From positions 1-64,000 of the forward strand of contig JAILEM010000081.1 of the NCBI GenBank assembly GCA_024687745.1: a DNA stretch of 64,000 nt, in the 5' to 3' direction. The notes under the pieces are model-generated. The model had not been told where the DNA came from. It saw only the letters and a list, made by a program, of their open reading frames with translations, and searched no databases. A program made the position numbers and the translations under genes. Positions 1-64,000 of this stretch are shown one piece after another. How positions within the stretch are numbered: position 1 is the first letter of the stretch; every line of letters starts with the position of its first letter. The stretch is from Lachnospiraceae bacterium (GTDB lineage: Bacteria; Bacillota; Clostridia; Lachnospirales; Lachnospiraceae).

Positions 1-146
1 ATCGCCTGCCTGATATATGGCTCCATAAAGAGCTTAAATTCGGACAGATCCGAAACCCTCCATACAACATTATCTCCAAGCCTTATGTTATCAAGCGCCG
101 TATCCATCTCGGGAATCCCGCTCTTTACCCTGTCAAATGCAACCAT
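1..146 (-). CDS. 5' fragment of a CDS (MVAFDRVKSGIPEMDTALDNIRLGDNVVWRVSDLSEFKLFMEPYIRQA...), possibly the N-terminus of a Lachnospiraceae PEP/pyruvate-binding (PPDK-like) protein
   Basis: Open reading frame on minus strand from ATG at 146 running off the window edge; family guess from memory of similar N-termini. Confidence 0.45.
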   Translation of the reverse strand, partial: MVAFDRVKSGIPEMDTALDNIRLGDNVVWRVSDLSEFKLFMEPYIRQA

Positions 147-469
147 GTCCTAATCCTCTTTAGCCCAAATACAGGCATTTAAATAAATAAAGGTGTTCCA
201 TCCTTTACGAACGAAACGCCCTTGTTTCCTGATTGATGTGCTTATCATATCACTAATACCTTATTCAGGCAAGCCAATATTCTCCACAAGGGCATTTCCG
301 AGACACAGCTCATTGAATATAACATCATTTACAACTTCGATATATTCATTTTATGAACCGGATGACTCTGTTTTCCGAAAAAAGCGTCTTTCTATACTCT
401 CTTTATTCAATTCATAGCTTTTGACATCAAAAATAGTTGAAAATAGATGTCAAATTGTGTTCAAACCTC

Positions 470-494
470 AAAAAACAGCCGTTTTTGAGTCGCC
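470..494 (-). terminator. Hairpin CTCAAAAAACAGCCGTTTTTGAG downstream of glgA
   Basis: Inverted repeat CTCAAAAA/TTTTTGAG. Confidence 0.4.
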
Positions 495-512
495 GCGGAC
501 CAGCCACATGAC

Positions 513-659
513 AGGCTGAGCAGCAACCACCGTTCGCTTCTTCGAAGCTCACGGGGCTGTTACTTCGTGCCAGCCCCGTCCAATCAAAAAAAGAACCATC
601 CTTCCGTGCAAGCACGGGGATGGTTCTTTTTCCGCTTGGCGGTGGTTGCCGCTCAGCCT
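513..659 (-). other. 147-bp multi-hairpin (cloverleaf-like) 3'-UTR element directly after the glgA stop
   Basis: 20-bp outer arms 513-532/640-659 (1 mismatch) enclose hairpins 536-548, 551-579 and 586-631. Confidence 0.6.
586..631 (-). terminator. Strong hairpin with flanking A/T runs, likely glgA terminator
   Basis: AAAAAGAACCATCC-tt-CCGTGC-aa-GCACGG-GGATGGTTCTTTTT. Confidence 0.7.
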
Positions 660-660
660 A

Positions 661-2103
661 TCAACCTATCAACCAATCGTACATTTCCTGGTATTTTCTT
701 GCGGAAACGTTCCAGGAGAAATCTGCTGCCATGGCCCTGTCAACTATCTTGTTCCATTCTCTTCTCTTATTGGTATATACATCGAATGCATATCTTATCG
801 TTCCAAGCATCTCGTGTGCGTTATAATTCACAAAGCTGAATCCGGTACCCTTACTCTCGTACTCATTATAGGGCTCTACCGTATCCTTAAGTCCGCCTGT
901 CTCCCTTACTATCGGAACCGTACCATATCTCAGAGCCATAAGCTGTGAAAGACCGCAGGGTTCAAAAAGTGACGGCATCAGAAATGCATCACAGCTTGCA
1001 TATATCTTGTGAGAAAGCTCCTCTGAATAATAGATATTGGCCGATACCTTATTATTGTATTTCCAGTCAAAATGCCTGAACATGTTTTCATAGCGTTCTT
1101 CACCGGTTCCAAGTATCACGATCTGAAGATCCATCTGACAGAGCTCATCCATGATGTAGGCGATAAGATCAAATCCCTTCTGATCCGTGAGTCTTGAAAC
1201 TATACCGATCATCATCTTCTTCTCGTTTACCTCAAGACCGAGCTCCTGCTGAAGGGCCTTCTTATTCTTAACCTTTTCTTTTCTGTAATCCTTGGCATTA
1301 TATTTATAAACGATATATCTGTCCGTTGAAGGATCATATTCGTTATAATCTATACCGTTCACGATACCCCTTAAGTCATTGCTCCTTGCGGACAACAGGC
1401 CGTTTAAGTTCTCGCCGTAGAATTCTGTCTTGATCTCCTCAGCATAGGTATCGCTGACCGTCGTTATCGCATCCGCATAGACAAGTCCTCCCTTAAGCAT
1501 ATTGGCATCCTTAAAAGCCTCTAACTTATCCGGTGTGAAGAAGTAATCCGGCAGATCCGAATAAGCCTTTATGGTCTTAACATCCCAGGTTCCCTGGAAC
1601 TTAAGGTTATGGATAGTCATAACCGACTTCATGTTCCTGTAAAATTCTCCCTCATGGAACCTCTCCTTAAGGTAAACGGGGATAAGACCGGTCTGCCAGT
1701 CATGACAGTGTACAATATCCGGTCTGTAATCGACTACCGGAAGGATAGACAGGGCAGCCCTTGAAAAAAAGATGAATTTCTCTATATCCCAGAGTATGTC
1801 TCCATAAGGCTTTGCACCCGAAAAATAATACTCATTATCAACAAAATAGAAGGTAACACCCTCATATTCCATCTTAAATATCCCGACATACTGCGATTTC
1901 TTATCCATCTCCATATAAAAATGATTCAGATATTCCATTCTGTCGGTAAATTCCTTCTTTATGCACATATATTTTGGAATGACCACGCGGCATTCAAAAT
2001 ACCTTTTGTCGAAGCATTTGGGAAGAGAGCCAACAACATCGGCTAGTCCTCCTGTCTTTATAAAGGGAACACATTCCGAAGCTACAAAAAGGATTTTTTT
2101 CAT
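661..2103 (-). CDS. glgA: Glycogen synthase (ADP-glucose type)
   Basis: N-terminal MKKILFVASECVPFIKTGGLADVVGSLPK and C-terminal SLFEPCGLSQLMALRYGTVPIVRETGGLKDTV motifs. Confidence 0.93.
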   Translation of the reverse strand: MKKILFVASECVPFIKTGGLADVVGSLPKCFDKRYFECRVVIPKYMCIKKEFTDRMEYLNHFYMEMDKKSQYVGIFKMEYEGVTFYFVDNEYYFSGAKPYGDILWDIEKFIFFSRAALSILPVVDYRPDIVHCHDWQTGLIPVYLKERFHEGEFYRNMKSVMTIHNLKFQGTWDVKTIKAYSDLPDYFFTPDKLEAFKDANMLKGGLVYADAITTVSDTYAEEIKTEFYGENLNGLLSARSNDLRGIVNGIDYNEYDPSTDRYIVYKYNAKDYRKEKVKNKKALQQELGLEVNEKKMMIGIVSRLTDQKGFDLIAYIMDELCQMDLQIVILGTGEERYENMFRHFDWKYNNKVSANIYYSEELSHKIYASCDAFLMPSLFEPCGLSQLMALRYGTVPIVRETGGLKDTVEPYNEYESKGTGFSFVNYNAHEMLGTIRYAFDVYTNKRREWNKIVDRAMAADFSWNVSARKYQEMYDWLIG

Positions 2104-2243
2104 TAAATAACCTCCAATATAGGTTTTGGTTTAGGTCTGACCGGATATTTATGCATTTGTCTGACCGGTTAAAGGGATATCCTCCCTGCTTTTGCTCATT
2201 TAGAAAATTATACTATCAAAAGCACAAAATTAAAAGAAAAACA

Positions 2244-3437
2244 TCATCTGAGTTTTACAACCTCATAATCTCCCTCTGCACTGTCTACTATCGTAGTCCT
2301 GACCCTCTCTGCTATATGTGAAGCGGAAATTATATGCGGATCCGTAAGATCACATTTTATACTTCCGTCAGCACTCTTTATATAATCCTTAAACCTGACC
2401 GCGCAGAATGTCTTTGTGGAAACCCCGTTGGCCTGTGTCAGCGTACAGATATAGACTATGTCAAGGATATTATGGTCTACACCTGTCTCTCCCTCCCTGT
2501 TTGTTCTCGCGGTCTTAAAATACGCCGTACTCTCTGAAGGAGAGACCCAGCTAAAGGTCTCATTCTTATTTGAATCATATACGGGAGTAAGTCCTGCCTC
2601 TGTAAATACCCTGACTCCGTATTCGTTTGCGGAATCTTTGGAAAATGCCATTTTCCCCGCATGTATTGCCTCTTCAAGGATGTCCTCGCTTATATCCGAC
2701 GCATCGGAAACATAGCTGTCCACTCCCGTGACCACATATTCCTTAATACATTCCTCACTCGGAGTGTCGATCGAGTAATACCTGGCCAGAGCCTCATCCT
2801 CGTTATAGATGGCTCGTATCCTTACAACATCTCCTTCGGAATAGGTATCCTTACTCTCTGTGGGTTCAAATTTCATCTCCTTTATATAAGGATCTATACT
2901 GTTATTTTTTATTTCCATTACGATATCGGGAGAGATCCCGGAAAATGTTACGGAAATACCCTTAAACAGATCATCGAGTGTCAGAAAAATGCCCGATTGA
3001 AGGCCGGCCACGGTAATCTGATCCCTTCTTCCTGTTATCTTTACTCCAAGCTCCTTTGCAAGCTCCTCATCACAGGAAAAATTAAGGTCTATCTTCTGGC
3101 CGTTTGTGAGATTATCACTCTTTGAACTTTCAACGCTTATGGAAGCCACAAGAGCATCATATCCGGCCTTGTCTATATCCCGTTTGATGACCTTGCTTTC
3201 GTATTCATTTACAAATTCGGAAATCTTTTCCCTGACAAATTCTTCATTAAGAGTGATGATCAGATTTCCCTTATTGTTATAACCTCCGTAGGCCACCGAA
3301 TAGCACTGTTTTAAAGACAATGTGCCATACGGCATGTAATAGAGCATCCTCGAAAGGACGACAACTATTATCAACGCGATCGGAATGACTATCATCGCCG
3401 TGATGATGCCACTGTCGAGTCTTTTCCTTCTTATCAT
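2244..3437 (-). CDS. Hypothetical membrane-anchored extracytoplasmic protein
   Basis: 397-aa ORF with N-terminal TM segment; overlaps recN end by 4 nt. Confidence 0.75.
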   Translation of the reverse strand: MIRRKRLDSGIITAMIVIPIALIIVVVLSRMLYYMPYGTLSLKQCYSVAYGGYNNKGNLIITLNEEFVREKISEFVNEYESKVIKRDIDKAGYDALVASISVESSKSDNLTNGQKIDLNFSCDEELAKELGVKITGRRDQITVAGLQSGIFLTLDDLFKGISVTFSGISPDIVMEIKNNSIDPYIKEMKFEPTESKDTYSEGDVVRIRAIYNEDEALARYYSIDTPSEECIKEYVVTGVDSYVSDASDISEDILEEAIHAGKMAFSKDSANEYGVRVFTEAGLTPVYDSNKNETFSWVSPSESTAYFKTARTNREGETGVDHNILDIVYICTLTQANGVSTKTFCAVRFKDYIKSADGSIKCDLTDPHIISASHIAERVRTTIVDSAEGDYEVVKLR

Positions 3438-5134
3438 TTATTATTACTCCACTCACCCTTGACCCTGTCCGCAAGCTCCTTCATCTCCTTTGCGGAAGCA
3501 AGTACCGCATCCGTTATCTCTGCGCCCGAAAGCATCCTTGCAAGTTCATTCACGATGTCTCCCCTTGACAGCCGTGAAACAGTGGTCTCGGTTCTGTTAT
3601 TTTTTACACCCTTGGATATCTCAAAATGTGCATCGGCCATTGAAGCTATCTGCGGAAGATGCGTGATGCAGAGCACCTGATGTGTCCTTGCAAGAAGGGC
3701 AAGCTTCTGCGATACCATCTGAGCCGTCCTTCCGCTTATACCCGAATCGATCTCATCAAAGATCAGGGTCTCTACATTATCCCTGGTGGCAAGAGAGCTC
3801 TTAAGAGCCAGCATTATCCTTGATAATTCTCCCCCGGAAGCTACCTGTATGAGGGATTTTATCCTTTCTCCGGGATTTGTGGATATCATAAACTCCACAT
3901 CATCATAGCCCAGGGAAGTGATCTTTTCTTCATCACTTACAACCGATATCTCAAATTCGGCATCGAGGAAATTGAGATCCTTCAGTCCGTTTTTTATCTC
4001 TTTTCCAAGCTCTTTTGCGCCCTTCTTTCTTATATCGGATATTTTCCCGCACAGTTTAGTAAGTCTTGCTCTTATCTTTTCTGTTTCTTCCGTGAGATTT
4101 CTTACATAATTATCATGATCGGAGAGCTTTTCAAGCTTTTCTTCCCTTTCCTCAAGGGCTTTGTTTATCTTATCGATACTGTCTCCGTACTTGCTTTTAA
4201 GCTTATTTATGATATTAAGCCTTTCCTCGCACTCTGCATATTCCTCATCAGAGTATTCAAGTCCTGATTCGTAATCGGCTATGGCCCTGTTGAAATCATT
4301 CAAAAGACCGTCTATATCGCTTAACATAAGGCTCAGATCCTCAAGCTCCTTATCAAAGGAGCTCACCTGGTTTAAGCTTCTTAATGCCCTTCCGATCGAG
4401 ACTCCCGCCCCGTCATCCTCATCATATCCGCTTGATCTGTGGGCATTTGAAACAGCCTCCATTATCTTCTTGGAATTGAGCATCCTCCTGTATCTGAGTT
4501 CAAGCTCCTCATCCTCATTCTCTCTGATCGCGGCATTTTTGATCTCATTGATCTCATACTCAAGGAAGTTTATCTCCTTATCTATATCCCTGTTATCATC
4601 TAAGGCTTCCTCGAGCTCCCTCTTCTTTTCCGTATATTCTCTGTATTCATTTTTAAGGGTTAAAAGTAAGTCCTTAAGATCATCCATACAGTATGAATCA
4701 AGGATCTCCCTGTGCTTTTGCTTATAGAGAAGTGACTGGTGTTCATGCTGTCCGTGGATATCGATAAGATACGATGCGATCTCTTTGACTGTGGATATCG
4801 GCACTGTCTCGCCGTTTATCCTTGAAATGCTCCTACCCCTTGTTATCTTTCTTGCGATCACAACCTCATCCTGTTCCGTATCGATCCCAAGCTCCAAAAG
4901 TCTGTCCTTTACCGCCTTATCCTTTACAAGAAAGGTCAGCTCCGACAGGGCCTGTTCCTCATCTTCCCTCAGTATATTCTTTGGTACCCTGCTTCCCAGG
5001 GCAAAATTTACCGCATCTATTATGAGCGATTTACCCGCTCCCGTTTCACCGCTAAGTACGTTAAAACCATCCTCGAGCTCTAACTCAACCTCGCTTAAAA
5101 GTGCTATATTTTTTACGTGAAGACTTATTAACAT
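3434..5134 (-). CDS. recN: DNA repair protein RecN
   Basis: Walker A GETGAGKSLIIDAVNFALG, ASGGELSRIMLALKS, FDEIDSGISG. Confidence 0.95.
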   Translation of the reverse strand: MLISLHVKNIALLSEVELELEDGFNVLSGETGAGKSLIIDAVNFALGSRVPKNILREDEEQALSELTFLVKDKAVKDRLLELGIDTEQDEVVIARKITRGRSISRINGETVPISTVKEIASYLIDIHGQHEHQSLLYKQKHREILDSYCMDDLKDLLLTLKNEYREYTEKKRELEEALDDNRDIDKEINFLEYEINEIKNAAIRENEDEELELRYRRMLNSKKIMEAVSNAHRSSGYDEDDGAGVSIGRALRSLNQVSSFDKELEDLSLMLSDIDGLLNDFNRAIADYESGLEYSDEEYAECEERLNIINKLKSKYGDSIDKINKALEEREEKLEKLSDHDNYVRNLTEETEKIRARLTKLCGKISDIRKKGAKELGKEIKNGLKDLNFLDAEFEISVVSDEEKITSLGYDDVEFMISTNPGERIKSLIQVASGGELSRIMLALKSSLATRDNVETLIFDEIDSGISGRTAQMVSQKLALLARTHQVLCITHLPQIASMADAHFEISKGVKNNRTETTVSRLSRGDIVNELARMLSGAEITDAVLASAKEMKELADRVKGEWSNNK

Positions 5135-5148
5135 CTTTCTCCTTTGCT

Positions 5149-5595
5149 TTACTTCAGTATTTCATTTAATTCTTCCATAAGCTCACTGCAGGCTCCTGAA
5201 CTCTTAACAGCGCACATTATCGTATCGTCACCCGCGATGCTGCCTACTATCTGCTTGTAATCCAACGCATCAAGAGCCGCGGCGACCGCCATTGCCATCC
5301 CGGAAACTGTCTTTATGACAAGGATGTTCTGAGCGGTATCCATGGATACAAATCCGGCCCTTAGAACGTCCGCATATTTGTCATCAAGACCGGAGGGATT
5401 AAGCTCCTGTGCAGAATACTTCTGCCCTCTCTCCGAGGGTATCTTTTTTAACCGAAGCTGCTTTATATCCCTTGAAACTGTCGCCTGGGTCACAATAAAC
5501 CCTTCTTTGTTAAGGAGATTTGCAAGCTCCTCCTGGGTCTGGACGTCATTCTCTTCTATAATCTTAAGTATTGCCTGATGTCTCGAATTCTTCAT
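5149..5595 (-). CDS. argR: Arginine repressor ArgR
   Basis: MKNSRHQAILKIIEENDVQTQEELANLL...GTIAGDDTIM-type C-terminal domain; synteny with recN. Confidence 0.93.
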   Translation of the reverse strand: MKNSRHQAILKIIEENDVQTQEELANLLNKEGFIVTQATVSRDIKQLRLKKIPSERGQKYSAQELNPSGLDDKYADVLRAGFVSMDTAQNILVIKTVSGMAMAVAAALDALDYKQIVGSIAGDDTIMCAVKSSGACSELMEELNEILK

Positions 5596-5603
5596 ACAGG
5601 ATC

Positions 5604-6449
5604 CTACACTCTCATCTTTCTTCCCAGTATATCCAGAAAACTCTCCTTACTGAGCCTGATTATCCTTGTCTTAACAGAGGCCTTCCTTACGGTAACTGTG
5701 TCATTTGACCTGAGATGCTTATTCTTTCCTCCGTCAAAGGATACATCCGCCTCCGGATCATGAATGAACTTACCGCCTATGACCTTTACGCTAACCTCAT
5801 CCTCGGCCGATAAAACAATCGCTCTTGTATTGAGGGTATGCGGACATATCGGATTTACAAGGATAAGATCGGCCACCGGCTCGACTATCGGACCTCCGGC
5901 AGAAAGGTTGTATCCGGTGGAGCCTGTGGGCGTAGATATGATTATACCATCTGCATTATATGTATTCAAAAGCTTTCCGTTTACGTAGATCTCATAGTTA
6001 ATGGCCCTTAAGGTCCCATGCCTTGCTATAACGATATCATTAAGGGCATAAAGAGGGGCTGTCTCCTTCCCATCCATATCCTTACCCTCAAGCATCATCC
6101 TCTCCTCTATCTCGAAATCACCGTCTATAAGCCTGTCGATAGTGGGAAAGATATTGTCCTTTTCCACCTCCGCAAGGTAACCAACAGTTCCGAGATTTAT
6201 CCCTATCAATGGGATATCGCTGCCTGCCATCTTTCCGGCAACCTGGATAAAGGTACCGTCGCCCCCGAGCACAAGTATGCATTCTGCATCTCTTGCCTCA
6301 CTCATAAGCTCCTTGCCATAGTCATCCACCCTGATTATGCTCTCATAGGTGATGTCAAGACCCCTCTCCCTTATATAGCTTACTATCTCTCCTGTAACCT
6401 TTAATCCCCTGTCATTATCTTCATTAACAACTATATGAAATCTTCTCAT
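5604..6449 (-). CDS. nadK: NAD kinase
   Basis: LGGDGTFIQVAG, GINLGTVGYLAEVE, ISTPTGSTGYNLSAGGPIV. Confidence 0.94.
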   Translation of the reverse strand: MRRFHIVVNEDNDRGLKVTGEIVSYIRERGLDITYESIIRVDDYGKELMSEARDAECILVLGGDGTFIQVAGKMAGSDIPLIGINLGTVGYLAEVEKDNIFPTIDRLIDGDFEIEERMMLEGKDMDGKETAPLYALNDIVIARHGTLRAINYEIYVNGKLLNTYNADGIIISTPTGSTGYNLSAGGPIVEPVADLILVNPICPHTLNTRAIVLSAEDEVSVKVIGGKFIHDPEADVSFDGGKNKHLRSNDTVTVRKASVKTRIIRLSKESFLDILGRKMRV

Positions 6450-6499
6450 CTGCCTTCAAACTCCTCGTCTGGTAGATAGTCTCATAAAACTTTTCATAC

Positions 6500-7324
6500 T
6501 TATCTGTCAAGCTCCTCATGCGCCCTTTGGGTCACAAGTCTTACCGCCTCTTCATCAGATTTATCTGATCCGTTATCCGAAGCGCTCCCGCCTCCTTTTC
6601 TTATATAGATAAGATATTCTATATTTCCTTCAGGCCCCTTTATCGGAGAATAGGTAAGACCCAAAATCTCAAACCCCGTCTTCCTTACCATGAGGATCGT
6701 ATTGTTAACGACCTCTTCATGCACCTTTATGTCTCTTACTACTCCTTTTTTTCCTACCTTTTCCCTTCCCGCCTCAAACTGGGGTTTTATAAGACAGACC
6801 ATATCTGCACTGTCCTTTAGCATCGTATAGGCAACCGGAAGTATCTTTGACAGGGAGATAAAGGAAACATCCACCGAAGCAAAATCAAGCTCCTCATCTA
6901 TCTCATCCCTTGTCATGTATCTGAAATTTGTCCTCTCAAGACAAACTACTCTTTCATCATTCCTGAGCTTCCAGTCAAGCTGTCCGTGTCCCACATCCAC
7001 AGAATAGACCTTGGAAGCACCGTTTTGGAGCATACAGTCAGTAAACCCTCCGGTAGAAGCTCCTATATCCATGCAGACAAGGCCGTCGAGACTTATCTCA
7101 AACTCCTCTATTGCCTTTTCAAGCTTAAGTCCGCCGCGGCTTACATATTTTAAAGGGTTTTCCCTGACCTCTATCGTCACCTTATCCGTATCAAATGCGG
7201 TCCCTGCCTTATCCTCCTTCTGTCCGTTAACATAGACATTTCCCGACATTATTATGGATCTGGCCTTTTCCCTGGAAGGGGCGTATCCGTTTTTAAAAAG
7301 TATGACATCAAGACGTTCTTTCAT
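6500..7324 (-). CDS. tlyA: TlyA family rRNA (cytidine-2'-O)-methyltransferase
   Basis: S4-like N-terminus, DIGASTGGFTDCMLQNGA, SVDVSFISLSKILP. Confidence 0.93.
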   Translation of the reverse strand: MKERLDVILFKNGYAPSREKARSIIMSGNVYVNGQKEDKAGTAFDTDKVTIEVRENPLKYVSRGGLKLEKAIEEFEISLDGLVCMDIGASTGGFTDCMLQNGASKVYSVDVGHGQLDWKLRNDERVVCLERTNFRYMTRDEIDEELDFASVDVSFISLSKILPVAYTMLKDSADMVCLIKPQFEAGREKVGKKGVVRDIKVHEEVVNNTILMVRKTGFEILGLTYSPIKGPEGNIEYLIYIRKGGGSASDNGSDKSDEEAVRLVTQRAHEELDR

Positions 7325-9227
7325 CAGCCCTTTTACTTACCCTTCCGATAAGAGATCCCTGACCTATGGTCTCAGTTATCCTGTTTACTATGGAGTCCGT
7401 ATCTATGCCCGTTTCCTTTTTTAATATATCCACATTTCCATGCTCTATGAATTCATCCGGAAGTGCGATATTCAAAAGCTCGGCATTTACATCGTTGATA
7501 TCAGCATATTCCCTTATCTGCTGCCCGAAGCCGCCGACATAGACATTCTCCTCCATGGTGACTATGAGCTTGTGTCTTCTATCGAGCTTCAATACGAGTT
7601 TTTCATCAAAGGGCTTTACAAATCTCACATTTATGAGTGAACAGCTGTAGCCTTTGTTTTTTAATATGGCTCTCACGTCCTCTGCTGTCTTTACCATGCT
7701 GCCAACTGCTAAGAGAACTATATCCTCCTCATCATGGATGACCTCTGCCTTTGAATACTCTATCGCGGCCCTGTATTCCTCAAGTCCGTCATAAGCCTCA
7801 CCTCTTGGATACCTTATAGCTATCGGCCCGTCATATTTTACGGCAAATTTGATCATATCCGATAACTCCCATTTGTTCTTGGGCGCCATTATAGTCATAT
7901 TTGGGATCATCGACAGATAGGAAAGATCAAATATCCCCTGATGTGTCTCGCCATCAGATCCCACCAGTCCTGCCCTGTCTATACAGAAGACAACATGGAG
8001 ATTCTGTATGCTGACATCATGCAGTATCTGGTCATAGGCACGCTGTAAAAATGACGAATAAACGGCAACTATGGGTTTTAATCCTCCTGCCGCAAGTCCT
8101 GCCGCAAAGGTTACGGCATGCTGTTCGGCTATACCCACATCAAAGAATCTGTCAGGATACATCCTCGAAAACCGCTTCAGCCCGGTTCCGTCAGGCATCG
8201 CCGCCGTGATGGCCACTACCTTTTCATCCCTTGATCCAAGCTTTGTCATGACAGTCGAAAAAATATCTGTATAATTTGCCTTTCTTCTGTTTCTTACAGG
8301 AAGCCCCGTATCTATATCAAAGGGCTCCGTTCCATGGAACCTTGCAGGATGTCTCTCTGCGGGCATGTATCCCTTTCCCTTGGTCGTATATACATGCACG
8401 ATAACGCATTTGGGTATTTTCCTTGCTTCCTTAAGCATCCTGACCATGGCATCTATATCATGTCCGTCCACGGGTCCGAGATAGGTTATTCCCATATCCT
8501 CAAAGAACATTCCCGGTACAACAAGCTGCTTTATACCGCTTTTATATTTTTTTAGGGTATCTACCACATGCTCACCGACCTTTGGGATCTTGTTTAAATA
8601 ATTCTCAAGGTCTATCTTAAAGTTCTTGTATGACTCCGCAGTCCTTATCTTTCTTAAGTATCTTGCGATACCTCCCACGTTCTCCGCGATCGACATCTCG
8701 TTGTCGTTAAGGATTATCACATAGTTTGTCTTGAGCCTTGAAGCGTTATTAAAAGCCTCAAATGCCATTCCTCCGGTGATCGCTCCGTCCCCTATTACAG
8801 CGTAAACACCGTAATCCTCACCGTTTAGATCCCTGGCCTTGACATAACCGAGTCCCGCAGATACGGAGGTAGAACTGTGACCTGTATCAAAGACGTCACA
8901 TTCGCTCTCCTTTCTCTTTGGAAAACCGCTCATCCCGCCGTATTTTCTTAAGGTATCAAAGCCATCCTTTCTTCCCGTGAGAAGCTTATGGGTATATGAC
9001 TGGTGTCCTACATCCCATATTATCTTGTCCTTTGGAAGATCGGCGACAAGGTGCAGTGCCATGGTAAGCTCCACGACTCCGAGGTTGGAACCAAGATGTC
9101 CGCCCGTTATGCTTATCTTGTTGACCAGAAAATCCCTTATCTCCTGTGATAGCTGCCCGTAATCCCCGGGATCTACCTTTTTTATGTCATTTGGTTTGTT
9201 AATGCTGTCTAATACCATTTTTATCAC
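7308..9227 (-). CDS. dxs: 1-deoxy-D-xylulose-5-phosphate synthase
   Basis: GHLGSNLGVVELTMALH, DVGHQSYTHKLLTGR, IGDGAITGGMAFEA; GTG at 9227 or ATG at 9218 as start. Confidence 0.95.
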   Translation of the reverse strand: MIKMVLDSINKPNDIKKVDPGDYGQLSQEIRDFLVNKISITGGHLGSNLGVVELTMALHLVADLPKDKIIWDVGHQSYTHKLLTGRKDGFDTLRKYGGMSGFPKRKESECDVFDTGHSSTSVSAGLGYVKARDLNGEDYGVYAVIGDGAITGGMAFEAFNNASRLKTNYVIILNDNEMSIAENVGGIARYLRKIRTAESYKNFKIDLENYLNKIPKVGEHVVDTLKKYKSGIKQLVVPGMFFEDMGITYLGPVDGHDIDAMVRMLKEARKIPKCVIVHVYTTKGKGYMPAERHPARFHGTEPFDIDTGLPVRNRRKANYTDIFSTVMTKLGSRDEKVVAITAAMPDGTGLKRFSRMYPDRFFDVGIAEQHAVTFAAGLAAGGLKPIVAVYSSFLQRAYDQILHDVSIQNLHVVFCIDRAGLVGSDGETHQGIFDLSYLSMIPNMTIMAPKNKWELSDMIKFAVKYDGPIAIRYPRGEAYDGLEEYRAAIEYSKAEVIHDEEDIVLLAVGSMVKTAEDVRAILKNKGYSCSLINVRFVKPFDEKLVLKLDRRHKLIVTMEENVYVGGFGQQIREYADINDVNAELLNIALPDEFIEHGNVDILKKETGIDTDSIVNRITETIGQGSLIGRVSKRADERTS

Positions 9228-9240
9228 TCAAAAGTCTGAT

Positions 9241-10146
9241 CTATTTATTTCTTTCAACAAGCGAAAGTATCAGTCCTTCCATAAATTCAGAATCCCTGCC
9301 AAGGCTTTTTAAAAGCTTTATGGCTCTGTCGGAATATTCCCTTACATCCTCTTTGGATCTTTCAATACCGTACAGTGTAACATAGGTGATCTTGTTGTTT
9401 CGCTCATCTGACCCGACAGGCTTTCCAAGCTCCTCCTCGTTACCGGTAACATCAAGTATATCATCTCTTATCTGAAATGCCATACCTGTATTGGTTCCTA
9501 TCTTTTCAACTATGGCTGTCTCTTCATCTTTGGCACCTGCAAGTACCGCTCCTATCATCATCGAGCTCTCTATGAGCGCACCGGTCTTTAACCTGAAGAT
9601 AAAATCAAGACCCTCCTTATCGAGGTTTATGCCCTTATTCTCGGCTTCCACATCATAGACCTGTCCGCCCGCCATTCCGTATATTCCGGCCTTTTGGGCA
9701 AGGATATTGAGAGCATTGGCCTTCCTTTTAATCATATCCGTGTCATTATCTTCAAGCAGGGTTTTGGATGCTGTCTCAAAGGCCCTGTTTAAAAGAGCAT
9801 CTCCCGTTAGTATCGCAAGATTTTCCCCATATACCGCATGTGTTGTCTTTTTTCCCCTTCTGTACATATCATTGTCAAGTGAGGGCAGGTCATCATGCAC
9901 AAGAGAGTACGTATGGATCAGTTCTATCGCTGCCATGAAGGGCTCGATGTACTTATCCTTTCCGCCAAAGAGATCATACATCCCCTTCATAAAGACAGGC
10001 CTTAATCTCTTTCCTCCCGCATCGAGGCTGTAATTCATGGCCTCCATAACGGTTTTCTGATATCCTTCTTCCTCTATGGCCGCATACCTTTTAAGTACAT
10101 CGTTGGCATACTCAGTCTCTCTTTTAAGTCTGTCACTTATATTCAT
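9241..10146 (-). CDS. ispA: Polyprenyl (farnesyl/geranylgeranyl) diphosphate synthase
   Basis: GGKRLRPVF, HDDLPSLDND (DDxxD-type), QIRDDILD; ATG at 10146 overlaps xseB stop. Confidence 0.9.
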   Translation of the reverse strand: MNISDRLKRETEYANDVLKRYAAIEEEGYQKTVMEAMNYSLDAGGKRLRPVFMKGMYDLFGGKDKYIEPFMAAIELIHTYSLVHDDLPSLDNDMYRRGKKTTHAVYGENLAILTGDALLNRAFETASKTLLEDNDTDMIKRKANALNILAQKAGIYGMAGGQVYDVEAENKGINLDKEGLDFIFRLKTGALIESSMMIGAVLAGAKDEETAIVEKIGTNTGMAFQIRDDILDVTGNEEELGKPVGSDERNNKITYVTLYGIERSKEDVREYSDRAIKLLKSLGRDSEFMEGLILSLVERNK

Positions 10147-10393
10147 TAAGATCACCCTCTTCATTCATGACAAGGACTTCCTTTTCCACCTTCTCGATCT
10201 TTTCATTGCAGACCTTTAAAAGATCTATCCCCTTTTTATAAAGGGCAAAGCCCTCCTCTAAGGGAACATTCTCCCGGTTAAGCCCTGAAAGTGTCCTGTC
10301 AAGCTCTGTAAAGATCTCCTCAACCGACATTTTTCCGGCATCAAAACCGTCCTTTATATCATTTTTTTCATTTTTTTCATCTGTATTACTCAT
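10133..10393 (-). CDS. xseB: Exodeoxyribonuclease VII small subunit
   Basis: SVEEIFTELDRTLSGLNRENVPLEEGFALYKKGIDLLKVC; adjacent to xseA. Confidence 0.92.
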   Translation of the reverse strand: MSNTDEKNEKNDIKDGFDAGKMSVEEIFTELDRTLSGLNRENVPLEEGFALYKKGIDLLKVCNEKIEKVEKEVLVMNEEGDLNEYK

Positions 10394-11610
10394 TTTTCCT
10401 CCCGGTTCTTTATCTCCCTTACATCAAGGACCTTTGCGTCTATTTCCTTATTTATCATATGCAGGAGAAGGGTATCTCCTTTTTTTACGACCGTATCGCC
10501 TCCTACCACACTTCCCTCTGACTCTATGAGGGCATATCCCTTTTTAAGACTCTTAAGCGGCGAGGCGGCCTCAAGCTTTTCGGCATAGAGGCTAAGCTTA
10601 TGCTTATCCGCATTTATAAGGCTTTTGATCCTTTCGTTGAACCTATCGTTCATGGCTGCGAGGGTCATCTTCTTTTCTCTTATGATGCCCTCAGGACTCT
10701 TCTGTCCTATCATTAACAACAGCCTCTCATAACGGGTTCTCTTACTCTCCATTATATTTCCAAAGGATCTGTTAAGCCTGTAATCATAATCCTTAAGCTT
10801 ATTAAAGAATTCCCCGAGATCAAAGACTGCAAGCTCTGCAGCGGCAGATGGAGTGGGTGCCCTGAGATCTGCAACAAAATCAGCTATCGTCGTATCTGTC
10901 TCATGTCCCACGGCAGATATGACCGGGATCTGACAGTCAAAGATCGCTCTTGCAACCTCCTCTTCGTTAAAGGCCCAGAGATCCTCTATAGATCCTCCGC
11001 CCCTTCCGACTATAATGACATCGGGCTTTAATCCCTCAAGCGCCTTTATCCCTCCCACGATCGATTCCTTAGCTCCTTCTCCCTGGACCTGAGCAGGACA
11101 AAGGATTATCTCGATATAGGGGTTTCTTCTTTTGGAAACATTGATTATATCTCTTATCGCAGCCCCCGTAGGTGCGGTTACAACACCGACTCTCTTTGCA
11201 TATTTGGGGATCGGCTTTTTATACTCAGATGAGAACATTCCCATTTCCTCAAGGGTTTTTTTGAGCTGTTCAAATCTTACATGAAGGTCTCCCTGACCGT
11301 CTGAGGTCACACTCTGTGCATAAAGCTGGTATTTTCCGTCCCTTGTATATACCTCAACAGAGCCAAAGGCTATTATCTTCATGCCCTCTTCCAGCTTAAA
11401 CTTAAGATTTTTTCTGTTTGAGGAAAACATAACACAGGATAAGGTACTGCTTTCATCCTTCATTGTAAAATAAATATGACCTGAGGAGTGGTATTTTACG
11501 TTCGAAACCTCTCCTTTAACATAAATAGACCGCAGCATATAATCCTGCGTGAACATGTTTTTTATATATGAATTGACCGAAGATACCGTATATATATTTT
11601 TGGATGCCAT
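10390..11610 (-). CDS. xseA: Exodeoxyribonuclease VII large subunit
   Basis: OB-fold GEVSNVKYHSSGHIYFTMKDE, VGVVTAPTGAAIRDI, IIVGRGGGSIEDLWAFNEE. Confidence 0.95.
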   Translation of the reverse strand: MASKNIYTVSSVNSYIKNMFTQDYMLRSIYVKGEVSNVKYHSSGHIYFTMKDESSTLSCVMFSSNRKNLKFKLEEGMKIIAFGSVEVYTRDGKYQLYAQSVTSDGQGDLHVRFEQLKKTLEEMGMFSSEYKKPIPKYAKRVGVVTAPTGAAIRDIINVSKRRNPYIEIILCPAQVQGEGAKESIVGGIKALEGLKPDVIIVGRGGGSIEDLWAFNEEEVARAIFDCQIPVISAVGHETDTTIADFVADLRAPTPSAAAELAVFDLGEFFNKLKDYDYRLNRSFGNIMESKRTRYERLLLMIGQKSPEGIIREKKMTLAAMNDRFNERIKSLINADKHKLSLYAEKLEAASPLKSLKKGYALIESEGSVVGGDTVVKKGDTLLLHMINKEIDAKVLDVREIKNREEK

Positions 11611-11679
11611 TTTTCTACCGGTAACACTTCCCTGATAAAATCTTGTTACATTCCTTTTGCAAAGTATCCCCTCAGTCTT

Positions 11680-12108
11680 CTACTTTACAACTCCTGATAA
11701 TATCCCGTTGATAAAGGAAGAGGATTCATCCTGCCCGTATTTTTTGGCAAGCTCGACCGCCTGGTCTATCGCTACCCCAACCGGAATATCATCATCATAC
11801 ACTGCCTCATAAACCGCAAGCCTCAAAATCGTAAGATCCGTCTTTGATATCCTCTGTATCGTCCAGCCCTTGGAGGACTTTTCGATAAGGGCATCGATCT
11901 GTGGCAGAAGCCTTGAGATATTATCATACTTCTTAATGATATAATCCCTGTCCTCATCGCTCTCTACCTGATGAAGACTGTCCTCGTCGGAAAGCGTATC
12001 CTGATTTTCAAAATATCTTTCCGTCTGCTCCGTCATTTCAGGATCCTCGTAAAACTCTTTCCTGAACAGCAATCTGAATAAATGTTCTCTAATATCCTGT
12101 CGTTTCAT
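11680..12108 (-). CDS. nusB: Transcription antitermination factor NusB
   Basis: RLLFRKEFY..., VAIDQAVELAKKYGQDESSSFINGIL. Confidence 0.92.
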   Translation of the reverse strand: MKRQDIREHLFRLLFRKEFYEDPEMTEQTERYFENQDTLSDEDSLHQVESDEDRDYIIKKYDNISRLLPQIDALIEKSSKGWTIQRISKTDLTILRLAVYEAVYDDDIPVGVAIDQAVELAKKYGQDESSSFINGILSGVVK

Positions 12109-12120
12109 AGATGACCGCTC

Positions 12121-12504
12121 TTAAGCCTGCTTGGAAGTATCTATTCCGGAAATCTTGATCATAACATCACTTACCTCAAGACCGGTCATGTTCTCGATGG
12201 CGTTTTTCACTCTTTCCTGAACCTTCTTACAGGTTACGGGAATATTGTATCCGTAATCCATGATAAGATCCATTTTAACGGAAACGACCGACTCCTCCAC
12301 CTCTACCGAAACACCCTTTGAAACAGACCTCATTCCGACCTTACTCATAAGTCCGTTTGTGATGTTTCCTACCGTGGATGCCACTCCCTCAACCTCTGTG
12401 GCTGCGATCCCTGCGATATTTGCAACGACCTCATCGGCTATCCTTATCTCACCTTCCACATTCTCTGCAGTTCTGTATGTTTCCTTCTCTATTTCTTTTG
12501 ACAT
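12121..12504 (-). CDS. Asp23/Gls24 family envelope stress response protein
   Basis: GEIRIADEVVANIAGIAATEVEGVA...VSVKMDLIMDYGYNIP. Confidence 0.9.
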   Translation of the reverse strand: MSKEIEKETYRTAENVEGEIRIADEVVANIAGIAATEVEGVASTVGNITNGLMSKVGMRSVSKGVSVEVEESVVSVKMDLIMDYGYNIPVTCKKVQERVKNAIENMTGLEVSDVMIKISGIDTSKQA

Positions 12505-12557
12505 TTTCCTACCTCATTTTAACCTGATAAAATACTTATTTCGGTACAACTTAAATT

Positions 12558-12585
12558 ATTATAACAGAAACCGTTTATTATGCAA
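12558..12585 (-). promoter_or_regulatory. Sigma-A-like promoter for the Asp23-nusB operon
   Basis: TTGCAT - 16 bp - TATAAT on minus strand, ~55 bp upstream of the CDS start. Confidence 0.65.
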
Positions 12586-12651
12586 ACTTTAAAAAATTAT
12601 GTCTGATCATGCCTTTCTTATGCTTTCCCTGTCTTTAGCGCGCTTTTATGG

Positions 12652-13950
12652 CTACAGATAGAACATTATCTCGTTCTGTTCGGGAATCTCGACATAACTG
12701 ACCGACGTATCTCTTAAATAATTAAACACCTTCTGTTTTTCCAGAAGATAATACTTCATATCGGAATACACCTGCTCATTTGAACACTTTAGGGTTAAAG
12801 TTTCCTCATAAGCATTATAAGCTCTTATGAAGGCCTTATCCAGTGCCTCCTCATTAACTCCCTCAAAAAAGAGGCCTTCCCTTACATAATAATTGGCTTC
12901 CATATGGGTACATTCAGGCATCGGGATCGTAGCATTTATAAGATGCGATTTTTTGATCTCCTCTGTCGTAGTACACAGATAATCATAGTTGACCTCAGGC
13001 GGGATAAACGCAGAGTCCCCGGATTCCTCCGTCACAAGATTATAGGAAGCATCTCCCCAGGTAGGATCCACATAATAAAACTCTCCGTCAACCTTCACAA
13101 GGTTCCATACGTGTGATTCTCCCTCCTTAACAGAGCCCTCCACCAGAGTACAGAAAACTCCGAGATCATTGAGGATATACTGCATTCCCTTGGCATATCC
13201 CTGACAGACGCTCTTATTATCCCTGAACACGCTTATCAGATTCTGGTTGTTCGGGGCATCCTTATCATAATCTGTATTCCTTATGATAAATTCATAAACT
13301 TTTTTTACCTTGGTATAATCGTCGGCATCGAGCGGAATAGTCGATTCGCATTCATCTACATATCTGTCGATCACCGATTTGCAGGAGAGGATCTCATTTT
13401 CATTCATTGTATAGGAACCGCTCATGAGTATCTTCTCTATCTTTCCTCCCCTTGTATAGGTCTTGATGGAATAGCCTTTAACATAGAAGATCTCCGGATG
13501 GTCTATGAGCATACAGGTAAAAGCATGGTCTATCTCATCTGTATCAAGGGAGGACAGATAACCTCCTGTCTGGAAGCCTGTGATTATATTATAGATCTCG
13601 TCATATATTATCTTTTCATGCTCATCCAGGCTGTCATACGCATAGGTATTTGCCACATTTTCGATATCCCTGATCCCTACGGGTTTAATGCTGTTCTCCC
13701 GGGGTGTGGTCGTCTGCGTATCACTTGCTGCGTTATTTTTATCATCCTTATCATAATCATTGATGATGATTATCTCCTGGGTTACATTCTCACCATCCTT
13801 ACCCGTAACAGTCTCTTCTTTACCAAAGTCACCGAAAATATCCTCGATCTTACCGTAAAGATCGATGTCGGGAGCTTCGCAGCCGGACATTAAAATAGCG
13901 CACGTTATGGATATAAATAACACTCTGACTTTCATCTGTTTGTCCCTCAT
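12652..13950 (-). CDS. Transglutaminase-like domain lipoprotein
   Basis: Lipobox LFISITCAILMSGCEAP; NKSVCQGYAKGMQYILNDLG...SHVWNLVKVDGEFYYVDPTWGD; start placed at internal Met (13950 or 13935) because the longer ORF overlaps prfC. Confidence 0.82.
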   Translation of the reverse strand: MRDKQMKVRVLFISITCAILMSGCEAPDIDLYGKIEDIFGDFGKEETVTGKDGENVTQEIIIINDYDKDDKNNAASDTQTTTPRENSIKPVGIRDIENVANTYAYDSLDEHEKIIYDEIYNIITGFQTGGYLSSLDTDEIDHAFTCMLIDHPEIFYVKGYSIKTYTRGGKIEKILMSGSYTMNENEILSCKSVIDRYVDECESTIPLDADDYTKVKKVYEFIIRNTDYDKDAPNNQNLISVFRDNKSVCQGYAKGMQYILNDLGVFCTLVEGSVKEGESHVWNLVKVDGEFYYVDPTWGDASYNLVTEESGDSAFIPPEVNYDYLCTTTEEIKKSHLINATIPMPECTHMEANYYVREGLFFEGVNEEALDKAFIRAYNAYEETLTLKCSNEQVYSDMKYYLLEKQKVFNYLRDTSVSYVEIPEQNEIMFYL

Positions 13951-14002
13951 GATCAACAGGTTGTGAACTATGGTCTTTATCTGTTTTAAGCCCCTATAAA
14001 TA

Positions 14003-15598
14003 TCATGCTTTACCAAATTCTGCCAGTACCAGTCCTTCATTTCGCTCAAGCGTCATTCCCACACTCCAGCTGTTTATAAATAATAACAGGGGATTACCTT
14101 TAAGGTCCTTTATCTTTTTCATATCTGAAGTCCCTGTCAGTTTTTCTATATCTACCTCGTCCTTGTTTTCTATCCATCTGATATACTCATAAGGAAGGTT
14201 TTCAAGCATTATATCGACGTTATATTCATTCTCAAGACGGTATTTTAAGACCTCAAACTGCAGAACGCCGACAACTCCGACTATGATCTCCTCAAGTCCC
14301 GTGTTAAACTCCTGGAATATCTGGATGGCTCCCTCCTGGGCGATCTGGGTGATACCCTTTACAAACTGTTTACGCTTCATGGTATCGACCTGTCTTACCC
14401 TTGCAAAATGCTCGGGTGCAAAGGTAGGTATCCCCTCAAACCTGAATTCATCCTTAACGGAACATAAGGTGTCACCTATCGAAAAGATGCCCGGATCAAA
14501 TACACCTATGATATCGCCTGCATAGGCCTCCTCGACCACATGTCTGTCGGATGCCATCATCTGCTGGGGCTGTGAAAGTCTCATCACCTTATTGCCCTGG
14601 ACATGTTTAACCTCCATCTGAGCCTCATACTTACCCGAGCATATCCTCATGAAGGCCACCCTGTCTCTGTGCGCCTTGTTCATATTAGCCTGTATCTTAA
14701 ACACAAATGCCGAAAAATCGTTTTCGGTTGTATTGATTACACCTATATCCGATCTTCTTGCCATAGGAGGCGTTGTCATCTTAAGGAAATAGTTGAGGAA
14801 GATCTCTACTCCGAAGTTTGTCAGTGCGGATCCGAAGAATACCGGGGTCAGCTCTCCCCTGCTCACGGCCTCCTGGTCAAATTCGGCTCCTGCGCCCTCC
14901 AAAAGCTCGATCTCATCGCTAAGCTTTGAATAAGCGTCCTCGCCTATATGAGAAAGGAGTTTTTCCTTATCATCAACGGATATCTCCTCACTTTTTCCCT
15001 CTTTTGTTCCCTTCTCCGTATCCGAAAAGGTTATGACCTTTTTTATATTCCTGTCATATACACCCTTAAATCCCTTTCCGGAGCCTATAGGCCAGTTTAC
15101 GGGGCAGGTGGCAATCCCCAGCTCCTTCTCGATATCATCGAGCAGATCAAAGGAATCGTTTGCATCCCTGTCCATCTTATTTATAAAAGTAAAGATGGGG
15201 ATCTTTCTCATGACGCACACCTTGAAGAGCTTTCTGGTCTGCGCCTCCACACCCTTACCGGCATCTATTACCATTACAGCGGAATCTGCCGCCATCAGGG
15301 TTCTGTAGGTGTCCTCGGAAAAGTCCTGGTGTCCGGGTGTATCCAGTATGTTTATACAGAAATCATCATATTCAAACTGAAGGACTGAGCTTGTTACGGA
15401 AATACCTCTCTCCTTTTCGATCTCCATCCAGTCAGATACCGCATGCCTTGCTGTTGCCTTGCCCTTTACCGATCCGGCAAGATTTATGGCTCCCCCGTAT
15501 AATAGGAACTTTTCGGTAAGGGTAGTCTTTCCTGCATCGGGATGGGAGATTATGGCAAATGTCCTTCTTCTGTTTATCTCTTTTATCAGATCGCTCAT
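14003..15598 (-). CDS. prfC: Peptide chain release factor 3
   Basis: RRRTFAIISHPDAGKTTLTEKFLLYGGAI, ERGISVTSSVLQF, DTPGHQDFSEDTYRTL. Confidence 0.95.
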   Translation of the reverse strand: MSDLIKEINRRRTFAIISHPDAGKTTLTEKFLLYGGAINLAGSVKGKATARHAVSDWMEIEKERGISVTSSVLQFEYDDFCINILDTPGHQDFSEDTYRTLMAADSAVMVIDAGKGVEAQTRKLFKVCVMRKIPIFTFINKMDRDANDSFDLLDDIEKELGIATCPVNWPIGSGKGFKGVYDRNIKKVITFSDTEKGTKEGKSEEISVDDKEKLLSHIGEDAYSKLSDEIELLEGAGAEFDQEAVSRGELTPVFFGSALTNFGVEIFLNYFLKMTTPPMARRSDIGVINTTENDFSAFVFKIQANMNKAHRDRVAFMRICSGKYEAQMEVKHVQGNKVMRLSQPQQMMASDRHVVEEAYAGDIIGVFDPGIFSIGDTLCSVKDEFRFEGIPTFAPEHFARVRQVDTMKRKQFVKGITQIAQEGAIQIFQEFNTGLEEIIVGVVGVLQFEVLKYRLENEYNVDIMLENLPYEYIRWIENKDEVDIEKLTGTSDMKKIKDLKGNPLLLFINSWSVGMTLERNEGLVLAEFGKA

Positions 15599-15616
15599 CC
15601 TCTCAAAAACCTTCCT

Positions 15617-16825
15617 TTATTGTTGTGAAATGCCTTTAACACATCCATAGAGGGAGGTGCCGTCTGTCTTTGCAGGGACATCAAGATAGTCAAGCACTGT
15701 TGCGGCTATGTCCGCAAAGGTCTTCCTTGTCCCAAGATTTTGAGGCTCTATATTTTTCCCATACAAAAGATAAGGGGTATACTCCCTGGTATGGTCGGTC
15801 GAGGCCATAAAGCCCGGGTCACAGCCGTGGTCAGCCGTTATCATAAGCACATCGTCATCTCTCATAAGCTCAAAGAGTTCCGGAAGCTTTTCATCAAAAT
15901 ATGCAACAGCCTTAGCATAACCGTCTATATCTCTTCTGTGTCCGTAGAGCATATCATAATCCACGAGATTTACAAAGAGAAGGCCGTTAAAATCCTTCTT
16001 CATATATTCCGCCGTTCTCTCAATACCCTCTGCATTTCCCTTTGTATATACAAAGTCCGTAAGACCTGTACCCGCAAAGATATCATGGATCTTTCCGACC
16101 GCTATGCTGTCAAGCCCTGCGTCCTTAATATGATCGAGCATAGTCTTCTTTGGCGGCACGAGAGAAAAGTCGTGGCGGTTGGCTGTTCTTTTATAATCTC
16201 CCGATCCTCCGATAAAAGGCCTTGCGATAACCCTTCCGACGCCATGCTTGCCCGTAAGGATCCTTCTTGCTATCCTGCAGTACTCATAAAGCTCTTCACA
16301 GGGAACTATGTCCTCATGTGCTGCTATCTGAAAAACAGAATCCGCGGAGGTATATACGATAAGATCTCCTGTCCTTACATGTTCATCACCGTACTCGTTT
16401 ATAACGACCGTTCCTGAATATGGTTTATTACATAAGACTCCTCTTCCGGTCTGCTTCTTAAATTCATCAAGCACCTCATCGGGAAATCCCTCAGGATATG
16501 TGGGAAGCGGTTTATCCGATATTATCCCCGCAATCTCCCAGTGCCCGATGGTAGTATCCTTTCCTGCGGAAGCCTCTGTCATTCTCGCAAAGGCACCGAT
16601 CGGTTCCTTACATCCTTCGTCATAATCTATGCCGTCTATGTTGAACAGTCCCATTTTCCTGAGATTGTCCGCCCTGAAATATTTGCTTTTATAACAGGAT
16701 CTCATGGTGTCTGCTGAGGCATCGCCAAAAAGTGCCGCATCAGGTGCCTCCCCTATTCCGAAGCTGTCCATGACTATTAAGATCACTCTTTTATTCTTAT
16801 TATTGTCCGTATTATTGTTTTCCAT
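15617..16825 (-). CDS. deoB: Phosphopentomutase
   Basis: RVILIVMDSFGIGEAPDAALFGD, MTADHGCDPGF, HTREYTPYLLYG. Confidence 0.94.
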   Translation of the reverse strand: MENNNTDNNKNKRVILIVMDSFGIGEAPDAALFGDASADTMRSCYKSKYFRADNLRKMGLFNIDGIDYDEGCKEPIGAFARMTEASAGKDTTIGHWEIAGIISDKPLPTYPEGFPDEVLDEFKKQTGRGVLCNKPYSGTVVINEYGDEHVRTGDLIVYTSADSVFQIAAHEDIVPCEELYEYCRIARRILTGKHGVGRVIARPFIGGSGDYKRTANRHDFSLVPPKKTMLDHIKDAGLDSIAVGKIHDIFAGTGLTDFVYTKGNAEGIERTAEYMKKDFNGLLFVNLVDYDMLYGHRRDIDGYAKAVAYFDEKLPELFELMRDDDVLMITADHGCDPGFMASTDHTREYTPYLLYGKNIEPQNLGTRKTFADIAATVLDYLDVPAKTDGTSLYGCVKGISQQ

Positions 16826-16889
16826 ATTATTGCTGTCCTTATTATTGTTGTCCTTATTATACGATCTGTTTTCCTTTGTTGTCCTTACT

Positions 16890-17036
16890 TTACTTACCCA
16901 TCAGCCTTCTCAGTGGCTTACCCATAAGCCTTCTCAGTGGCTTACCCGGCAGCCTGCTCATTAGCTTACCCATAAGCCTCCTCAGGCACAAAACCCGCAT
17001 ATAGGCCGGGCTGTGATTCATGTCCACCAAAACCAT
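16890..17036 (-). CDS. Candidate small ORF, cationic repeat peptide MVLVDMNHSPAYMRVLCLRRLMGKLMSRLPGKPLRRLMGKPLRRLMGK (ATG 17036 or ATG 17021)
   Basis: Intact 48/43-codon frame across the 24-bp tandem repeat; -10-like TAAAAT at 17040-17045; weak SD (GGTGG) for the second ATG. Confidence 0.35.
   Translation of the reverse strand: MVLVDMNHSPAYMRVLCLRRLMGKLMSRLPGKPLRRLMGKPLRRLMGK
16893..16986. repeat. 24-bp tandem repeat, about 3.9 units (cttacccataagccttctcagtgg)
   Basis: Units at 16893, 16917, 16941, 16965. Confidence 0.9.
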
Positions 17037-17061
17037 TAAATTTTATCACAGATCCTCATTA

Positions 17062-17399
17062 TAATCCACAACAAAAGAGATTTACTGATTTGATAACGCA
17101 TGTATCTCTATTTTGGATTTTTGTGCTTCTGTTGAAATTTAATTCCCTGTCAATTAGATAACGTTAGAAGGGCGTAATTGTCTGACAATTTCATCTTTTC
17201 TAAGGTGGAATGAATACAAATATTTGTATACACACTTTTCCACATAAATATCAAATAATGAATTCAAAACTGCTGTAATCAGTTTTATCCACACAATCCA
17301 CAGGTCTGTACACTGTGATTTTACGTCATTTCTATGTCGCATTGGATATTTTCCGCAAAGTTTAAATCGTCATTTAAACTTTACCTCCCCTGTGGATAA
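17062..17399. promoter_or_regulatory. Cluster of DnaA-box-like 9-mers
   Basis: TTATCCACA 17285-17293 (perfect), TGTGGATAA 17391-17399 (perfect, inverted), TAATCCACA 17062-17070, TTTTCCACA 17236-17244, CAATCCACA 17294-17302. Confidence 0.55.
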
Positions 17400-17481
17400 C
17401 TCGTTGAAAATGCGGTTTTATGTCGCATGTATTTTATAAAAACAATTCAAAAAAATCTGATGTTCATGTAATTATTTTATT

Positions 17482-17519
17482 GAAAAACACCGGTATTCTT
17501 TCGAAAACCGGTGTTTTTC
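17482..17519 (-). terminator. Rho-independent terminator after pnp
   Basis: GAAAAACACCGGT-attctttcga-AAACCGGTGTTTTTC. Confidence 0.85.
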
Positions 17520-17577
17520 ATTTATTCTGCCCCGTTTACGGCTTTTTAAGCCTTTTTCCGGGTCATATTGGCTATTT

Positions 17578-19665
17578 TTAGTTTGCATCCTTTATTGAGA
17601 AGGATATTCTTCCCATCTTATCCTTGCCAAGACACTTAACCCTGACCTCATCCCCGAGAGTCAGGACATCCTCAACGCGATTTATCCTTTCCCTGGCGAT
17701 CTTTGAGATATGTACCATTCCTTCCTTACCGGGTGCGAATTCTATAAATGCTCCGAATTCCTTGATGCTGACTACCTTACCCTCATAGAACTGGCCTTCC
17801 TCAAACTCTGTTGTTATTATCTTTATGAGTTCTATTGCCCTGTCCATCATAGCTGCATCTGTTCCGCATACGGAAACATTTCCGTCATCTGTTATGTCGA
17901 TCTTGACACCTGTCTGATCTATGATCGCATTGATGGTCTTTCCTCTCTGGCCTACAACATCACCGATCTTCTCAGGATCGATCTTTATCTGGACGATCTT
18001 GGGTGCGTATTCGTTAACTGTCTTTCTGGGCTCTGCTATGGCAGGTTTCATACAGTTGTCCATGATGAAAAGCCTTGCCTCACGGCATCTTGCTATGGCT
18101 CCCTCAACTATGGGTCTTGTAAGACCGTGGATCTTTATATCCATCTGTATGGCCGTAATACCCTCTGTAGTACCTGTAACCTTGAAATCCATGTCCCCGA
18201 AGAAGTCCTCAAGTCCCTGGATATCTGTAAGCAGTACGTAATCATCGTCTGTCTCACCTGTTACAAGTCCGCAGGAAATACCTGCAACCATCTTCTTGAT
18301 GGGAACACCTGCTGCCATGAGTGACATACATGATGCACAGGTAGAAGCCATGGATGTGGATCCGTTAGACTCAAAGGTCTCTGATACGCATCTGATGGAA
18401 TAAGGGAATTCCTCCTCTGAAGGAAGAACGGGAATAAGTGCTCTCTCAGCAAGCGCGCCGTGTCCGATCTCTCTTCTTCCGGGGCCTCTTGAAGGCTTGG
18501 TCTCTCCCACAGAATATGAAGGGAAATTATAATGATGCATATATCTCTTGGATACTTCATTGGAATCAAGTCCGTCTACCTTCTGCATCTCCGAAAGAGG
18601 GGCAAGTGTACAGATATCGCAGATCTGTGTCTGTCCTCTTGTAAACATTGCCGATCCGTGAACTCTGGGTATTATATCAACCTCTGCTGCAAGAGGTCTT
18701 ATCTGAGTGATCTCACGACCGTCGGGACGCTTATGATCCTTAAGGATCATCTTACGTACCGTTTTCTTCTGATACTGGTAAACAGCCTCCGAAAGAAGCG
18801 CAAGCCACTCTTCGTTTTCCGCAAATGCTTCTTCAAGCTTTGCTGTAATGTTGCTTATATTTTCCTCTCTGACCATCTTATCGTCAGTGAATACCGCATT
18901 TTCCATCTCCTCAGGAGTTACGATCTTCTTCATCTCCTCAAACATTTCCTCGGGGATGGCACAGCTTGTATATTCGTGCTTCGGCTTTCCTGATTCTTCA
19001 ACGATCTTATTGATAAAGGCTATGATCTCCTGGTTGATTCCGTGAGCCATATAAATAGCCTCGATCATCTTTGCCTCGGGTATCTCATTGGCACCTGCCT
19101 CTATCATTATCACCTTTTCGCTTGTTGATGCAACGGTAAGGTTTAAGTCTCCTAACTTCCACTCCTCCTGATTGGGATTTACGATGAATTCCCCGTTTAT
19201 CATTCCTATCTGTGTCGTAGCACAGGGTCCGCAGAAGGGAATATCCGAAATACTTGTTGCTATTGCAGAACCAAGCATTGCGACAAGCTCGGGTCTGCAT
19301 TCGGGATCTACGGATAATACCAGGTTATTGAGGGTACAGTCATTGCGGTAATCCTTAGGGAATAAGGGCCTCATGGGTCTGTCGATAACACGTGATGTAA
19401 GGATGGCATTTTCGGATGCCTTACCCTCTCTTTTATTAAATCCGCCGGGTATTTTACCTACCGAATACATCTTTTCTTCATATTCTACGCTGAGGGGGAA
19501 GAAATCTATTCCCTCTCTGGGCTTTTCCGAAGCCGTAGCCGTACAGAGTACCGTGGTATCGCCATAGTGCATCAGAGCAGCACCGTTTGCCTGCTTTGCA
19601 ACACGTCCTACGTCAACTGTAAGTGTACGTCCGCCAAGCTCCATTGAGTAACTTTTGTAGCTCAT
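17578..19665 (-). CDS. pnp: Polyribonucleotide nucleotidyltransferase
   Basis: [37 protein letters not shown], KH ([16 protein letters not shown]) and S1 domains. Confidence 0.97.
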   Translation of the reverse strand: [695 protein letters not shown]

Positions 19666-19710
19666 ACATTTTCTCCTTTTCTTTAAATAATTAATACTGT
19701 TTTATAAAAT

Positions 19711-19818
19711 GACAGAAGAAATGTCCCGAAACTACTGAGCCGGCCGCAAATGAACCAGTGACTCCGTCCCCCTGGCTCATTTGTGAGCAGCTCAGTGGTC
19801 TCGGATTTCTCTTCTGTC
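19711..19818 (-). other. Long near-continuous hairpin in the pnp leader / rpsO-pnp intergenic region
   Basis: Arms GACAGAAG..AAAT / ATTTCTCTTCTGTC, CCGAAACTACTGAGC / GCTCAGTGGTCTCGG, CAAATGAACCAG / CTGGCTCATTTG. Confidence 0.8.
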
Positions 19819-19821
19819 TGC

Positions 19822-19853
19822 TAAAAAGGGCGGATTAACTCCACCCTTTTTTT
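19822..19853 (-). terminator. rpsO terminator
   Basis: Hairpin AAAGGGCGGA-ttaa-CTCCACCCTTT with flanking A/T tracts. Confidence 0.75.
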
Positions 19854-19869
19854 ACAAAAATCTGCATGA

Positions 19870-20136
19870 TCATCTTCTGAGACCTAATCTCTTAACAAGA
19901 TCACGATATCTTTCGATGTCCTTTTTCTTAAGATAATCAAGAAGTCCTCTTCTCTGACCGATCATCTTATACATACCTCTTGCCGAGTGATGATCCTTGG
20001 GATTAACCTTAAGATGCTCTGTAAGCTCCTTGATCCTCTCTGTCAGTACCGCTACCTGAACCTCGGGTGAACCTGTATCACCTTCTGAACGGGCATACTC
20101 CTTCATGATCTCTGTCTTTTTCTCTTTGGATATCAT
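19870..20136 (-). CDS. rpsO: 30S ribosomal protein S15
   Basis: [24 protein letters not shown]...[24 protein letters not shown]. Confidence 0.97.
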
Positions 20137-20239
20137 TTTACTTCCTCCTTATATTTTATCCGCCATCACCACGGCCGGGTCGGAGTGTCCCAAACCCCAG
20201 TGACGGTAAGTCTGCAGGTTTTCAAACTCACAGTAACCA

Positions 20240-20270
20240 AAATTTTATCACAGATATGTCAAATTGTAAA
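20240..20270 (-). promoter_or_regulatory. rpsO promoter
   Basis: TTTACA - 17 bp - TAAAAT on minus strand. Confidence 0.5.
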
Positions 20271-20276
20271 GAATGA

Positions 20277-22055
20277 TTATTCCATATCCTCTTTTGCTAT
20301 CTTAATATGCACATCCTTAAGCTGCTGTTCATCAACCTTAGAGGGTGCTCCCATCATTACATCCTGTGCCATCTTGTTCATCGGGAAGGGTATTATCTCT
20401 CTTATACTTTCTTCGCCTGCGATGAGCATGATCATACGGTCGACTCCCGGAGCGATACCTGCATGAGGGGGAGCTCCGTAACAGAATGCATTATACATGG
20501 CGGGGAATTTTTCCTTTACTGCTTCCTCAGGCAGTCCCACTATCGAAAATGCCTTTACCATAGTCTTTGGATCATGGTTTCTGACCGCACCCGATGAAAG
20601 CTCCACGCCGTTACATACAAGGTCATACTGGTAAGCAAGTATATCAAGCGGATCCTTGTTTTCAAGCGCCTCTATACCACCCTGTGGCATTGAGAAGGGA
20701 TTATGACAGAATTCCAGCTCTCCCGACTCCTCCCCTATCTCATACATGGGGAAATCAACTATCCAGCAGAATTCATAGCTCTCCTTATTCATATGACCCT
20801 CACAGGCCTGTCCCAGAAACCTTCTTAAGACTCCCGCTCCCTTGAGGGCATCTGCCTTTTTACCGGAATTAAGTCCCACAAAGTCTCCGGCCTTAAGCTT
20901 AAGGGTCTCTATGACCTCATCCTTCTTCTCCTGGAGGAATTTGGCTATACCGCCTACTATCTCACCGTTTTCATCTATCCTGAACCAGTAGGATTTCTGT
21001 CCGCTGACAACCTCTGCATCCTGGCATATCTTATCTATGACCTTTCTCGAAGCACTGAAATCACTTACTGCTATGGCTTCAACCGTATTTCCCTCAAACG
21101 GCCCGAAGCCGCAGTCGCCCATAAGCTCCGTGACATCCTTTAAAACAAGGTCTATACGAAGGTCAGGCTTATCCGATCCGTATATCTCCATGGCATCTCT
21201 GTAGGCTATACGCTTAAAAGGAGCCTTTGAGGCTGTCTTATAAATACCGTATTTTTCAAAGACGGGAGGCAGCACTGCCTCTATAACCTCGAAAACATCC
21301 TCCTGTGTCGCAAAGGCCATCTCCATATCAAGCTGGTAAAACTCTCCCGGGGATCTGTCAGCTCTTGCATCCTCATCCCTGAAGCACGGAGCTATCTGGA
21401 AGTATCTGTCAAAGCCTGATGCCATAAGTATCTGCTTGAACTGCTGGGGCGCCTGGGGCAGGGCATAGAACTTGCCCGGATGGTTCCTTGAGGGCACCAG
21501 ATAATCCCTTGCTCCCTCAGGTGATGAACAGGTAAGTATCGGTGTCGTTATCTCAAGAAATCCCCGGGCATTCATGCTGTTTCTGAGTTCTGACACTATC
21601 CTGCTCCTGAGTACTATCTTATCCTTTACCGCAGGATTTCTGAGGTCCAAATATCTGTATTTAAGCCTTGTGCTCTCATCGGCCTCCTTGGAGTGGCTTA
21701 TCTCAAACGGCAGTTCATTGTATATACAGCTGCCAAGCACCTCGATGCTCTCCGGAACGACCTCGATATCTCCGGTATCCACATTCGGGTTCTTATTTGA
21801 CCTTTCTCTTACAACACCCTTTACGGACAGAGTTGATTCGTTATTTACTCCGCTTAGGGCCTCCATCATTTCTTCTGTTTCCACAACCACCTGGGTTATC
21901 CCGTAAAAATCCCTTAATATAAGAAATCCGAGATTTTTGCTGACTCTTCTCATATTATCATAGAAGCCGCAGAGAGTTACCTTCTCTCCCACATTTTCCA
22001 TTCTCAGCTCGTTGCAGTTGTGAGTTCTTGACTGTGACATTTTCATACACCTCAT
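20277..22055 (-). CDS. aspS: Aspartyl-tRNA synthetase
   Basis: RSRIVSELRNSMNARGFLEITTPILTCSSPEGARDYLVPSR, FRDEDARADRSPGEFYQLDMEM, APPHAGIAPGVDRMIML. Confidence 0.95.
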   Translation of the reverse strand: MRCMKMSQSRTHNCNELRMENVGEKVTLCGFYDNMRRVSKNLGFLILRDFYGITQVVVETEEMMEALSGVNNESTLSVKGVVRERSNKNPNVDTGDIEVVPESIEVLGSCIYNELPFEISHSKEADESTRLKYRYLDLRNPAVKDKIVLRSRIVSELRNSMNARGFLEITTPILTCSSPEGARDYLVPSRNHPGKFYALPQAPQQFKQILMASGFDRYFQIAPCFRDEDARADRSPGEFYQLDMEMAFATQEDVFEVIEAVLPPVFEKYGIYKTASKAPFKRIAYRDAMEIYGSDKPDLRIDLVLKDVTELMGDCGFGPFEGNTVEAIAVSDFSASRKVIDKICQDAEVVSGQKSYWFRIDENGEIVGGIAKFLQEKKDEVIETLKLKAGDFVGLNSGKKADALKGAGVLRRFLGQACEGHMNKESYEFCWIVDFPMYEIGEESGELEFCHNPFSMPQGGIEALENKDPLDILAYQYDLVCNGVELSSGAVRNHDPKTMVKAFSIVGLPEEAVKEKFPAMYNAFCYGAPPHAGIAPGVDRMIMLIAGEESIREIIPFPMNKMAQDVMMGAPSKVDEQQLKDVHIKIAKEDME

Positions 22056-22061
22056 ATATTT

Positions 22062-24152
22062 TTAATTATTTTTTTCCTCTTGTCCCGAAAGCCTGCTTTC
22101 AAACTCATCCTTTGGCATCGGCTTATCGTAGTAGTATCCCTGTATCATATCACATCCCTGATCTGCAAGGAATTCCACCTGATCCTTCACCTCGACTCCC
22201 TCGGCAACCGTTTTCATCTTAAGGCTCTTGGCTAACTTTATGGTCTCCGACACAACGGTCTTTCTCCTGCCGTCATCGCCCTCACCCCTGAAGAATTCCG
22301 CATCCAGCTTAAGTACATCAAGCGGCATATCCTTAAGGGAATTAAGTGAGGAATAGCCCGATCCGAAATCATCCATGGATATCGCAAATCCATATTCCTT
22401 AAGCTTATTGATCGTGGCGATGAGCTTACTCTTATCATCAAAGAAAGCACTCTCCGTAAGCTCTATCTCTATAAGCTCTCTCGGAGCTCCCTCAGAATCC
22501 ACGATATCCTTTATCTGATCTGCAAGATCGCTTTCTATGAAATGAGCCCTGGAAACATTTACGGATACAGGAACACAGTTCTTTCCCTCATTGAGCCATT
22601 TTCTCTGATCTCTTGCCACATGGCTTATCATATAATGGTCAAGATCCTTTATAAAGCCGTTTTTCTCAAAGATCGGAATGAATTTTCCGGGAGGTACAAG
22701 CCCGAATTCCGGAGACTGCCATCTGACCAGAGCCTCAGCTCCCTTTAGCTTATCATTTGAAGGATCGTATTTGGGCTGGTAATAGACCGCAAACTCTTCC
22801 TTGTTCAGTGCGGTTCTCTGTCTCTCCTGAACCTTATCTATCCAGATCTGGTCCTCTAGGAGTTTATTGTCAAAGAAGGCGACTCCGGATGCATCATTTT
22901 CACTGAGTGTAGCACTCGCGGCACAGGCATTGTTATATTCCATCTGCAGGTCAAGGTACTTTCTTCTTGCTATCTTATAGGAATCGTTCCTGTATACCTT
23001 TACGATATCAACTCCTGCCTGGAAGTTAAACATATGATCGGAATCTATCTTCTGTATCTGCCTCATGATATTATCAATTCTCATCAGAAAGATATTCTTC
23101 TCCTGATATCTCATAAGAAGGGCAAAGGCAGACTGTGAGCTTCTTGCGCATATCTCCTCCTTTATGATATACTGGCATATCGTATCATAGACCTTTTTAA
23201 GTACCTTCTCTCCCTCTGCGACCGAATGGCATACACAGTAATTTGTATAGTTCACAAACACGAGATTGACAACGGCATACTCGTATTTGGCGCTTTTCCT
23301 GCTCTTTAGCATTCTCTCACCCTTTATGAGGAAATACATCCAGTTATTACCCTTGGTGATGAGATCTGTATAAAAGAGCTTAAGTGTCTTCTTCTGACTG
23401 CTCGCCGACCTTATTATGCTCACAAGCACGATTATAAATATGGCGATACCTGCAAGGATGATAAAGACCGCGAAGGATCCAAGAAGTATGAACTCCCATA
23501 TCCCTATGGTAAAATTTGCCTTTCCGATAAAGGCTTCGCTCCCGTCACCTATATCTATGGACATCCACAGGGGAAGTCTTATAAATGCCTCATACTTTTC
23601 CTTAAGCTTTTCAAGACCCTCTGCCTTTTCCTCCGTAAGCTCATCCTTTGGAATATAGAAAAGCTCTGCCGACTCTTCAAGATCACTGAGATCCTTTCCG
23701 TTACATTCCTTTATAAGGCCCGGAAGGTCGAATTTGATATTGCCGTTTTCATCCGGACTTATAAATCCGTTTTCAGTATCCGCATAGGTGTTAACTTTCT
23801 TTGTTCCGTGTAAGAATCTGATATCCATAAGCTCATTGCCGCAGGTATCCTTACCGCTTAAATGAACCGTATTTCCATCCTTATCCTTTATGATATAAGA
23901 TCTTCCCTCTTTATCCAGGACGCTGAAAACCTTTTCACTGTTTTCCTTACCGTTATCCTCGTAGACCTTTGCCATATACGAGATTATCTCATATTCCGAG
24001 CTGAGCCTTGAATTAAGAATATATGCGGAGGTATTTGCCAGAAAAAATCCCAGAACACAAAGTACAGAAATACTTATCAACACATACAGGATGATCCCTA
24101 TCCAGGAATTACTCTTCTTTAACTGCCGTAATGCTTTACTGTTCTTTTCCAT
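22062..24152 (-). CDS. Membrane sensor protein with degenerate GGDEF and EAL phosphodiesterase domain
   Basis: KGAEALVRWQSPEFG, IEIELTESAFFD, MDDFGSGYSSLNSL; no GGDEF signature motif. Confidence 0.88.
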   Translation of the reverse strand: MEKNSKALRQLKKSNSWIGIILYVLISISVLCVLGFFLANTSAYILNSRLSSEYEIISYMAKVYEDNGKENSEKVFSVLDKEGRSYIIKDKDGNTVHLSGKDTCGNELMDIRFLHGTKKVNTYADTENGFISPDENGNIKFDLPGLIKECNGKDLSDLEESAELFYIPKDELTEEKAEGLEKLKEKYEAFIRLPLWMSIDIGDGSEAFIGKANFTIGIWEFILLGSFAVFIILAGIAIFIIVLVSIIRSASSQKKTLKLFYTDLITKGNNWMYFLIKGERMLKSRKSAKYEYAVVNLVFVNYTNYCVCHSVAEGEKVLKKVYDTICQYIIKEEICARSSQSAFALLMRYQEKNIFLMRIDNIMRQIQKIDSDHMFNFQAGVDIVKVYRNDSYKIARRKYLDLQMEYNNACAASATLSENDASGVAFFDNKLLEDQIWIDKVQERQRTALNKEEFAVYYQPKYDPSNDKLKGAEALVRWQSPEFGLVPPGKFIPIFEKNGFIKDLDHYMISHVARDQRKWLNEGKNCVPVSVNVSRAHFIESDLADQIKDIVDSEGAPRELIEIELTESAFFDDKSKLIATINKLKEYGFAISMDDFGSGYSSLNSLKDMPLDVLKLDAEFFRGEGDDGRRKTVVSETIKLAKSLKMKTVAEGVEVKDQVEFLADQGCDMIQGYYYDKPMPKDEFESRLSGQEEKNN

Positions 24153-24162
24153 TTCCGCTTCC

Positions 24163-26436
24163 TCATTTATTCAGTATCTTATTGATCTCATATACCATAT
24201 CATAAAGCTGTTCATTTGTTATCCCCCCAAATGACCTTATGGCCCTCAATGGCATATAATTATCCATAGCCTCTGACATCTCATCGGTTATGGCTTCCTT
24301 TGAAGAGCTGTTCTCATTTTTCTCTGTCTCTTCATCCCCTGACATAGCAGGTCTTATCACCTTTTCCATGAACTCCCCAAGCTGCGGATAAGCCTTTAAC
24401 TCACCTATGGTGGTCGTCACCTCTGCCTTAAAGGGAAGTTCTCTTTCCGCCTCAAGGATTATCCTTTCCCTGACGCTTATATTTTCACAGGAATTCCCGA
24501 CAAGTATATCATATTCCCCGCCGGGAGCATACCAGTCAGATATCTCCGTACTGTAATATGCAAAGGATCTTTGGTCAAGCTTCATGGTAACGGTCTTACT
24601 TTCTCCGGGTAAAAGCTCGACCTTTTCAAAGCCCTTAAGCTCCTTTAAAGGTCTTACCTCTGTTCCCGTTCTGTCGGAAACATAGAGCTGTATTACTTCC
24701 TTTCCTTTTCTGTCCCCAATATTGGTCACATCCACACTTACCTCTATATCATCGGTGACCTTATTTCCTCTCCTGTTGATCTTCAGGTTATCTATCTTAA
24801 AGCTCGTATATGAAAGGCCGTGTCCGAAGGGAAAAAGCACCTTCATATCCTTTGAATCATAATATCTGTAGCCTGTAAATACTCCCTCTCTGTAATATAC
24901 CTTTCCCCTCTTTCCGGGAAAGTTAAGATAACAGGGGGTATCCGAAAGCTTCAGGGGGAAGGTCTCTGCCAGATGTCCGCTCGGATTCACCTCTCCAAAG
25001 AGTACCCTTGAAAGTGCGATACCTACGGCTTCTCCCGAAAGATACGCCTCTATGACGCCCTTAACCTCATTTATCCAGGGCATCTCCACCGGTGACCCGT
25101 TATGAAGAACGACTATGACGTTGGGGTTGATCCCGGCTATCCTTGAGATAAGCCTGTTCTGGCATTCGGGAAGTCCCATATGCTTCCTGTCATATCCCTC
25201 TGATTCATAGGAATCGGGGAGTCCCGCAAATATTACCACCTTATCTGCAGCCTTTGCAGCAGAGAGTGCTTCCTTTATCTTTTGCTCATCCTCTTCATCG
25301 CTGTCACAGGCAAATCCCTCCGCATAGGTAATATCCGCTCTCTTTAAGGATTCGCTTAAGGTATCGCTTATCTTAAAGCAGTTGATATGCGAACTTCCGC
25401 CACCCTGAAACCTCGGTTTTTTTGCAAATCCTCCTATGAAGGCAAGCTTCTCATCTGCTGAAACAGGAAGGATATCCTCTTCATTTTTAAGTAAGACCAT
25501 GCACTCTGAAGCTATATCCGCTGCCTTTTCATGATCCTTTTCCCTGTCGAATATTCCTCCCTTTTTGTTCTCAAAATATTTAAATACTGTATTAAGAATT
25601 CTTTCAACTGTCTCATCAAGCTTCTTTTCGGACAGGATCCCCTTCTTTACGGCATCAACGATGAGCTTATCATTGTCAGAGCCGGTGACGGGCATTTCAA
25701 GATCAAGCCCTGCAATAACCCCCCTTACCCTGTCATTGACGGCACCCCAGTCACTCATCACATAACCTTTAAAGCCCCATTCATCTCTCAATACCTTTGT
25801 TAAGAGCCATTCGTTTTCGGATGAAAAGGTTCCGTTTATCTTATTATAGGAACACATAACGGTATAAGGATCAGCCTCCTTAACAGCCTTCTCGAAGGGA
25901 AGGAGATATATCTCCCTCAAGGTCCTTTCATCAACCTCCGATGAGCAGCTCATCCTCTCATGCTCCTGATTGTTTGCCGCAAAATGCTTTATGGATACAC
26001 CGACATTCTTAGACTGGACACCCTTAATATAGCTTGATGCCATTTCACCTGCAAGATAGGGATCCTCTGACATGTATTCAAAATTTCTCCCGCAGAGCGG
26101 TGATCTCTTTATATTGACCGCAGGGCCCAAAACCACGGATACGTCCTCAGCCTGACACTCATCTCCTATTATCTCACCCATTTTTCTTATGAGCTCTCTG
26201 TCAAAGGAAGAGGTTGTTGCACAGCCTGCAGGAAAACACACAGCCTTTATGCTGTCGTTAACTCCGAGATGATCGCCCTCCTCATCCTGTTTTCTTAGTC
26301 CATGGGGGCCGTCGCTTACCATAACCTCGGGTATACCAAGTCTTTCAACCCCCTTAAGATGCCAGTAATCCTTTCCCGAACACATACCGGCCTTTTCCTC
26401 AAGTGTCATCTCGCTTACAAGCTTCTTTATATCCAT
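24163..26436 (-). CDS. Glycoside hydrolase family 3 beta-glucosidase with fibronectin III-like C-terminus
   Basis: VMVSDGPHGLRKQ, IKHFAANNQEHERM, GYVMSDWGAV, EVIQLYVSDRTG. Confidence 0.92.
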   Translation of the reverse strand: MDIKKLVSEMTLEEKAGMCSGKDYWHLKGVERLGIPEVMVSDGPHGLRKQDEEGDHLGVNDSIKAVCFPAGCATTSSFDRELIRKMGEIIGDECQAEDVSVVLGPAVNIKRSPLCGRNFEYMSEDPYLAGEMASSYIKGVQSKNVGVSIKHFAANNQEHERMSCSSEVDERTLREIYLLPFEKAVKEADPYTVMCSYNKINGTFSSENEWLLTKVLRDEWGFKGYVMSDWGAVNDRVRGVIAGLDLEMPVTGSDNDKLIVDAVKKGILSEKKLDETVERILNTVFKYFENKKGGIFDREKDHEKAADIASECMVLLKNEEDILPVSADEKLAFIGGFAKKPRFQGGGSSHINCFKISDTLSESLKRADITYAEGFACDSDEEDEQKIKEALSAAKAADKVVIFAGLPDSYESEGYDRKHMGLPECQNRLISRIAGINPNVIVVLHNGSPVEMPWINEVKGVIEAYLSGEAVGIALSRVLFGEVNPSGHLAETFPLKLSDTPCYLNFPGKRGKVYYREGVFTGYRYYDSKDMKVLFPFGHGLSYTSFKIDNLKINRRGNKVTDDIEVSVDVTNIGDRKGKEVIQLYVSDRTGTEVRPLKELKGFEKVELLPGESKTVTMKLDQRSFAYYSTEISDWYAPGGEYDILVGNSCENISVRERIILEAERELPFKAEVTTTIGELKAYPQLGEFMEKVIRPAMSGDEETEKNENSSSKEAITDEMSEAMDNYMPLRAIRSFGGITNEQLYDMVYEINKILNK

Positions 26437-26454
26437 GATCTTTGGATCTCCCTT

Positions 26455-28611
26455 TTATTTTGCTCCATAGACACCATCATCCAATGCCGCCCGGATCTCT
26501 TCATATTCCTTATCAAATTTTTCCTGTACCCTCTTTACTTCATCTACGGATTCCATGAATACCTCGGCAACCCTTGGATCAAAATGGGTTCCTGCATCCT
26601 CCTTTATTATGTCCATAGCCTTTTCGAATGTAAAGGCAGGCTTATAAATACGCTTGGATACAAGGGCATCAAATACATCCGCAACCGCCATTACCCTTGC
26701 GGAAAGAGGTATATCCTCACCGGAAAGTCCTCTCGGATAACCCTTTCCGTTCCATTTTTCGTGATGGTAGCCTGCAAGATTCCTTGCTTCACCCAGGTAA
26801 TCCGCATTGTTGAGAGTTGCCATCGCCTTTTCGATTATCTCTTCACCCGCCGTAGTATGAGTCTTCATTATCTCAAATTCATCATCCGTAAGCTTTCCGG
26901 GTTTATTAAGTATCGCATCCGGAATACTTATCTTTCCGATATCATGAAGGGGTGCGGAGTTTACGACATCTGATATATATTCATCTGTGATCTGATCCGC
27001 ATAATATCCCTTAGCCCTTAAGGCCCTGAGTATTATCTCCGCATAGGCTGCTGTCTTTTTGATATGATTTCCTGTCGACTCATCCCTGTTCTCTACTATA
27101 TCCGCAAGAACGACTAACAGTCCGTTCTGCAGCTTTGTCAGAGCCTCCGACTTAGTCTGCATATCCTCATAATATCTCTGGGCATCCTCCGTTGTCTTAA
27201 CATAGGTATGGTAGAGTATCTCAAGCTCATCACCCGTCCCTATATTCAGCTCCTTAAGCTTGGATACGTTCTTATCTCTCTCTGCCTCACTGGTATATGC
27301 AAATTTGCCGGCCTGGTTGGACATGGCATTTATAGGCAGGATCAGATGATACTTTGCAAGCCAGAGACTGAAATTAAGTATCAGAAGGAAGAAGCCGAAT
27401 CCGAGCGAACAAAGCTTTAGCATGAAATTCTTCCCATAGACATTGATATCCGTCATGGGAATGTCTATACCGACATAGCAGACGCACTTATCCCCGTCAT
27501 ATACAGGTTCGTATACCGTCATAAGCCATCCGAATTTGTCATCGGAGATTATGGGGTCTATCCTTTCACCTGCAAGGAGCTCATCAAGATAGGGTTCAAA
27601 GGATTCATCAAACTCTATTATCTCTCCGGGCTCTGACGCTTCCACTTCCTCGGTATCAAGATCAAATACCACATGGCAGCCGTCCTTCTCTATTTTATAT
27701 ACATACAGATATTCTACCTCATTTGCTACCGCTTTTATTCCGTAAAGCTCTGCCTCTGTCTCATCATAGCCCTCTGCCCCGTGACCCTTTTCCATAAATT
27801 CATCCACTCTTTTTGCATCTATGACATTGGCCGATGCCTTTGCTACGCTGTCAGCCATCTTTATATGCTGATCCTCTGTATAATCCTTGAAAAGACGAAG
27901 AGCTATCGTACCTATTATTACCGCGATGGAAATGCAGGCCGCAGCTATGAGTATCACTACCTTATTCCTGATGGAGATATTGCGGACATTTGTCTCCTCT
28001 ATCGTATCTAAATCTTCCCTTTTGACAGGTGTCTGCATCCAGTTGGTAAGATCAAGGAAATTCCTTGTTTTTTCCGGGATCAGCCTTATGATCAAAATGG
28101 AGATGGGCACACTTATTATCTTATCCGCAATATCTAAAAGAAATGCACATATCGTATTTGAGAGAAAAACCCCAAGATGCATATGTGTATCCAAAAATAC
28201 GGATATATCATGTACTATCCCGCTTTCATCAGGTCCGCTCACCGTCCAGGTTATGAAAAATCCGTATACCCCTCCGATAGTTGATATAAGCAGAATGAAC
28301 AGGATCAGTTTTCCGATCCTTTTAAAATAACCTGCTCTGTAACAGTAAGTGGTACAGATGGCTATCAAAACATTAAGAATACTGAAATATGCATTATAGG
28401 AATCCTGTAACGAAGCTATAAGATTGGTTGATAAGGCCACTATGATACCGGGAACATATCCTCCCAAGGATGCGGATACAACGGTCCCTATAGTGTCCAG
28501 ATAAAACGGCGTACCAAGGACTGAAGCAAGCCTGTTGAAACCCATATTTACAAGGATCCCCAGGATGACCAGCCCGCATACCGCTACTCGGTTTTTTACT
28601 CTTTCGTTCAT
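26455..28611 (-). CDS. Membrane/Cache-type sensor with HD-GYP domain (predicted c-di-GMP phosphodiesterase)
   Basis: HIKKTAAYAEIILRALR..., APLHDIGKISIPDAIL, GYHHEKWNGKGYPRGLSGEDIPLSARVMAVADVFDAL. Confidence 0.92.
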   Translation of the reverse strand: MNERVKNRVAVCGLVILGILVNMGFNRLASVLGTPFYLDTIGTVVSASLGGYVPGIIVALSTNLIASLQDSYNAYFSILNVLIAICTTYCYRAGYFKRIGKLILFILLISTIGGVYGFFITWTVSGPDESGIVHDISVFLDTHMHLGVFLSNTICAFLLDIADKIISVPISILIIRLIPEKTRNFLDLTNWMQTPVKREDLDTIEETNVRNISIRNKVVILIAAACISIAVIIGTIALRLFKDYTEDQHIKMADSVAKASANVIDAKRVDEFMEKGHGAEGYDETEAELYGIKAVANEVEYLYVYKIEKDGCHVVFDLDTEEVEASEPGEIIEFDESFEPYLDELLAGERIDPIISDDKFGWLMTVYEPVYDGDKCVCYVGIDIPMTDINVYGKNFMLKLCSLGFGFFLLILNFSLWLAKYHLILPINAMSNQAGKFAYTSEAERDKNVSKLKELNIGTGDELEILYHTYVKTTEDAQRYYEDMQTKSEALTKLQNGLLVVLADIVENRDESTGNHIKKTAAYAEIILRALRAKGYYADQITDEYISDVVNSAPLHDIGKISIPDAILNKPGKLTDDEFEIMKTHTTAGEEIIEKAMATLNNADYLGEARNLAGYHHEKWNGKGYPRGLSGEDIPLSARVMAVADVFDALVSKRIYKPAFTFEKAMDIIKEDAGTHFDPRVAEVFMESVDEVKRVQEKFDKEYEEIRAALDDGVYGAK

Positions 28612-28642
28612 CGCTCCTCCTAAATATTCTGTCCAAAAACAT

Positions 28643-28733
28643 GATCCATCGGATCACCTTCCCTTGTAACAGAAAAAGGCCCTCCTTTCAGGATCTTAGA
28701 TCAGTTGCTTCTGTTACAGAGATCCAGATGATC
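28643..28733 (-). promoter_or_regulatory. Structured 5' leader upstream of the HD-GYP gene
   Basis: Perfect 10-bp arms TGTAACAGAA 28665-28674 / TTCTGTTACA 28709-28718, extended by GATCCATCGGATC 28643-28655 / GATCCAGATGATC 28721-28733. Confidence 0.6.
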
Positions 28734-28757
28734 GTCCATAGTATCCTTAACAAAAAA

Positions 28758-28785
28758 ATTATATATATTTTCGTGAAAAAAGCAA
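28758..28785 (-). promoter_or_regulatory. Sigma-A-like promoter for HD-GYP gene
   Basis: TTGCTT - 16 bp - TATAAT on minus strand. Confidence 0.6.
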
Positions 28786-28806
28786 TTATTTTGTATCATA
28801 TCCCTG

Positions 28807-31254
28807 TCATAAACTCCTGTGCAGCTCCCTGAATCTTTCGCATACCTTTTTATATGCCTCTATATATACTTCAAAGTTTCTTTTTATATAAGCTATGTTT
28901 TCATCGACATCGGTATTTTCCGAATGATCCCCCGCAGATAATTCCATCTGCTTTGAAAATTCCGAAAAATTAAGGGCGCCGAGACTTGCCGACGATGATT
29001 TAAGGGCATGGGCCATTATCTTATAGCCCTCCCAGTCCTCCTTCAGGAAGTAATCTGTTATCTCCCGGATATTGCTATCCTCCGTTTCAAGATAAACCTC
29101 TATTATGCTTTTATAGATATCGGTACTTTCACAGATGTTAAGTGCAGCTCTTTTGTCTATATGATCTACATCCCCGATACCCTCTTCATCCTCCTCTTCA
29201 GGAGTCTCCATACTTAAACCGGTTGCGTTTTCTTTTCTCTCTGTTATCTCCTCTTTTTCTTCTGTTATATGATCTTCTCCCGTATCATCCCCTGTACCTT
29301 TGGAAGCTTTTGGTACTTCTTCTTTTTTTACACCCGGGATATGCCTTATTATCATCCCCATCATATCCTCAAAGGAAAAAGGCTTGGCCATATAGTCGCT
29401 GAACCCGTATTCCTCGACATACATATCCTTTATCCCGCTTGAGACATTTGCGGTCAGGACGATGATGGGTGTATTGATATTTTTAATGAATCTCTCCGGA
29501 TCGCTTTTTATCTCCTCAAGTACCTTATCGCCGCTCATTCCCGGCATCATATGATCCATAAATATCAGATCGTAGCTTATACTTTCTATAAGGGGCAGAG
29601 CCTCTGCTCCCGAGGTTGCCGTTTTTATCCTGCAGCCCGTCTTATTTAAGAAGCTTTTGGCAACAGCAAGGTTTGTAAGATTATCATCAACAACGAGTAT
29701 GAGCTTATCGGGGATGTTTATCCTTGTATATTCCCTTGAGATCTCATGAACGGGCTTTTCATACCCTGATATCTTCTCGTCTGACAATATTAACTGCGGG
29801 ATAAAAAGAGTAAATACAGAACCCTTGCCGTACGTGCTCTCTACCTTTACTTCCCCATTCATAAGTTCTAAGAGATTTTTGACTATAGAGAGTCCGAGCC
29901 CCGTGCCCTCTATAAAATGCGTCTCCTCATTATCTATCCTGTCAAAGGTTTCAAAGAGATGGGCTATGTTTTCTTCCTTGATACCGATCCCCGTGTCACT
30001 GACCGCTATCTCGTACATGACCTTATCCCCCATTATCCGTCCGGAAACATCAACAGAGACACTGCCGTATTTTGTATACTTTATCGCATTATTTATGATA
30101 TTGGTTATTATCTGGCGGACACGGAGCTTGTCACCGCTCACATATCCCGGAAGATCTCCGTCTACATGTGTGACGAACAGAAGTCCCTTTTCGCCTGCCT
30201 GAAATTTAAAGGTTTCAAAAATGTCATCAAGCATACCTTTTATATGATAAGCCGTTTTTATAATGTCCATTTTACCGGACTCTATCTTTGTTACATCCAA
30301 AATATCATTTATGACATAGAGCAGGGATTCTCCGGCGTTCCTTATATTATCCGCATATTCAAGAGCCCTCTTTATCCTGTCTTTTTCAGAAACGGACTCA
30401 TCGGTAAGAGTCATGGTCGTAAGCTCGTTCATGCCCACAACGGCGTTCATCGGAGTTCTTATCTCATGGGACATTGAAGAAAGAAAGCTTGTTTTTGCCT
30501 TATTTGCATCACTTGCCCTCTTCTCGGCGGCGACCAGATTCTTATTAAGCTCCAAAAGCCTGTGGTAATCAGGTGCTTCAAGAAATGAATAGATGATGTA
30601 AAGACCTATCGTTATGGAAAAGGATACAAAAAGGATCTTATCATTGACTATCCCCTGAAGCACGGCACCCATTATGACTATTATGTGTGTTGAGAGGATC
30701 GCGGTAAATTCACGTTTGGTAAGGACGCTTCTGTTCCTTATTATCTCCACTATTCCGATCACTAAGTAAAATAACGGAGCCATATATCCGACAAGGGCAA
30801 AAAGCGGCCCCTTGACAAGACCGTTCTCATTAAAATCAGTGATATAGCAGAAAAAGAAATTTCCAAAGAGCAGGAGAGAAAATACCACGATCACGATGGT
30901 CGTGATACTTGTGTACCACCTTGTTTTCCTTTCCTCAAGAGCTCTGTAAAGATATTCATTCGTATATCTGTTAAAATAGACTGCGCTTAAAAACATAGTC
31001 AGCAGATTGAGCGAATATACTAACATCTTTGTAAACCATGAGGCCTCAATCATCCCTTTCACGCAAAGAACCGATGCAAAGAGCTCCGCAAGACATCCGA
31101 CAAGAGCAAGATTGGCTGTGACCATCATCATCCTTCTTGTCCCGGTATCATTTTCGTTATTAAAAAAGGCAAGGATCAGGAAGAGCACCATAAATGCCAG
31201 TGCCGCAAATGAAAAATACAGACTTCCCGAAAAAACCGCGTCATTAAAATCCAT
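28807..31254 (-). CDS. Hybrid sensor histidine kinase (7TM-like N-terminus, HisKA/HATPase, receiver, Hpt)
   Basis: SFLSSMSHEIRTPMNAVVGMNE, GTGLGLSIVKNL, VVDDN...LIFMDHMMPGMSG, C-terminal HALKSSSASLGA; start at ATG 31254 preferred over 31281. Confidence 0.9.
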   Translation of the reverse strand: MDFNDAVFSGSLYFSFAALAFMVLFLILAFFNNENDTGTRRMMMVTANLALVGCLAELFASVLCVKGMIEASWFTKMLVYSLNLLTMFLSAVYFNRYTNEYLYRALEERKTRWYTSITTIVIVVFSLLLFGNFFFCYITDFNENGLVKGPLFALVGYMAPLFYLVIGIVEIIRNRSVLTKREFTAILSTHIIVIMGAVLQGIVNDKILFVSFSITIGLYIIYSFLEAPDYHRLLELNKNLVAAEKRASDANKAKTSFLSSMSHEIRTPMNAVVGMNELTTMTLTDESVSEKDRIKRALEYADNIRNAGESLLYVINDILDVTKIESGKMDIIKTAYHIKGMLDDIFETFKFQAGEKGLLFVTHVDGDLPGYVSGDKLRVRQIITNIINNAIKYTKYGSVSVDVSGRIMGDKVMYEIAVSDTGIGIKEENIAHLFETFDRIDNEETHFIEGTGLGLSIVKNLLELMNGEVKVESTYGKGSVFTLFIPQLILSDEKISGYEKPVHEISREYTRINIPDKLILVVDDNLTNLAVAKSFLNKTGCRIKTATSGAEALPLIESISYDLIFMDHMMPGMSGDKVLEEIKSDPERFIKNINTPIIVLTANVSSGIKDMYVEEYGFSDYMAKPFSFEDMMGMIIRHIPGVKKEEVPKASKGTGDDTGEDHITEEKEEITERKENATGLSMETPEEEDEEGIGDVDHIDKRAALNICESTDIYKSIIEVYLETEDSNIREITDYFLKEDWEGYKIMAHALKSSSASLGALNFSEFSKQMELSAGDHSENTDVDENIAYIKRNFEVYIEAYKKVCERFRELHRSL

Positions 31255-31282
31255 AAATGTCCCCCGACTGTGGATTTCCAAA

Positions 31283-31912
31283 TCATTCTTTGTCTACATA
31301 AACTGCTTTTAATATCTTCTCTTCAAGTATCGCAATATCATTCTTTAAGGTTTCAAGCTTTGCTGCTGCTGCTTCCTTATCATCAAGTATCTCTTTTATC
31401 TCATCAACATTATCAACTATATTGTTAAGCCTTCCGGTAAGGTTCCTTATCCTCTCCTCACTGTCATGCATCTTCTTCTTATCGGTTATATCGCTTATGA
31501 AAACATAGTAGACATCACCGTATTCCGGAGAATAGCTGTAGTGTCCGTAATCATCGACCCATCTTATCTCCCCGTCTTTCCTCACGATACGGTATACAAC
31601 ATAATCCATGCTGTCACCCTCATCGGAATCTATCTGGCTGTCTATCGAAGCCTGGATCCTGTCAAAATCCTCCTTATATACCATACCGTCAAAGGTATAG
31701 CCGGTAAGCTCTTTGAATTCGGCAAGGTTTTCACATCCGAATATCTCAAGTACCCTTTTGCTCGCATATATCAGTTCTCTTTTGTCTGCCTCTTTATAAA
31801 TAAAGAAACCTCCGGGTATAACATCGGCCATCTGCCAGACTACCGGAAGTGTATACTTGGTAAGTGCAAATCCGTCAGAATATCTTTCCCTGCGTTCCTT
31901 TTTTTCTTCCAT
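31283..31912 (-). CDS. PAS domain protein
   Basis: RELIYASKRVLEIFGCENLAEF...VRKDGEIRWVDDYGHY...VFISDITDKKK. Confidence 0.8.
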   Translation of the reverse strand: MEEKKERRERYSDGFALTKYTLPVVWQMADVIPGGFFIYKEADKRELIYASKRVLEIFGCENLAEFKELTGYTFDGMVYKEDFDRIQASIDSQIDSDEGDSMDYVVYRIVRKDGEIRWVDDYGHYSYSPEYGDVYYVFISDITDKKKMHDSEERIRNLTGRLNNIVDNVDEIKEILDDKEAAAAKLETLKNDIAILEEKILKAVYVDKE

Positions 31913-31995
31913 TTACAGTCCCTTCTCTTTCCTCCTGTTTTATTACCAAAAAAAGCCTTAGATATATAGTATATCACATATGCTTGGAAATGTAA

Positions 31996-32577
31996 TCAGA
32001 TATACGTCAACAAATCCCTGTCAGTTTTGAACCTCCCCCTGAGCTCAAGTGTTGTTGTCTTTGCGTTGCTCTTCTTTATACCCCTTACGGTAACACAGCT
32101 GTGGCAGGCTTCAAGCTTTACGGCAACGTCACCACTCCCCGTTACCTCTGTAAGAATGTCCGCTATGTCCTTGCCTATCCTCTCCTGAAGCTGAAGTCTC
32201 CTGCCTGCCATATCGCAGATCCTTGCTATCTTGGAAAGGCCTATCACCCTCCCGCAGGGAATATAGGCAACCGATGCCTTCATATCATACATAAGAGCCA
32301 TATGATGCTCACAGTATGAAAACATATCGATATCCTTTAATACAACTACCCTTCCGAAGGCATCTTTTTCCTCATCATCTTCGCAGATACCATCCTCGAA
32401 GGTCTTGTTAAACATCTGTGCTATCTCATGGTTTGTATGATTCATCCCCTCAAACACTTCCTCATACATCCTTGCCACGCGCTTGGGGGTATCCTTAAGC
32501 CCCTCCCTCTCGGGATCATCTCCGAGTGCAACGATCAACCCCCTGATATGTTCCTCTATAGCCTTTTTATCTATCAC
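31996..32577 (-). CDS. folE: GTP cyclohydrolase I
   Basis: [59 protein letters not shown]. Confidence 0.95.
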
Positions 32578-32594
32578 TCAAAACACCTCTTCTC

Positions 32595-33254
32595 TCAATT
32601 ATCTTCCAAAATATATTTCCCGACACTCAAAAGATCCGGAAGTATGGCTTCTGCGATCTCTCTTATCTCATCCGTCGCAGGGATGAGATCGGGGACCATG
32701 ATCACCCTCATTTTGGCATTATATGCTGATTTTATCCCGTTTATCGAATCCTCCACCGCAAAGGTATCCTTTTCCCTGACACAAAGCCTTTTGCAGGCCG
32801 TCTGAAAGATCTCGGGATGGGGCTTACTCATCTTTACCATATCTCCGCAGATTATCTCGTCAAAAAAGCCTATGATCCCTGCGCTTCTCAGTTCCTTTTC
32901 CACCGTCACCCTTCTTGTGGAGGAGGCAAGCGCGACCTTATAGCCGTTATCCTTAAGCTTTTTCAAAAGCTCTGTAACTCCCGGTTTTAAATATTTCCTT
33001 CCGTCCCCGAAGCTTTTGGAAAAAAGCTCCCTTACCTCTGCCTTGTACTCATCATAGGGAACATCCTTTCCGTAATACTTCCTGAAGATCTCCCTTGTGA
33101 CATCGGCATTTGTGCCCGTACATTCCCTGCAGGTTATCTCTATATCCGTAAGACCGTATTTACCGGCTATCTCCCTCCAGCAGTTAAGGACAAGGAGTTC
33201 GGAATCAAATATGACTCCGTCCATATCAAAAACCACCGCTTTATCATGATCCAT
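32595..33254 (-). CDS. HAD-superfamily hydrolase (beta-phosphoglucomutase-like)
   Basis: AVVFDMDGVIFDSE, ALASSTRR, FAVEDSINGIKSA. Confidence 0.9.
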   Translation of the reverse strand: MDHDKAVVFDMDGVIFDSELLVLNCWREIAGKYGLTDIEITCRECTGTNADVTREIFRKYYGKDVPYDEYKAEVRELFSKSFGDGRKYLKPGVTELLKKLKDNGYKVALASSTRRVTVEKELRSAGIIGFFDEIICGDMVKMSKPHPEIFQTACKRLCVREKDTFAVEDSINGIKSAYNAKMRVIMVPDLIPATDEIREIAEAILPDLLSVGKYILEDN

Positions 33255-33562
33255 CTATAATTCTCCCATGTCGGCTCCTTAGTAAGAGTCGCCTCCTTTT
33301 TTGTCATATTCATCACGCTTACTGTGCTTCATCCGTTAAAGAATAGCATAATTACTCCTTAAGCACAACTTAAGGCTTTCAAATAAAAGAGGCTCGAAAA
33401 GAATTATCTCATCCTCTATTTTTATCCTTTAAATAAACCGCTTAAAGTGTTATATTTATTTAAATATGAAAATTATGCTCTCATAATATTCGTTACGGAT
33501 AATTATCCAATGAAGGATTAGAGCTGTCATTTTCTTCATTATTTGGATCAGGGGTTATAAAC

Positions 33563-34705
33563 ATGATAAATGCCGCAATAATAGATTGCAAACGGCTGAA
33601 AACAAACATCTCGAACATAAAAAGCTCCCTCCCGAATGGGTGCAGGATAGCGGCGGTAGTAAAGGGTGACGCCTACGGTCATGGACTGACCGGTATAGCG
33701 GGAATATTAGACCACACGGAAGATGTATCCATGCTTGTTACCTCTTCCTTTAAGGAAGCTCTTCATATAATAAGGGCGGGGATAGGAAAACAGATCCTCA
33801 TACTTAACGATATTCCGACAGAGGAGATCCTTGGAGAGCTTAAGCTTTTCCCTGAGATCATCGACCTGATCCTTGGCCAGGTGATATTTTCCATGCATTC
33901 CTACAGTGATCTTTATGACTTCAATAAGCTTGGCAGGGAGCGATCATCAAAGATAAACGTACACATCCGTCTTGATCCCTCGACCGGTATAAAGGGACTT
34001 CCCGGAAAGGACTTTAAAAAAGCCCTGTCAGAAATTGAAAGCTTTGATTTCCTTAATATATCCGGAGTTTACGGCCATCTCTATTCAATGTATGTTGATG
34101 ATCCCGCAAAGCAGGCGGATGATGCAGCTGCCTTTGACAGTCTCATACAGATGATCCCCGGATCACTTCGGAGCAAAATGACCGTTCATCTGTACAGCTC
34201 TTCGTTATTTAATCACTATACCGAAAACACTTATGATATGATACGTGTAGGGGTACTCATGTACGGGGTATATATGGAGCCCTGTCCTGATACCCATACT
34301 CCCGATGTGGTGGATATCATCACGATAAAGGGGCGGGTACTCAAAACCTCCTCCCTCATATCGGGTCAGAACATCGATTACTCAGGAACAGTAGAAAACG
34401 GAGTGAAAAAGGTGGCGCTTATCTCCCTTGGCAGCTGGGATATCCCTTTTTTCCTCACATGTAAAGATCCTGTCATAGGAATAAGAGGGCATCTGTGCAG
34501 AGTTATAGGAAGCCCCTGCATGGACAGTTGTCTCTGTGATATATCTGATTTTGATGATATAATGGAGAGTGATGAAGCTGTCATACTTTCCGATCAGAAA
34601 GGGCTCAGGTTCAAAGACTGGATAAAACGATCAGATCTTAACTTCGGTAACTGCCAGATGCTTTTTTCCGGAATGGAACGTATAGAAAAATACTACGTGG
34701 AATGA
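33563..34705 (+). CDS. Alanine racemase-like PLP protein, catalytic Tyr motif not recognisable
   Basis: AAVVKGDAYGHGL Lys motif, YDMIRVGVLMYGVY; the region expected to read GYxDGYxR reads ISLGSWDIPF. Confidence 0.82.
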   Translation: MINAAIIDCKRLKTNISNIKSSLPNGCRIAAVVKGDAYGHGLTGIAGILDHTEDVSMLVTSSFKEALHIIRAGIGKQILILNDIPTEEILGELKLFPEIIDLILGQVIFSMHSYSDLYDFNKLGRERSSKINVHIRLDPSTGIKGLPGKDFKKALSEIESFDFLNISGVYGHLYSMYVDDPAKQADDAAAFDSLIQMIPGSLRSKMTVHLYSSSLFNHYTENTYDMIRVGVLMYGVYMEPCPDTHTPDVVDIITIKGRVLKTSSLISGQNIDYSGTVENGVKKVALISLGSWDIPFFLTCKDPVIGIRGHLCRVIGSPCMDSCLCDISDFDDIMESDEAVILSDQKGLRFKDWIKRSDLNFGNCQMLFSGMERIEKYYVE

Positions 34706-34769
34706 TACAGAGACAGAGTTACCAAAAAAGGAAGCCATAGTACACCGTGCACAAAGAAAGAGAGGGGAA

Positions 34770-36587
34770 TTGATTATGAATACGAATGAACGCACGAATA
34801 AGAATTCCTTATACAGAAAATTTATTCTCATGTTTTTCATATTTATAGCAATAGCTATAATCGTGAGCGTTCTTTCCATATATTTCGTTATGAAAAAGCT
34901 TTATAATGACCGTTATACCGAGCTTTTACAGGATATAAACTCAAGCTTTGTAACTCAGATAAATGATGATATCGATGAATTTGTATTCCTTCAGGAGTAT
35001 TTTAAGGAAAACAAGGATAAGCTTGAGATCCCGTTTGAATATCCCGATAACGCCGACGAAGCCTGGGTAGAGTTCTCACGGGCCTTTACCTCCAAATATC
35101 CCGGCAAGGTCTATCCTGCCGATATCGGATTCAATGAGCTTGATGAAGAAACAAAGCTCCTGTTTGCAAGGTACAAATATCTGTACTGGATAAATATATT
35201 TGATAAGATCAAAAAGGATTACGGGCTTGATTACGCATATTATATCTATCCCATAGAGGAGGAGGGATATATGTGCTACATGTTTGACGGTCCCCGTGAG
35301 GAGACGGTTGTGGACGGAAAATCGCTGCTCCTGCTTGGCTATGAAGCCTTTGAGGACAGGGATAAGCACAAAAATATGTGGATAGCCTATGAAACGGGAA
35401 AAGACAGCGGTAAAATGGATGTTTATGACAATGAATACGGTCATGTATATACATATACCACCCCTGTTATATATAATGACGAGGTACTCGGACTGGTCCT
35501 TACCGATGTAAGCTTTAACTATATTTCATCTGAGATCTTCGGGGCTGTTTCAGGTCTGGCTATCGTTCTTATAATCATCCTTGGGATCTTCTCGGTACTT
35601 ATGCTCAATCAGGTAAGATATCTTATAATCTCAAGAATATTAAAGCTGCAGCTCCTGGTTAACCAGTATTCTGCGACAAAGGATGTAGAGATAGCCGATC
35701 TGCTCACAAAGGATTCAGCGCATAATGACGAGATTTCAGCTCTTTCCGAAAGATTTTCGGAAATGATAAGAAAGCTCAAGGACTATATGGACGATCTTCA
35801 GGCAGTGACCGCCGAAAAGGAAAGGATCGGGGCAGAATTAAATATCGCCACGGAGATCCAGGCTTCAATGCTTCCAAGACTGTTTCCCGCATTTCCCGAC
35901 AGGAAGGAATTCACCCTGTATGCGACCATGGATCCTGCCAAGGAGGTCGGCGGTGATTTTTACGATTTCTTTATGATAGACGAAAGTCATATAGCCCTGG
36001 TGATGGCCGATGTCTCGGGAAAGGGTGTCCCCGCTGCACTTTTCATGGCTATCTCAAAGGCACTTATAAAGGACAATGCCCAGCTTAAGAACGATCCTGC
36101 AGAGGTACTTCGAAATGTAAATGAGCAGCTTTGTGAATCAAACGGTGCGGATCTTTTCGTTACTGTCTGGCTCGGTATAGTGGATATCTCTTCGGGAAGG
36201 GTAACCTTCTGCGATGCCGGACATGAATATCCCGTACTTTTGCATTGCGATGGAAGTCATGAGCTTATAAAACCCGCCAAGAAGAAGATGCCTGTAGGAA
36301 CACTCGAGGGAATACAGTACATCAACTCTGAGACAGCAATGAAGCCGGGAGACACTATCTTCCTGTATACGGACGGTGTTCCCGAGGCTACCAATTCCAA
36401 AAATGAGCTTTACGGAATGAACAGGGTAGAATCATTCTTCGAGAACAATGCGATCGACAACCCGGAAGATCTTCTGGCCCTTATAAAGAAGGATGTGAAT
36501 GAATTCGTGGGAGATGCGCCCCAGTTTGATGATATGACAATGCTTGGCTTCAGACTGATAAAGTATTATGAACGATCTGATAAATAA
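34770..36587 (+). CDS. Membrane sensor SpoIIE-type PP2C phosphatase (RsbU-like)
   Basis: ELNIATEIQASMLPRLFPAFP, GGDFYDFFMIDESHIALVMADVSGKGVPAALFMA, LYTDGVPEATNSKNELYG; N-terminal TM and sensor. Confidence 0.92.
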   Translation: MIMNTNERTNKNSLYRKFILMFFIFIAIAIIVSVLSIYFVMKKLYNDRYTELLQDINSSFVTQINDDIDEFVFLQEYFKENKDKLEIPFEYPDNADEAWVEFSRAFTSKYPGKVYPADIGFNELDEETKLLFARYKYLYWINIFDKIKKDYGLDYAYYIYPIEEEGYMCYMFDGPREETVVDGKSLLLLGYEAFEDRDKHKNMWIAYETGKDSGKMDVYDNEYGHVYTYTTPVIYNDEVLGLVLTDVSFNYISSEIFGAVSGLAIVLIIILGIFSVLMLNQVRYLIISRILKLQLLVNQYSATKDVEIADLLTKDSAHNDEISALSERFSEMIRKLKDYMDDLQAVTAEKERIGAELNIATEIQASMLPRLFPAFPDRKEFTLYATMDPAKEVGGDFYDFFMIDESHIALVMADVSGKGVPAALFMAISKALIKDNAQLKNDPAEVLRNVNEQLCESNGADLFVTVWLGIVDISSGRVTFCDAGHEYPVLLHCDGSHELIKPAKKKMPVGTLEGIQYINSETAMKPGDTIFLYTDGVPEATNSKNELYGMNRVESFFENNAIDNPEDLLALIKKDVNEFVGDAPQFDDMTMLGFRLIKYYERSDK

Positions 36588-38001
36588 ATGCAGACAAAAT
36601 AATAAAAAGATCGATGAGATGATGGGAAAGTCCGGTCTTAGTATCGATGACTGGATAGAACTCGAGGGTAACAGACTAAAATCCAATAAAAAGATCAAAC
36701 CCCTGTATAAAAAGGACGATCTCATCGATATATATGCCCGGTATCTTAATACCAGACTTCCTGAAATAAACGGGGCGAACGCCTGTGATGCCCTTCTTGA
36801 GGGAGCACTTCATACGGCAAACCACTTAGGCGGCCTATACTCTCCCCAGTCCTTTCAGGGCGATCTGTATTTTGGAAGGCTTCTTGATAAGCAGAATAAA
36901 AGCCTTAGCTGCATACCGATACTCTCCTTTGGCTGTGTGCCGATAAACAGCTCTACCTATGCCAGGGGGATCATGGCTCATACAGAATCTGACGCACCGG
37001 TGAGGATACCTCTTTTCTCAAAGAATCCTCCAAACCCCGTTGCCTCACTTCTTGGTCCCTTTGATATAACAGCTGTAAAAAGAGCCGGCGATAAGGGCTA
37101 TAATACTATAAGCAGCTACCTTGTGAGAAAAAGCCTCAGGCGGCTTATAAATGAGGTTTATTCAGGCGACAGAGTTCTTTCCTGCAAAAGCTTCCCGGAT
37201 CAGGTGGCCGTTTTAGCCCATGAGATATACAAAAGACTTCCCGTACTTACTCTTGGGAAAGATTTTTTCCATATAGAGGCAGAGGAGATCTTTTCAGAGC
37301 TCTTTATAAAAGAAGCCTCCTTAAAGGACTCTCTTTTAAATGAGCTTTTCACAAACAGCTCCTTCCTTGATGCCATCAACAGCCTTAAGGATAACGAAGG
37401 AAGAAGGATATCGGAGCTTTTATTCAGAGGCTGTGACAGAGAAAAGCGCTACTTTGTCCTCAATCTTGACACAGATGGAGTTTTAAGGGGTATGGCCCTT
37501 GACGGAAATGCCGAAGAGATACCCTATTCACCGGAAGCTTTAAAGACAATGTTACGGGAAAGGCAGATTCTTCCCGATGTATATCTCTCCTGGTTCATGT
37601 CAGGGTTTTTGAGAGGCTTTACCTGGTATGGGGGTATATTCCAGTCTCTCTACCTTCCAAACTGGCACGAACTGACTCTTAAGGCTCTGGAGGCTTCAGG
37701 CTTTTATGATATTACAGGTTATGGAAGGGACTATGATTTCTCGGGATACATAAGCGGTCCGATATGTATGCTTTTTAAAGGAAATGAGGGGGCGGTCCCC
37801 GCAGGGCCTTTAGAGGCACTTGCAAAGACTCCCTCTGAAGCAGCTTATGAGAACCTTCTTAAAACAGATATGAAAAGTGCCCATGAAATGGGACTCTATG
37901 AATTTTATAATGATCTTATCCCCTCAAGGGATAAGAATGCTGACTGGTTCAGAACAATATCTTCTTATGAAAAGGAGCATCACGAAAGAAATGTGTTGTA
38001 G
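36568..38001 (+). CDS. Protein of unknown function
   Basis: 477-aa ORF overlapping the preceding CDS by 20 nt; no family recognised. Confidence 0.78.
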   Translation: MNDLINKCRQNNKKIDEMMGKSGLSIDDWIELEGNRLKSNKKIKPLYKKDDLIDIYARYLNTRLPEINGANACDALLEGALHTANHLGGLYSPQSFQGDLYFGRLLDKQNKSLSCIPILSFGCVPINSSTYARGIMAHTESDAPVRIPLFSKNPPNPVASLLGPFDITAVKRAGDKGYNTISSYLVRKSLRRLINEVYSGDRVLSCKSFPDQVAVLAHEIYKRLPVLTLGKDFFHIEAEEIFSELFIKEASLKDSLLNELFTNSSFLDAINSLKDNEGRRISELLFRGCDREKRYFVLNLDTDGVLRGMALDGNAEEIPYSPEALKTMLRERQILPDVYLSWFMSGFLRGFTWYGGIFQSLYLPNWHELTLKALEASGFYDITGYGRDYDFSGYISGPICMLFKGNEGAVPAGPLEALAKTPSEAAYENLLKTDMKSAHEMGLYEFYNDLIPSRDKNADWFRTISSYEKEHHERNVL

Positions 38002-39157
38002 AAAAAAAAGTCTTTTTTCTCTGGTCCTTATAATGACTCTTCTGACTCTCCTGCTCTCCGGATGCAGCAAAAGAGAGATAACCCAGATCGATATCATCAA
38101 GCAGGATCATGACTTTGATCTTACTCCCTGCAGGCGTGCCGACGGAGAACCCTTCAGGATAGGCTTCATGGATCTTGGTCCCCCGATCGAGAGCTCTTAT
38201 CTGTGCCTTAAGGGCTTTGCAGAGGGAATGCAGTCAATCGGTTATATTGACAGCTCCGTGAATCTGCAAAAGGCTCCGGAGGACTTCTTTGAGTTTTATG
38301 ATTTTCTTATAAACTCAGACCTCGGCGATTATATCGAATTCGAACCCGAACCCTATATGATAGATGTGGAAGGTAACGAAGAGATAGGAAAGCTTATTAA
38401 GGAAAAGGCAGAGTCGGGAGAGCTCGATGTCATAGTGGCTACCGGAACGGATCCCGGTCTCTTTCTTAAAAGCCTTGATCTTCCCATACCTTTCCTTGTC
38501 TGCCTTGCTACAGATCCCGTGGCATCGGGAATAATCAGATCCGCCGAGGATACGGGCGATGAGGATATATGGGCGCTTGTGGAACCCAATCCTTACGGAA
38601 GGCAGTTCGAAGGTTATCAGTCCATGCTTGATATAAAGAAGATATGCTTTGTCTTTATTGATGAATATGATCTTATAGCCGGTAATTCCGAATACAGAAA
38701 GAAAGCGGAAGAATTGAACGTTGACTATGATGAGATAACCTTCAGCGAAGAAGAAACCTACGCTCCTGACTTTGATGATAAGCTCCTTCAGGCTCTTAAG
38801 GATCATGATATGTCAGGATGCGATGCGGTTCTCTTTGCCTACGGGACCATGAACGATGAAAATGCGCCGGAAATCTCCAAGTATTTGGCATCTATAGGTG
38901 TGCCCTCCCTTATAAGCGACGGTGACTCCATTTCCAAGAACGGAGGCATGATGTGTCTTTCATGTTTTGACTATGAGAGCTACGGGGAATATGCATCCAT
39001 GGTCGTAAGTAATATATTCCATGGCAAAAAGGCCGGGGACCAGCCCTGCACCTTTAACAGCTCGCCCCACATAGTGATGAACCTAAGCTGTGCCGAAGAA
39101 ACAGGCTTTGATATCACCTTCAGTCTTCTAAACAGCGTGGACAGATTATACCGCTGA
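37991..39157 (+). CDS. ABC_sub_bind-type substrate-binding lipoprotein
   Basis: MCCRKKSLFSLVLIMTLLTLLLSGCSK lipobox; FRIGFMDLGPPIESSYLCLKGFAEGMQ..VIVATGTDPGLFL; start moved to internal ATG 37991. Confidence 0.78.
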   Translation: MCCRKKSLFSLVLIMTLLTLLLSGCSKREITQIDIIKQDHDFDLTPCRRADGEPFRIGFMDLGPPIESSYLCLKGFAEGMQSIGYIDSSVNLQKAPEDFFEFYDFLINSDLGDYIEFEPEPYMIDVEGNEEIGKLIKEKAESGELDVIVATGTDPGLFLKSLDLPIPFLVCLATDPVASGIIRSAEDTGDEDIWALVEPNPYGRQFEGYQSMLDIKKICFVFIDEYDLIAGNSEYRKKAEELNVDYDEITFSEEETYAPDFDDKLLQALKDHDMSGCDAVLFAYGTMNDENAPEISKYLASIGVPSLISDGDSISKNGGMMCLSCFDYESYGEYASMVVSNIFHGKKAGDQPCTFNSSPHIVMNLSCAEETGFDITFSLLNSVDRLYR

Positions 39158-39235
39158 TCAGTTATACAAAACGCAGACAGTTCTTAATATGACTCAGTCT
39201 TTCAAAAAGGAGAGACAGACCGGACAGGTAAAAAA

Positions 39236-41470
39236 ATGAAAAATTTTTTCCACAAATACTATGTACTTTTTATAATAACTCTTATATCGGCTGCAGGTTT
39301 ATGTGCCTTAAGCTTTCTTACGATCCTTGATTATTCTTTTGATAATGAGGAACAGCTCATAGCAACCTGCAACGAGGGGCTGATAGAGGAGATAGAGACC
39401 TCTATCCGTTCAGGAAAGACTCTTTCGAACTATTATGGGATATCCGATGTTCTGAAGCGTGCAGGTGACCTTCTCAGTAAGGGGAGCATCCTTGTCATTG
39501 AGAATGATAATAACAGACCCGTAGCTTCCAATACGGATCTTCAGAGTTTTTCGATAGATTCCGAAAAGTATGGAGTTGTAGAACAGGAGATACTTGATAA
39601 AGGCGAAAATACCATCGGAACTCTTTTTACTTATTACGATAAGGACCTTGTAAGGCAGAGTATTTCTCATGTCTTTATCGTTTCCGTTATCGGAAGCCTT
39701 ATAATCTTTCTTCTTATAATCATAGCCTGTTATTTCTTTTACCTTAAGAATACCGACTCAGATACGGGACTGATCATCAGGGTCATCATGGTAGGGATAA
39801 TCATCCAGGGTATATTCCTTACCGTTAATTATTCTCCGGAATTTGAAAAGGCGGCAGAAAGAAGCGTGGAAAATGTGGCTTCCTATATCAATTCATCCCT
39901 TACCTCGATCCTTGATAAGGGAGTATCGATAGATGAGATATCCGATCTTGAGGACTATCTGAAAACAAAGCAGGAGGAGAACTCCTCGATAAAAAGTATC
40001 TCCCTGTCCAATACTATCCCATCGGAAAGTGCGGATAAGGTGATAGTATCCGAGTTGGAAATGACCGGTTCGAATCTGTTACTTGTATATAACATTTCCC
40101 AGAGCTACGTACGAAGAAATGTCTTAAGCATGGTACTTATGTTTGTTGCAACTATAGTACTTGCTGTGATCGTCATGAAGGAATCTCTTTCTCTTTCGGA
40201 GATCATAGAATTCAGAAAGAGCAAAAGCTTTAACAAGCCCGAAAAGGAACAGTTTGATGATGTTGCAAAGGTCATAAGATATGGAAATTTCCTTTCCGTG
40301 ACCTTTGATTATATGTGTCTTTCCTTCTCTGCCCTGCAGATAAAGGAATGGAACCGGGGTATCTTTTCAATGTCACCCCAGGCTTCTGCAGCTCTCTCTA
40401 TTTCAATCTGTTCTATGGCTGATCTCATAGGTATGATGGCAATGCCCTCCATAGGAAAGAAATTGAAGGGAAAGCACATAATGACTGTCTCGGCGGTCAT
40501 ACTTGTCATTTCAAATGCTCTCTGCTTTATGACAACATCTCCTCTTATCATCGTAATAATGAGATTTTTCTCGGGTCTTGCAACAGCAGGGATAAAACAG
40601 AGCAGAAACTATGTCATATCCCAGGGTTACTCATCCGAAAGTGAAAGAAATGCAAACTTAAATGCAAGCAATACCGGTGTTATAGGCGGTATACTCTGCG
40701 GTATGGGCCTTGGCGGTGTGGTCGCGGGCGTGTTTGGTTATCAGACAACCTTCTTAGTAAGCTGTATAGGCTACATCCTTTATCTGATCTTTGAATTCTT
40801 CTGTGTACCCTGGAAGCTTTTATCCGAAAACAACCCTGATTCCATCATAGAAAGGGAAAGCGGTAACCTTATAAAGAGAGTAATCAACATCTTCTCATCC
40901 ATGAGCGTGTGGAAGGCGATATTACTGATGATAGTACCCCAGTACTTCCTTCTTATGGTAATAGTCTGTCTCATACCCGGACGTATCCAGTCCCTCTCCC
41001 TTCCGGGAGTTGTACTCACCTATGCCAATCTCCTAAACGGTATAACAGGACTTTACATAGGCGAACTGGCATATAAAAAGCTCATAACGAAGTTAAAAAG
41101 TGATGTCAAAGCCGAATCCCTCGTTCTCATAACAGGAGCGGTATCGATGATAATATTGGACATACCCTTTATTCCCTCGGCAATAATGCTCATCTCTGCT
41201 ATCCTCTCAGGATTGGTCGACGGCATGGGAACACCTATCTCTACCGACATCTTTATGGGTAACATGGTAATAATGGAAAACCTGAGCGACACGGAAACCC
41301 TTATGATCTACTCGGTTATAGGAAGTGCCGTCATGTCCGTCGCTCCCTTCATACTTGAGTTCTGTGAAAAGAGCAGGATCGGTATGCTGATATGCAGTAT
41401 TTTAATAGCGGCAGCTGCGATAATGTTAGTAAAGATAAGAAGACCGGGAAGAAAGCCCGTCAAAAAATGA
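39236..41470 (+). CDS. Sensor-MFS fusion: two extracytoplasmic sensor-like segments plus C-terminal MFS transporter
   Basis: TM helices flanking two soluble segments, then ~12-TM MFS-like region (MRFFSGLATAGIKQSRNYVISQGY...). Confidence 0.78.
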   Translation: MKNFFHKYYVLFIITLISAAGLCALSFLTILDYSFDNEEQLIATCNEGLIEEIETSIRSGKTLSNYYGISDVLKRAGDLLSKGSILVIENDNNRPVASNTDLQSFSIDSEKYGVVEQEILDKGENTIGTLFTYYDKDLVRQSISHVFIVSVIGSLIIFLLIIIACYFFYLKNTDSDTGLIIRVIMVGIIIQGIFLTVNYSPEFEKAAERSVENVASYINSSLTSILDKGVSIDEISDLEDYLKTKQEENSSIKSISLSNTIPSESADKVIVSELEMTGSNLLLVYNISQSYVRRNVLSMVLMFVATIVLAVIVMKESLSLSEIIEFRKSKSFNKPEKEQFDDVAKVIRYGNFLSVTFDYMCLSFSALQIKEWNRGIFSMSPQASAALSISICSMADLIGMMAMPSIGKKLKGKHIMTVSAVILVISNALCFMTTSPLIIVIMRFFSGLATAGIKQSRNYVISQGYSSESERNANLNASNTGVIGGILCGMGLGGVVAGVFGYQTTFLVSCIGYILYLIFEFFCVPWKLLSENNPDSIIERESGNLIKRVINIFSSMSVWKAILLMIVPQYFLLMVIVCLIPGRIQSLSLPGVVLTYANLLNGITGLYIGELAYKKLITKLKSDVKAESLVLITGAVSMIILDIPFIPSAIMLISAILSGLVDGMGTPISTDIFMGNMVIMENLSDTETLMIYSVIGSAVMSVAPFILEFCEKSRIGMLICSILIAAAAIMLVKIRRPGRKPVKK

Positions 41471-41532
41471 GAACCATGACAATTTAACAGATCAGCAGCC
41501 ACTCTGTCTACAGGCATTTTGATAACATCATT

Positions 41533-41570
41533 AAAAATACTCCGGCTTATTCAGGTCGGAGTATTTTTTT
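41533..41570. terminator. Bidirectional terminator between convergent MFS and NhaC genes
   Basis: AAAATACTCCG-gcttattcaggt-CGGAGTATTTTTTT. Confidence 0.85.
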
Positions 41571-42889
41571 CAGGAGAGTGAATCAACCCGGATCGATATT
41601 ATCACAAAGATCAGAAGTATAAAAGGATAGATAAGAAAGGGGATCAGCGACACACTTGCAATCTTAGCTATATTTGCTGCCACAAGAAGCTGTGCGCCAT
41701 ATGGTATTATCCCCTGCATGATGCAGGAAGCTGTATCCAAAAGCGAAGCTGTCTTCTTTGGATCGACATCATACTCCTCTGTTATATCCCTTGCGATCGG
41801 AGCCGCAATAACAATGGCCACCGTGTTATTTGCTGTGGCAACGTCCATAAAAGCAGTCAGAAAAGCAATCCCGTACATCCCTCCGCGTTTACTGTCGGCC
41901 TTCTTCCTTATAACAGAGAGAATAGCTTCAAATCCTCCGTTTTCCCTTATCATTGATGCGATAGATGCAACAAGGATGGTCACTATCATAGTCTCAAACA
42001 TACCGCTTATCCCTGATCCCATGGATTTTAATGAGGATACATAGGTAAGTGACCCGGTTATAGCTCCCGAAATAACAAAGAGCACTATCCCCACCGGCAG
42101 TACCAGAAAAACGTTTATTCCGATTATTGACATGATAAGGACTATAAAGTATGGAAGAGCCTGGATGATATTATACTCAAATACTCCGATCGTAACATCC
42201 CGTCCTATAAATGCATAGCACACAAGGATCACAAGTGTGATAAGTGCCGAAGGAAGTGCAACCTTAATATTTGTCCTGAATTTATCCTTCATTCCAACGC
42301 CCTGTGTCTTGGTGGCCGCTATGGTTGTGTCCGATATAAAGGACAGATTATCCCCGAACATGGCCCCGCCGACAATGATCCCCACACAGAGCGCAAGCGG
42401 CATTCCTCCGTTTTCGGAAACCTTACAGGCTATGGGAGTCAGTACGGAGATAGTTCCGACACTTGTTCCCATCGCCATCGATATAAGACAGGCTATTATA
42501 AAGAGTCCCGGTATGGCAAACCTGCCCGGTATCGTGTTTAAGAGCATGTTTGCCGTACTTGAGGCTCCACCGGCCTCCGATGCTATCCCGCTGAAGGCCC
42601 CGGCAAGGATGAAAATGAACAGCATCGTAACGATATTGTCATCTCCTATCCCAATGGCGCATATATGTATCTTTTCATCAAAGGAAATACTTCTGTTCTG
42701 TAAAAAAGCAACTATCAGAGATATGGAAAATGCAAGTACGACCGACACAACATAAAAGCCCATCTGCCCTTCTGTGGGATTTATATATTCAAAGAATATA
42801 CCGTTTCCGAGGTAGAGTGCCAAAAACACAGCGATCGGTAAAAGTGCCTTAAAGTTTGGCTGTTTCTTTGAAGCATTAGCCTGGTCCAT
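41570..42889 (-). CDS. Na+/H+ antiporter NhaC family protein
   Basis: Hydrophobic 439 aa with AMGTSVGTISVLTPIA, GGAMFGDNLSFISDTTIAA. Confidence 0.88.
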   Translation of the reverse strand: MDQANASKKQPNFKALLPIAVFLALYLGNGIFFEYINPTEGQMGFYVVSVVLAFSISLIVAFLQNRSISFDEKIHICAIGIGDDNIVTMLFIFILAGAFSGIASEAGGASSTANMLLNTIPGRFAIPGLFIIACLISMAMGTSVGTISVLTPIACKVSENGGMPLALCVGIIVGGAMFGDNLSFISDTTIAATKTQGVGMKDKFRTNIKVALPSALITLVILVCYAFIGRDVTIGVFEYNIIQALPYFIVLIMSIIGINVFLVLPVGIVLFVISGAITGSLTYVSSLKSMGSGISGMFETMIVTILVASIASMIRENGGFEAILSVIRKKADSKRGGMYGIAFLTAFMDVATANNTVAIVIAAPIARDITEEYDVDPKKTASLLDTASCIMQGIIPYGAQLLVAANIAKIASVSLIPFLIYPFILLIFVIISIRVDSLS

Positions 42890-42958
42890 CTTCCTTTTCC
42901 TTCCTCTTTTACCTTTTTCTATGCCTTATGCAAGGCACTGATCCTTCTGCCTTCCGGA

Positions 42959-44485
42959 TCAGAAGTCTTCCTTCTCTCTGTCCTTCTTAACGGCCTCATC
43001 TATCTTACAGCCGTCAAGATTTACCTCCATATTTGAAAACTCATCATAGCTGTTTCCGGTGATCGTACAGTTCTTAAAGGTCACATGTGAATATTCATCA
43101 AGATCAACAAAGGGCTCATTATCCCATTCCACTCTGTTGTTCTTAATGGTACAGTCGGTAAAGGTTACGTCATATCCGCTCCTTAATGTTATCATTGACA
43201 TATCACTGCTGTCTCTCATGGTACAGTCCTTAAATCTTACCGTACCAACCTCGCTCAGATATACAAGACCGTATGTACATTCATAAATATCCGTTTTATC
43301 AACATTCATGTCATAAACATTAAAGGCTTCAATGCCGTATGTGCCGCAGCCGTATAACTTACAGGAATCTATTTCGATGCCTGAAATACCGCTTAAATAT
43401 ACAACGCTTCCGCTGCAGTATCCGGGTTCAATGGCATGCCCCGCTGTAATACCCTTTAAGGTAATGTTTCCGCAGTTTTCAAGATCAAGTACCGGCTCAT
43501 AGGGATCCTCTATGCATATTAAAACATCGGCCCCCTCCTTTGCCTCGATACTGAGATTATAAATATTGGATATAGCATAAGTGCTAAAGCCTCTGCTTAC
43601 ATATGTATTTTTGATCTCAGAGGGCAGGATATCCGAAAAATTGTATTCACCCTCTTCAAGTATTATCCTGCGGTTATTCCTGACACTGTTTAAAAGCTCT
43701 GCTGCATCGGATACCGTAACCGTATCAAAATACCTTAGCTCCTCAGGATCCTCAAGTCTCGGTGAATCTTCCCTTAAATAATAATTTACCGTGACCGACC
43801 TCATCCGTTCACTGTAATCATCACCCTCAGTGGAATATTCCTCGGATTCTATGAGCATATCGTCTTCACTTAAGCTTATCCTTCTTATCACAGAAGCTTC
43901 ATCATTAAACGGATCTTCAAATTCGGCACACCATTCAGTGTTGGGGCTGTCGGAAAACGCTGCCTCTTCTTTATAATCAAGCTTACAACCGTATATCATT
44001 CTTTCGGATTCCGAGCCTGTAAATCTGTAATCGACCTTGTATGTCCCGTCTTCCTCGGTTACCCTTATCTTTGATTCCGGAGCATATTCATCGTTACACA
44101 TGATGCTTGAATTGATAATGGTACCATCCGCATATTCCGCCATGTAATTTGAGCAGATAAATACCCAGTTATCTACTAATCCGTCCATGTTACCGGACAT
44201 ATCATCATTATCAGGATCACTGTTTTTGCTCTCTGCTTTATCAGTATCATCCTTTGATCCTTTTTCGTCTGCGGCATTATCTGCATCCTTCTTATCCGCA
44301 CTCTCTGCTTTATCAGCCTCTGCAGCTTTACTCTCTGCTCCCTCTGCCTTCCCTGCTTCTACCTCCTGTGCTTCTTGCTCCTGTTTGGCAGATGTATCTG
44401 CATCTGCTGATTTCTTACCGCATCCTGCAAGCAGCGCTGAACTGATCGCAGCGACCATTAAAATTACCAGAAAATTCTTCTTCAT
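42959..44485 (-). CDS. Lipoprotein with charged low-complexity linker and right-handed beta-helix
   Basis: Lipobox AISSALLAGCGKK; repeated VxFKDCTMxDSS/xxTFKNCTITGNS motifs. Confidence 0.85.
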   Translation of the reverse strand: MKKNFLVILMVAAISSALLAGCGKKSADADTSAKQEQEAQEVEAGKAEGAESKAAEADKAESADKKDADNAADEKGSKDDTDKAESKNSDPDNDDMSGNMDGLVDNWVFICSNYMAEYADGTIINSSIMCNDEYAPESKIRVTEEDGTYKVDYRFTGSESERMIYGCKLDYKEEAAFSDSPNTEWCAEFEDPFNDEASVIRRISLSEDDMLIESEEYSTEGDDYSERMRSVTVNYYLREDSPRLEDPEELRYFDTVTVSDAAELLNSVRNNRRIILEEGEYNFSDILPSEIKNTYVSRGFSTYAISNIYNLSIEAKEGADVLICIEDPYEPVLDLENCGNITLKGITAGHAIEPGYCSGSVVYLSGISGIEIDSCKLYGCGTYGIEAFNVYDMNVDKTDIYECTYGLVYLSEVGTVRFKDCTMRDSSDMSMITLRSGYDVTFTDCTIKNNRVEWDNEPFVDLDEYSHVTFKNCTITGNSYDEFSNMEVNLDGCKIDEAVKKDREKEDF

Positions 44486-44511
44486 CTCATCACTCCCTGT
44501 ATTTATTAGAT

Positions 44512-44612
44512 AACTGTCCGCTACCCTGCGATATCACCGCACAGCCTACGCATTGGAAAAAAGTGTCGCGGGTAATACGGCCTAAGCCGCACTCATCCCT
44601 GAACGGACAGCT
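44512..44612 (-). promoter_or_regulatory. Structured 5' leader (three-way-junction candidate) of the beta-helix lipoprotein
   Basis: P1 44512-44520/44604-44612, P2 44574-44581/44586-44593, P3 44523-44531/44566-44573. Confidence 0.6.
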
Positions 44613-44623
44613 GATCTCTATAT

Positions 44624-44629
44624 AGTATA
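44624..44629 (-). promoter_or_regulatory. -10 element (TATACT) placing the start site next to leader P1
   Basis: GTGGTATACTATATAG on minus strand; -35 not convincing. Confidence 0.4.
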
Positions 44630-44745
44630 CCACATTTTAAGATAAACCCACTCAAAATACCGTTGATCCTACCTGTACTGAGCTTTGGTCTTCCTGTACC
44701 TTCCTGTTACAAACCTTTACCAACCGGTGACCTGCCTGTATTTAA

Positions 44746-47424
44746 CTATATTTCTGAGCCCAGGCATTCATTTATACTTTTGACGGATTTTTCGTAATCA
44801 TCCATAAATTCATCGTAATTCTGCCTTATAAACTCTGAATCCTCACTCCCTGCTGCCTTTTCCATAGCTCTTGCTTTTTCGTAAATACCGGTTTTTCCTA
44901 TTGTCTTGGACAGACTCTTAAGCGCATGAACCCTTACCTTGAATTCTACCCAGTCTTCAGCCTTGTAAAACTCATCAAGCTCCTGCTTTGTCTCCTCATA
45001 GAGTCCTGCATATTCGTTAAGGATTTCCTTATAAAATCCCGGATCCTCTGCGCAATAGGAAAGAGCTTCAGTCACATCAAAGCCTGCATTTTTTAAACCT
45101 GTCAGGATCGCCTCATCATTTTTACTTCCATCATATTCCTTATTGCCGTCTTTATCGCTGTTAATGTTTCTGTCTCCTTCGAATTCTCTGTTTTTCTCTG
45201 TTTTGACTTCCCCCCTGTCAGGCCGGTCACTGTCATTATCCGCAGCTTTCAGATATTCTTCAGGAAGCCACCTTCTTAGAATATCTTCAAGCTCCTTAAG
45301 CTCTATCGGTTTGGAGAGATAATCATCAAAGCCTGACTCAAGATATTCTTCCTTTGCACCGTTTATCGCATTTGCCGTCAGAGCTATCACTTTAGTATCC
45401 CCGGACAGAAGGTTTTCTGCCCTCATTTTATCAAGGGTCTCCTTACCGTCCATCTTAGGCATCATATGATCAAGCAAAATGAGGTCATATCTGTCTTTTT
45501 TTACACATTCGATCGCATCATATCCGGAATTCGACAGCTCTGCTTTTATACCAAACAATCCAAGCAGATTATATGCCACCTTCAGATTCATTGTATTGTC
45601 ATCAACTACAAGTACCTTTGCTCCTTCTGCTCTCAGAGCTATCTTCGTATTTTCCCTTATGCTTTCGTATGAATCGCTTAAATGATCACCGATCGGAGTT
45701 TCATCCTCTATCTGCTGACGGATCACAAAGTAAAATACAGAGCCGCTTCCATACTCGCTTTCCACATGTATCTCGCTGTCCATGAGCCTCAAAAGATTTG
45801 TTACTATGGACATCCCAAGTCCTGTACCCTCGATACTGTGGTTCTTCACTTCATCGAGACGCTCAAAGGATTCAAATAGTTTTGACATATCTTCCTTACG
45901 TATACCTATACCGGTATCCTCTACCGAAACAAAAAGGTCGATATCCTTCCCCTCACGTTTTTCTTCCCTGAATATAAGACGCACATGACCTTTATCGGTA
46001 TATTTGACGGCATTGGTAAGAATGTTCATTACAACCTGGAGGATCCGCACATCATCTCCTTTCATCTGTGACGGGAGATTGGGATCCACCTCTGTAATAA
46101 ATTCAAGCCCCTTGTCATTTGCCCTCTCATATACTGAGGCTACGATATTGTTGATAAGGGTTTTCGTATCATACTTAACCGGAACGATCTCCATCTTCCC
46201 CTCTTCTATCTTAGAGAAGTCAAGGATGCTGTTTATAAGCGTAAGAAGAGTCTTTCCGGCATTTTTTATGCTTACGGAATAATCCAGGATCTTCCTGTCA
46301 TCCGATTCCCTCAATATCATCTCGTTCATTCCAAGGACAGTATTGATGGGAGTTCTTATCTCGTGTGACATACTTGAAAGGAAGCTTGATTTAGCGTCAC
46401 TTGCGGCAAGTGCACGCTCGGAGACTATGAGGAGTCTTTCCCTGTCATCCCTTGCCTTTCTTGAACGTCTTAAGATCGCAGCGATCGCAAAGACCAGTAT
46501 CCCAAACACCAGCAAAAACAGGATGATATTGATAACTATGATATTTGCAAAATCCCTGCTTATCGTCGCGGGAGCGCTTCTCACGACAAGATACCAGTCA
46601 AGATACTCAACATACTTGGTTATCACGAATTCATCACTGTCTTTTGTGTGATATACATATTCATCTGATTCCTTATTGCCTGTCATGGAGATATCAAGCC
46701 TTGCCTTTTCTATATTGATATCATCTACATCGACCTGTATAAGACCGTTTTCATCGATAAGATTGATCCTGACGTTATATTCCTCCTCTGCTTCACGAAA
46801 CATCTCCTGAAGATTTGTCATCTGCACACCCACACCGCATACTCCGAGAAGATTACCCTCCTCATCTTCAAGCCTTGTATTTACAAACACCGTCCACAAT
46901 CCACGGTTCACTTCATCATTATCTACATCGAGATCAAGCGGTACATCCTTGTCGATAAAGAGAGAGTACCATATATCATGCTCGTCGTTTTCGGGATCTA
47001 CTATCTTGTTAAGTCCCTCATAGGTATAATAGCGTCTGCTCTTTTCGGAAACTACAAAGGCAGAATCATAGTCAAGACCTTCCTTAACGCTTTTAAGATA
47101 TCTCTGCATGACCTCTATTGCTTCATCCTCATCCATGGAATCCTCATTTTCAAGAAAATCCACAAGGAATTCATTGCAGGCCATTGTCTGCGAAACCGTG
47201 ATGGGCTCATTGAGACTTCCCGATATCGAATCATAGATACGATAAGCCAGCATTTTATCAAGCTCTTTTGTATTCTCTCTGGCAAGCATCGTTAGAGAAT
47301 AGATCGAAACTATGATAGCAAGAACAAAGCTTATGGCTACCGCCACAAAGATCGTATATACGCTCCTGTCCTCTTTATTAACGCTGTGCTCCTTTTTTAT
47401 ATCTTTTTCACTCATAATGTTCAT
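44746..47424 (-). CDS. Hybrid sensor histidine kinase (Cache-type sensor, HisKA/HATPase, receiver, Hpt)
   Basis: SFLSSMSHEIRTPINTVLGMNEMI, GTGLGMSIVTNLL, VVDDNTMNLKVAYNLL...LLDHMMPKMDG, HALKSLSKTIG. Confidence 0.92.
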   Translation of the reverse strand: MNIMSEKDIKKEHSVNKEDRSVYTIFVAVAISFVLAIIVSIYSLTMLARENTKELDKMLAYRIYDSISGSLNEPITVSQTMACNEFLVDFLENEDSMDEDEAIEVMQRYLKSVKEGLDYDSAFVVSEKSRRYYTYEGLNKIVDPENDEHDIWYSLFIDKDVPLDLDVDNDEVNRGLWTVFVNTRLEDEEGNLLGVCGVGVQMTNLQEMFREAEEEYNVRINLIDENGLIQVDVDDINIEKARLDISMTGNKESDEYVYHTKDSDEFVITKYVEYLDWYLVVRSAPATISRDFANIIVINIILFLLVFGILVFAIAAILRRSRKARDDRERLLIVSERALAASDAKSSFLSSMSHEIRTPINTVLGMNEMILRESDDRKILDYSVSIKNAGKTLLTLINSILDFSKIEEGKMEIVPVKYDTKTLINNIVASVYERANDKGLEFITEVDPNLPSQMKGDDVRILQVVMNILTNAVKYTDKGHVRLIFREEKREGKDIDLFVSVEDTGIGIRKEDMSKLFESFERLDEVKNHSIEGTGLGMSIVTNLLRLMDSEIHVESEYGSGSVFYFVIRQQIEDETPIGDHLSDSYESIRENTKIALRAEGAKVLVVDDNTMNLKVAYNLLGLFGIKAELSNSGYDAIECVKKDRYDLILLDHMMPKMDGKETLDKMRAENLLSGDTKVIALTANAINGAKEEYLESGFDDYLSKPIELKELEDILRRWLPEEYLKAADNDSDRPDRGEVKTEKNREFEGDRNINSDKDGNKEYDGSKNDEAILTGLKNAGFDVTEALSYCAEDPGFYKEILNEYAGLYEETKQELDEFYKAEDWVEFKVRVHALKSLSKTIGKTGIYEKARAMEKAAGSEDSEFIRQNYDEFMDDYEKSVKSINECLGSEI

Positions 47425-47629
47425 CCTATGGTGTTACCTGTAACGCGTCTGTTTTCAGATTAATTTATAAATCCATTACTTTTCCGGCCATCAGTCCGGA
47501 CAGCCCTTATTCATCCGGTCTGATCAATTTAACTCCTCATTTTATTATATATAACACGCGCATGATCATCAACAAGAATGACGTTTTCTGTTACGATACT
47601 TCGCTCAGTTCCTTCTCAGAAAACTCTGT

Positions 47630-47665
47630 TTACCTCAGGTATAAAAAAATTAGCTTTTGAGATAA
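47630..47665. repeat. Solitary copy of the 36-bp imperfect palindrome TTACCTCA-N20-TGAGATAA
   Basis: Same arms and same 36-bp length as the 53.3-kb array; upstream flank TCAGAAAACTCTGT resembles TTCAGAAATCTTGT. Confidence 0.6.
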
Positions 47666-47697
47666 TCATTCCCCCCAAAAATCTCCCCTCCGGAGAC

Positions 47698-47740
47698 AAA
47701 ACAAGGGCCGGATGATCTATAGGATCACCGGCCCTGTATC
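47698..47740 (-). terminator. Terminator of the YhcH-family gene
   Basis: CAAGGGCCGGATGATC-tatag-GATCACCGGCCCTG with T-run on minus side. Confidence 0.8.
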
Positions 47741-47768
47741 TTTCCATAAAGAATTTTTTATTCTCAGA

Positions 47769-48227
47769 TCAGATCCTGTATTTGATCACAAACTTCTTAA
47801 CCCTTTTTATGTTTCCAACACGTATCTGTGCACAATGAGCTTCTTCAGTTCCGATAAGAGAGAAGTAACCCGGAAGATCATTTATGCGCATCATATGAGC
47901 CTCTTCATTTCTGCTATAGAAAGTTACATCATTATCGGCATTATACGCTGTTTCTGCCTGAAGCTCCGAACGTTTGTAAATATCGATACCCTCAACACCT
48001 GAGATCGTACCCTGAATATCCCTGTAAGCATTATGTGTCTCAAGCTTACAATCTTTGGCTTCCTTTGTGTCGTAGCTCATAACCTTTGCATAGATACGAT
48101 CACCATCGATCTTATATTCTCCTTCCTCCATATCAGGATTAATGATCTTAAAGAATTTTGAATCGATCAACTCATAATCAGCTTCTGAAATATATTCTTT
48201 TAAGTTTTCAAGTTTGTCGTAAACCAT
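47769..48227 (-). CDS. YhcH/YjgK/YiaL family protein
   Basis: ISEADYELIDSKFFKIINPDMEEGEYKIDGDRIYAKVMSYDTK...CKLETHNAYRDIQGTISG. Confidence 0.88.
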   Translation of the reverse strand: MVYDKLENLKEYISEADYELIDSKFFKIINPDMEEGEYKIDGDRIYAKVMSYDTKEAKDCKLETHNAYRDIQGTISGVEGIDIYKRSELQAETAYNADNDVTFYSRNEEAHMMRINDLPGYFSLIGTEEAHCAQIRVGNIKRVKKFVIKYRI

Positions 48228-48308
48228 TGTTATTCCTCCTTCTGTGTCAGATAACTGTAATTTTAATAATATTCAGGCAGATTTGCAATACCTCATACCC
48301 TAAATAAG

Positions 48309-48345
48309 AAAAACACTTTGTACAAACCTGTGTTCAAAGTGTTTT
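48309..48345 (-). terminator. Terminator downstream of the 63-aa ORF
   Basis: AAAACACTTTG-tacaaacctgtgtt-CAAAGTGTTTT. Confidence 0.75.
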
Positions 48346-48365
48346 CATACAATCGTCTGTTCAGT

Positions 48366-48557
48366 TTAGTCTGTATTATCAACCGTTCCGAGGAATTCCA
48401 GATATTCATGCTCCTCATCATTCAGATTGAGAATCCTCATATGCTCCTCGACCGGAATATTATTTCTGTTTGATACCCTTACCGTAGATGTTTCTCCGGT
48501 TTTCCTGTCCCTTACAAGATATCTTCTGACTTCTGTCTCATTAAAAATTATATTCAT
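48366..48557 (-). CDS. Small hypothetical protein (63 aa)
   Basis: Complete ORF followed by a terminator; divergent from the XRE gene. Confidence 0.6.
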   Translation of the reverse strand: MNIIFNETEVRRYLVRDRKTGETSTVRVSNRNNIPVEEHMRILNLNDEEHEYLEFLGTVDNTD

Positions 48558-48800
48558 TCTTCCCCCTACAGCTATTCTGCATATAACTGCCTCAAAATCA
48601 GTTCCTGAAATTAAGATCCCAAGACGGATCAGCTTAGATCATTCCTCCCACCAAAGGAATCTTTCTTCCTATATTTAAGCAGTCTGACGCCTATTTGTCA
48701 ACAACAATTGGAAGTATAGTTCCCATAGAAGTGTGTTAAAATATGTCTTAGCCATTTTGTGGGGGACATTAACCAAATTTTGTATGAGAGGTTGATCACA

Positions 48801-49139
48801 ATGATCATTTTTGATCTGAAGATAATTGGCGAAAAACTCCGCAAGATCCGTATCGAAAAAAGATTATCCCAGGACGAAGCAGCCTGGCAGGCCGGTATCT
48901 CTTCAAGAACCTATGCAGATATAGAGCGTGGTGCAGTTAATGCCCGCATAGAATCCATATTAAAAATATGCGATTTTTTCGAGATAAATCCTGACATGAT
49001 CTTAACCGAAAAAAGCTCCCATGACCTTATCACCGATGAGGATATCCTTATAGAACTCAATTCTCTTTCTCTGAAAAATAAAAGGACTGCAGTAGATATC
49101 CTTAAGGCATATATAAAAAATGTAAAAGGAAACCAATGA
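48801..49139 (+). CDS. XRE-family helix-turn-helix regulator
   Basis: IIGEKLRKIRIEKRLSQDEAAWQAGISSRTYADIERGAVNARIESILKICDFFEI; ATG 48801 preferred. Confidence 0.88.
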   Translation: MIIFDLKIIGEKLRKIRIEKRLSQDEAAWQAGISSRTYADIERGAVNARIESILKICDFFEINPDMILTEKSSHDLITDEDILIELNSLSLKNKRTAVDILKAYIKNVKGNQ

Positions 49140-49154
49140 TATTATCAGATCGTA

Positions 49155-49187
49155 AATAAGGGTCCGGAAGCTTCCGGATCCTTATTT
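49155..49187 (+). terminator. Terminator after the XRE gene
   Basis: AAGGGTCCGGAAGCTTCCGGATCCTTATTT palindrome. Confidence 0.65.
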
Positions 49188-49258
49188 AGCCTTAACCTGT
49201 TGATCGATCGCCCTCATTTGCGCAATTGACTTATCTGTACCTTCTTACAGCCTGCTTA

Positions 49259-50425
49259 TCAACCCGTAAGCTTCTGCATGGCGAATGCCTTTACTATCTT
49301 AAGTATAAGATCTACTATCCTGTCTATATCTTCATCAGAAAGCGAGAATCCAAGCTCATCAAGTATCCCCCTCACTATCTCCTCGATCTCTGATTTTGAA
49401 GCGGGATTATTATTAATGATCTCATCCTTTATCTCAGAGATCAGCTTTGCGGAATCCTCCTTGGAGCCAACCGCTTCGGCTATCTCTCCCGTTGTTATGA
49501 GCTCATCAACCGCTGCATCAACTACCATCTCCGATACAGAAATGCCCGATAACTCCTCATATGCCTTAACCGCTCCTATCAATGCTGCGGTTCCCGACAG
49601 TTCAAAAGGACCGGCGACTATGATATCCGCATCGTTAACTCCTGCTGTCATAAAAGCATTTTTATACATTTCAGGTGTACAATAATTTATGTTCTTTGTG
49701 GTTACATTGATACCGTACCCTTTTTCCATCGGCTTTACAAGTACAGACGAAAGTGCGTTTTTCCCGATCTTTGCAGGATCTATATAGCTGTCAAGAAAAG
49801 CATGCTCCTCTTCATTGGTAACATATACCACATCCATGGTATCAAGCTCTTCCTTAGAGATTCCCATCAATTCAAGAACTGTTGAGATCTGGGCATCTGT
49901 AAGATTCTTTCCGAGCGCCAGATAATTCTTTGAGGCTGCGCTTTCCTCCTTATCCTCTGTTGCATCTTTCTCTGTTTCCTTATTTGCGGCGTTGTCAGAC
50001 TCTTTCTCTGCTTCCTTATTAGCGGCATCCTCAGACTCTTTCTCTGCTTCCTTATTTGTAGCGTCCTCAGACTCTTTCTCTGCTTCCTTTTTAGCGGCGT
50101 CCTCAGACTCTTCAGCTTTTGCTTTGCCCGGATCTGCAGCTTCCTTCACATCAGCAGCCTCTTCCTCAGCAGTTACTTCCTCTGAATCTGTTGTCTCCTT
50201 AGGATCTGCTGCTTCCTTTGCATCTTTAGCTTCTCCCTCAGCCATGGCCTTTTCCTTGAGCTCTTCTATCTCACTTTCGGATAATTCGCCTGCCATGTAA
50301 TCCTTATACTCCTGAGATTCTGTATCAATAGAGTAAAGATCCGCTGACTGGCCTCCACATCCGATAACAGGAATAGTCAGTGCCGCTGTAAGTGCAACTG
50401 CTATAAATCTTTTCATCTTCATCAT
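49259..50425 (-). CDS. DUF1002-type lipoprotein with acidic tandem repeats
   Basis: Lipobox-like ALTAALTIPVIGCGGQ; KEAEKESEDAAN repeats; GKNLTDAQISTVLELMGI...NINYCTPEMYKNAFMTAGVNDADIIVAGPFELSGTAALIGAVKAYE. Confidence 0.82.
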   Translation of the reverse strand: MMKMKRFIAVALTAALTIPVIGCGGQSADLYSIDTESQEYKDYMAGELSESEIEELKEKAMAEGEAKDAKEAADPKETTDSEEVTAEEEAADVKEAADPGKAKAEESEDAAKKEAEKESEDATNKEAEKESEDAANKEAEKESDNAANKETEKDATEDKEESAASKNYLALGKNLTDAQISTVLELMGISKEELDTMDVVYVTNEEEHAFLDSYIDPAKIGKNALSSVLVKPMEKGYGINVTTKNINYCTPEMYKNAFMTAGVNDADIIVAGPFELSGTAALIGAVKAYEELSGISVSEMVVDAAVDELITTGEIAEAVGSKEDSAKLISEIKDEIINNNPASKSEIEEIVRGILDELGFSLSDEDIDRIVDLILKIVKAFAMQKLTG

Positions 50426-50524
50426 AAGATCCTCCAGGTATATTTATTATCTTATTATTTTTTTCTTATATGTTTATTTTCTTATATACTTACTTTCTGT
50501 ATATTTCTGCTTTTTCGTCCCTTT

Positions 50525-51838
50525 TTACCCCCGATTATTGCGCATTTCTTTTTTGATCTTGCGCGCCTTTAACCCACTTATCCGCTCTTCTTCCTTTAAT
50601 GTCAGATTAAGCGGATTTGTTATATAATTATCCGCTGCCTTTGCCTTTGCGACAGACTTCATGCTTAAATACATTATCAGGCCTGTTATACCCGATACCA
50701 AAAGTCCGACAAAGAAAGCTGACATAGTTGATTGATCGGTAAAGGTAACCAATGCAAGCATTATGGCAAGAAACAGGGGAATACATACAGCTAAAAGCTT
50801 AAAAGCGCTTACGGGAAGATCTCCTATCATCTTACCTGTCTGACCGTTCATAGCGAATTTGAAGGTTTTGTCCTTCCATTTTGTTACAAGGAGCCAGACC
50901 GGTAAAAGAGCATACTTTGTACTTTCCCCTTCATACCTGACATCTTCATCGGTTTCCTCTATACCGTCATGCTTTATAGTCTTTATGACCTGGTCGTGTA
51001 TACTGCCCTTTGCTCTTTCATGAGCCCTTTCCTGACACTCCTCTTCTGAGACATCATATCTTTCCGCCATAAATCCCGGAAGATATACCATCGAGAAATC
51101 CTTAAGTCCGCTTAGCTCATAGGGTTCTACAGAATCCATCATGTCGTCATCCATCCTCTTTGAAGCATCTGCCGGCACGTTTTCATAATCAAGAAAGCCA
51201 CGTCTTCTCACCTGAAACCTTGCGGTAATATGTTTTTTCCCGTTACTGTCCTTTGATTCGTCATAAGCAACATAATTACCGTCAAGATGAACCCTCCCCG
51301 AAAACATCCAGAAGGGAACATAAACTCCCTGTATCTCTTCTACATGGTTACCTGTCTTAAAGGATTTGGGCAAAAGAAATCTCTTATTGTAAAATGACTT
51401 GTATTTTTCCTCAGCTTCGTCCTTGGTATGCGCAAACGGAATTATATAATCAGGACGTATAGAGCCTGAGAACTGTTCTTCGACTATGGTCTGGTTACCG
51501 CAGTACGGACAACGCATGACAGCTGTTGTCTGATCTGCCAAAAGCTCTGCTCCGCAGGTTGAACAGCTGTAGGATTTCATCTCTCCCTCTTCAAATTCAA
51601 CCGGATCATAGCTTCTTATAACATCCTCACTCTCATCAGATGCCTGTTCTTCGATATCCTCCTGCCCGGCACCTCCTGATTTTTTTCTCCATTCTTCTTC
51701 CACTTCCTCAGGGGTATACAACATGTCACAATACTGACACTTTAGCTTTCCCTCTGTCGGATCAAATAATAATTCCCCACCACAGGCCGGACAGGTTGAT
51801 GCCTTTGTCTTAGCCGGCTCCCTAAAATTATCATCCAT
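50525..51838 (-). CDS. TFIIB-type zinc-ribbon membrane protein (YdjG-like)
   Basis: CPACGGELLFDPTEGKLKCQYCD and CSTCGAELLADQTTAVMRCPYCGNQTIV ribbons; two C-terminal TM helices. Confidence 0.75.
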   Translation of the reverse strand: MDDNFREPAKTKASTCPACGGELLFDPTEGKLKCQYCDMLYTPEEVEEEWRKKSGGAGQEDIEEQASDESEDVIRSYDPVEFEEGEMKSYSCSTCGAELLADQTTAVMRCPYCGNQTIVEEQFSGSIRPDYIIPFAHTKDEAEEKYKSFYNKRFLLPKSFKTGNHVEEIQGVYVPFWMFSGRVHLDGNYVAYDESKDSNGKKHITARFQVRRRGFLDYENVPADASKRMDDDMMDSVEPYELSGLKDFSMVYLPGFMAERYDVSEEECQERAHERAKGSIHDQVIKTIKHDGIEETDEDVRYEGESTKYALLPVWLLVTKWKDKTFKFAMNGQTGKMIGDLPVSAFKLLAVCIPLFLAIMLALVTFTDQSTMSAFFVGLLVSGITGLIMYLSMKSVAKAKAADNYITNPLNLTLKEEERISGLKARKIKKEMRNNRG

Positions 51839-51868
51839 ACTTAACCTCCCTTACAGATACAATCATCC

Positions 51869-53230
51869 CTATACATCTTCCTTGTCTGAATCGTTAAATG
51901 GATCTCCGCATTCCGGACAGAACCTCGGTATGTTATTTAGATCAGAAGGCTCCCATCCGCATTTATCGCATTTCCATTTAAAGCTGCTTCCCTTGGGTCT
52001 TGGCTTGCCACAGTTTTCACAGAATTTGCCTGTGTTGTCTGTACCACAGGTACAGGTCCAGACCACACCGGAGGTTACAGGCTTTGGCTGTCCGCAGTTA
52101 CTGCAGAACTTACCCTTATTCCCGCTCTTTCCGCAGGAGCATGTCCATCCGTCATCAGCACCTCCTCCTGCAGCAGAATTCTGCACTGTAGGTTGTTTGG
52201 CATTCACCTGCTGTTGCTGCTGTTGTCCCATCGCATAAAGATCGCCCGCATTCACTCCTCCTGCCTGATTTGCCATATTCATTCCCGCAAAAGCCATCAT
52301 GGGACCTGCTGTCTTGTTTGAAGCCGCTGCCTTCATTGCCTCTGCCTGAGCACCTGTAAGTGTTGCAGCTGCCATGGTTGGGTTCTTAAATACAGCATTT
52401 TTCTGAAGATCCTTTATCATCTTCTCATCTTCAGGAAGAGCAGAAATAGTATCCACACCAAAGGATACGACCTCTATTCCTCTTAACTCTCCCCATTTAG
52501 ATGACAATACCTCATTCAGAGCATCTGCAAGCTCTGTAGTATGTCCCGGAAGAGCACTGTATCTTATTCCCATTTCGGAAATCTTTGCAAAAGCAGGCTG
52601 TAAAGCAGTCATAAGCTCTGTCTTTAACTGTCCGTCTATGGTTGTTCGCCTGTATTCATCGGACACATTTCCGGATACATTTGTATAGAAGAGGATCGGA
52701 TCTGTAAGCTTATAGGAATATTCTCCGTGACAGCGTACTGAGATATCCACGTCAAGCCCGATGTTATTATCTACGACCCTGAAAGGAACAGGCTTTGCGG
52801 TTCCGTATTTATTTCCGGGTATTTCCTTGGTATTTATATAATAAACTCTCTGATCGTGACCGGTATCTCCTCCAAAGGCAATCCTTCTTCCAAACTTCTT
52901 GAAAGTCTCTAAAATATTGACACCTAAATTTCCGTAAAAAATACTCGGTTCAGTACTTGAATCCCAGACAAATTCCCCGGGCTGTGCGCAAAGCTCCACA
53001 ACCTTTCCCTGGTCCACTATGATCATGCACTGGCCATCAGCTACCGCCACGATGGATCCGTTACTTATAACATTATCGTTTCCCTTTGTGTTGGAGCTTC
53101 TTTTTCCCGTCCTTTTTTCCGCCTTTTTCAAAAGTACATCCGCCGGAAGGGCTTCACAGTAAAAAAACTCTCTCCAGGTATCCGCAAGTGTACCGGAAGC
53201 TGCCTCTCCTGTTGCTTCGATCAATCCCAT
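51869..53230 (-). CDS. SPFH/virion-core-type protein with C-terminal zinc ribbons (YdjI-like)
   Basis: GSIVAVADGQCMIIVDQGKVVELCAQPGEF...FGGDTGHDQRVYYINTKEIPGNKYGT; three CxxC...CxxC ribbons. Confidence 0.85.
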   Translation of the reverse strand: MGLIEATGEAASGTLADTWREFFYCEALPADVLLKKAEKRTGKRSSNTKGNDNVISNGSIVAVADGQCMIIVDQGKVVELCAQPGEFVWDSSTEPSIFYGNLGVNILETFKKFGRRIAFGGDTGHDQRVYYINTKEIPGNKYGTAKPVPFRVVDNNIGLDVDISVRCHGEYSYKLTDPILFYTNVSGNVSDEYRRTTIDGQLKTELMTALQPAFAKISEMGIRYSALPGHTTELADALNEVLSSKWGELRGIEVVSFGVDTISALPEDEKMIKDLQKNAVFKNPTMAAATLTGAQAEAMKAAASNKTAGPMMAFAGMNMANQAGGVNAGDLYAMGQQQQQQVNAKQPTVQNSAAGGGADDGWTCSCGKSGNKGKFCSNCGQPKPVTSGVVWTCTCGTDNTGKFCENCGKPRPKGSSFKWKCDKCGWEPSDLNNIPRFCPECGDPFNDSDKEDV

Positions 53231-53276
53231 TTTCCCTGTCTCCTTTCTTCTTTAAAGTAGCGTATGATCGACGCTC

Positions 53277-53735
53277 CTTTTTCTATATAAATCTTCCTGT
53301 TTTGAAAGTCCTTTTTACCTCAAAGACCGCAAAAACCATCTCTGAGATAACCGCTTCTCTTCCAATCTTCCTGTTTTGAAAGTCCTTTTTACCTCAAAGG
53401 CCGAAAAAAACGTCTCTGAGATAACCGCCTCTCTTCCAATCTTCCTGCTTTGAAAGTCCTTTTTACCTCAAAGACCGCAAAAGCCATCTCTGAGATAAAC
53501 ACTCTTCTTGAAATCAGAAATTTAGAAATTTGTTATTTATCTCAGGAACCGGAAATTTTCCCTTTGAGGTATATATGCTTTCTTCGGATTTCCATTCGTA
53601 AAAATCTTGTTTGACTCAAAGCACAGAAATTTTTCTCCTTAGATAAAAACACTTTTTCCAAACGCATATTTTCAGAAATCTTGTTTACCTCAAACACCGG
53701 AAATCTTCCCCCTGAGGTAAATACACTTTTTCAGA
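53277..53735. repeat. Six-unit tandem array, exact 74-bp period, each with a 36-bp imperfect palindrome
   Basis: Palindrome starts at 53315, 53389, 53463, 53537, 53611, 53685; TTACCTCA-N20-TGAG(A/G)TAA. Confidence 0.9.
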
Positions 53736-53750
53736 CCCCTGTTTGCTCCT

Positions 53751-55655
53751 CTATTTATCATTCAGGCTGAAATAATAATAATCATGACCCTCTGCGTCTG
53801 TATAAGGCGTCTCATCTATACGGTACGGTCTTGCCTCCGTCACGATATCAGAGGTCTTCCTGCTGAGCTCCCTGCTGTTATACCCGATCTGGAAGATGGT
53901 CCCGTCATACCATTCAGGACAGGTTACCGTTATCTTTCCGTACATGATGGGATATTCATAGCTCTTTTCAAATTCTGTATTTACATAAAGATCTTTTCCG
54001 GGGATACTGCTCTCTATCTTTACAAGTCCATTCTCATCTGTCTCGGTATCTTCACTGAATTCAAAATAGATCCCTGAATATCTGTCAAGTGCCGTATACC
54101 AGAAGAAAGGCTTTGCTCCTTCATCGTTAACGGCATCACTCAGATCAAAGAAGCCCTCAAGTATGACCTCCTTATAGCCATCAATGACACCATCTGTGTT
54201 TTCTGTGATGCTCACTGTTGTGGGAAGTGTAACCTCCTCAAGATCCTCTTCGGTTGTAGAATTCATGGTTGTGAATGAAAACTCTCCCTGAGGAGTGATC
54301 TTAAGATTGTTTGCGGTCATAAAGCCTAACATACTTTCACTCTTAAGATACTCATCCACTACACCTCCATCAGAATCCCTGCTCTCATCTCCCTGTGAAG
54401 CTTCTCCCTGTGAAGAGTAACCGTCTGAAGCATCCCCTTCCGATCCTTCCCCGGAATCTCCCTCTCCAAAGAAATCATCGGAATTTTGCACCTCATTAAG
54501 AAGGTTATCTATCGGAGTGATCCCGGTTGATGCACCACCCTGTTCTGCTTCTAGCGTTTCTTCTGCTTCTACCGTTTCTTCCGATTCGGTTTTATCAGTA
54601 TTCATCGCAGATTCATACATATCGGGTTCAGACTCTTTATCTCTGTTTATGAGCATAACGGCAATTAAAACTATGGCTATGGCAGCGACAGGAACTATAA
54701 AGATCCACTTCTTACTCTTAGCACTTCCCGAACCATCATTAAACTGCTTTTCTTCGGCTATCTGCATAGCCCTCTGCACGGTTGCATTTCCCCCGGAACT
54801 GCCTGTAAAGCTGTCTACGTTCTGCCTCTGTGGATGCCTTATTCCCGACTGCGGAGCACCTCCTGCCGGTGGCACATCTCCATACCCGCCTGTCCCGCCC
54901 ATAGGAGGTGCATGTCGGACATTCATTGTACTGTCTATATCAGGCGCATTCCCGTAAGATCCTGTTACCTGTCCTGAAGACTGTGCGCCTCCATATCCGC
55001 CTGTTCCACCCATAGGAGGTGCATGTCGGACATTTACCGTACTGTCTATATCAGGCGCATTCCCGTACGATCCTGTTACCTGTCCTGAAGACTGTGCGCC
55101 TCCGTATCCGCCTGTTCCACCTGCAGGCGGTGCATGTCGGACATTTACCGTACTGTCTATATCGGGGGCATTCCCGTACGATCCTGTCACCTGCCCGGCT
55201 GATCGTGAACCTACGTCCCCACCTGTTCCTCCTGCAGGCGGTGCATGTCGGACATTCACTGTACTGTCTATATCGGGCGCATTCCCGTAAGATCCTGTCA
55301 CCTGCCCGGCTGACTGTGCGCCTCCGTCCCCGCCTGTTCCTCCCACAGGCGGTGCATGTCGGACATTCATCGTACTGTCTATATCGGGGGCATTACCGTA
55401 CGATCCTGTCACCTGCCCGGCTGATCGTGAACCTACGTCCCCGCCTGTTCCTCCCACAGGCGGTGCATGTCGGACATTTACCGTACTGTCTATATCGGGG
55501 GCATTACCCCCATCGAATCCCGGATCATCCTCCAAAATCGGATATTCAGCCTCACAGGCCGGACATATCGTCGCTCCCGGAGGAATTATCGTACCGCAGT
55601 ATTCACATATTCTCTGACCTTTTCCAGACATCTCTCTTCCCTCTGCATATAACAT
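53751..55655 (-). CDS. Zinc-ribbon / 37-aa-repeat scaffold with a TM helix and extracytoplasmic C-terminal domain
   Basis: ICEYCGTIIPPGATICPACEAEYP; six GNAPDIDST(V/M)NVRHAPP... repeats; TM KWIFIVPVAAIAIVLIAVML. Confidence 0.85.
   Translation of the reverse strand: MLYAEGREMSGKGQRICEYCGTIIPPGATICPACEAEYPILEDDPGFDGGNAPDIDSTVNVRHAPPVGGTGGDVGSRSAGQVTGSYGNAPDIDSTMNVRHAPPVGGTGGDGGAQSAGQVTGSYGNAPDIDSTVNVRHAPPAGGTGGDVGSRSAGQVTGSYGNAPDIDSTVNVRHAPPAGGTGGYGGAQSSGQVTGSYGNAPDIDSTVNVRHAPPMGGTGGYGGAQSSGQVTGSYGNAPDIDSTMNVRHAPPMGGTGGYGDVPPAGGAPQSGIRHPQRQNVDSFTGSSGGNATVQRAMQIAEEKQFNDGSGSAKSKKWIFIVPVAAIAIVLIAVMLINRDKESEPDMYESAMNTDKTESEETVEAEETLEAEQGGASTGITPIDNLLNEVQNSDDFFGEGDSGEGSEGDASDGYSSQGEASQGDESRDSDGGVVDEYLKSESMLGFMTANNLKITPQGEFSFTTMNSTTEEDLEEVTLPTTVSITENTDGVIDGYKEVILEGFFDLSDAVNDEGAKPFFWYTALDRYSGIYFEFSEDTETDENGLVKIESSIPGKDLYVNTEFEKSYEYPIMYGKITVTCPEWYDGTIFQIGYNSRELSRKTSDIVTEARPYRIDETPYTDAEGHDYYYFSLNDK
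54900..55515 (-). repeat. 111-bp coding tandem repeat, six units
   Basis: gcatgtcgg at 54910, 55021, 55132, 55243, 55354, 55465 (111-bp steps). Confidence 0.93.
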
Positions 55656-55792
55656 TTTATGTAAACTAATTTTATATAAAGAACCCTAATCTGTATAAGA
55701 TACCTATTTTATATAAGAAACATATCCCCGTTTCAGTAAGTCCCGGATCATTCATTCAGAACTCGTATGCAAGCCCTGATCTCAAGTTCTCC

Positions 55793-58102
55793 CTACCCGT
55801 TCTCCTTAGCGACTGTCTGTAATACCAGTCTTGCTATGATCAGAAACAGAACTACAAATAACAGTAAAAGCCCCCAGTCATGAAAAAGATTGCTCTTTGT
55901 AAATTCAAAGCATTCCTCCGCCAGATGTTTAAGGGGCAGGCCCTGCTGCTGAAGAGCCAGATCGAGCTCATTCAGATTTGCAGTCGTTCCGTAAGCCTCC
56001 ATACTCCAGCGGCAGGTCGCAAACCATGAAATGATCTTGGTCGCTCCGGAGAGCGCAAACATCATTCCCGAAAAAAGGATCTGCGGCATCAGAAGTATCG
56101 GTGCTACCGTCATAGCCCTGTCGGCATTTGTAAAGAGTGCCGATACAAAAAGTCCCATGGCCGATGCGGATACTGCAGTAAGGAAGGTTGTTAAGAATAT
56201 CTCAAGGAAGGGGCTCATTAACACTCCCTCCTCAGGGAGTCCCACCGCTATGGCAAATACCGCAACCATAAGAAGGCTCTGTATGAGACACATAAATCCA
56301 AGCACGGCTATCTTTGAGATAATATAATTTGTAAGTGAAAGACCCGTCATATACTCTCTTCTTAAGATCGTCCTCTCCTTACAGACCTCCTGGATAGCAT
56401 TTAGCATACCTACCCAGAACGCACAGCAGGATAAGGAGAAAAGAAGACTCTTGGTCATCTCATACTGCTTAAACTGCTCCCCGTCGGAAACAAAGGATAT
56501 GAGGATGGCAAGTAAAGGAGCCTGCAGCATAAGAAGTATAAGCCTCTGCCTGTCATTCATCACAAGCTTAACATATCTCTGACAGAGTACAGGAAGCTGG
56601 TTTGCTTTTTTCTCCTTCTTCTTAGGTACGACAGCTTTCTGCTCTGTTCTCGTCTTCCCACCCTGCGCTGAAGCCACAGTTGCGTCATATCTCTGTCTTA
56701 CTTCCTTTGCGTGATCGGTTATCATACCGTATACATCCACAACATCCGATACCTCAAAGAATCTGAGAGCATCATCGTAGGATCCGAAGAAACAGAGGTT
56801 TCCACCCTTCCCCATAAATACGATCTTGTCACACATCCTGAGCTGAAGGGTACTGTGTGTTACAAGGATCACGGTCTTACCGCCGTCTGCCATCTCACGA
56901 AGAGAAGTCATCAGGTTTCTCTCTGTCCCCGGATCCAGCCCCGATGAGGGTTCATCGAGGAATAACAGATTAGGATCAGACAGAAGCTCAACCGCTATGC
57001 TTGCCCTCTTCTTCTGGCCGCCACTGAGCGCCTTTATAAAGCTCTTCTTTTTTTCTGTGAGCTCCACAAGACTGATAGCCCTGTCGATAGCTGCCTCTCT
57101 CTCCTTTTGTGAGGTATCGGGCGGAAGCCTTAACTTCGAGGTATACAGGAGCATATCGTAAAGTGTGAGGTTATCATATACGATATCAGACTGTGGTACA
57201 TAACCGATGAGTTTCTTTAATGAATCAAAGTTTTCATACAGATCCGCACCGTTTATATATACATGACCCGAAGCAGGATGAAGATATCCGCTCATCGCAT
57301 TTAATATCGTAGACTTACCGGCTCCGGAACCTCCGATTATCGCTATCAGCTCGCCGGGTTTTATATTAAGGCTTACATCGTTGCAGGTTATAAAGGCCTT
57401 GTCACCCTTACCCCTCTTTATGATCACGTTTTCCGCATCCACGGAAATACCGCCTCCGTAGAAGCAGTAGGATATCATCTGCGAAGTAAATATAAGCTTC
57501 GAGTTTGTGATCATTATGACATCTTTTTCGTGTAGCTGCTGTCTGGCGGTTATACGCCTGTTATTTACTATCACTCCGTTCGTGCTGCTGTTATCCTCTA
57601 TAAAATACTGTCCGTTAGAGAATGTTATCCTTGCATGCAGCTTGGAAACGCTGATATGGGGAAGTACCACCATACATCCGCTTTCCCTACCTATGGTGAT
57701 CTCCTTCTGTCCCTGAAGCATTAAGGTATTCCATCTGTTGGGTGAATCAGCTGCGGAAAAAACAAACAGAACTCCCTCCGCGATAGTTTCCACACCGTCA
57801 TCTATCCTTATAAAATCACCTTCACATAAGGACCTTTGAATTATGGAAGCGTTATTGTATATGAGACCGTTGGTACTTGGTGATGCTCCGTAAAAGGCCC
57901 TGTCCTCCATGGACCACTGTCCGTTTGCAAAAAAGAAACGTCCGTGCTCGGCTGATACAAGCTTTGAAGTAAGCACGATATCATTTCCCGGCGCACGTCC
58001 AAAGCTTATCTCATTTTTCCCAAAATCCAAAAGCCTTATATTGACGGGGGCATTACTTCCGTCAAATATCGAAACTATCAGATCAAACTTATCAATATCC
58101 AT
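55793..58102 (-). CDS. Double-FHA ABC-2 type transporter (ATPase plus permease)
   Basis: FHA1 ISFGRAPGNDIVLTSKLVSAEHGRF, FHA2 ITIGRESGCMVVLPHISVSKLHARI; Walker A GGSGAGKST, ALSGGQKKRASIAVELL, LLFLDEPSSGLD; C-terminal TMs; start ATG 58102 preferred. Confidence 0.93.
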   Translation of the reverse strand: MDIDKFDLIVSIFDGSNAPVNIRLLDFGKNEISFGRAPGNDIVLTSKLVSAEHGRFFFANGQWSMEDRAFYGASPSTNGLIYNNASIIQRSLCEGDFIRIDDGVETIAEGVLFVFSAADSPNRWNTLMLQGQKEITIGRESGCMVVLPHISVSKLHARITFSNGQYFIEDNSSTNGVIVNNRRITARQQLHEKDVIMITNSKLIFTSQMISYCFYGGGISVDAENVIIKRGKGDKAFITCNDVSLNIKPGELIAIIGGSGAGKSTILNAMSGYLHPASGHVYINGADLYENFDSLKKLIGYVPQSDIVYDNLTLYDMLLYTSKLRLPPDTSQKEREAAIDRAISLVELTEKKKSFIKALSGGQKKRASIAVELLSDPNLLFLDEPSSGLDPGTERNLMTSLREMADGGKTVILVTHSTLQLRMCDKIVFMGKGGNLCFFGSYDDALRFFEVSDVVDVYGMITDHAKEVRQRYDATVASAQGGKTRTEQKAVVPKKKEKKANQLPVLCQRYVKLVMNDRQRLILLMLQAPLLAILISFVSDGEQFKQYEMTKSLLFSLSCCAFWVGMLNAIQEVCKERTILRREYMTGLSLTNYIISKIAVLGFMCLIQSLLMVAVFAIAVGLPEEGVLMSPFLEIFLTTFLTAVSASAMGLFVSALFTNADRAMTVAPILLMPQILFSGMMFALSGATKIISWFATCRWSMEAYGTTANLNELDLALQQQGLPLKHLAEECFEFTKSNLFHDWGLLLLFVVLFLIIARLVLQTVAKENG

Positions 58103-58116
58103 TTTTCCCTCCTCTG

Positions 58117-58896
58117 TCAACCAAACAGACCGCTCAGTCCGGTTTTTTTCTTTTTTACCCTGCAAAGAATGATCGTGATATTGTCCCTTCCGCCATTCTC
58201 AAGTGCAGTATTTAAAAGTGTAATAGTTGCATCCTCTATCGTATTCGTGGAAATGACACGGCTTATCTCGTCTTCGGATACCATATCCGTCAGCCCGTCC
58301 GAACATATAAGGTAGGTATCTCCATCCATAAGCTCTCCGGTCGCAACATAGGGTTCTATCTGTAATTCCTCCGGTGGTATTCCGAGATTCTGCGAAAGTG
58401 GCGGTTTATTTCCTATCTTATATGGCGCAACATGATCGACGGATATCTGCTTAAGTTCTCCGGAAACAAGTCTGAATATCCTGCTGTCACCAATATTGCA
58501 GAGTGTTATCCCGTTATTGTCAAAATATAACATGGCTCCCGTTGTACCCATGGATTGTATGTTATTATCCCGGGCATACCTGTATATCTTCTCATTAGCC
58601 TTTTCGCAAAGTGTAAGGAGCATATCGATCGGGTCTTCATCTGCCCTCTTTTCTATACCTGCGGCGCACTCTGATGCAAGAAAGGATGCCATTTCTCCGC
58701 ATTCCTCTCCTCCCATTCCGTCAAACACCCCTATGAGAAGGCCTTTGTCTCCCGTCGATACTCCTTTTAAGGGTTTCTCCATGCTGCGTTCATGGTTTTT
58801 AAGATATACACCGTCTGCTATAAAATTATCCTGATTGATCTGTCTTCTTCTTCCTATGTCACAGATCAAACAATAAGATATCTCAAACTGTGTCAT
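58117..58896 (-). CDS. PP2C-family Ser/Thr phosphatase
   Basis: CDIGRRRQINQDNF, GVFDGMGGEECGEMAS, GDSRIFRL, CSDGLTDMV, NGGRDNITIILCRV. Confidence 0.94.
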   Translation of the reverse strand: MTQFEISYCLICDIGRRRQINQDNFIADGVYLKNHERSMEKPLKGVSTGDKGLLIGVFDGMGGEECGEMASFLASECAAGIEKRADEDPIDMLLTLCEKANEKIYRYARDNNIQSMGTTGAMLYFDNNGITLCNIGDSRIFRLVSGELKQISVDHVAPYKIGNKPPLSQNLGIPPEELQIEPYVATGELMDGDTYLICSDGLTDMVSEDEISRVISTNTIEDATITLLNTALENGGRDNITIILCRVKKKKTGLSGLFG

Positions 58897-58923
58897 ATGA
58901 TCTCCCTTTCTGTTGATCTGATC

Positions 58924-60480
58924 CTATATACCAAACTCCTCCATAACCAGCAGGAGTATGGTCATAACGATAACAAAGCCAAAAAAAGCAGCTAACGCGA
59001 TAAAAATTATCTTTATCACCTTTGCAGGAACAGACTCCTCTTTTCCCTTTTTTTCTTTTTTAGTCTGAGGGGCCTTCCTTACTACTGTTGACTGTCCCGC
59101 ATATGGGTCAGGTCGTCCGGAGCCTTGTTGCAGAGTCCTGACATTTATATTGTTCCGGTTCGTGTTTGGCCCGGATGTATTGACCTGTTCGTTAACGGGT
59201 CTCGCCGTATTAACTCCAGCATTGTTCCGGTTCGTGTTTGGTCTGGATGTATTGACCTGTTCGTTAACGGGTCTTGCCGTATTAACTCCTGCAATGTTCC
59301 GGTTCGTGTTTGACCCGGATGTATTGACCTGTCCGTTAACGGGTCTTGCCGTATTAACTCCCGCATTGTTCCGGTTCGCGTTTGGTCCGGATGTATTGAC
59401 CTGTCCGTTAACGGGTCTTGCCATATTAACTCCAGCATTGTTCCGGTTCGTGTTTGGCTTTACGCTTTGAACATCTCCGTACCCGGCATTTGTCTGTCTT
59501 ACCTTAGCTGCCCTGTCCGGTGCTACTGCATTGACATCAGGCTTCACAGCAGCGGTCTTTTCTGTTTTTACGCCGTTAGCAAGATTTTCGAGAGCCCTTT
59601 TCATCTCCGATGCATTTCTGTATCGCATATTGGGATCATAGGCCGTGGCTTTTAAAATAATTGCTGCCATCTCCTCGGATGCATACCTTGGAGGCGGCAG
59701 AGGTTCCCCGTCAAGCCTTCTTCTTACGGCCGCCATTCTCTCATTGGGATTAAGATTCGTCTGCGGCGTAAGAAACGGCATGAGCTTTCCGTTTAGAAAT
59801 CTGTACAGCACAAGACCGAGTGAATAAAGGTCCACAGTCTCATTATAGGATGTTCCCTTTTCAACCTCAGGAGCCATATAGTTAAAGGTTCCCTTCTGGG
59901 ATAAGGAGCCTGCTATATTTTCAAGCTTCCTTGCGACTCCGAAGTCCCCAAGCTTATAATCCCCATACTCGTTTATGAAGATATTTTCGGGCTTTATATC
60001 CCTGTGAATGACCTTTCTCCTTGCGCAGATCTCAAGAGCCCTGCATATATCTATACCCAGGTTTATAACAGCCTTCTCGGGAAGATTTTCATTTTCCAGA
60101 AAGGAATTGAACGGGGTCAGAAGCTCCATTCGTATAAGGATCGTAAATCCTAACTTTTCAGTATTCTCTATGACCTTATAATCCTCAACACTGACTATGT
60201 TCTGAACACCCTTAAAGGATTCCATCAGCTGTATCTCACCGACAAAATCGTTTACTATCCCTGAAAGATATGTCCTTGTGTCATCCTCAGTAAACCCTTC
60301 AGCTCTTAATGAATCCAGCTCACCCTCATCTGAAGGAATGGTAATGACCTTGATAGCCGACTTACTTTCTACGGAATAATCGTTCCTGACAGCCTCATAT
60401 ACAACGCCGTAGGCACCCTTCCCAAGCTGTTTCACCACGGACCATTCGGGCCAGGTGCGTTTTATCACATCATTTTCCAC
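58924..60480 (-). CDS. Ser/Thr protein kinase with repetitive linker and C-terminal TM
   Basis: GKGAYGVVYEAV, VIHRDIKPENIFINEYGDYKLGDFGVAR, GTFNYMAPE; C-terminal TM helix. Confidence 0.94.
   Translation of the reverse strand: MENDVIKRTWPEWSVVKQLGKGAYGVVYEAVRNDYSVESKSAIKVITIPSDEGELDSLRAEGFTEDDTRTYLSGIVNDFVGEIQLMESFKGVQNIVSVEDYKVIENTEKLGFTILIRMELLTPFNSFLENENLPEKAVINLGIDICRALEICARRKVIHRDIKPENIFINEYGDYKLGDFGVARKLENIAGSLSQKGTFNYMAPEVEKGTSYNETVDLYSLGLVLYRFLNGKLMPFLTPQTNLNPNERMAAVRRRLDGEPLPPPRYASEEMAAIILKATAYDPNMRYRNASEMKRALENLANGVKTEKTAAVKPDVNAVAPDRAAKVRQTNAGYGDVQSVKPNTNRNNAGVNMARPVNGQVNTSGPNANRNNAGVNTARPVNGQVNTSGSNTNRNIAGVNTARPVNEQVNTSRPNTNRNNAGVNTARPVNEQVNTSGPNTNRNNINVRTLQQGSGRPDPYAGQSTVVRKAPQTKKEKKGKEESVPAKVIKIIFIALAAFFGFVIVMTILLLVMEEFGI
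59153..59465 (-). repeat. 72-bp coding tandem repeat in kinase linker (24 aa, NxNRNNAGVNTARPVNEQVNTSGP)
   Basis: ttccggttcg at 59153, 59225, 59297, 59369, 59441. Confidence 0.93.
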
Positions 60481-60515
60481 TTTTCATCCCTCGCACATAT
60501 ATTTTTTATCTATCT

Positions 60516-60619
60516 ATCTCCGCTTCTGACTCCTGTCAGTCATAACTCATATATACCGGGCAGCTTACTTAATGTCCCATATCTCCGGTTCTGACCTGTC
60601 AGTCATAGCTTGTATATAC
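60516..60619 (-). repeat. Duplicated ~40-bp 3' end (including stop region) of the large secreted protein gene
   Basis: 60516-60556 and 60581-60619 nearly identical (atctccg.ttctgac..ctgtcagtcata.ct..tatatac). Confidence 0.75.
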
Positions 60620-63600
60620 GTCACCCAGACCGTCCGAAGTCCACTCACTGTAGTAATCCTTCCCATTGACGGTCAGATAATAGCGGTATTTATACCAGTA
60701 AGTCTCTCCCTTCTTAAGGGAACCGAATTTACCTGTCATTTCGACCTTGTTATCTGTGGATTTTAAGGTCTTCCAATCCCCGTTATCTCCCTCTTTTACA
60801 GCATATTCATAGCCTGAGTAGTCAACATTTTTATCCTTCTTGACTTCGAAGATGATCCTTCCTCCATCAATTATCCCTGCAGGCAGCAGAGCCGGGATCG
60901 TTTTACTTAGAGCATCTATCCTCTTCCGATCAGACGGTGATATTGTCGCTTCCGCCTTAGGTGTCGGTGTAGCTGTCACTGTCTTTGTCGGCGTCTTTGT
61001 AGGCGTCTTTGTCGGTGTCTTTGTCGGTTCGGGATCTGCAAATTCCGTCACGTTGATATTACCCTCTGCGAACCAGGTCGATGTATATTCAATACCCTTA
61101 TATGTGCAGGCAACGGTTACGGATGGTCCTTCAGTGTCTGCAAAGGGACTTGCGGATTCTTCGGATACCTTACTGTATTTAACGTTAAGCTCACAGCCGC
61201 CGTCACCTGTCTTTTTAAGGGATGCTGAATCAACCATATCCTTGGCCACTATCTTCCAGTCAGAAACCTTGACTTTTTTTGCTCCTGACGAATCCGAACC
61301 TTTCATCTGATACAGGTTAAACGTCTTATCTGAACGTTTAATGAAATATATAACTGATGAATCCTCCTCATTAACCTTAGCCTCCTCATCAGCCTTTTCA
61401 GTATCATCGTCTGTGCCGTTTCCGAAGTCGTCAGATTCTGTTGCCGTGATCTCATCATCGGAACTATCTGATACTTTACCGTTACTGCCTGATCCCGAAG
61501 ATGAAGAACTCTCCTGAGCTTTCTCCTTATCAGACTCAGACTCTTTCTTACTCTCTGACTCCTTCTCAGTCTCTGACTCCTTTTCAGACTCTGTCTCCTT
61601 TTCGGATTCCTGCTCATTTTCGGACTCTGTTTCATTACTTATCGTACCTGTCTTTATGGACATATTACCGGAAGCACGCATCGTATTTCCCTTAATGTCA
61701 TTTATATCACCGCCAACGGAGATAGTACCCGCTTCCATTAACGAAGAATTATAACTGTTTGCTATGATGTTTCCCCCTACACTCAGGGTATCCGCAGGTT
61801 CTTTCATCTGAACCCAGCCGTATACCGCCTTGTTTGTACCGTCAGAATCTAATTCCTCACTTTCTATAAGATAATCACCGTCAATTATCAGAGAACCACC
61901 GTTAAAATAGATCGCAGGATCGAGATGTCTGAAATCACCGGTTACATGAAGAGACCCGCCGTTTAGGTCAAGATCGGATTCAAGTCCCTCTACATTTCCT
62001 TTTATAGTCATGCTCTTGCCGTTCAGATCAAGGCTGTTCCATATCTTCTCCACAGGACCTGATATGGTAACATCCTCCGTAAGCTTTCTTACACCGAGAG
62101 TCTTAAACCATACACTTTTATTTACAGTCTGTATCGTTTCAAAACAGGCCGAGCTATTGTCAAATTCCACTACCTGCTTTTTATTCACTCCGCTGAACTT
62201 TGCGATATGATCCTTGCTTCCCTTTATCGTGTTACCCCTGTAGTCGTTCACATTACCCATAAATTCCATGGTTCCCGCGCTGAGGACAGAACTGTTATAG
62301 CTTCTTGCGGAAAAATCCCCGCCTACAATAAGGTAATCCTTTGGATCCTCCATACTGAGCCATCCGTATGAGGGCTTGGGAGTAACACCGTCGGAATCAG
62401 GCTCCGGACTTTCTATCAGGAAATCACCGTCAACCTTTATCGAGCCCTTGTTAAAATAGATCGCAGGATCCACAAGCCTAAGACTTCCCGTAATGTTCAT
62501 CGCTCCGCCGTTCAGATCAATATCCGCAGTGATACTGTTAATACTTCCCTTAAGCGTCAGTGTCTGACCGTTTAAGTCGATGCTGTTACAGATATTCTCG
62601 ATATCACCGGATATGGTAGTAGGATTTGTAAGTACCTTAACACCGAGGTTTTTAAAGGTTACATTCTGATTGATCGTTTTGATAGTCTGAAAGCAGGCTC
62701 CGCTGTCCTGAAGATCCACAACCTGCTTCTTATTTCCGCTAAAGCACCCTAAATGTTCCCCTGTGCACCTTAGGGTATTTCCTCTGTGATCGGTTACATT
62801 GCCTTTGAATTCCATTGTTCCGGCTTTTAAATTCGAGGAATTATAGCTTCTTGCCCTGAAATCTCCTCCTACAAGAAGATAATCCTCACTGTTTTCCATA
62901 TTCAGCCAGCCGTATGAAGGTACCATCGACTTTCCGTCTTCACCCTTCTCTGTTCCCTCTATGATATAATCGCCGCCGACTTCAAGGCGTCCCTTATTAA
63001 AATAGATCGCAGGATCGAGCTGATGAAAGCTTCCGGTAACAACAAGCTTACCTCCGTTTAGGTCTATATCGGAGCTGACTTTTTTAACATCTCCTTCGAT
63101 CCTTAAATTCCTTCCGTTGAGATCCAGCTTATCACTTATCTCTTCCACATCTCCGGTTATTGTAGCACCGTTTTTCATGGATCTTATCCCAAGTCTTTTA
63201 AAGCTTACAGGCGCCTGTCCGGTGCCGATGGTCTGGAAGGCGGCCCCGCTTGCAAGATCCACTACCAGAGGCTTCTTTGCAAGGCCGAAATTGGCAAGGT
63301 TTGTACCGCTGCACTTAAGAGTATTGCCGTTTAAGTCTGTTACATTACCGCAAAACTGAAGTTCCCCGGCGGAAATATTTGAGGAATTGTAGCTTTTGGC
63401 CCGGAATTCACCGCCTACATATATCTTGTCAGCCTCATTATCCATGTTGATCCATCCGTATGAGGTCTTCATGCTCCCGTCTTCATCCTTCTCAGTTCCC
63501 TCTATATAATAATCCTGTAAAACCTGAAGGAAGCCGCCGTTTATATACATGGCGCTGTCTATCTGGTGAAGATTCCCATTAATTATCAGCCTTCCGCCTT

Positions 63601-63907
63601 CAAGATCGATATCGGAATCTGCCAGGACATCTCCTGTTACAACAAGCTGCTTTCCGTTAAGCTCGAGCTTTCCGTTAACGATAAGGTCTCCCTCCACATT
63701 CGTATGCGAGCTTAATGTCATGGATTTATCGATCGTTGTAGTCTTTCGGCCGTTATTTGACTCCGTTTTAACACCGCTTACATCCAAAGCCCAGGCTTTC
63801 CTCGGACTAAACCAAAGAATAAACGCACAGACTGTAAGGACCAGAAGTATCAGTGATCCCATCCTTTCTTTTGTGATAAAACCGATCTGCTTTTCTCTTT
63901 CTTTCAT
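60599..63907 (-). CDS. Large secreted/surface protein with ~165-aa repeats and low-complexity linkers
   Basis: Hydrophobic N-terminal segment; repeated (I/L)DLNGGxLxVTGxxxxxDPAIYFNxGxLxVxGDYxIE..YGWxxMxxPxDxLxVGG; KESE and PTKT repeats; ATG 63907 with GGAGGAT SD. Confidence 0.88.
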   Translation of the reverse strand: MKEREKQIGFITKERMGSLILLVLTVCAFILWFSPRKAWALDVSGVKTESNNGRKTTTIDKSMTLSSHTNVEGDLIVNGKLELNGKQLVVTGDVLADSDIDLEGGRLIINGNLHQIDSAMYINGGFLQVLQDYYIEGTEKDEDGSMKTSYGWINMDNEADKIYVGGEFRAKSYNSSNISAGELQFCGNVTDLNGNTLKCSGTNLANFGLAKKPLVVDLASGAAFQTIGTGQAPVSFKRLGIRSMKNGATITGDVEEISDKLDLNGRNLRIEGDVKKVSSDIDLNGGKLVVTGSFHQLDPAIYFNKGRLEVGGDYIIEGTEKGEDGKSMVPSYGWLNMENSEDYLLVGGDFRARSYNSSNLKAGTMEFKGNVTDHRGNTLRCTGEHLGCFSGNKKQVVDLQDSGACFQTIKTINQNVTFKNLGVKVLTNPTTISGDIENICNSIDLNGQTLTLKGSINSITADIDLNGGAMNITGSLRLVDPAIYFNKGSIKVDGDFLIESPEPDSDGVTPKPSYGWLSMEDPKDYLIVGGDFSARSYNSSVLSAGTMEFMGNVNDYRGNTIKGSKDHIAKFSGVNKKQVVEFDNSSACFETIQTVNKSVWFKTLGVRKLTEDVTISGPVEKIWNSLDLNGKSMTIKGNVEGLESDLDLNGGSLHVTGDFRHLDPAIYFNGGSLIIDGDYLIESEELDSDGTNKAVYGWVQMKEPADTLSVGGNIIANSYNSSLMEAGTISVGGDINDIKGNTMRASGNMSIKTGTISNETESENEQESEKETESEKESETEKESESKKESESDKEKAQESSSSSGSGSNGKVSDSSDDEITATESDDFGNGTDDDTEKADEEAKVNEEDSSVIYFIKRSDKTFNLYQMKGSDSSGAKKVKVSDWKIVAKDMVDSASLKKTGDGGCELNVKYSKVSEESASPFADTEGPSVTVACTYKGIEYTSTWFAEGNINVTEFADPEPTKTPTKTPTKTPTKTVTATPTPKAEATISPSDRKRIDALSKTIPALLPAGIIDGGRIIFEVKKDKNVDYSGYEYAVKEGDNGDWKTLKSTDNKVEMTGKFGSLKKGETYWYKYRYYLTVNGKDYYSEWTSDGLGDVYTSYD

Positions 63908-63929
63908 ATCATCCTCCGTAATCGCTTCC

Positions 63930-63964
63930 GACACCCGACACCCGACACCCGACACCCGACACCC
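63930..63964. repeat. Heptanucleotide microsatellite (GACACCC)x5
   Basis: Five perfect units, 22 bp upstream of ATG 63907. Confidence 0.97.
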
Positions 63965-64000
63965 ATAAAACGGGTTTACGGAAAAGCAAAAAATATCATC

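Follow-up and report, generated by a model that had tools for sequence, protein, structure and literature searches.

The window, i.e., the whole stretch of 64,000 nucleotides of a Lachnospiraceae bacterium analysed here, carries a six-unit array of 74-bp units (53296–53739, minus strand, following the direction of the flanking genes) between an SPFH (Band_7_1) gene (51869–53230, minus strand) and a zinc-ribbon/repeat ORF (53751–55655, minus strand), with 12 bp separating its stop codon from the array; the ORF is a neighbour only, and the SPFH gene adjoins the array as a neighbour rather than as a demonstrated part of the element. Each unit contains a 36-bp dyad on the minus strand: unit 1 (53315–53350, TTATCTCA-N20-TGAGGTAA), unit 2 (53389–53424), unit 3 (53463–53498), unit 4 (53537–53572, ATACCTCA..TGAGATAA), unit 5 (53611–53646, TTATCTAA..TGAGTCAA) and unit 6 (53685–53720, TTACCTCA..TGAGGTAA, with perfect arms). 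A lone dyad of the same family lies 5.7 kb from the array (47630–47665, plus strand). The dyad starts given by a sequence-only reading of this DNA (53315, 53389, 53463, 53537, 53611 and 53685, with a 74-bp step) proved exact on re-check, while its literal motif, TTACCTCA-N20-TGAG[A/G]TAA, describes units 1, 2, 3 and 6 but not units 4 and 5, the plus-strand arms of which are TTATCTCA..TGAGGTAT and TTGACTCA..TTAGATAA, respectively. As that reading had it, units 1–3 are nearly identical and units 4–6 have diverged, yet the latter can be aligned to the rest without any gap; Tandem Repeats Finder detects units 1–3 only. The array shares with CRISPR arrays its 36-bp, partly palindromic units and spacers of about 38 bp, but the would-be “spacer” changes or duplicates in concert with the middle of the would-be “repeat”, and a CRISPR assignment was rejected since the window array has neither constant direct repeats nor unique spacers.

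Two further repeats in the window are coding: a 111-bp repeat (37 aa; 5.7 copies, 54878–55505) inside the zinc-ribbon ORF and a 72-bp repeat (24 aa; 59149–59458) inside a protein-kinase-like ORF (58924–60480). More broadly, the region 49259–60480 holds co-directional genes for SPFH, zinc-ribbon, FHA/ABC transporter, PP2C-like phosphatase and protein kinase products, and has the look of a signalling cluster. Homologs of the SPFH gene and of the next gene occur in a genome of another genus (G109, L228:31-2811), where another array lies about 3 kb away.

The genome to which the window belongs (3.15 Mb in 256 contigs) was first searched with a pattern, which returned the lone dyad at 47630 and, at the end of contig C204, another 74-bp array, with eight or more units; a model built from those units then recovered further loci. 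Altogether, the genome has 13 loci beside unrelated genes, consisting of nine arrays (two on C204, the window array on C241, and one each on C4, C46, C189, C115, C139 and C34) and four single dyads (the one at 47630 and those on C107, C180 and C7), while a copy of the first C115 unit sits at the contig end of C104. Chance can be excluded for the dyads, since TAYCTMA-N20-TKAGRTA was found 40 times against about 0.4 expected and its reversed control not once. Another repeat of C204, with a 72-bp period (L017:1921-2113, 2.7 copies, upstream of a 422-aa gene), carries TTTGAGGTAA in every unit and no dyad, and was set aside as different.

Substitution is free across the units of this genome, whereas length change is rare. 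Gap-free comparison over 74 bp gives a mean identity of 51% between units of different arrays, and the alignment of 46 units requires a single gap column. Among 39 intervals from this genome and a congener (G018), 34 measure 74 bp, the others being 73, 73, 75, 63 and 85 bp (the last in G018); the 63-bp interval, i.e., a loss of 11 bp, is the sole large length change in the genome of the window. The centre of the dyad is A/T in 96–100% of 46 distinct units.

To find such arrays elsewhere, we kept only the invariant arm bases and looked for two dyads of the form TNNCTNA-N20-TNAGNNA spaced 74 bp apart in 397 Lachnospiraceae genomes. This double-dyad pattern matched 32 times in the genome of the window, eight times in G109 and once each in G242, G280 and G390, against about 0.001–0.002 matches expected per genome and a reversed control matching in one of the 397 genomes. 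The congener G018 has four dyads upstream of uvrB, at intervals of 74, 85 and 74 bp, whose arms are GTACCTAA/TTAGGTAC and whose inter-arm sequence is unrelated. The geometry TNNCTNA-N20-TNAGNNA every 74 bp is kept in the congener and in four other genera, while nearly everything else differs. Since G242, G280, G390 and G018 have one array each, the recurrence rests mainly on G109 and the genome of the window. Moreover, the arrays of other genera were first found through the 74-bp pattern, a bias that only the count of single dyads in G109 escapes: without any spacing requirement, that genome yielded 45 dyads against two in the control, and it has about 11 arrays. Its sister species, G412, showed no dyads in the same kind of search.

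Outside the family, three double-dyad matches in a phylum sample of 399 genomes had poor arms or looked coding and were treated as chance, and the strict pattern had no match in viral contigs, where two matches to an early version of the pattern, inside phage structural genes, were likewise rejected as chance. Matches of covariance models and sequence profiles in other genomes were discarded as weak singletons without arrays. We found no description of such arrays in the open-access literature, and they apparently represent an undescribed family of intergenic DNA elements of a few gut and rumen Lachnospiraceae, as seen in a pattern-based survey in which each species is represented by a single genome and many assemblies are fragmented, with arrays at contig ends.

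The spacing of the dyads was then considered in terms of the DNA helix. In five G109 loci, the gap from the right arm of one dyad to the left arm of the next was 39–41 or 50–51 bp, with no other value up to 80 bp, and the inner length of the dyads was 20 bp (19 bp once). Centre-to-centre intervals over all fetched G109 arrays were 72.5, 74 (nine times), 75 (18 times), 83.5 (twice), 84, 85 (six times), 106 and 68 bp; the classes 72.5–75, 83.5–85 and 106 bp correspond to seven, eight and ten helical turns, with the single 68-bp interval as an out-of-phase exception. A seeming gap of 156 bp resolved into 72.5 + 83.5 bp, owing to a dyad with a 19-bp middle. When the separate events departing from 74/75 bp are counted, nine of ten deviate by no more than 1.7 bp from a multiple of 10.6 bp (binomial P = 0.00026; Rayleigh p = 0.005), these values being indicative because the selection of independent events and the 1.7-bp window were both decided post hoc. 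The G109 spacers gave no 10.5-bp peak of AT periodicity, i.e., no wrapping signal. The dyads stand at whole helical turns, as in a phased protein-binding array. The retention of spacing through sequence divergence, proposed from the window array alone, holds genome-wide and across genera, as does the suggestion that the sites lie on one face of the DNA in a nucleoprotein-type array.

Among the arrays found, none lies inside a gene. They occupy tandem, divergent and convergent intergenic gaps as well as 3′-end positions, even though most arrays in the genome of the window lie just upstream of a gene and in a single orientation; one follows a NERD-domain gene directly. Their neighbours have no common function (SPFH, AMMECR1, DHH phosphatase, TetR, oxidoreductase, zinc ribbon, RsmF, GGDEF and GDPD). 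These surroundings bear first on the possibility of an operator array for a conventional regulator, the regulon of which would include the SPFH cluster. Dimer-type sites, often upstream of genes, with one array upstream of a tetR gene and the G018 array upstream of uvrB, are what such a regulator would bind. The NikR operator (GTATGA-N16-TCATAC) and the BirA operator are likewise composed of distant inverted half-sites, with short arms around a long unconserved middle; unlike these single sites at target promoters, however, the arrays carry up to eight phased copies beside unrelated genes, some of them convergent. The search of the genome and of its relatives, by which the sequence-only reading meant its motif to be checked, had a double outcome: a family of arrays exists elsewhere, but it is missing upstream of the SPFH orthologs checked (75 loci scanned with the model, 17 upstream regions read), and an operator specific to the SPFH operon is not supported. 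A conventional operator array thus appears improbable.

A second possibility is that the arrays are transcribed as leaders, forming tandem RNA hairpins in 5′ UTRs that would tune the stability or translation of the downstream gene. Its main supporting point, which extends to a promoter role, is that six loci (C46, C34, C189, C7, C139 and C4) have in common a right end that extends to the ribosome-binding site, in line with the sense orientation of most arrays upstream of a gene; these copies may have such a role. The left end GATAGTGTCARGTAAGCC is also common to three copies, and a leader cassette GATAGTGTCARGTAAGCC ... GTTGATTTTCAAAAATGTGTATATCGAA is shared among C46:865-889, C34:738-762, C132:10382-10448 and C233:2338-2362. 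The C132 copy has both cassette ends without the dyad, which fits a leader, and C233 has the left end alone; these common ends indicate that the cassette spread upstream of genes within the genome. The sense strand of the whole window array also folds better than shuffles (z −4.1). At the level of single units, however, folding is clearly above shuffles for units 1, 3 and 6 only (z −4.3, −5.1 and −2.0), and the opposite strand of unit 6 folds equally well or better. Rfam, at gathering and permissive thresholds, returned no credible match.

If the hairpins functioned as RNA, the arms would be expected to covary. In the genome of the window, arm position 7 does so (C-G or A-T; arms p = 0.001), but it tracks array lineage, and position 4 is independent (p = 0.31). 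In G109, position 3 is independent (Fisher p = 0.69) and the arms and the middle pair as often as independence predicts (permutation p = 0.34 and 0.64), so that no excess of compensatory changes, as a structured RNA would show, is seen there. C-A mispairs are about as frequent as G-U pairs. Because the arms vary independently in G109, the dyads appear to be DNA half-sites that serve a symmetric protein, not RNA stems. Their symmetrised consensus over both genomes, read from the arm inwards, is purine/G-rich and then A/T at the centre, and this, together with the A/T centre of the units in the genome of the window, fits, in our interpretation, a symmetric protein on bent DNA. Considering also that convergent and 3′-end positions are at odds with a leader and that whole-turn spacing would be left unexplained, we regard the tandem hairpin RNAs evoked earlier for the SPFH 5′ UTR as disfavoured, and a leader role in general as unlikely.

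The nearest known kind of element is REP/BIME, described from enterobacteria and pseudomonads (PMC2817692), and the arrays could be viewed as selfish palindromes of this kind, spread by a transposase, with their spacing a by-product of duplication. Like REP/BIME, they are interspersed, intergenic (extragenic), palindromic, many-copy and clustered, and possibly serve as protein-binding platforms, BIME-2 being gyrase sites (PMC6379681); their lineage-specific occurrence, including the lack of dyads in G412, and the common cassette ends also agree with this origin. Nonetheless, a REP is a GT[A/G]G head beside a near-perfect, GC-rich palindrome with 2–4 unpaired bases (PMC2817692), whereas the arrays have neither such a head nor a GC-rich uninterrupted stem with a small loop, but 7-bp arms with 20 bp between them. 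Furthermore, no cognate Y1 transposase (RAYT; PF01797) accompanies them, as it is absent from the array-bearing G018 and G390 and present in the array-free G011, G013 and G412. Finally, the dyads are arranged in tandem in one orientation, with a free inter-arm sequence and a spacing locked to whole turns across genera, which REP/BIME does not predict. For want of the head and of Y1 tracking, and given this sequence-independent spacing, we do not class the arrays as REP, and we hold a REP/BIME-like origin to be as doubtful as an RNA leader.

In plasmids, tandem dyads are bound by partition proteins, as in the centromere array sopC of F. The earlier option of a centromere/iteron-like site would mean here that centromere (iteron) arrays of plasmid or ICE type were captured in chromosomes. 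The arrays share with sopC the tandem dyads and a symmetric protein as the presumable binder, but this option is very improbable in view of the longer period, the dispersion over 13 loci here and some 11 arrays in G109, next to ordinary chromosomal genes, the lack of par genes or parA/parB-type domains among the immediate neighbours scanned, and the zero matches in viral contigs. CodY-, CsrA-, DtxR- and type III toxin-antitoxin-like readings were also rejected, for want of a matching motif arrangement or of a shared downstream gene.

With geometry, helical phasing, independent half-sites, dispersion, intergenic position and cross-genus recurrence all observed, the window array is probably one copy of an interspersed, intergenic, helically phased binding element, sporadic among lineages, for a putative cooperative DNA-binding dimer. 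Under this reading, the inverted half-sites TRNCTMA / TKAGNYA, separated by 20 bp with an A/T-rich centre, make up a dyad, to which a symmetric dimeric or tetrameric protein would probably bind. Strung at whole helical turns (usually seven, sometimes six, eight or ten), the dyads would place the bound proteins on one DNA face, where mutual contact may build a cooperative nucleoprotein array. Tandem duplication would make arrays grow and shrink, and cassettes have been dispersed within the genome. We infer that such arrays resemble a phased operator or a centromere array in their working, and that they most likely serve to package or insulate the chromosome locally, or represent a selfish or accessory element, rather than controlling one operon.

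One gene recurs beside the arrays. According to an all-against-all comparison of neighbours, a PD-(D/E)XK-type gene lies directly downstream of an eight-unit array in two genera without further synteny: L018:785-1579 in the genome of the window (153 bp from the array) and L210:6639-7433 in G109 (25 bp). The two products are 55% identical (264 aa), and both hit PADLOC candidate models in the PD-(D/E)XK-type nuclease regions of the latter (E 7e-29 and 6e-28). Given that about 130 neighbour pairs were compared, the chance of a coincidence is a few percent, a value that was estimated, not computed. Plasmid and phage collections contained only distant relatives of the protein, and its structure model (pLDDT 51.5) was too poor for use. 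Around the first of these genes (L018, C204:11000-20329), two arrays flank about 8 kb with PD-(D/E)XK-type, Mrr-like and NERD nuclease-type genes and a zinc-ribbon protein kinase, a region that looks like a defence island. It is conceivable, though speculative, that the arrays belong to an undescribed chromosome-organising or genome-defence system of Lachnospiraceae, in which a dimeric DNA-binding protein would polymerise on phased intergenic dyads, possibly together with the adjoining PD-(D/E)XK-type protein.

The family points to selection on DNA geometry over sequence: between unrelated arrays of different genera, mirrored 7-bp sites, their 20-bp separation and whole-turn spacing are conserved, and almost nothing else is. 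It thereby offers a testable handle on what appears to be a novel sequence-specific nucleoprotein structure of major bacteria of the gut and rumen, and close species with and without arrays (G109 vs. G412; the window species vs. its congeners) provide a comparative route to the binder.
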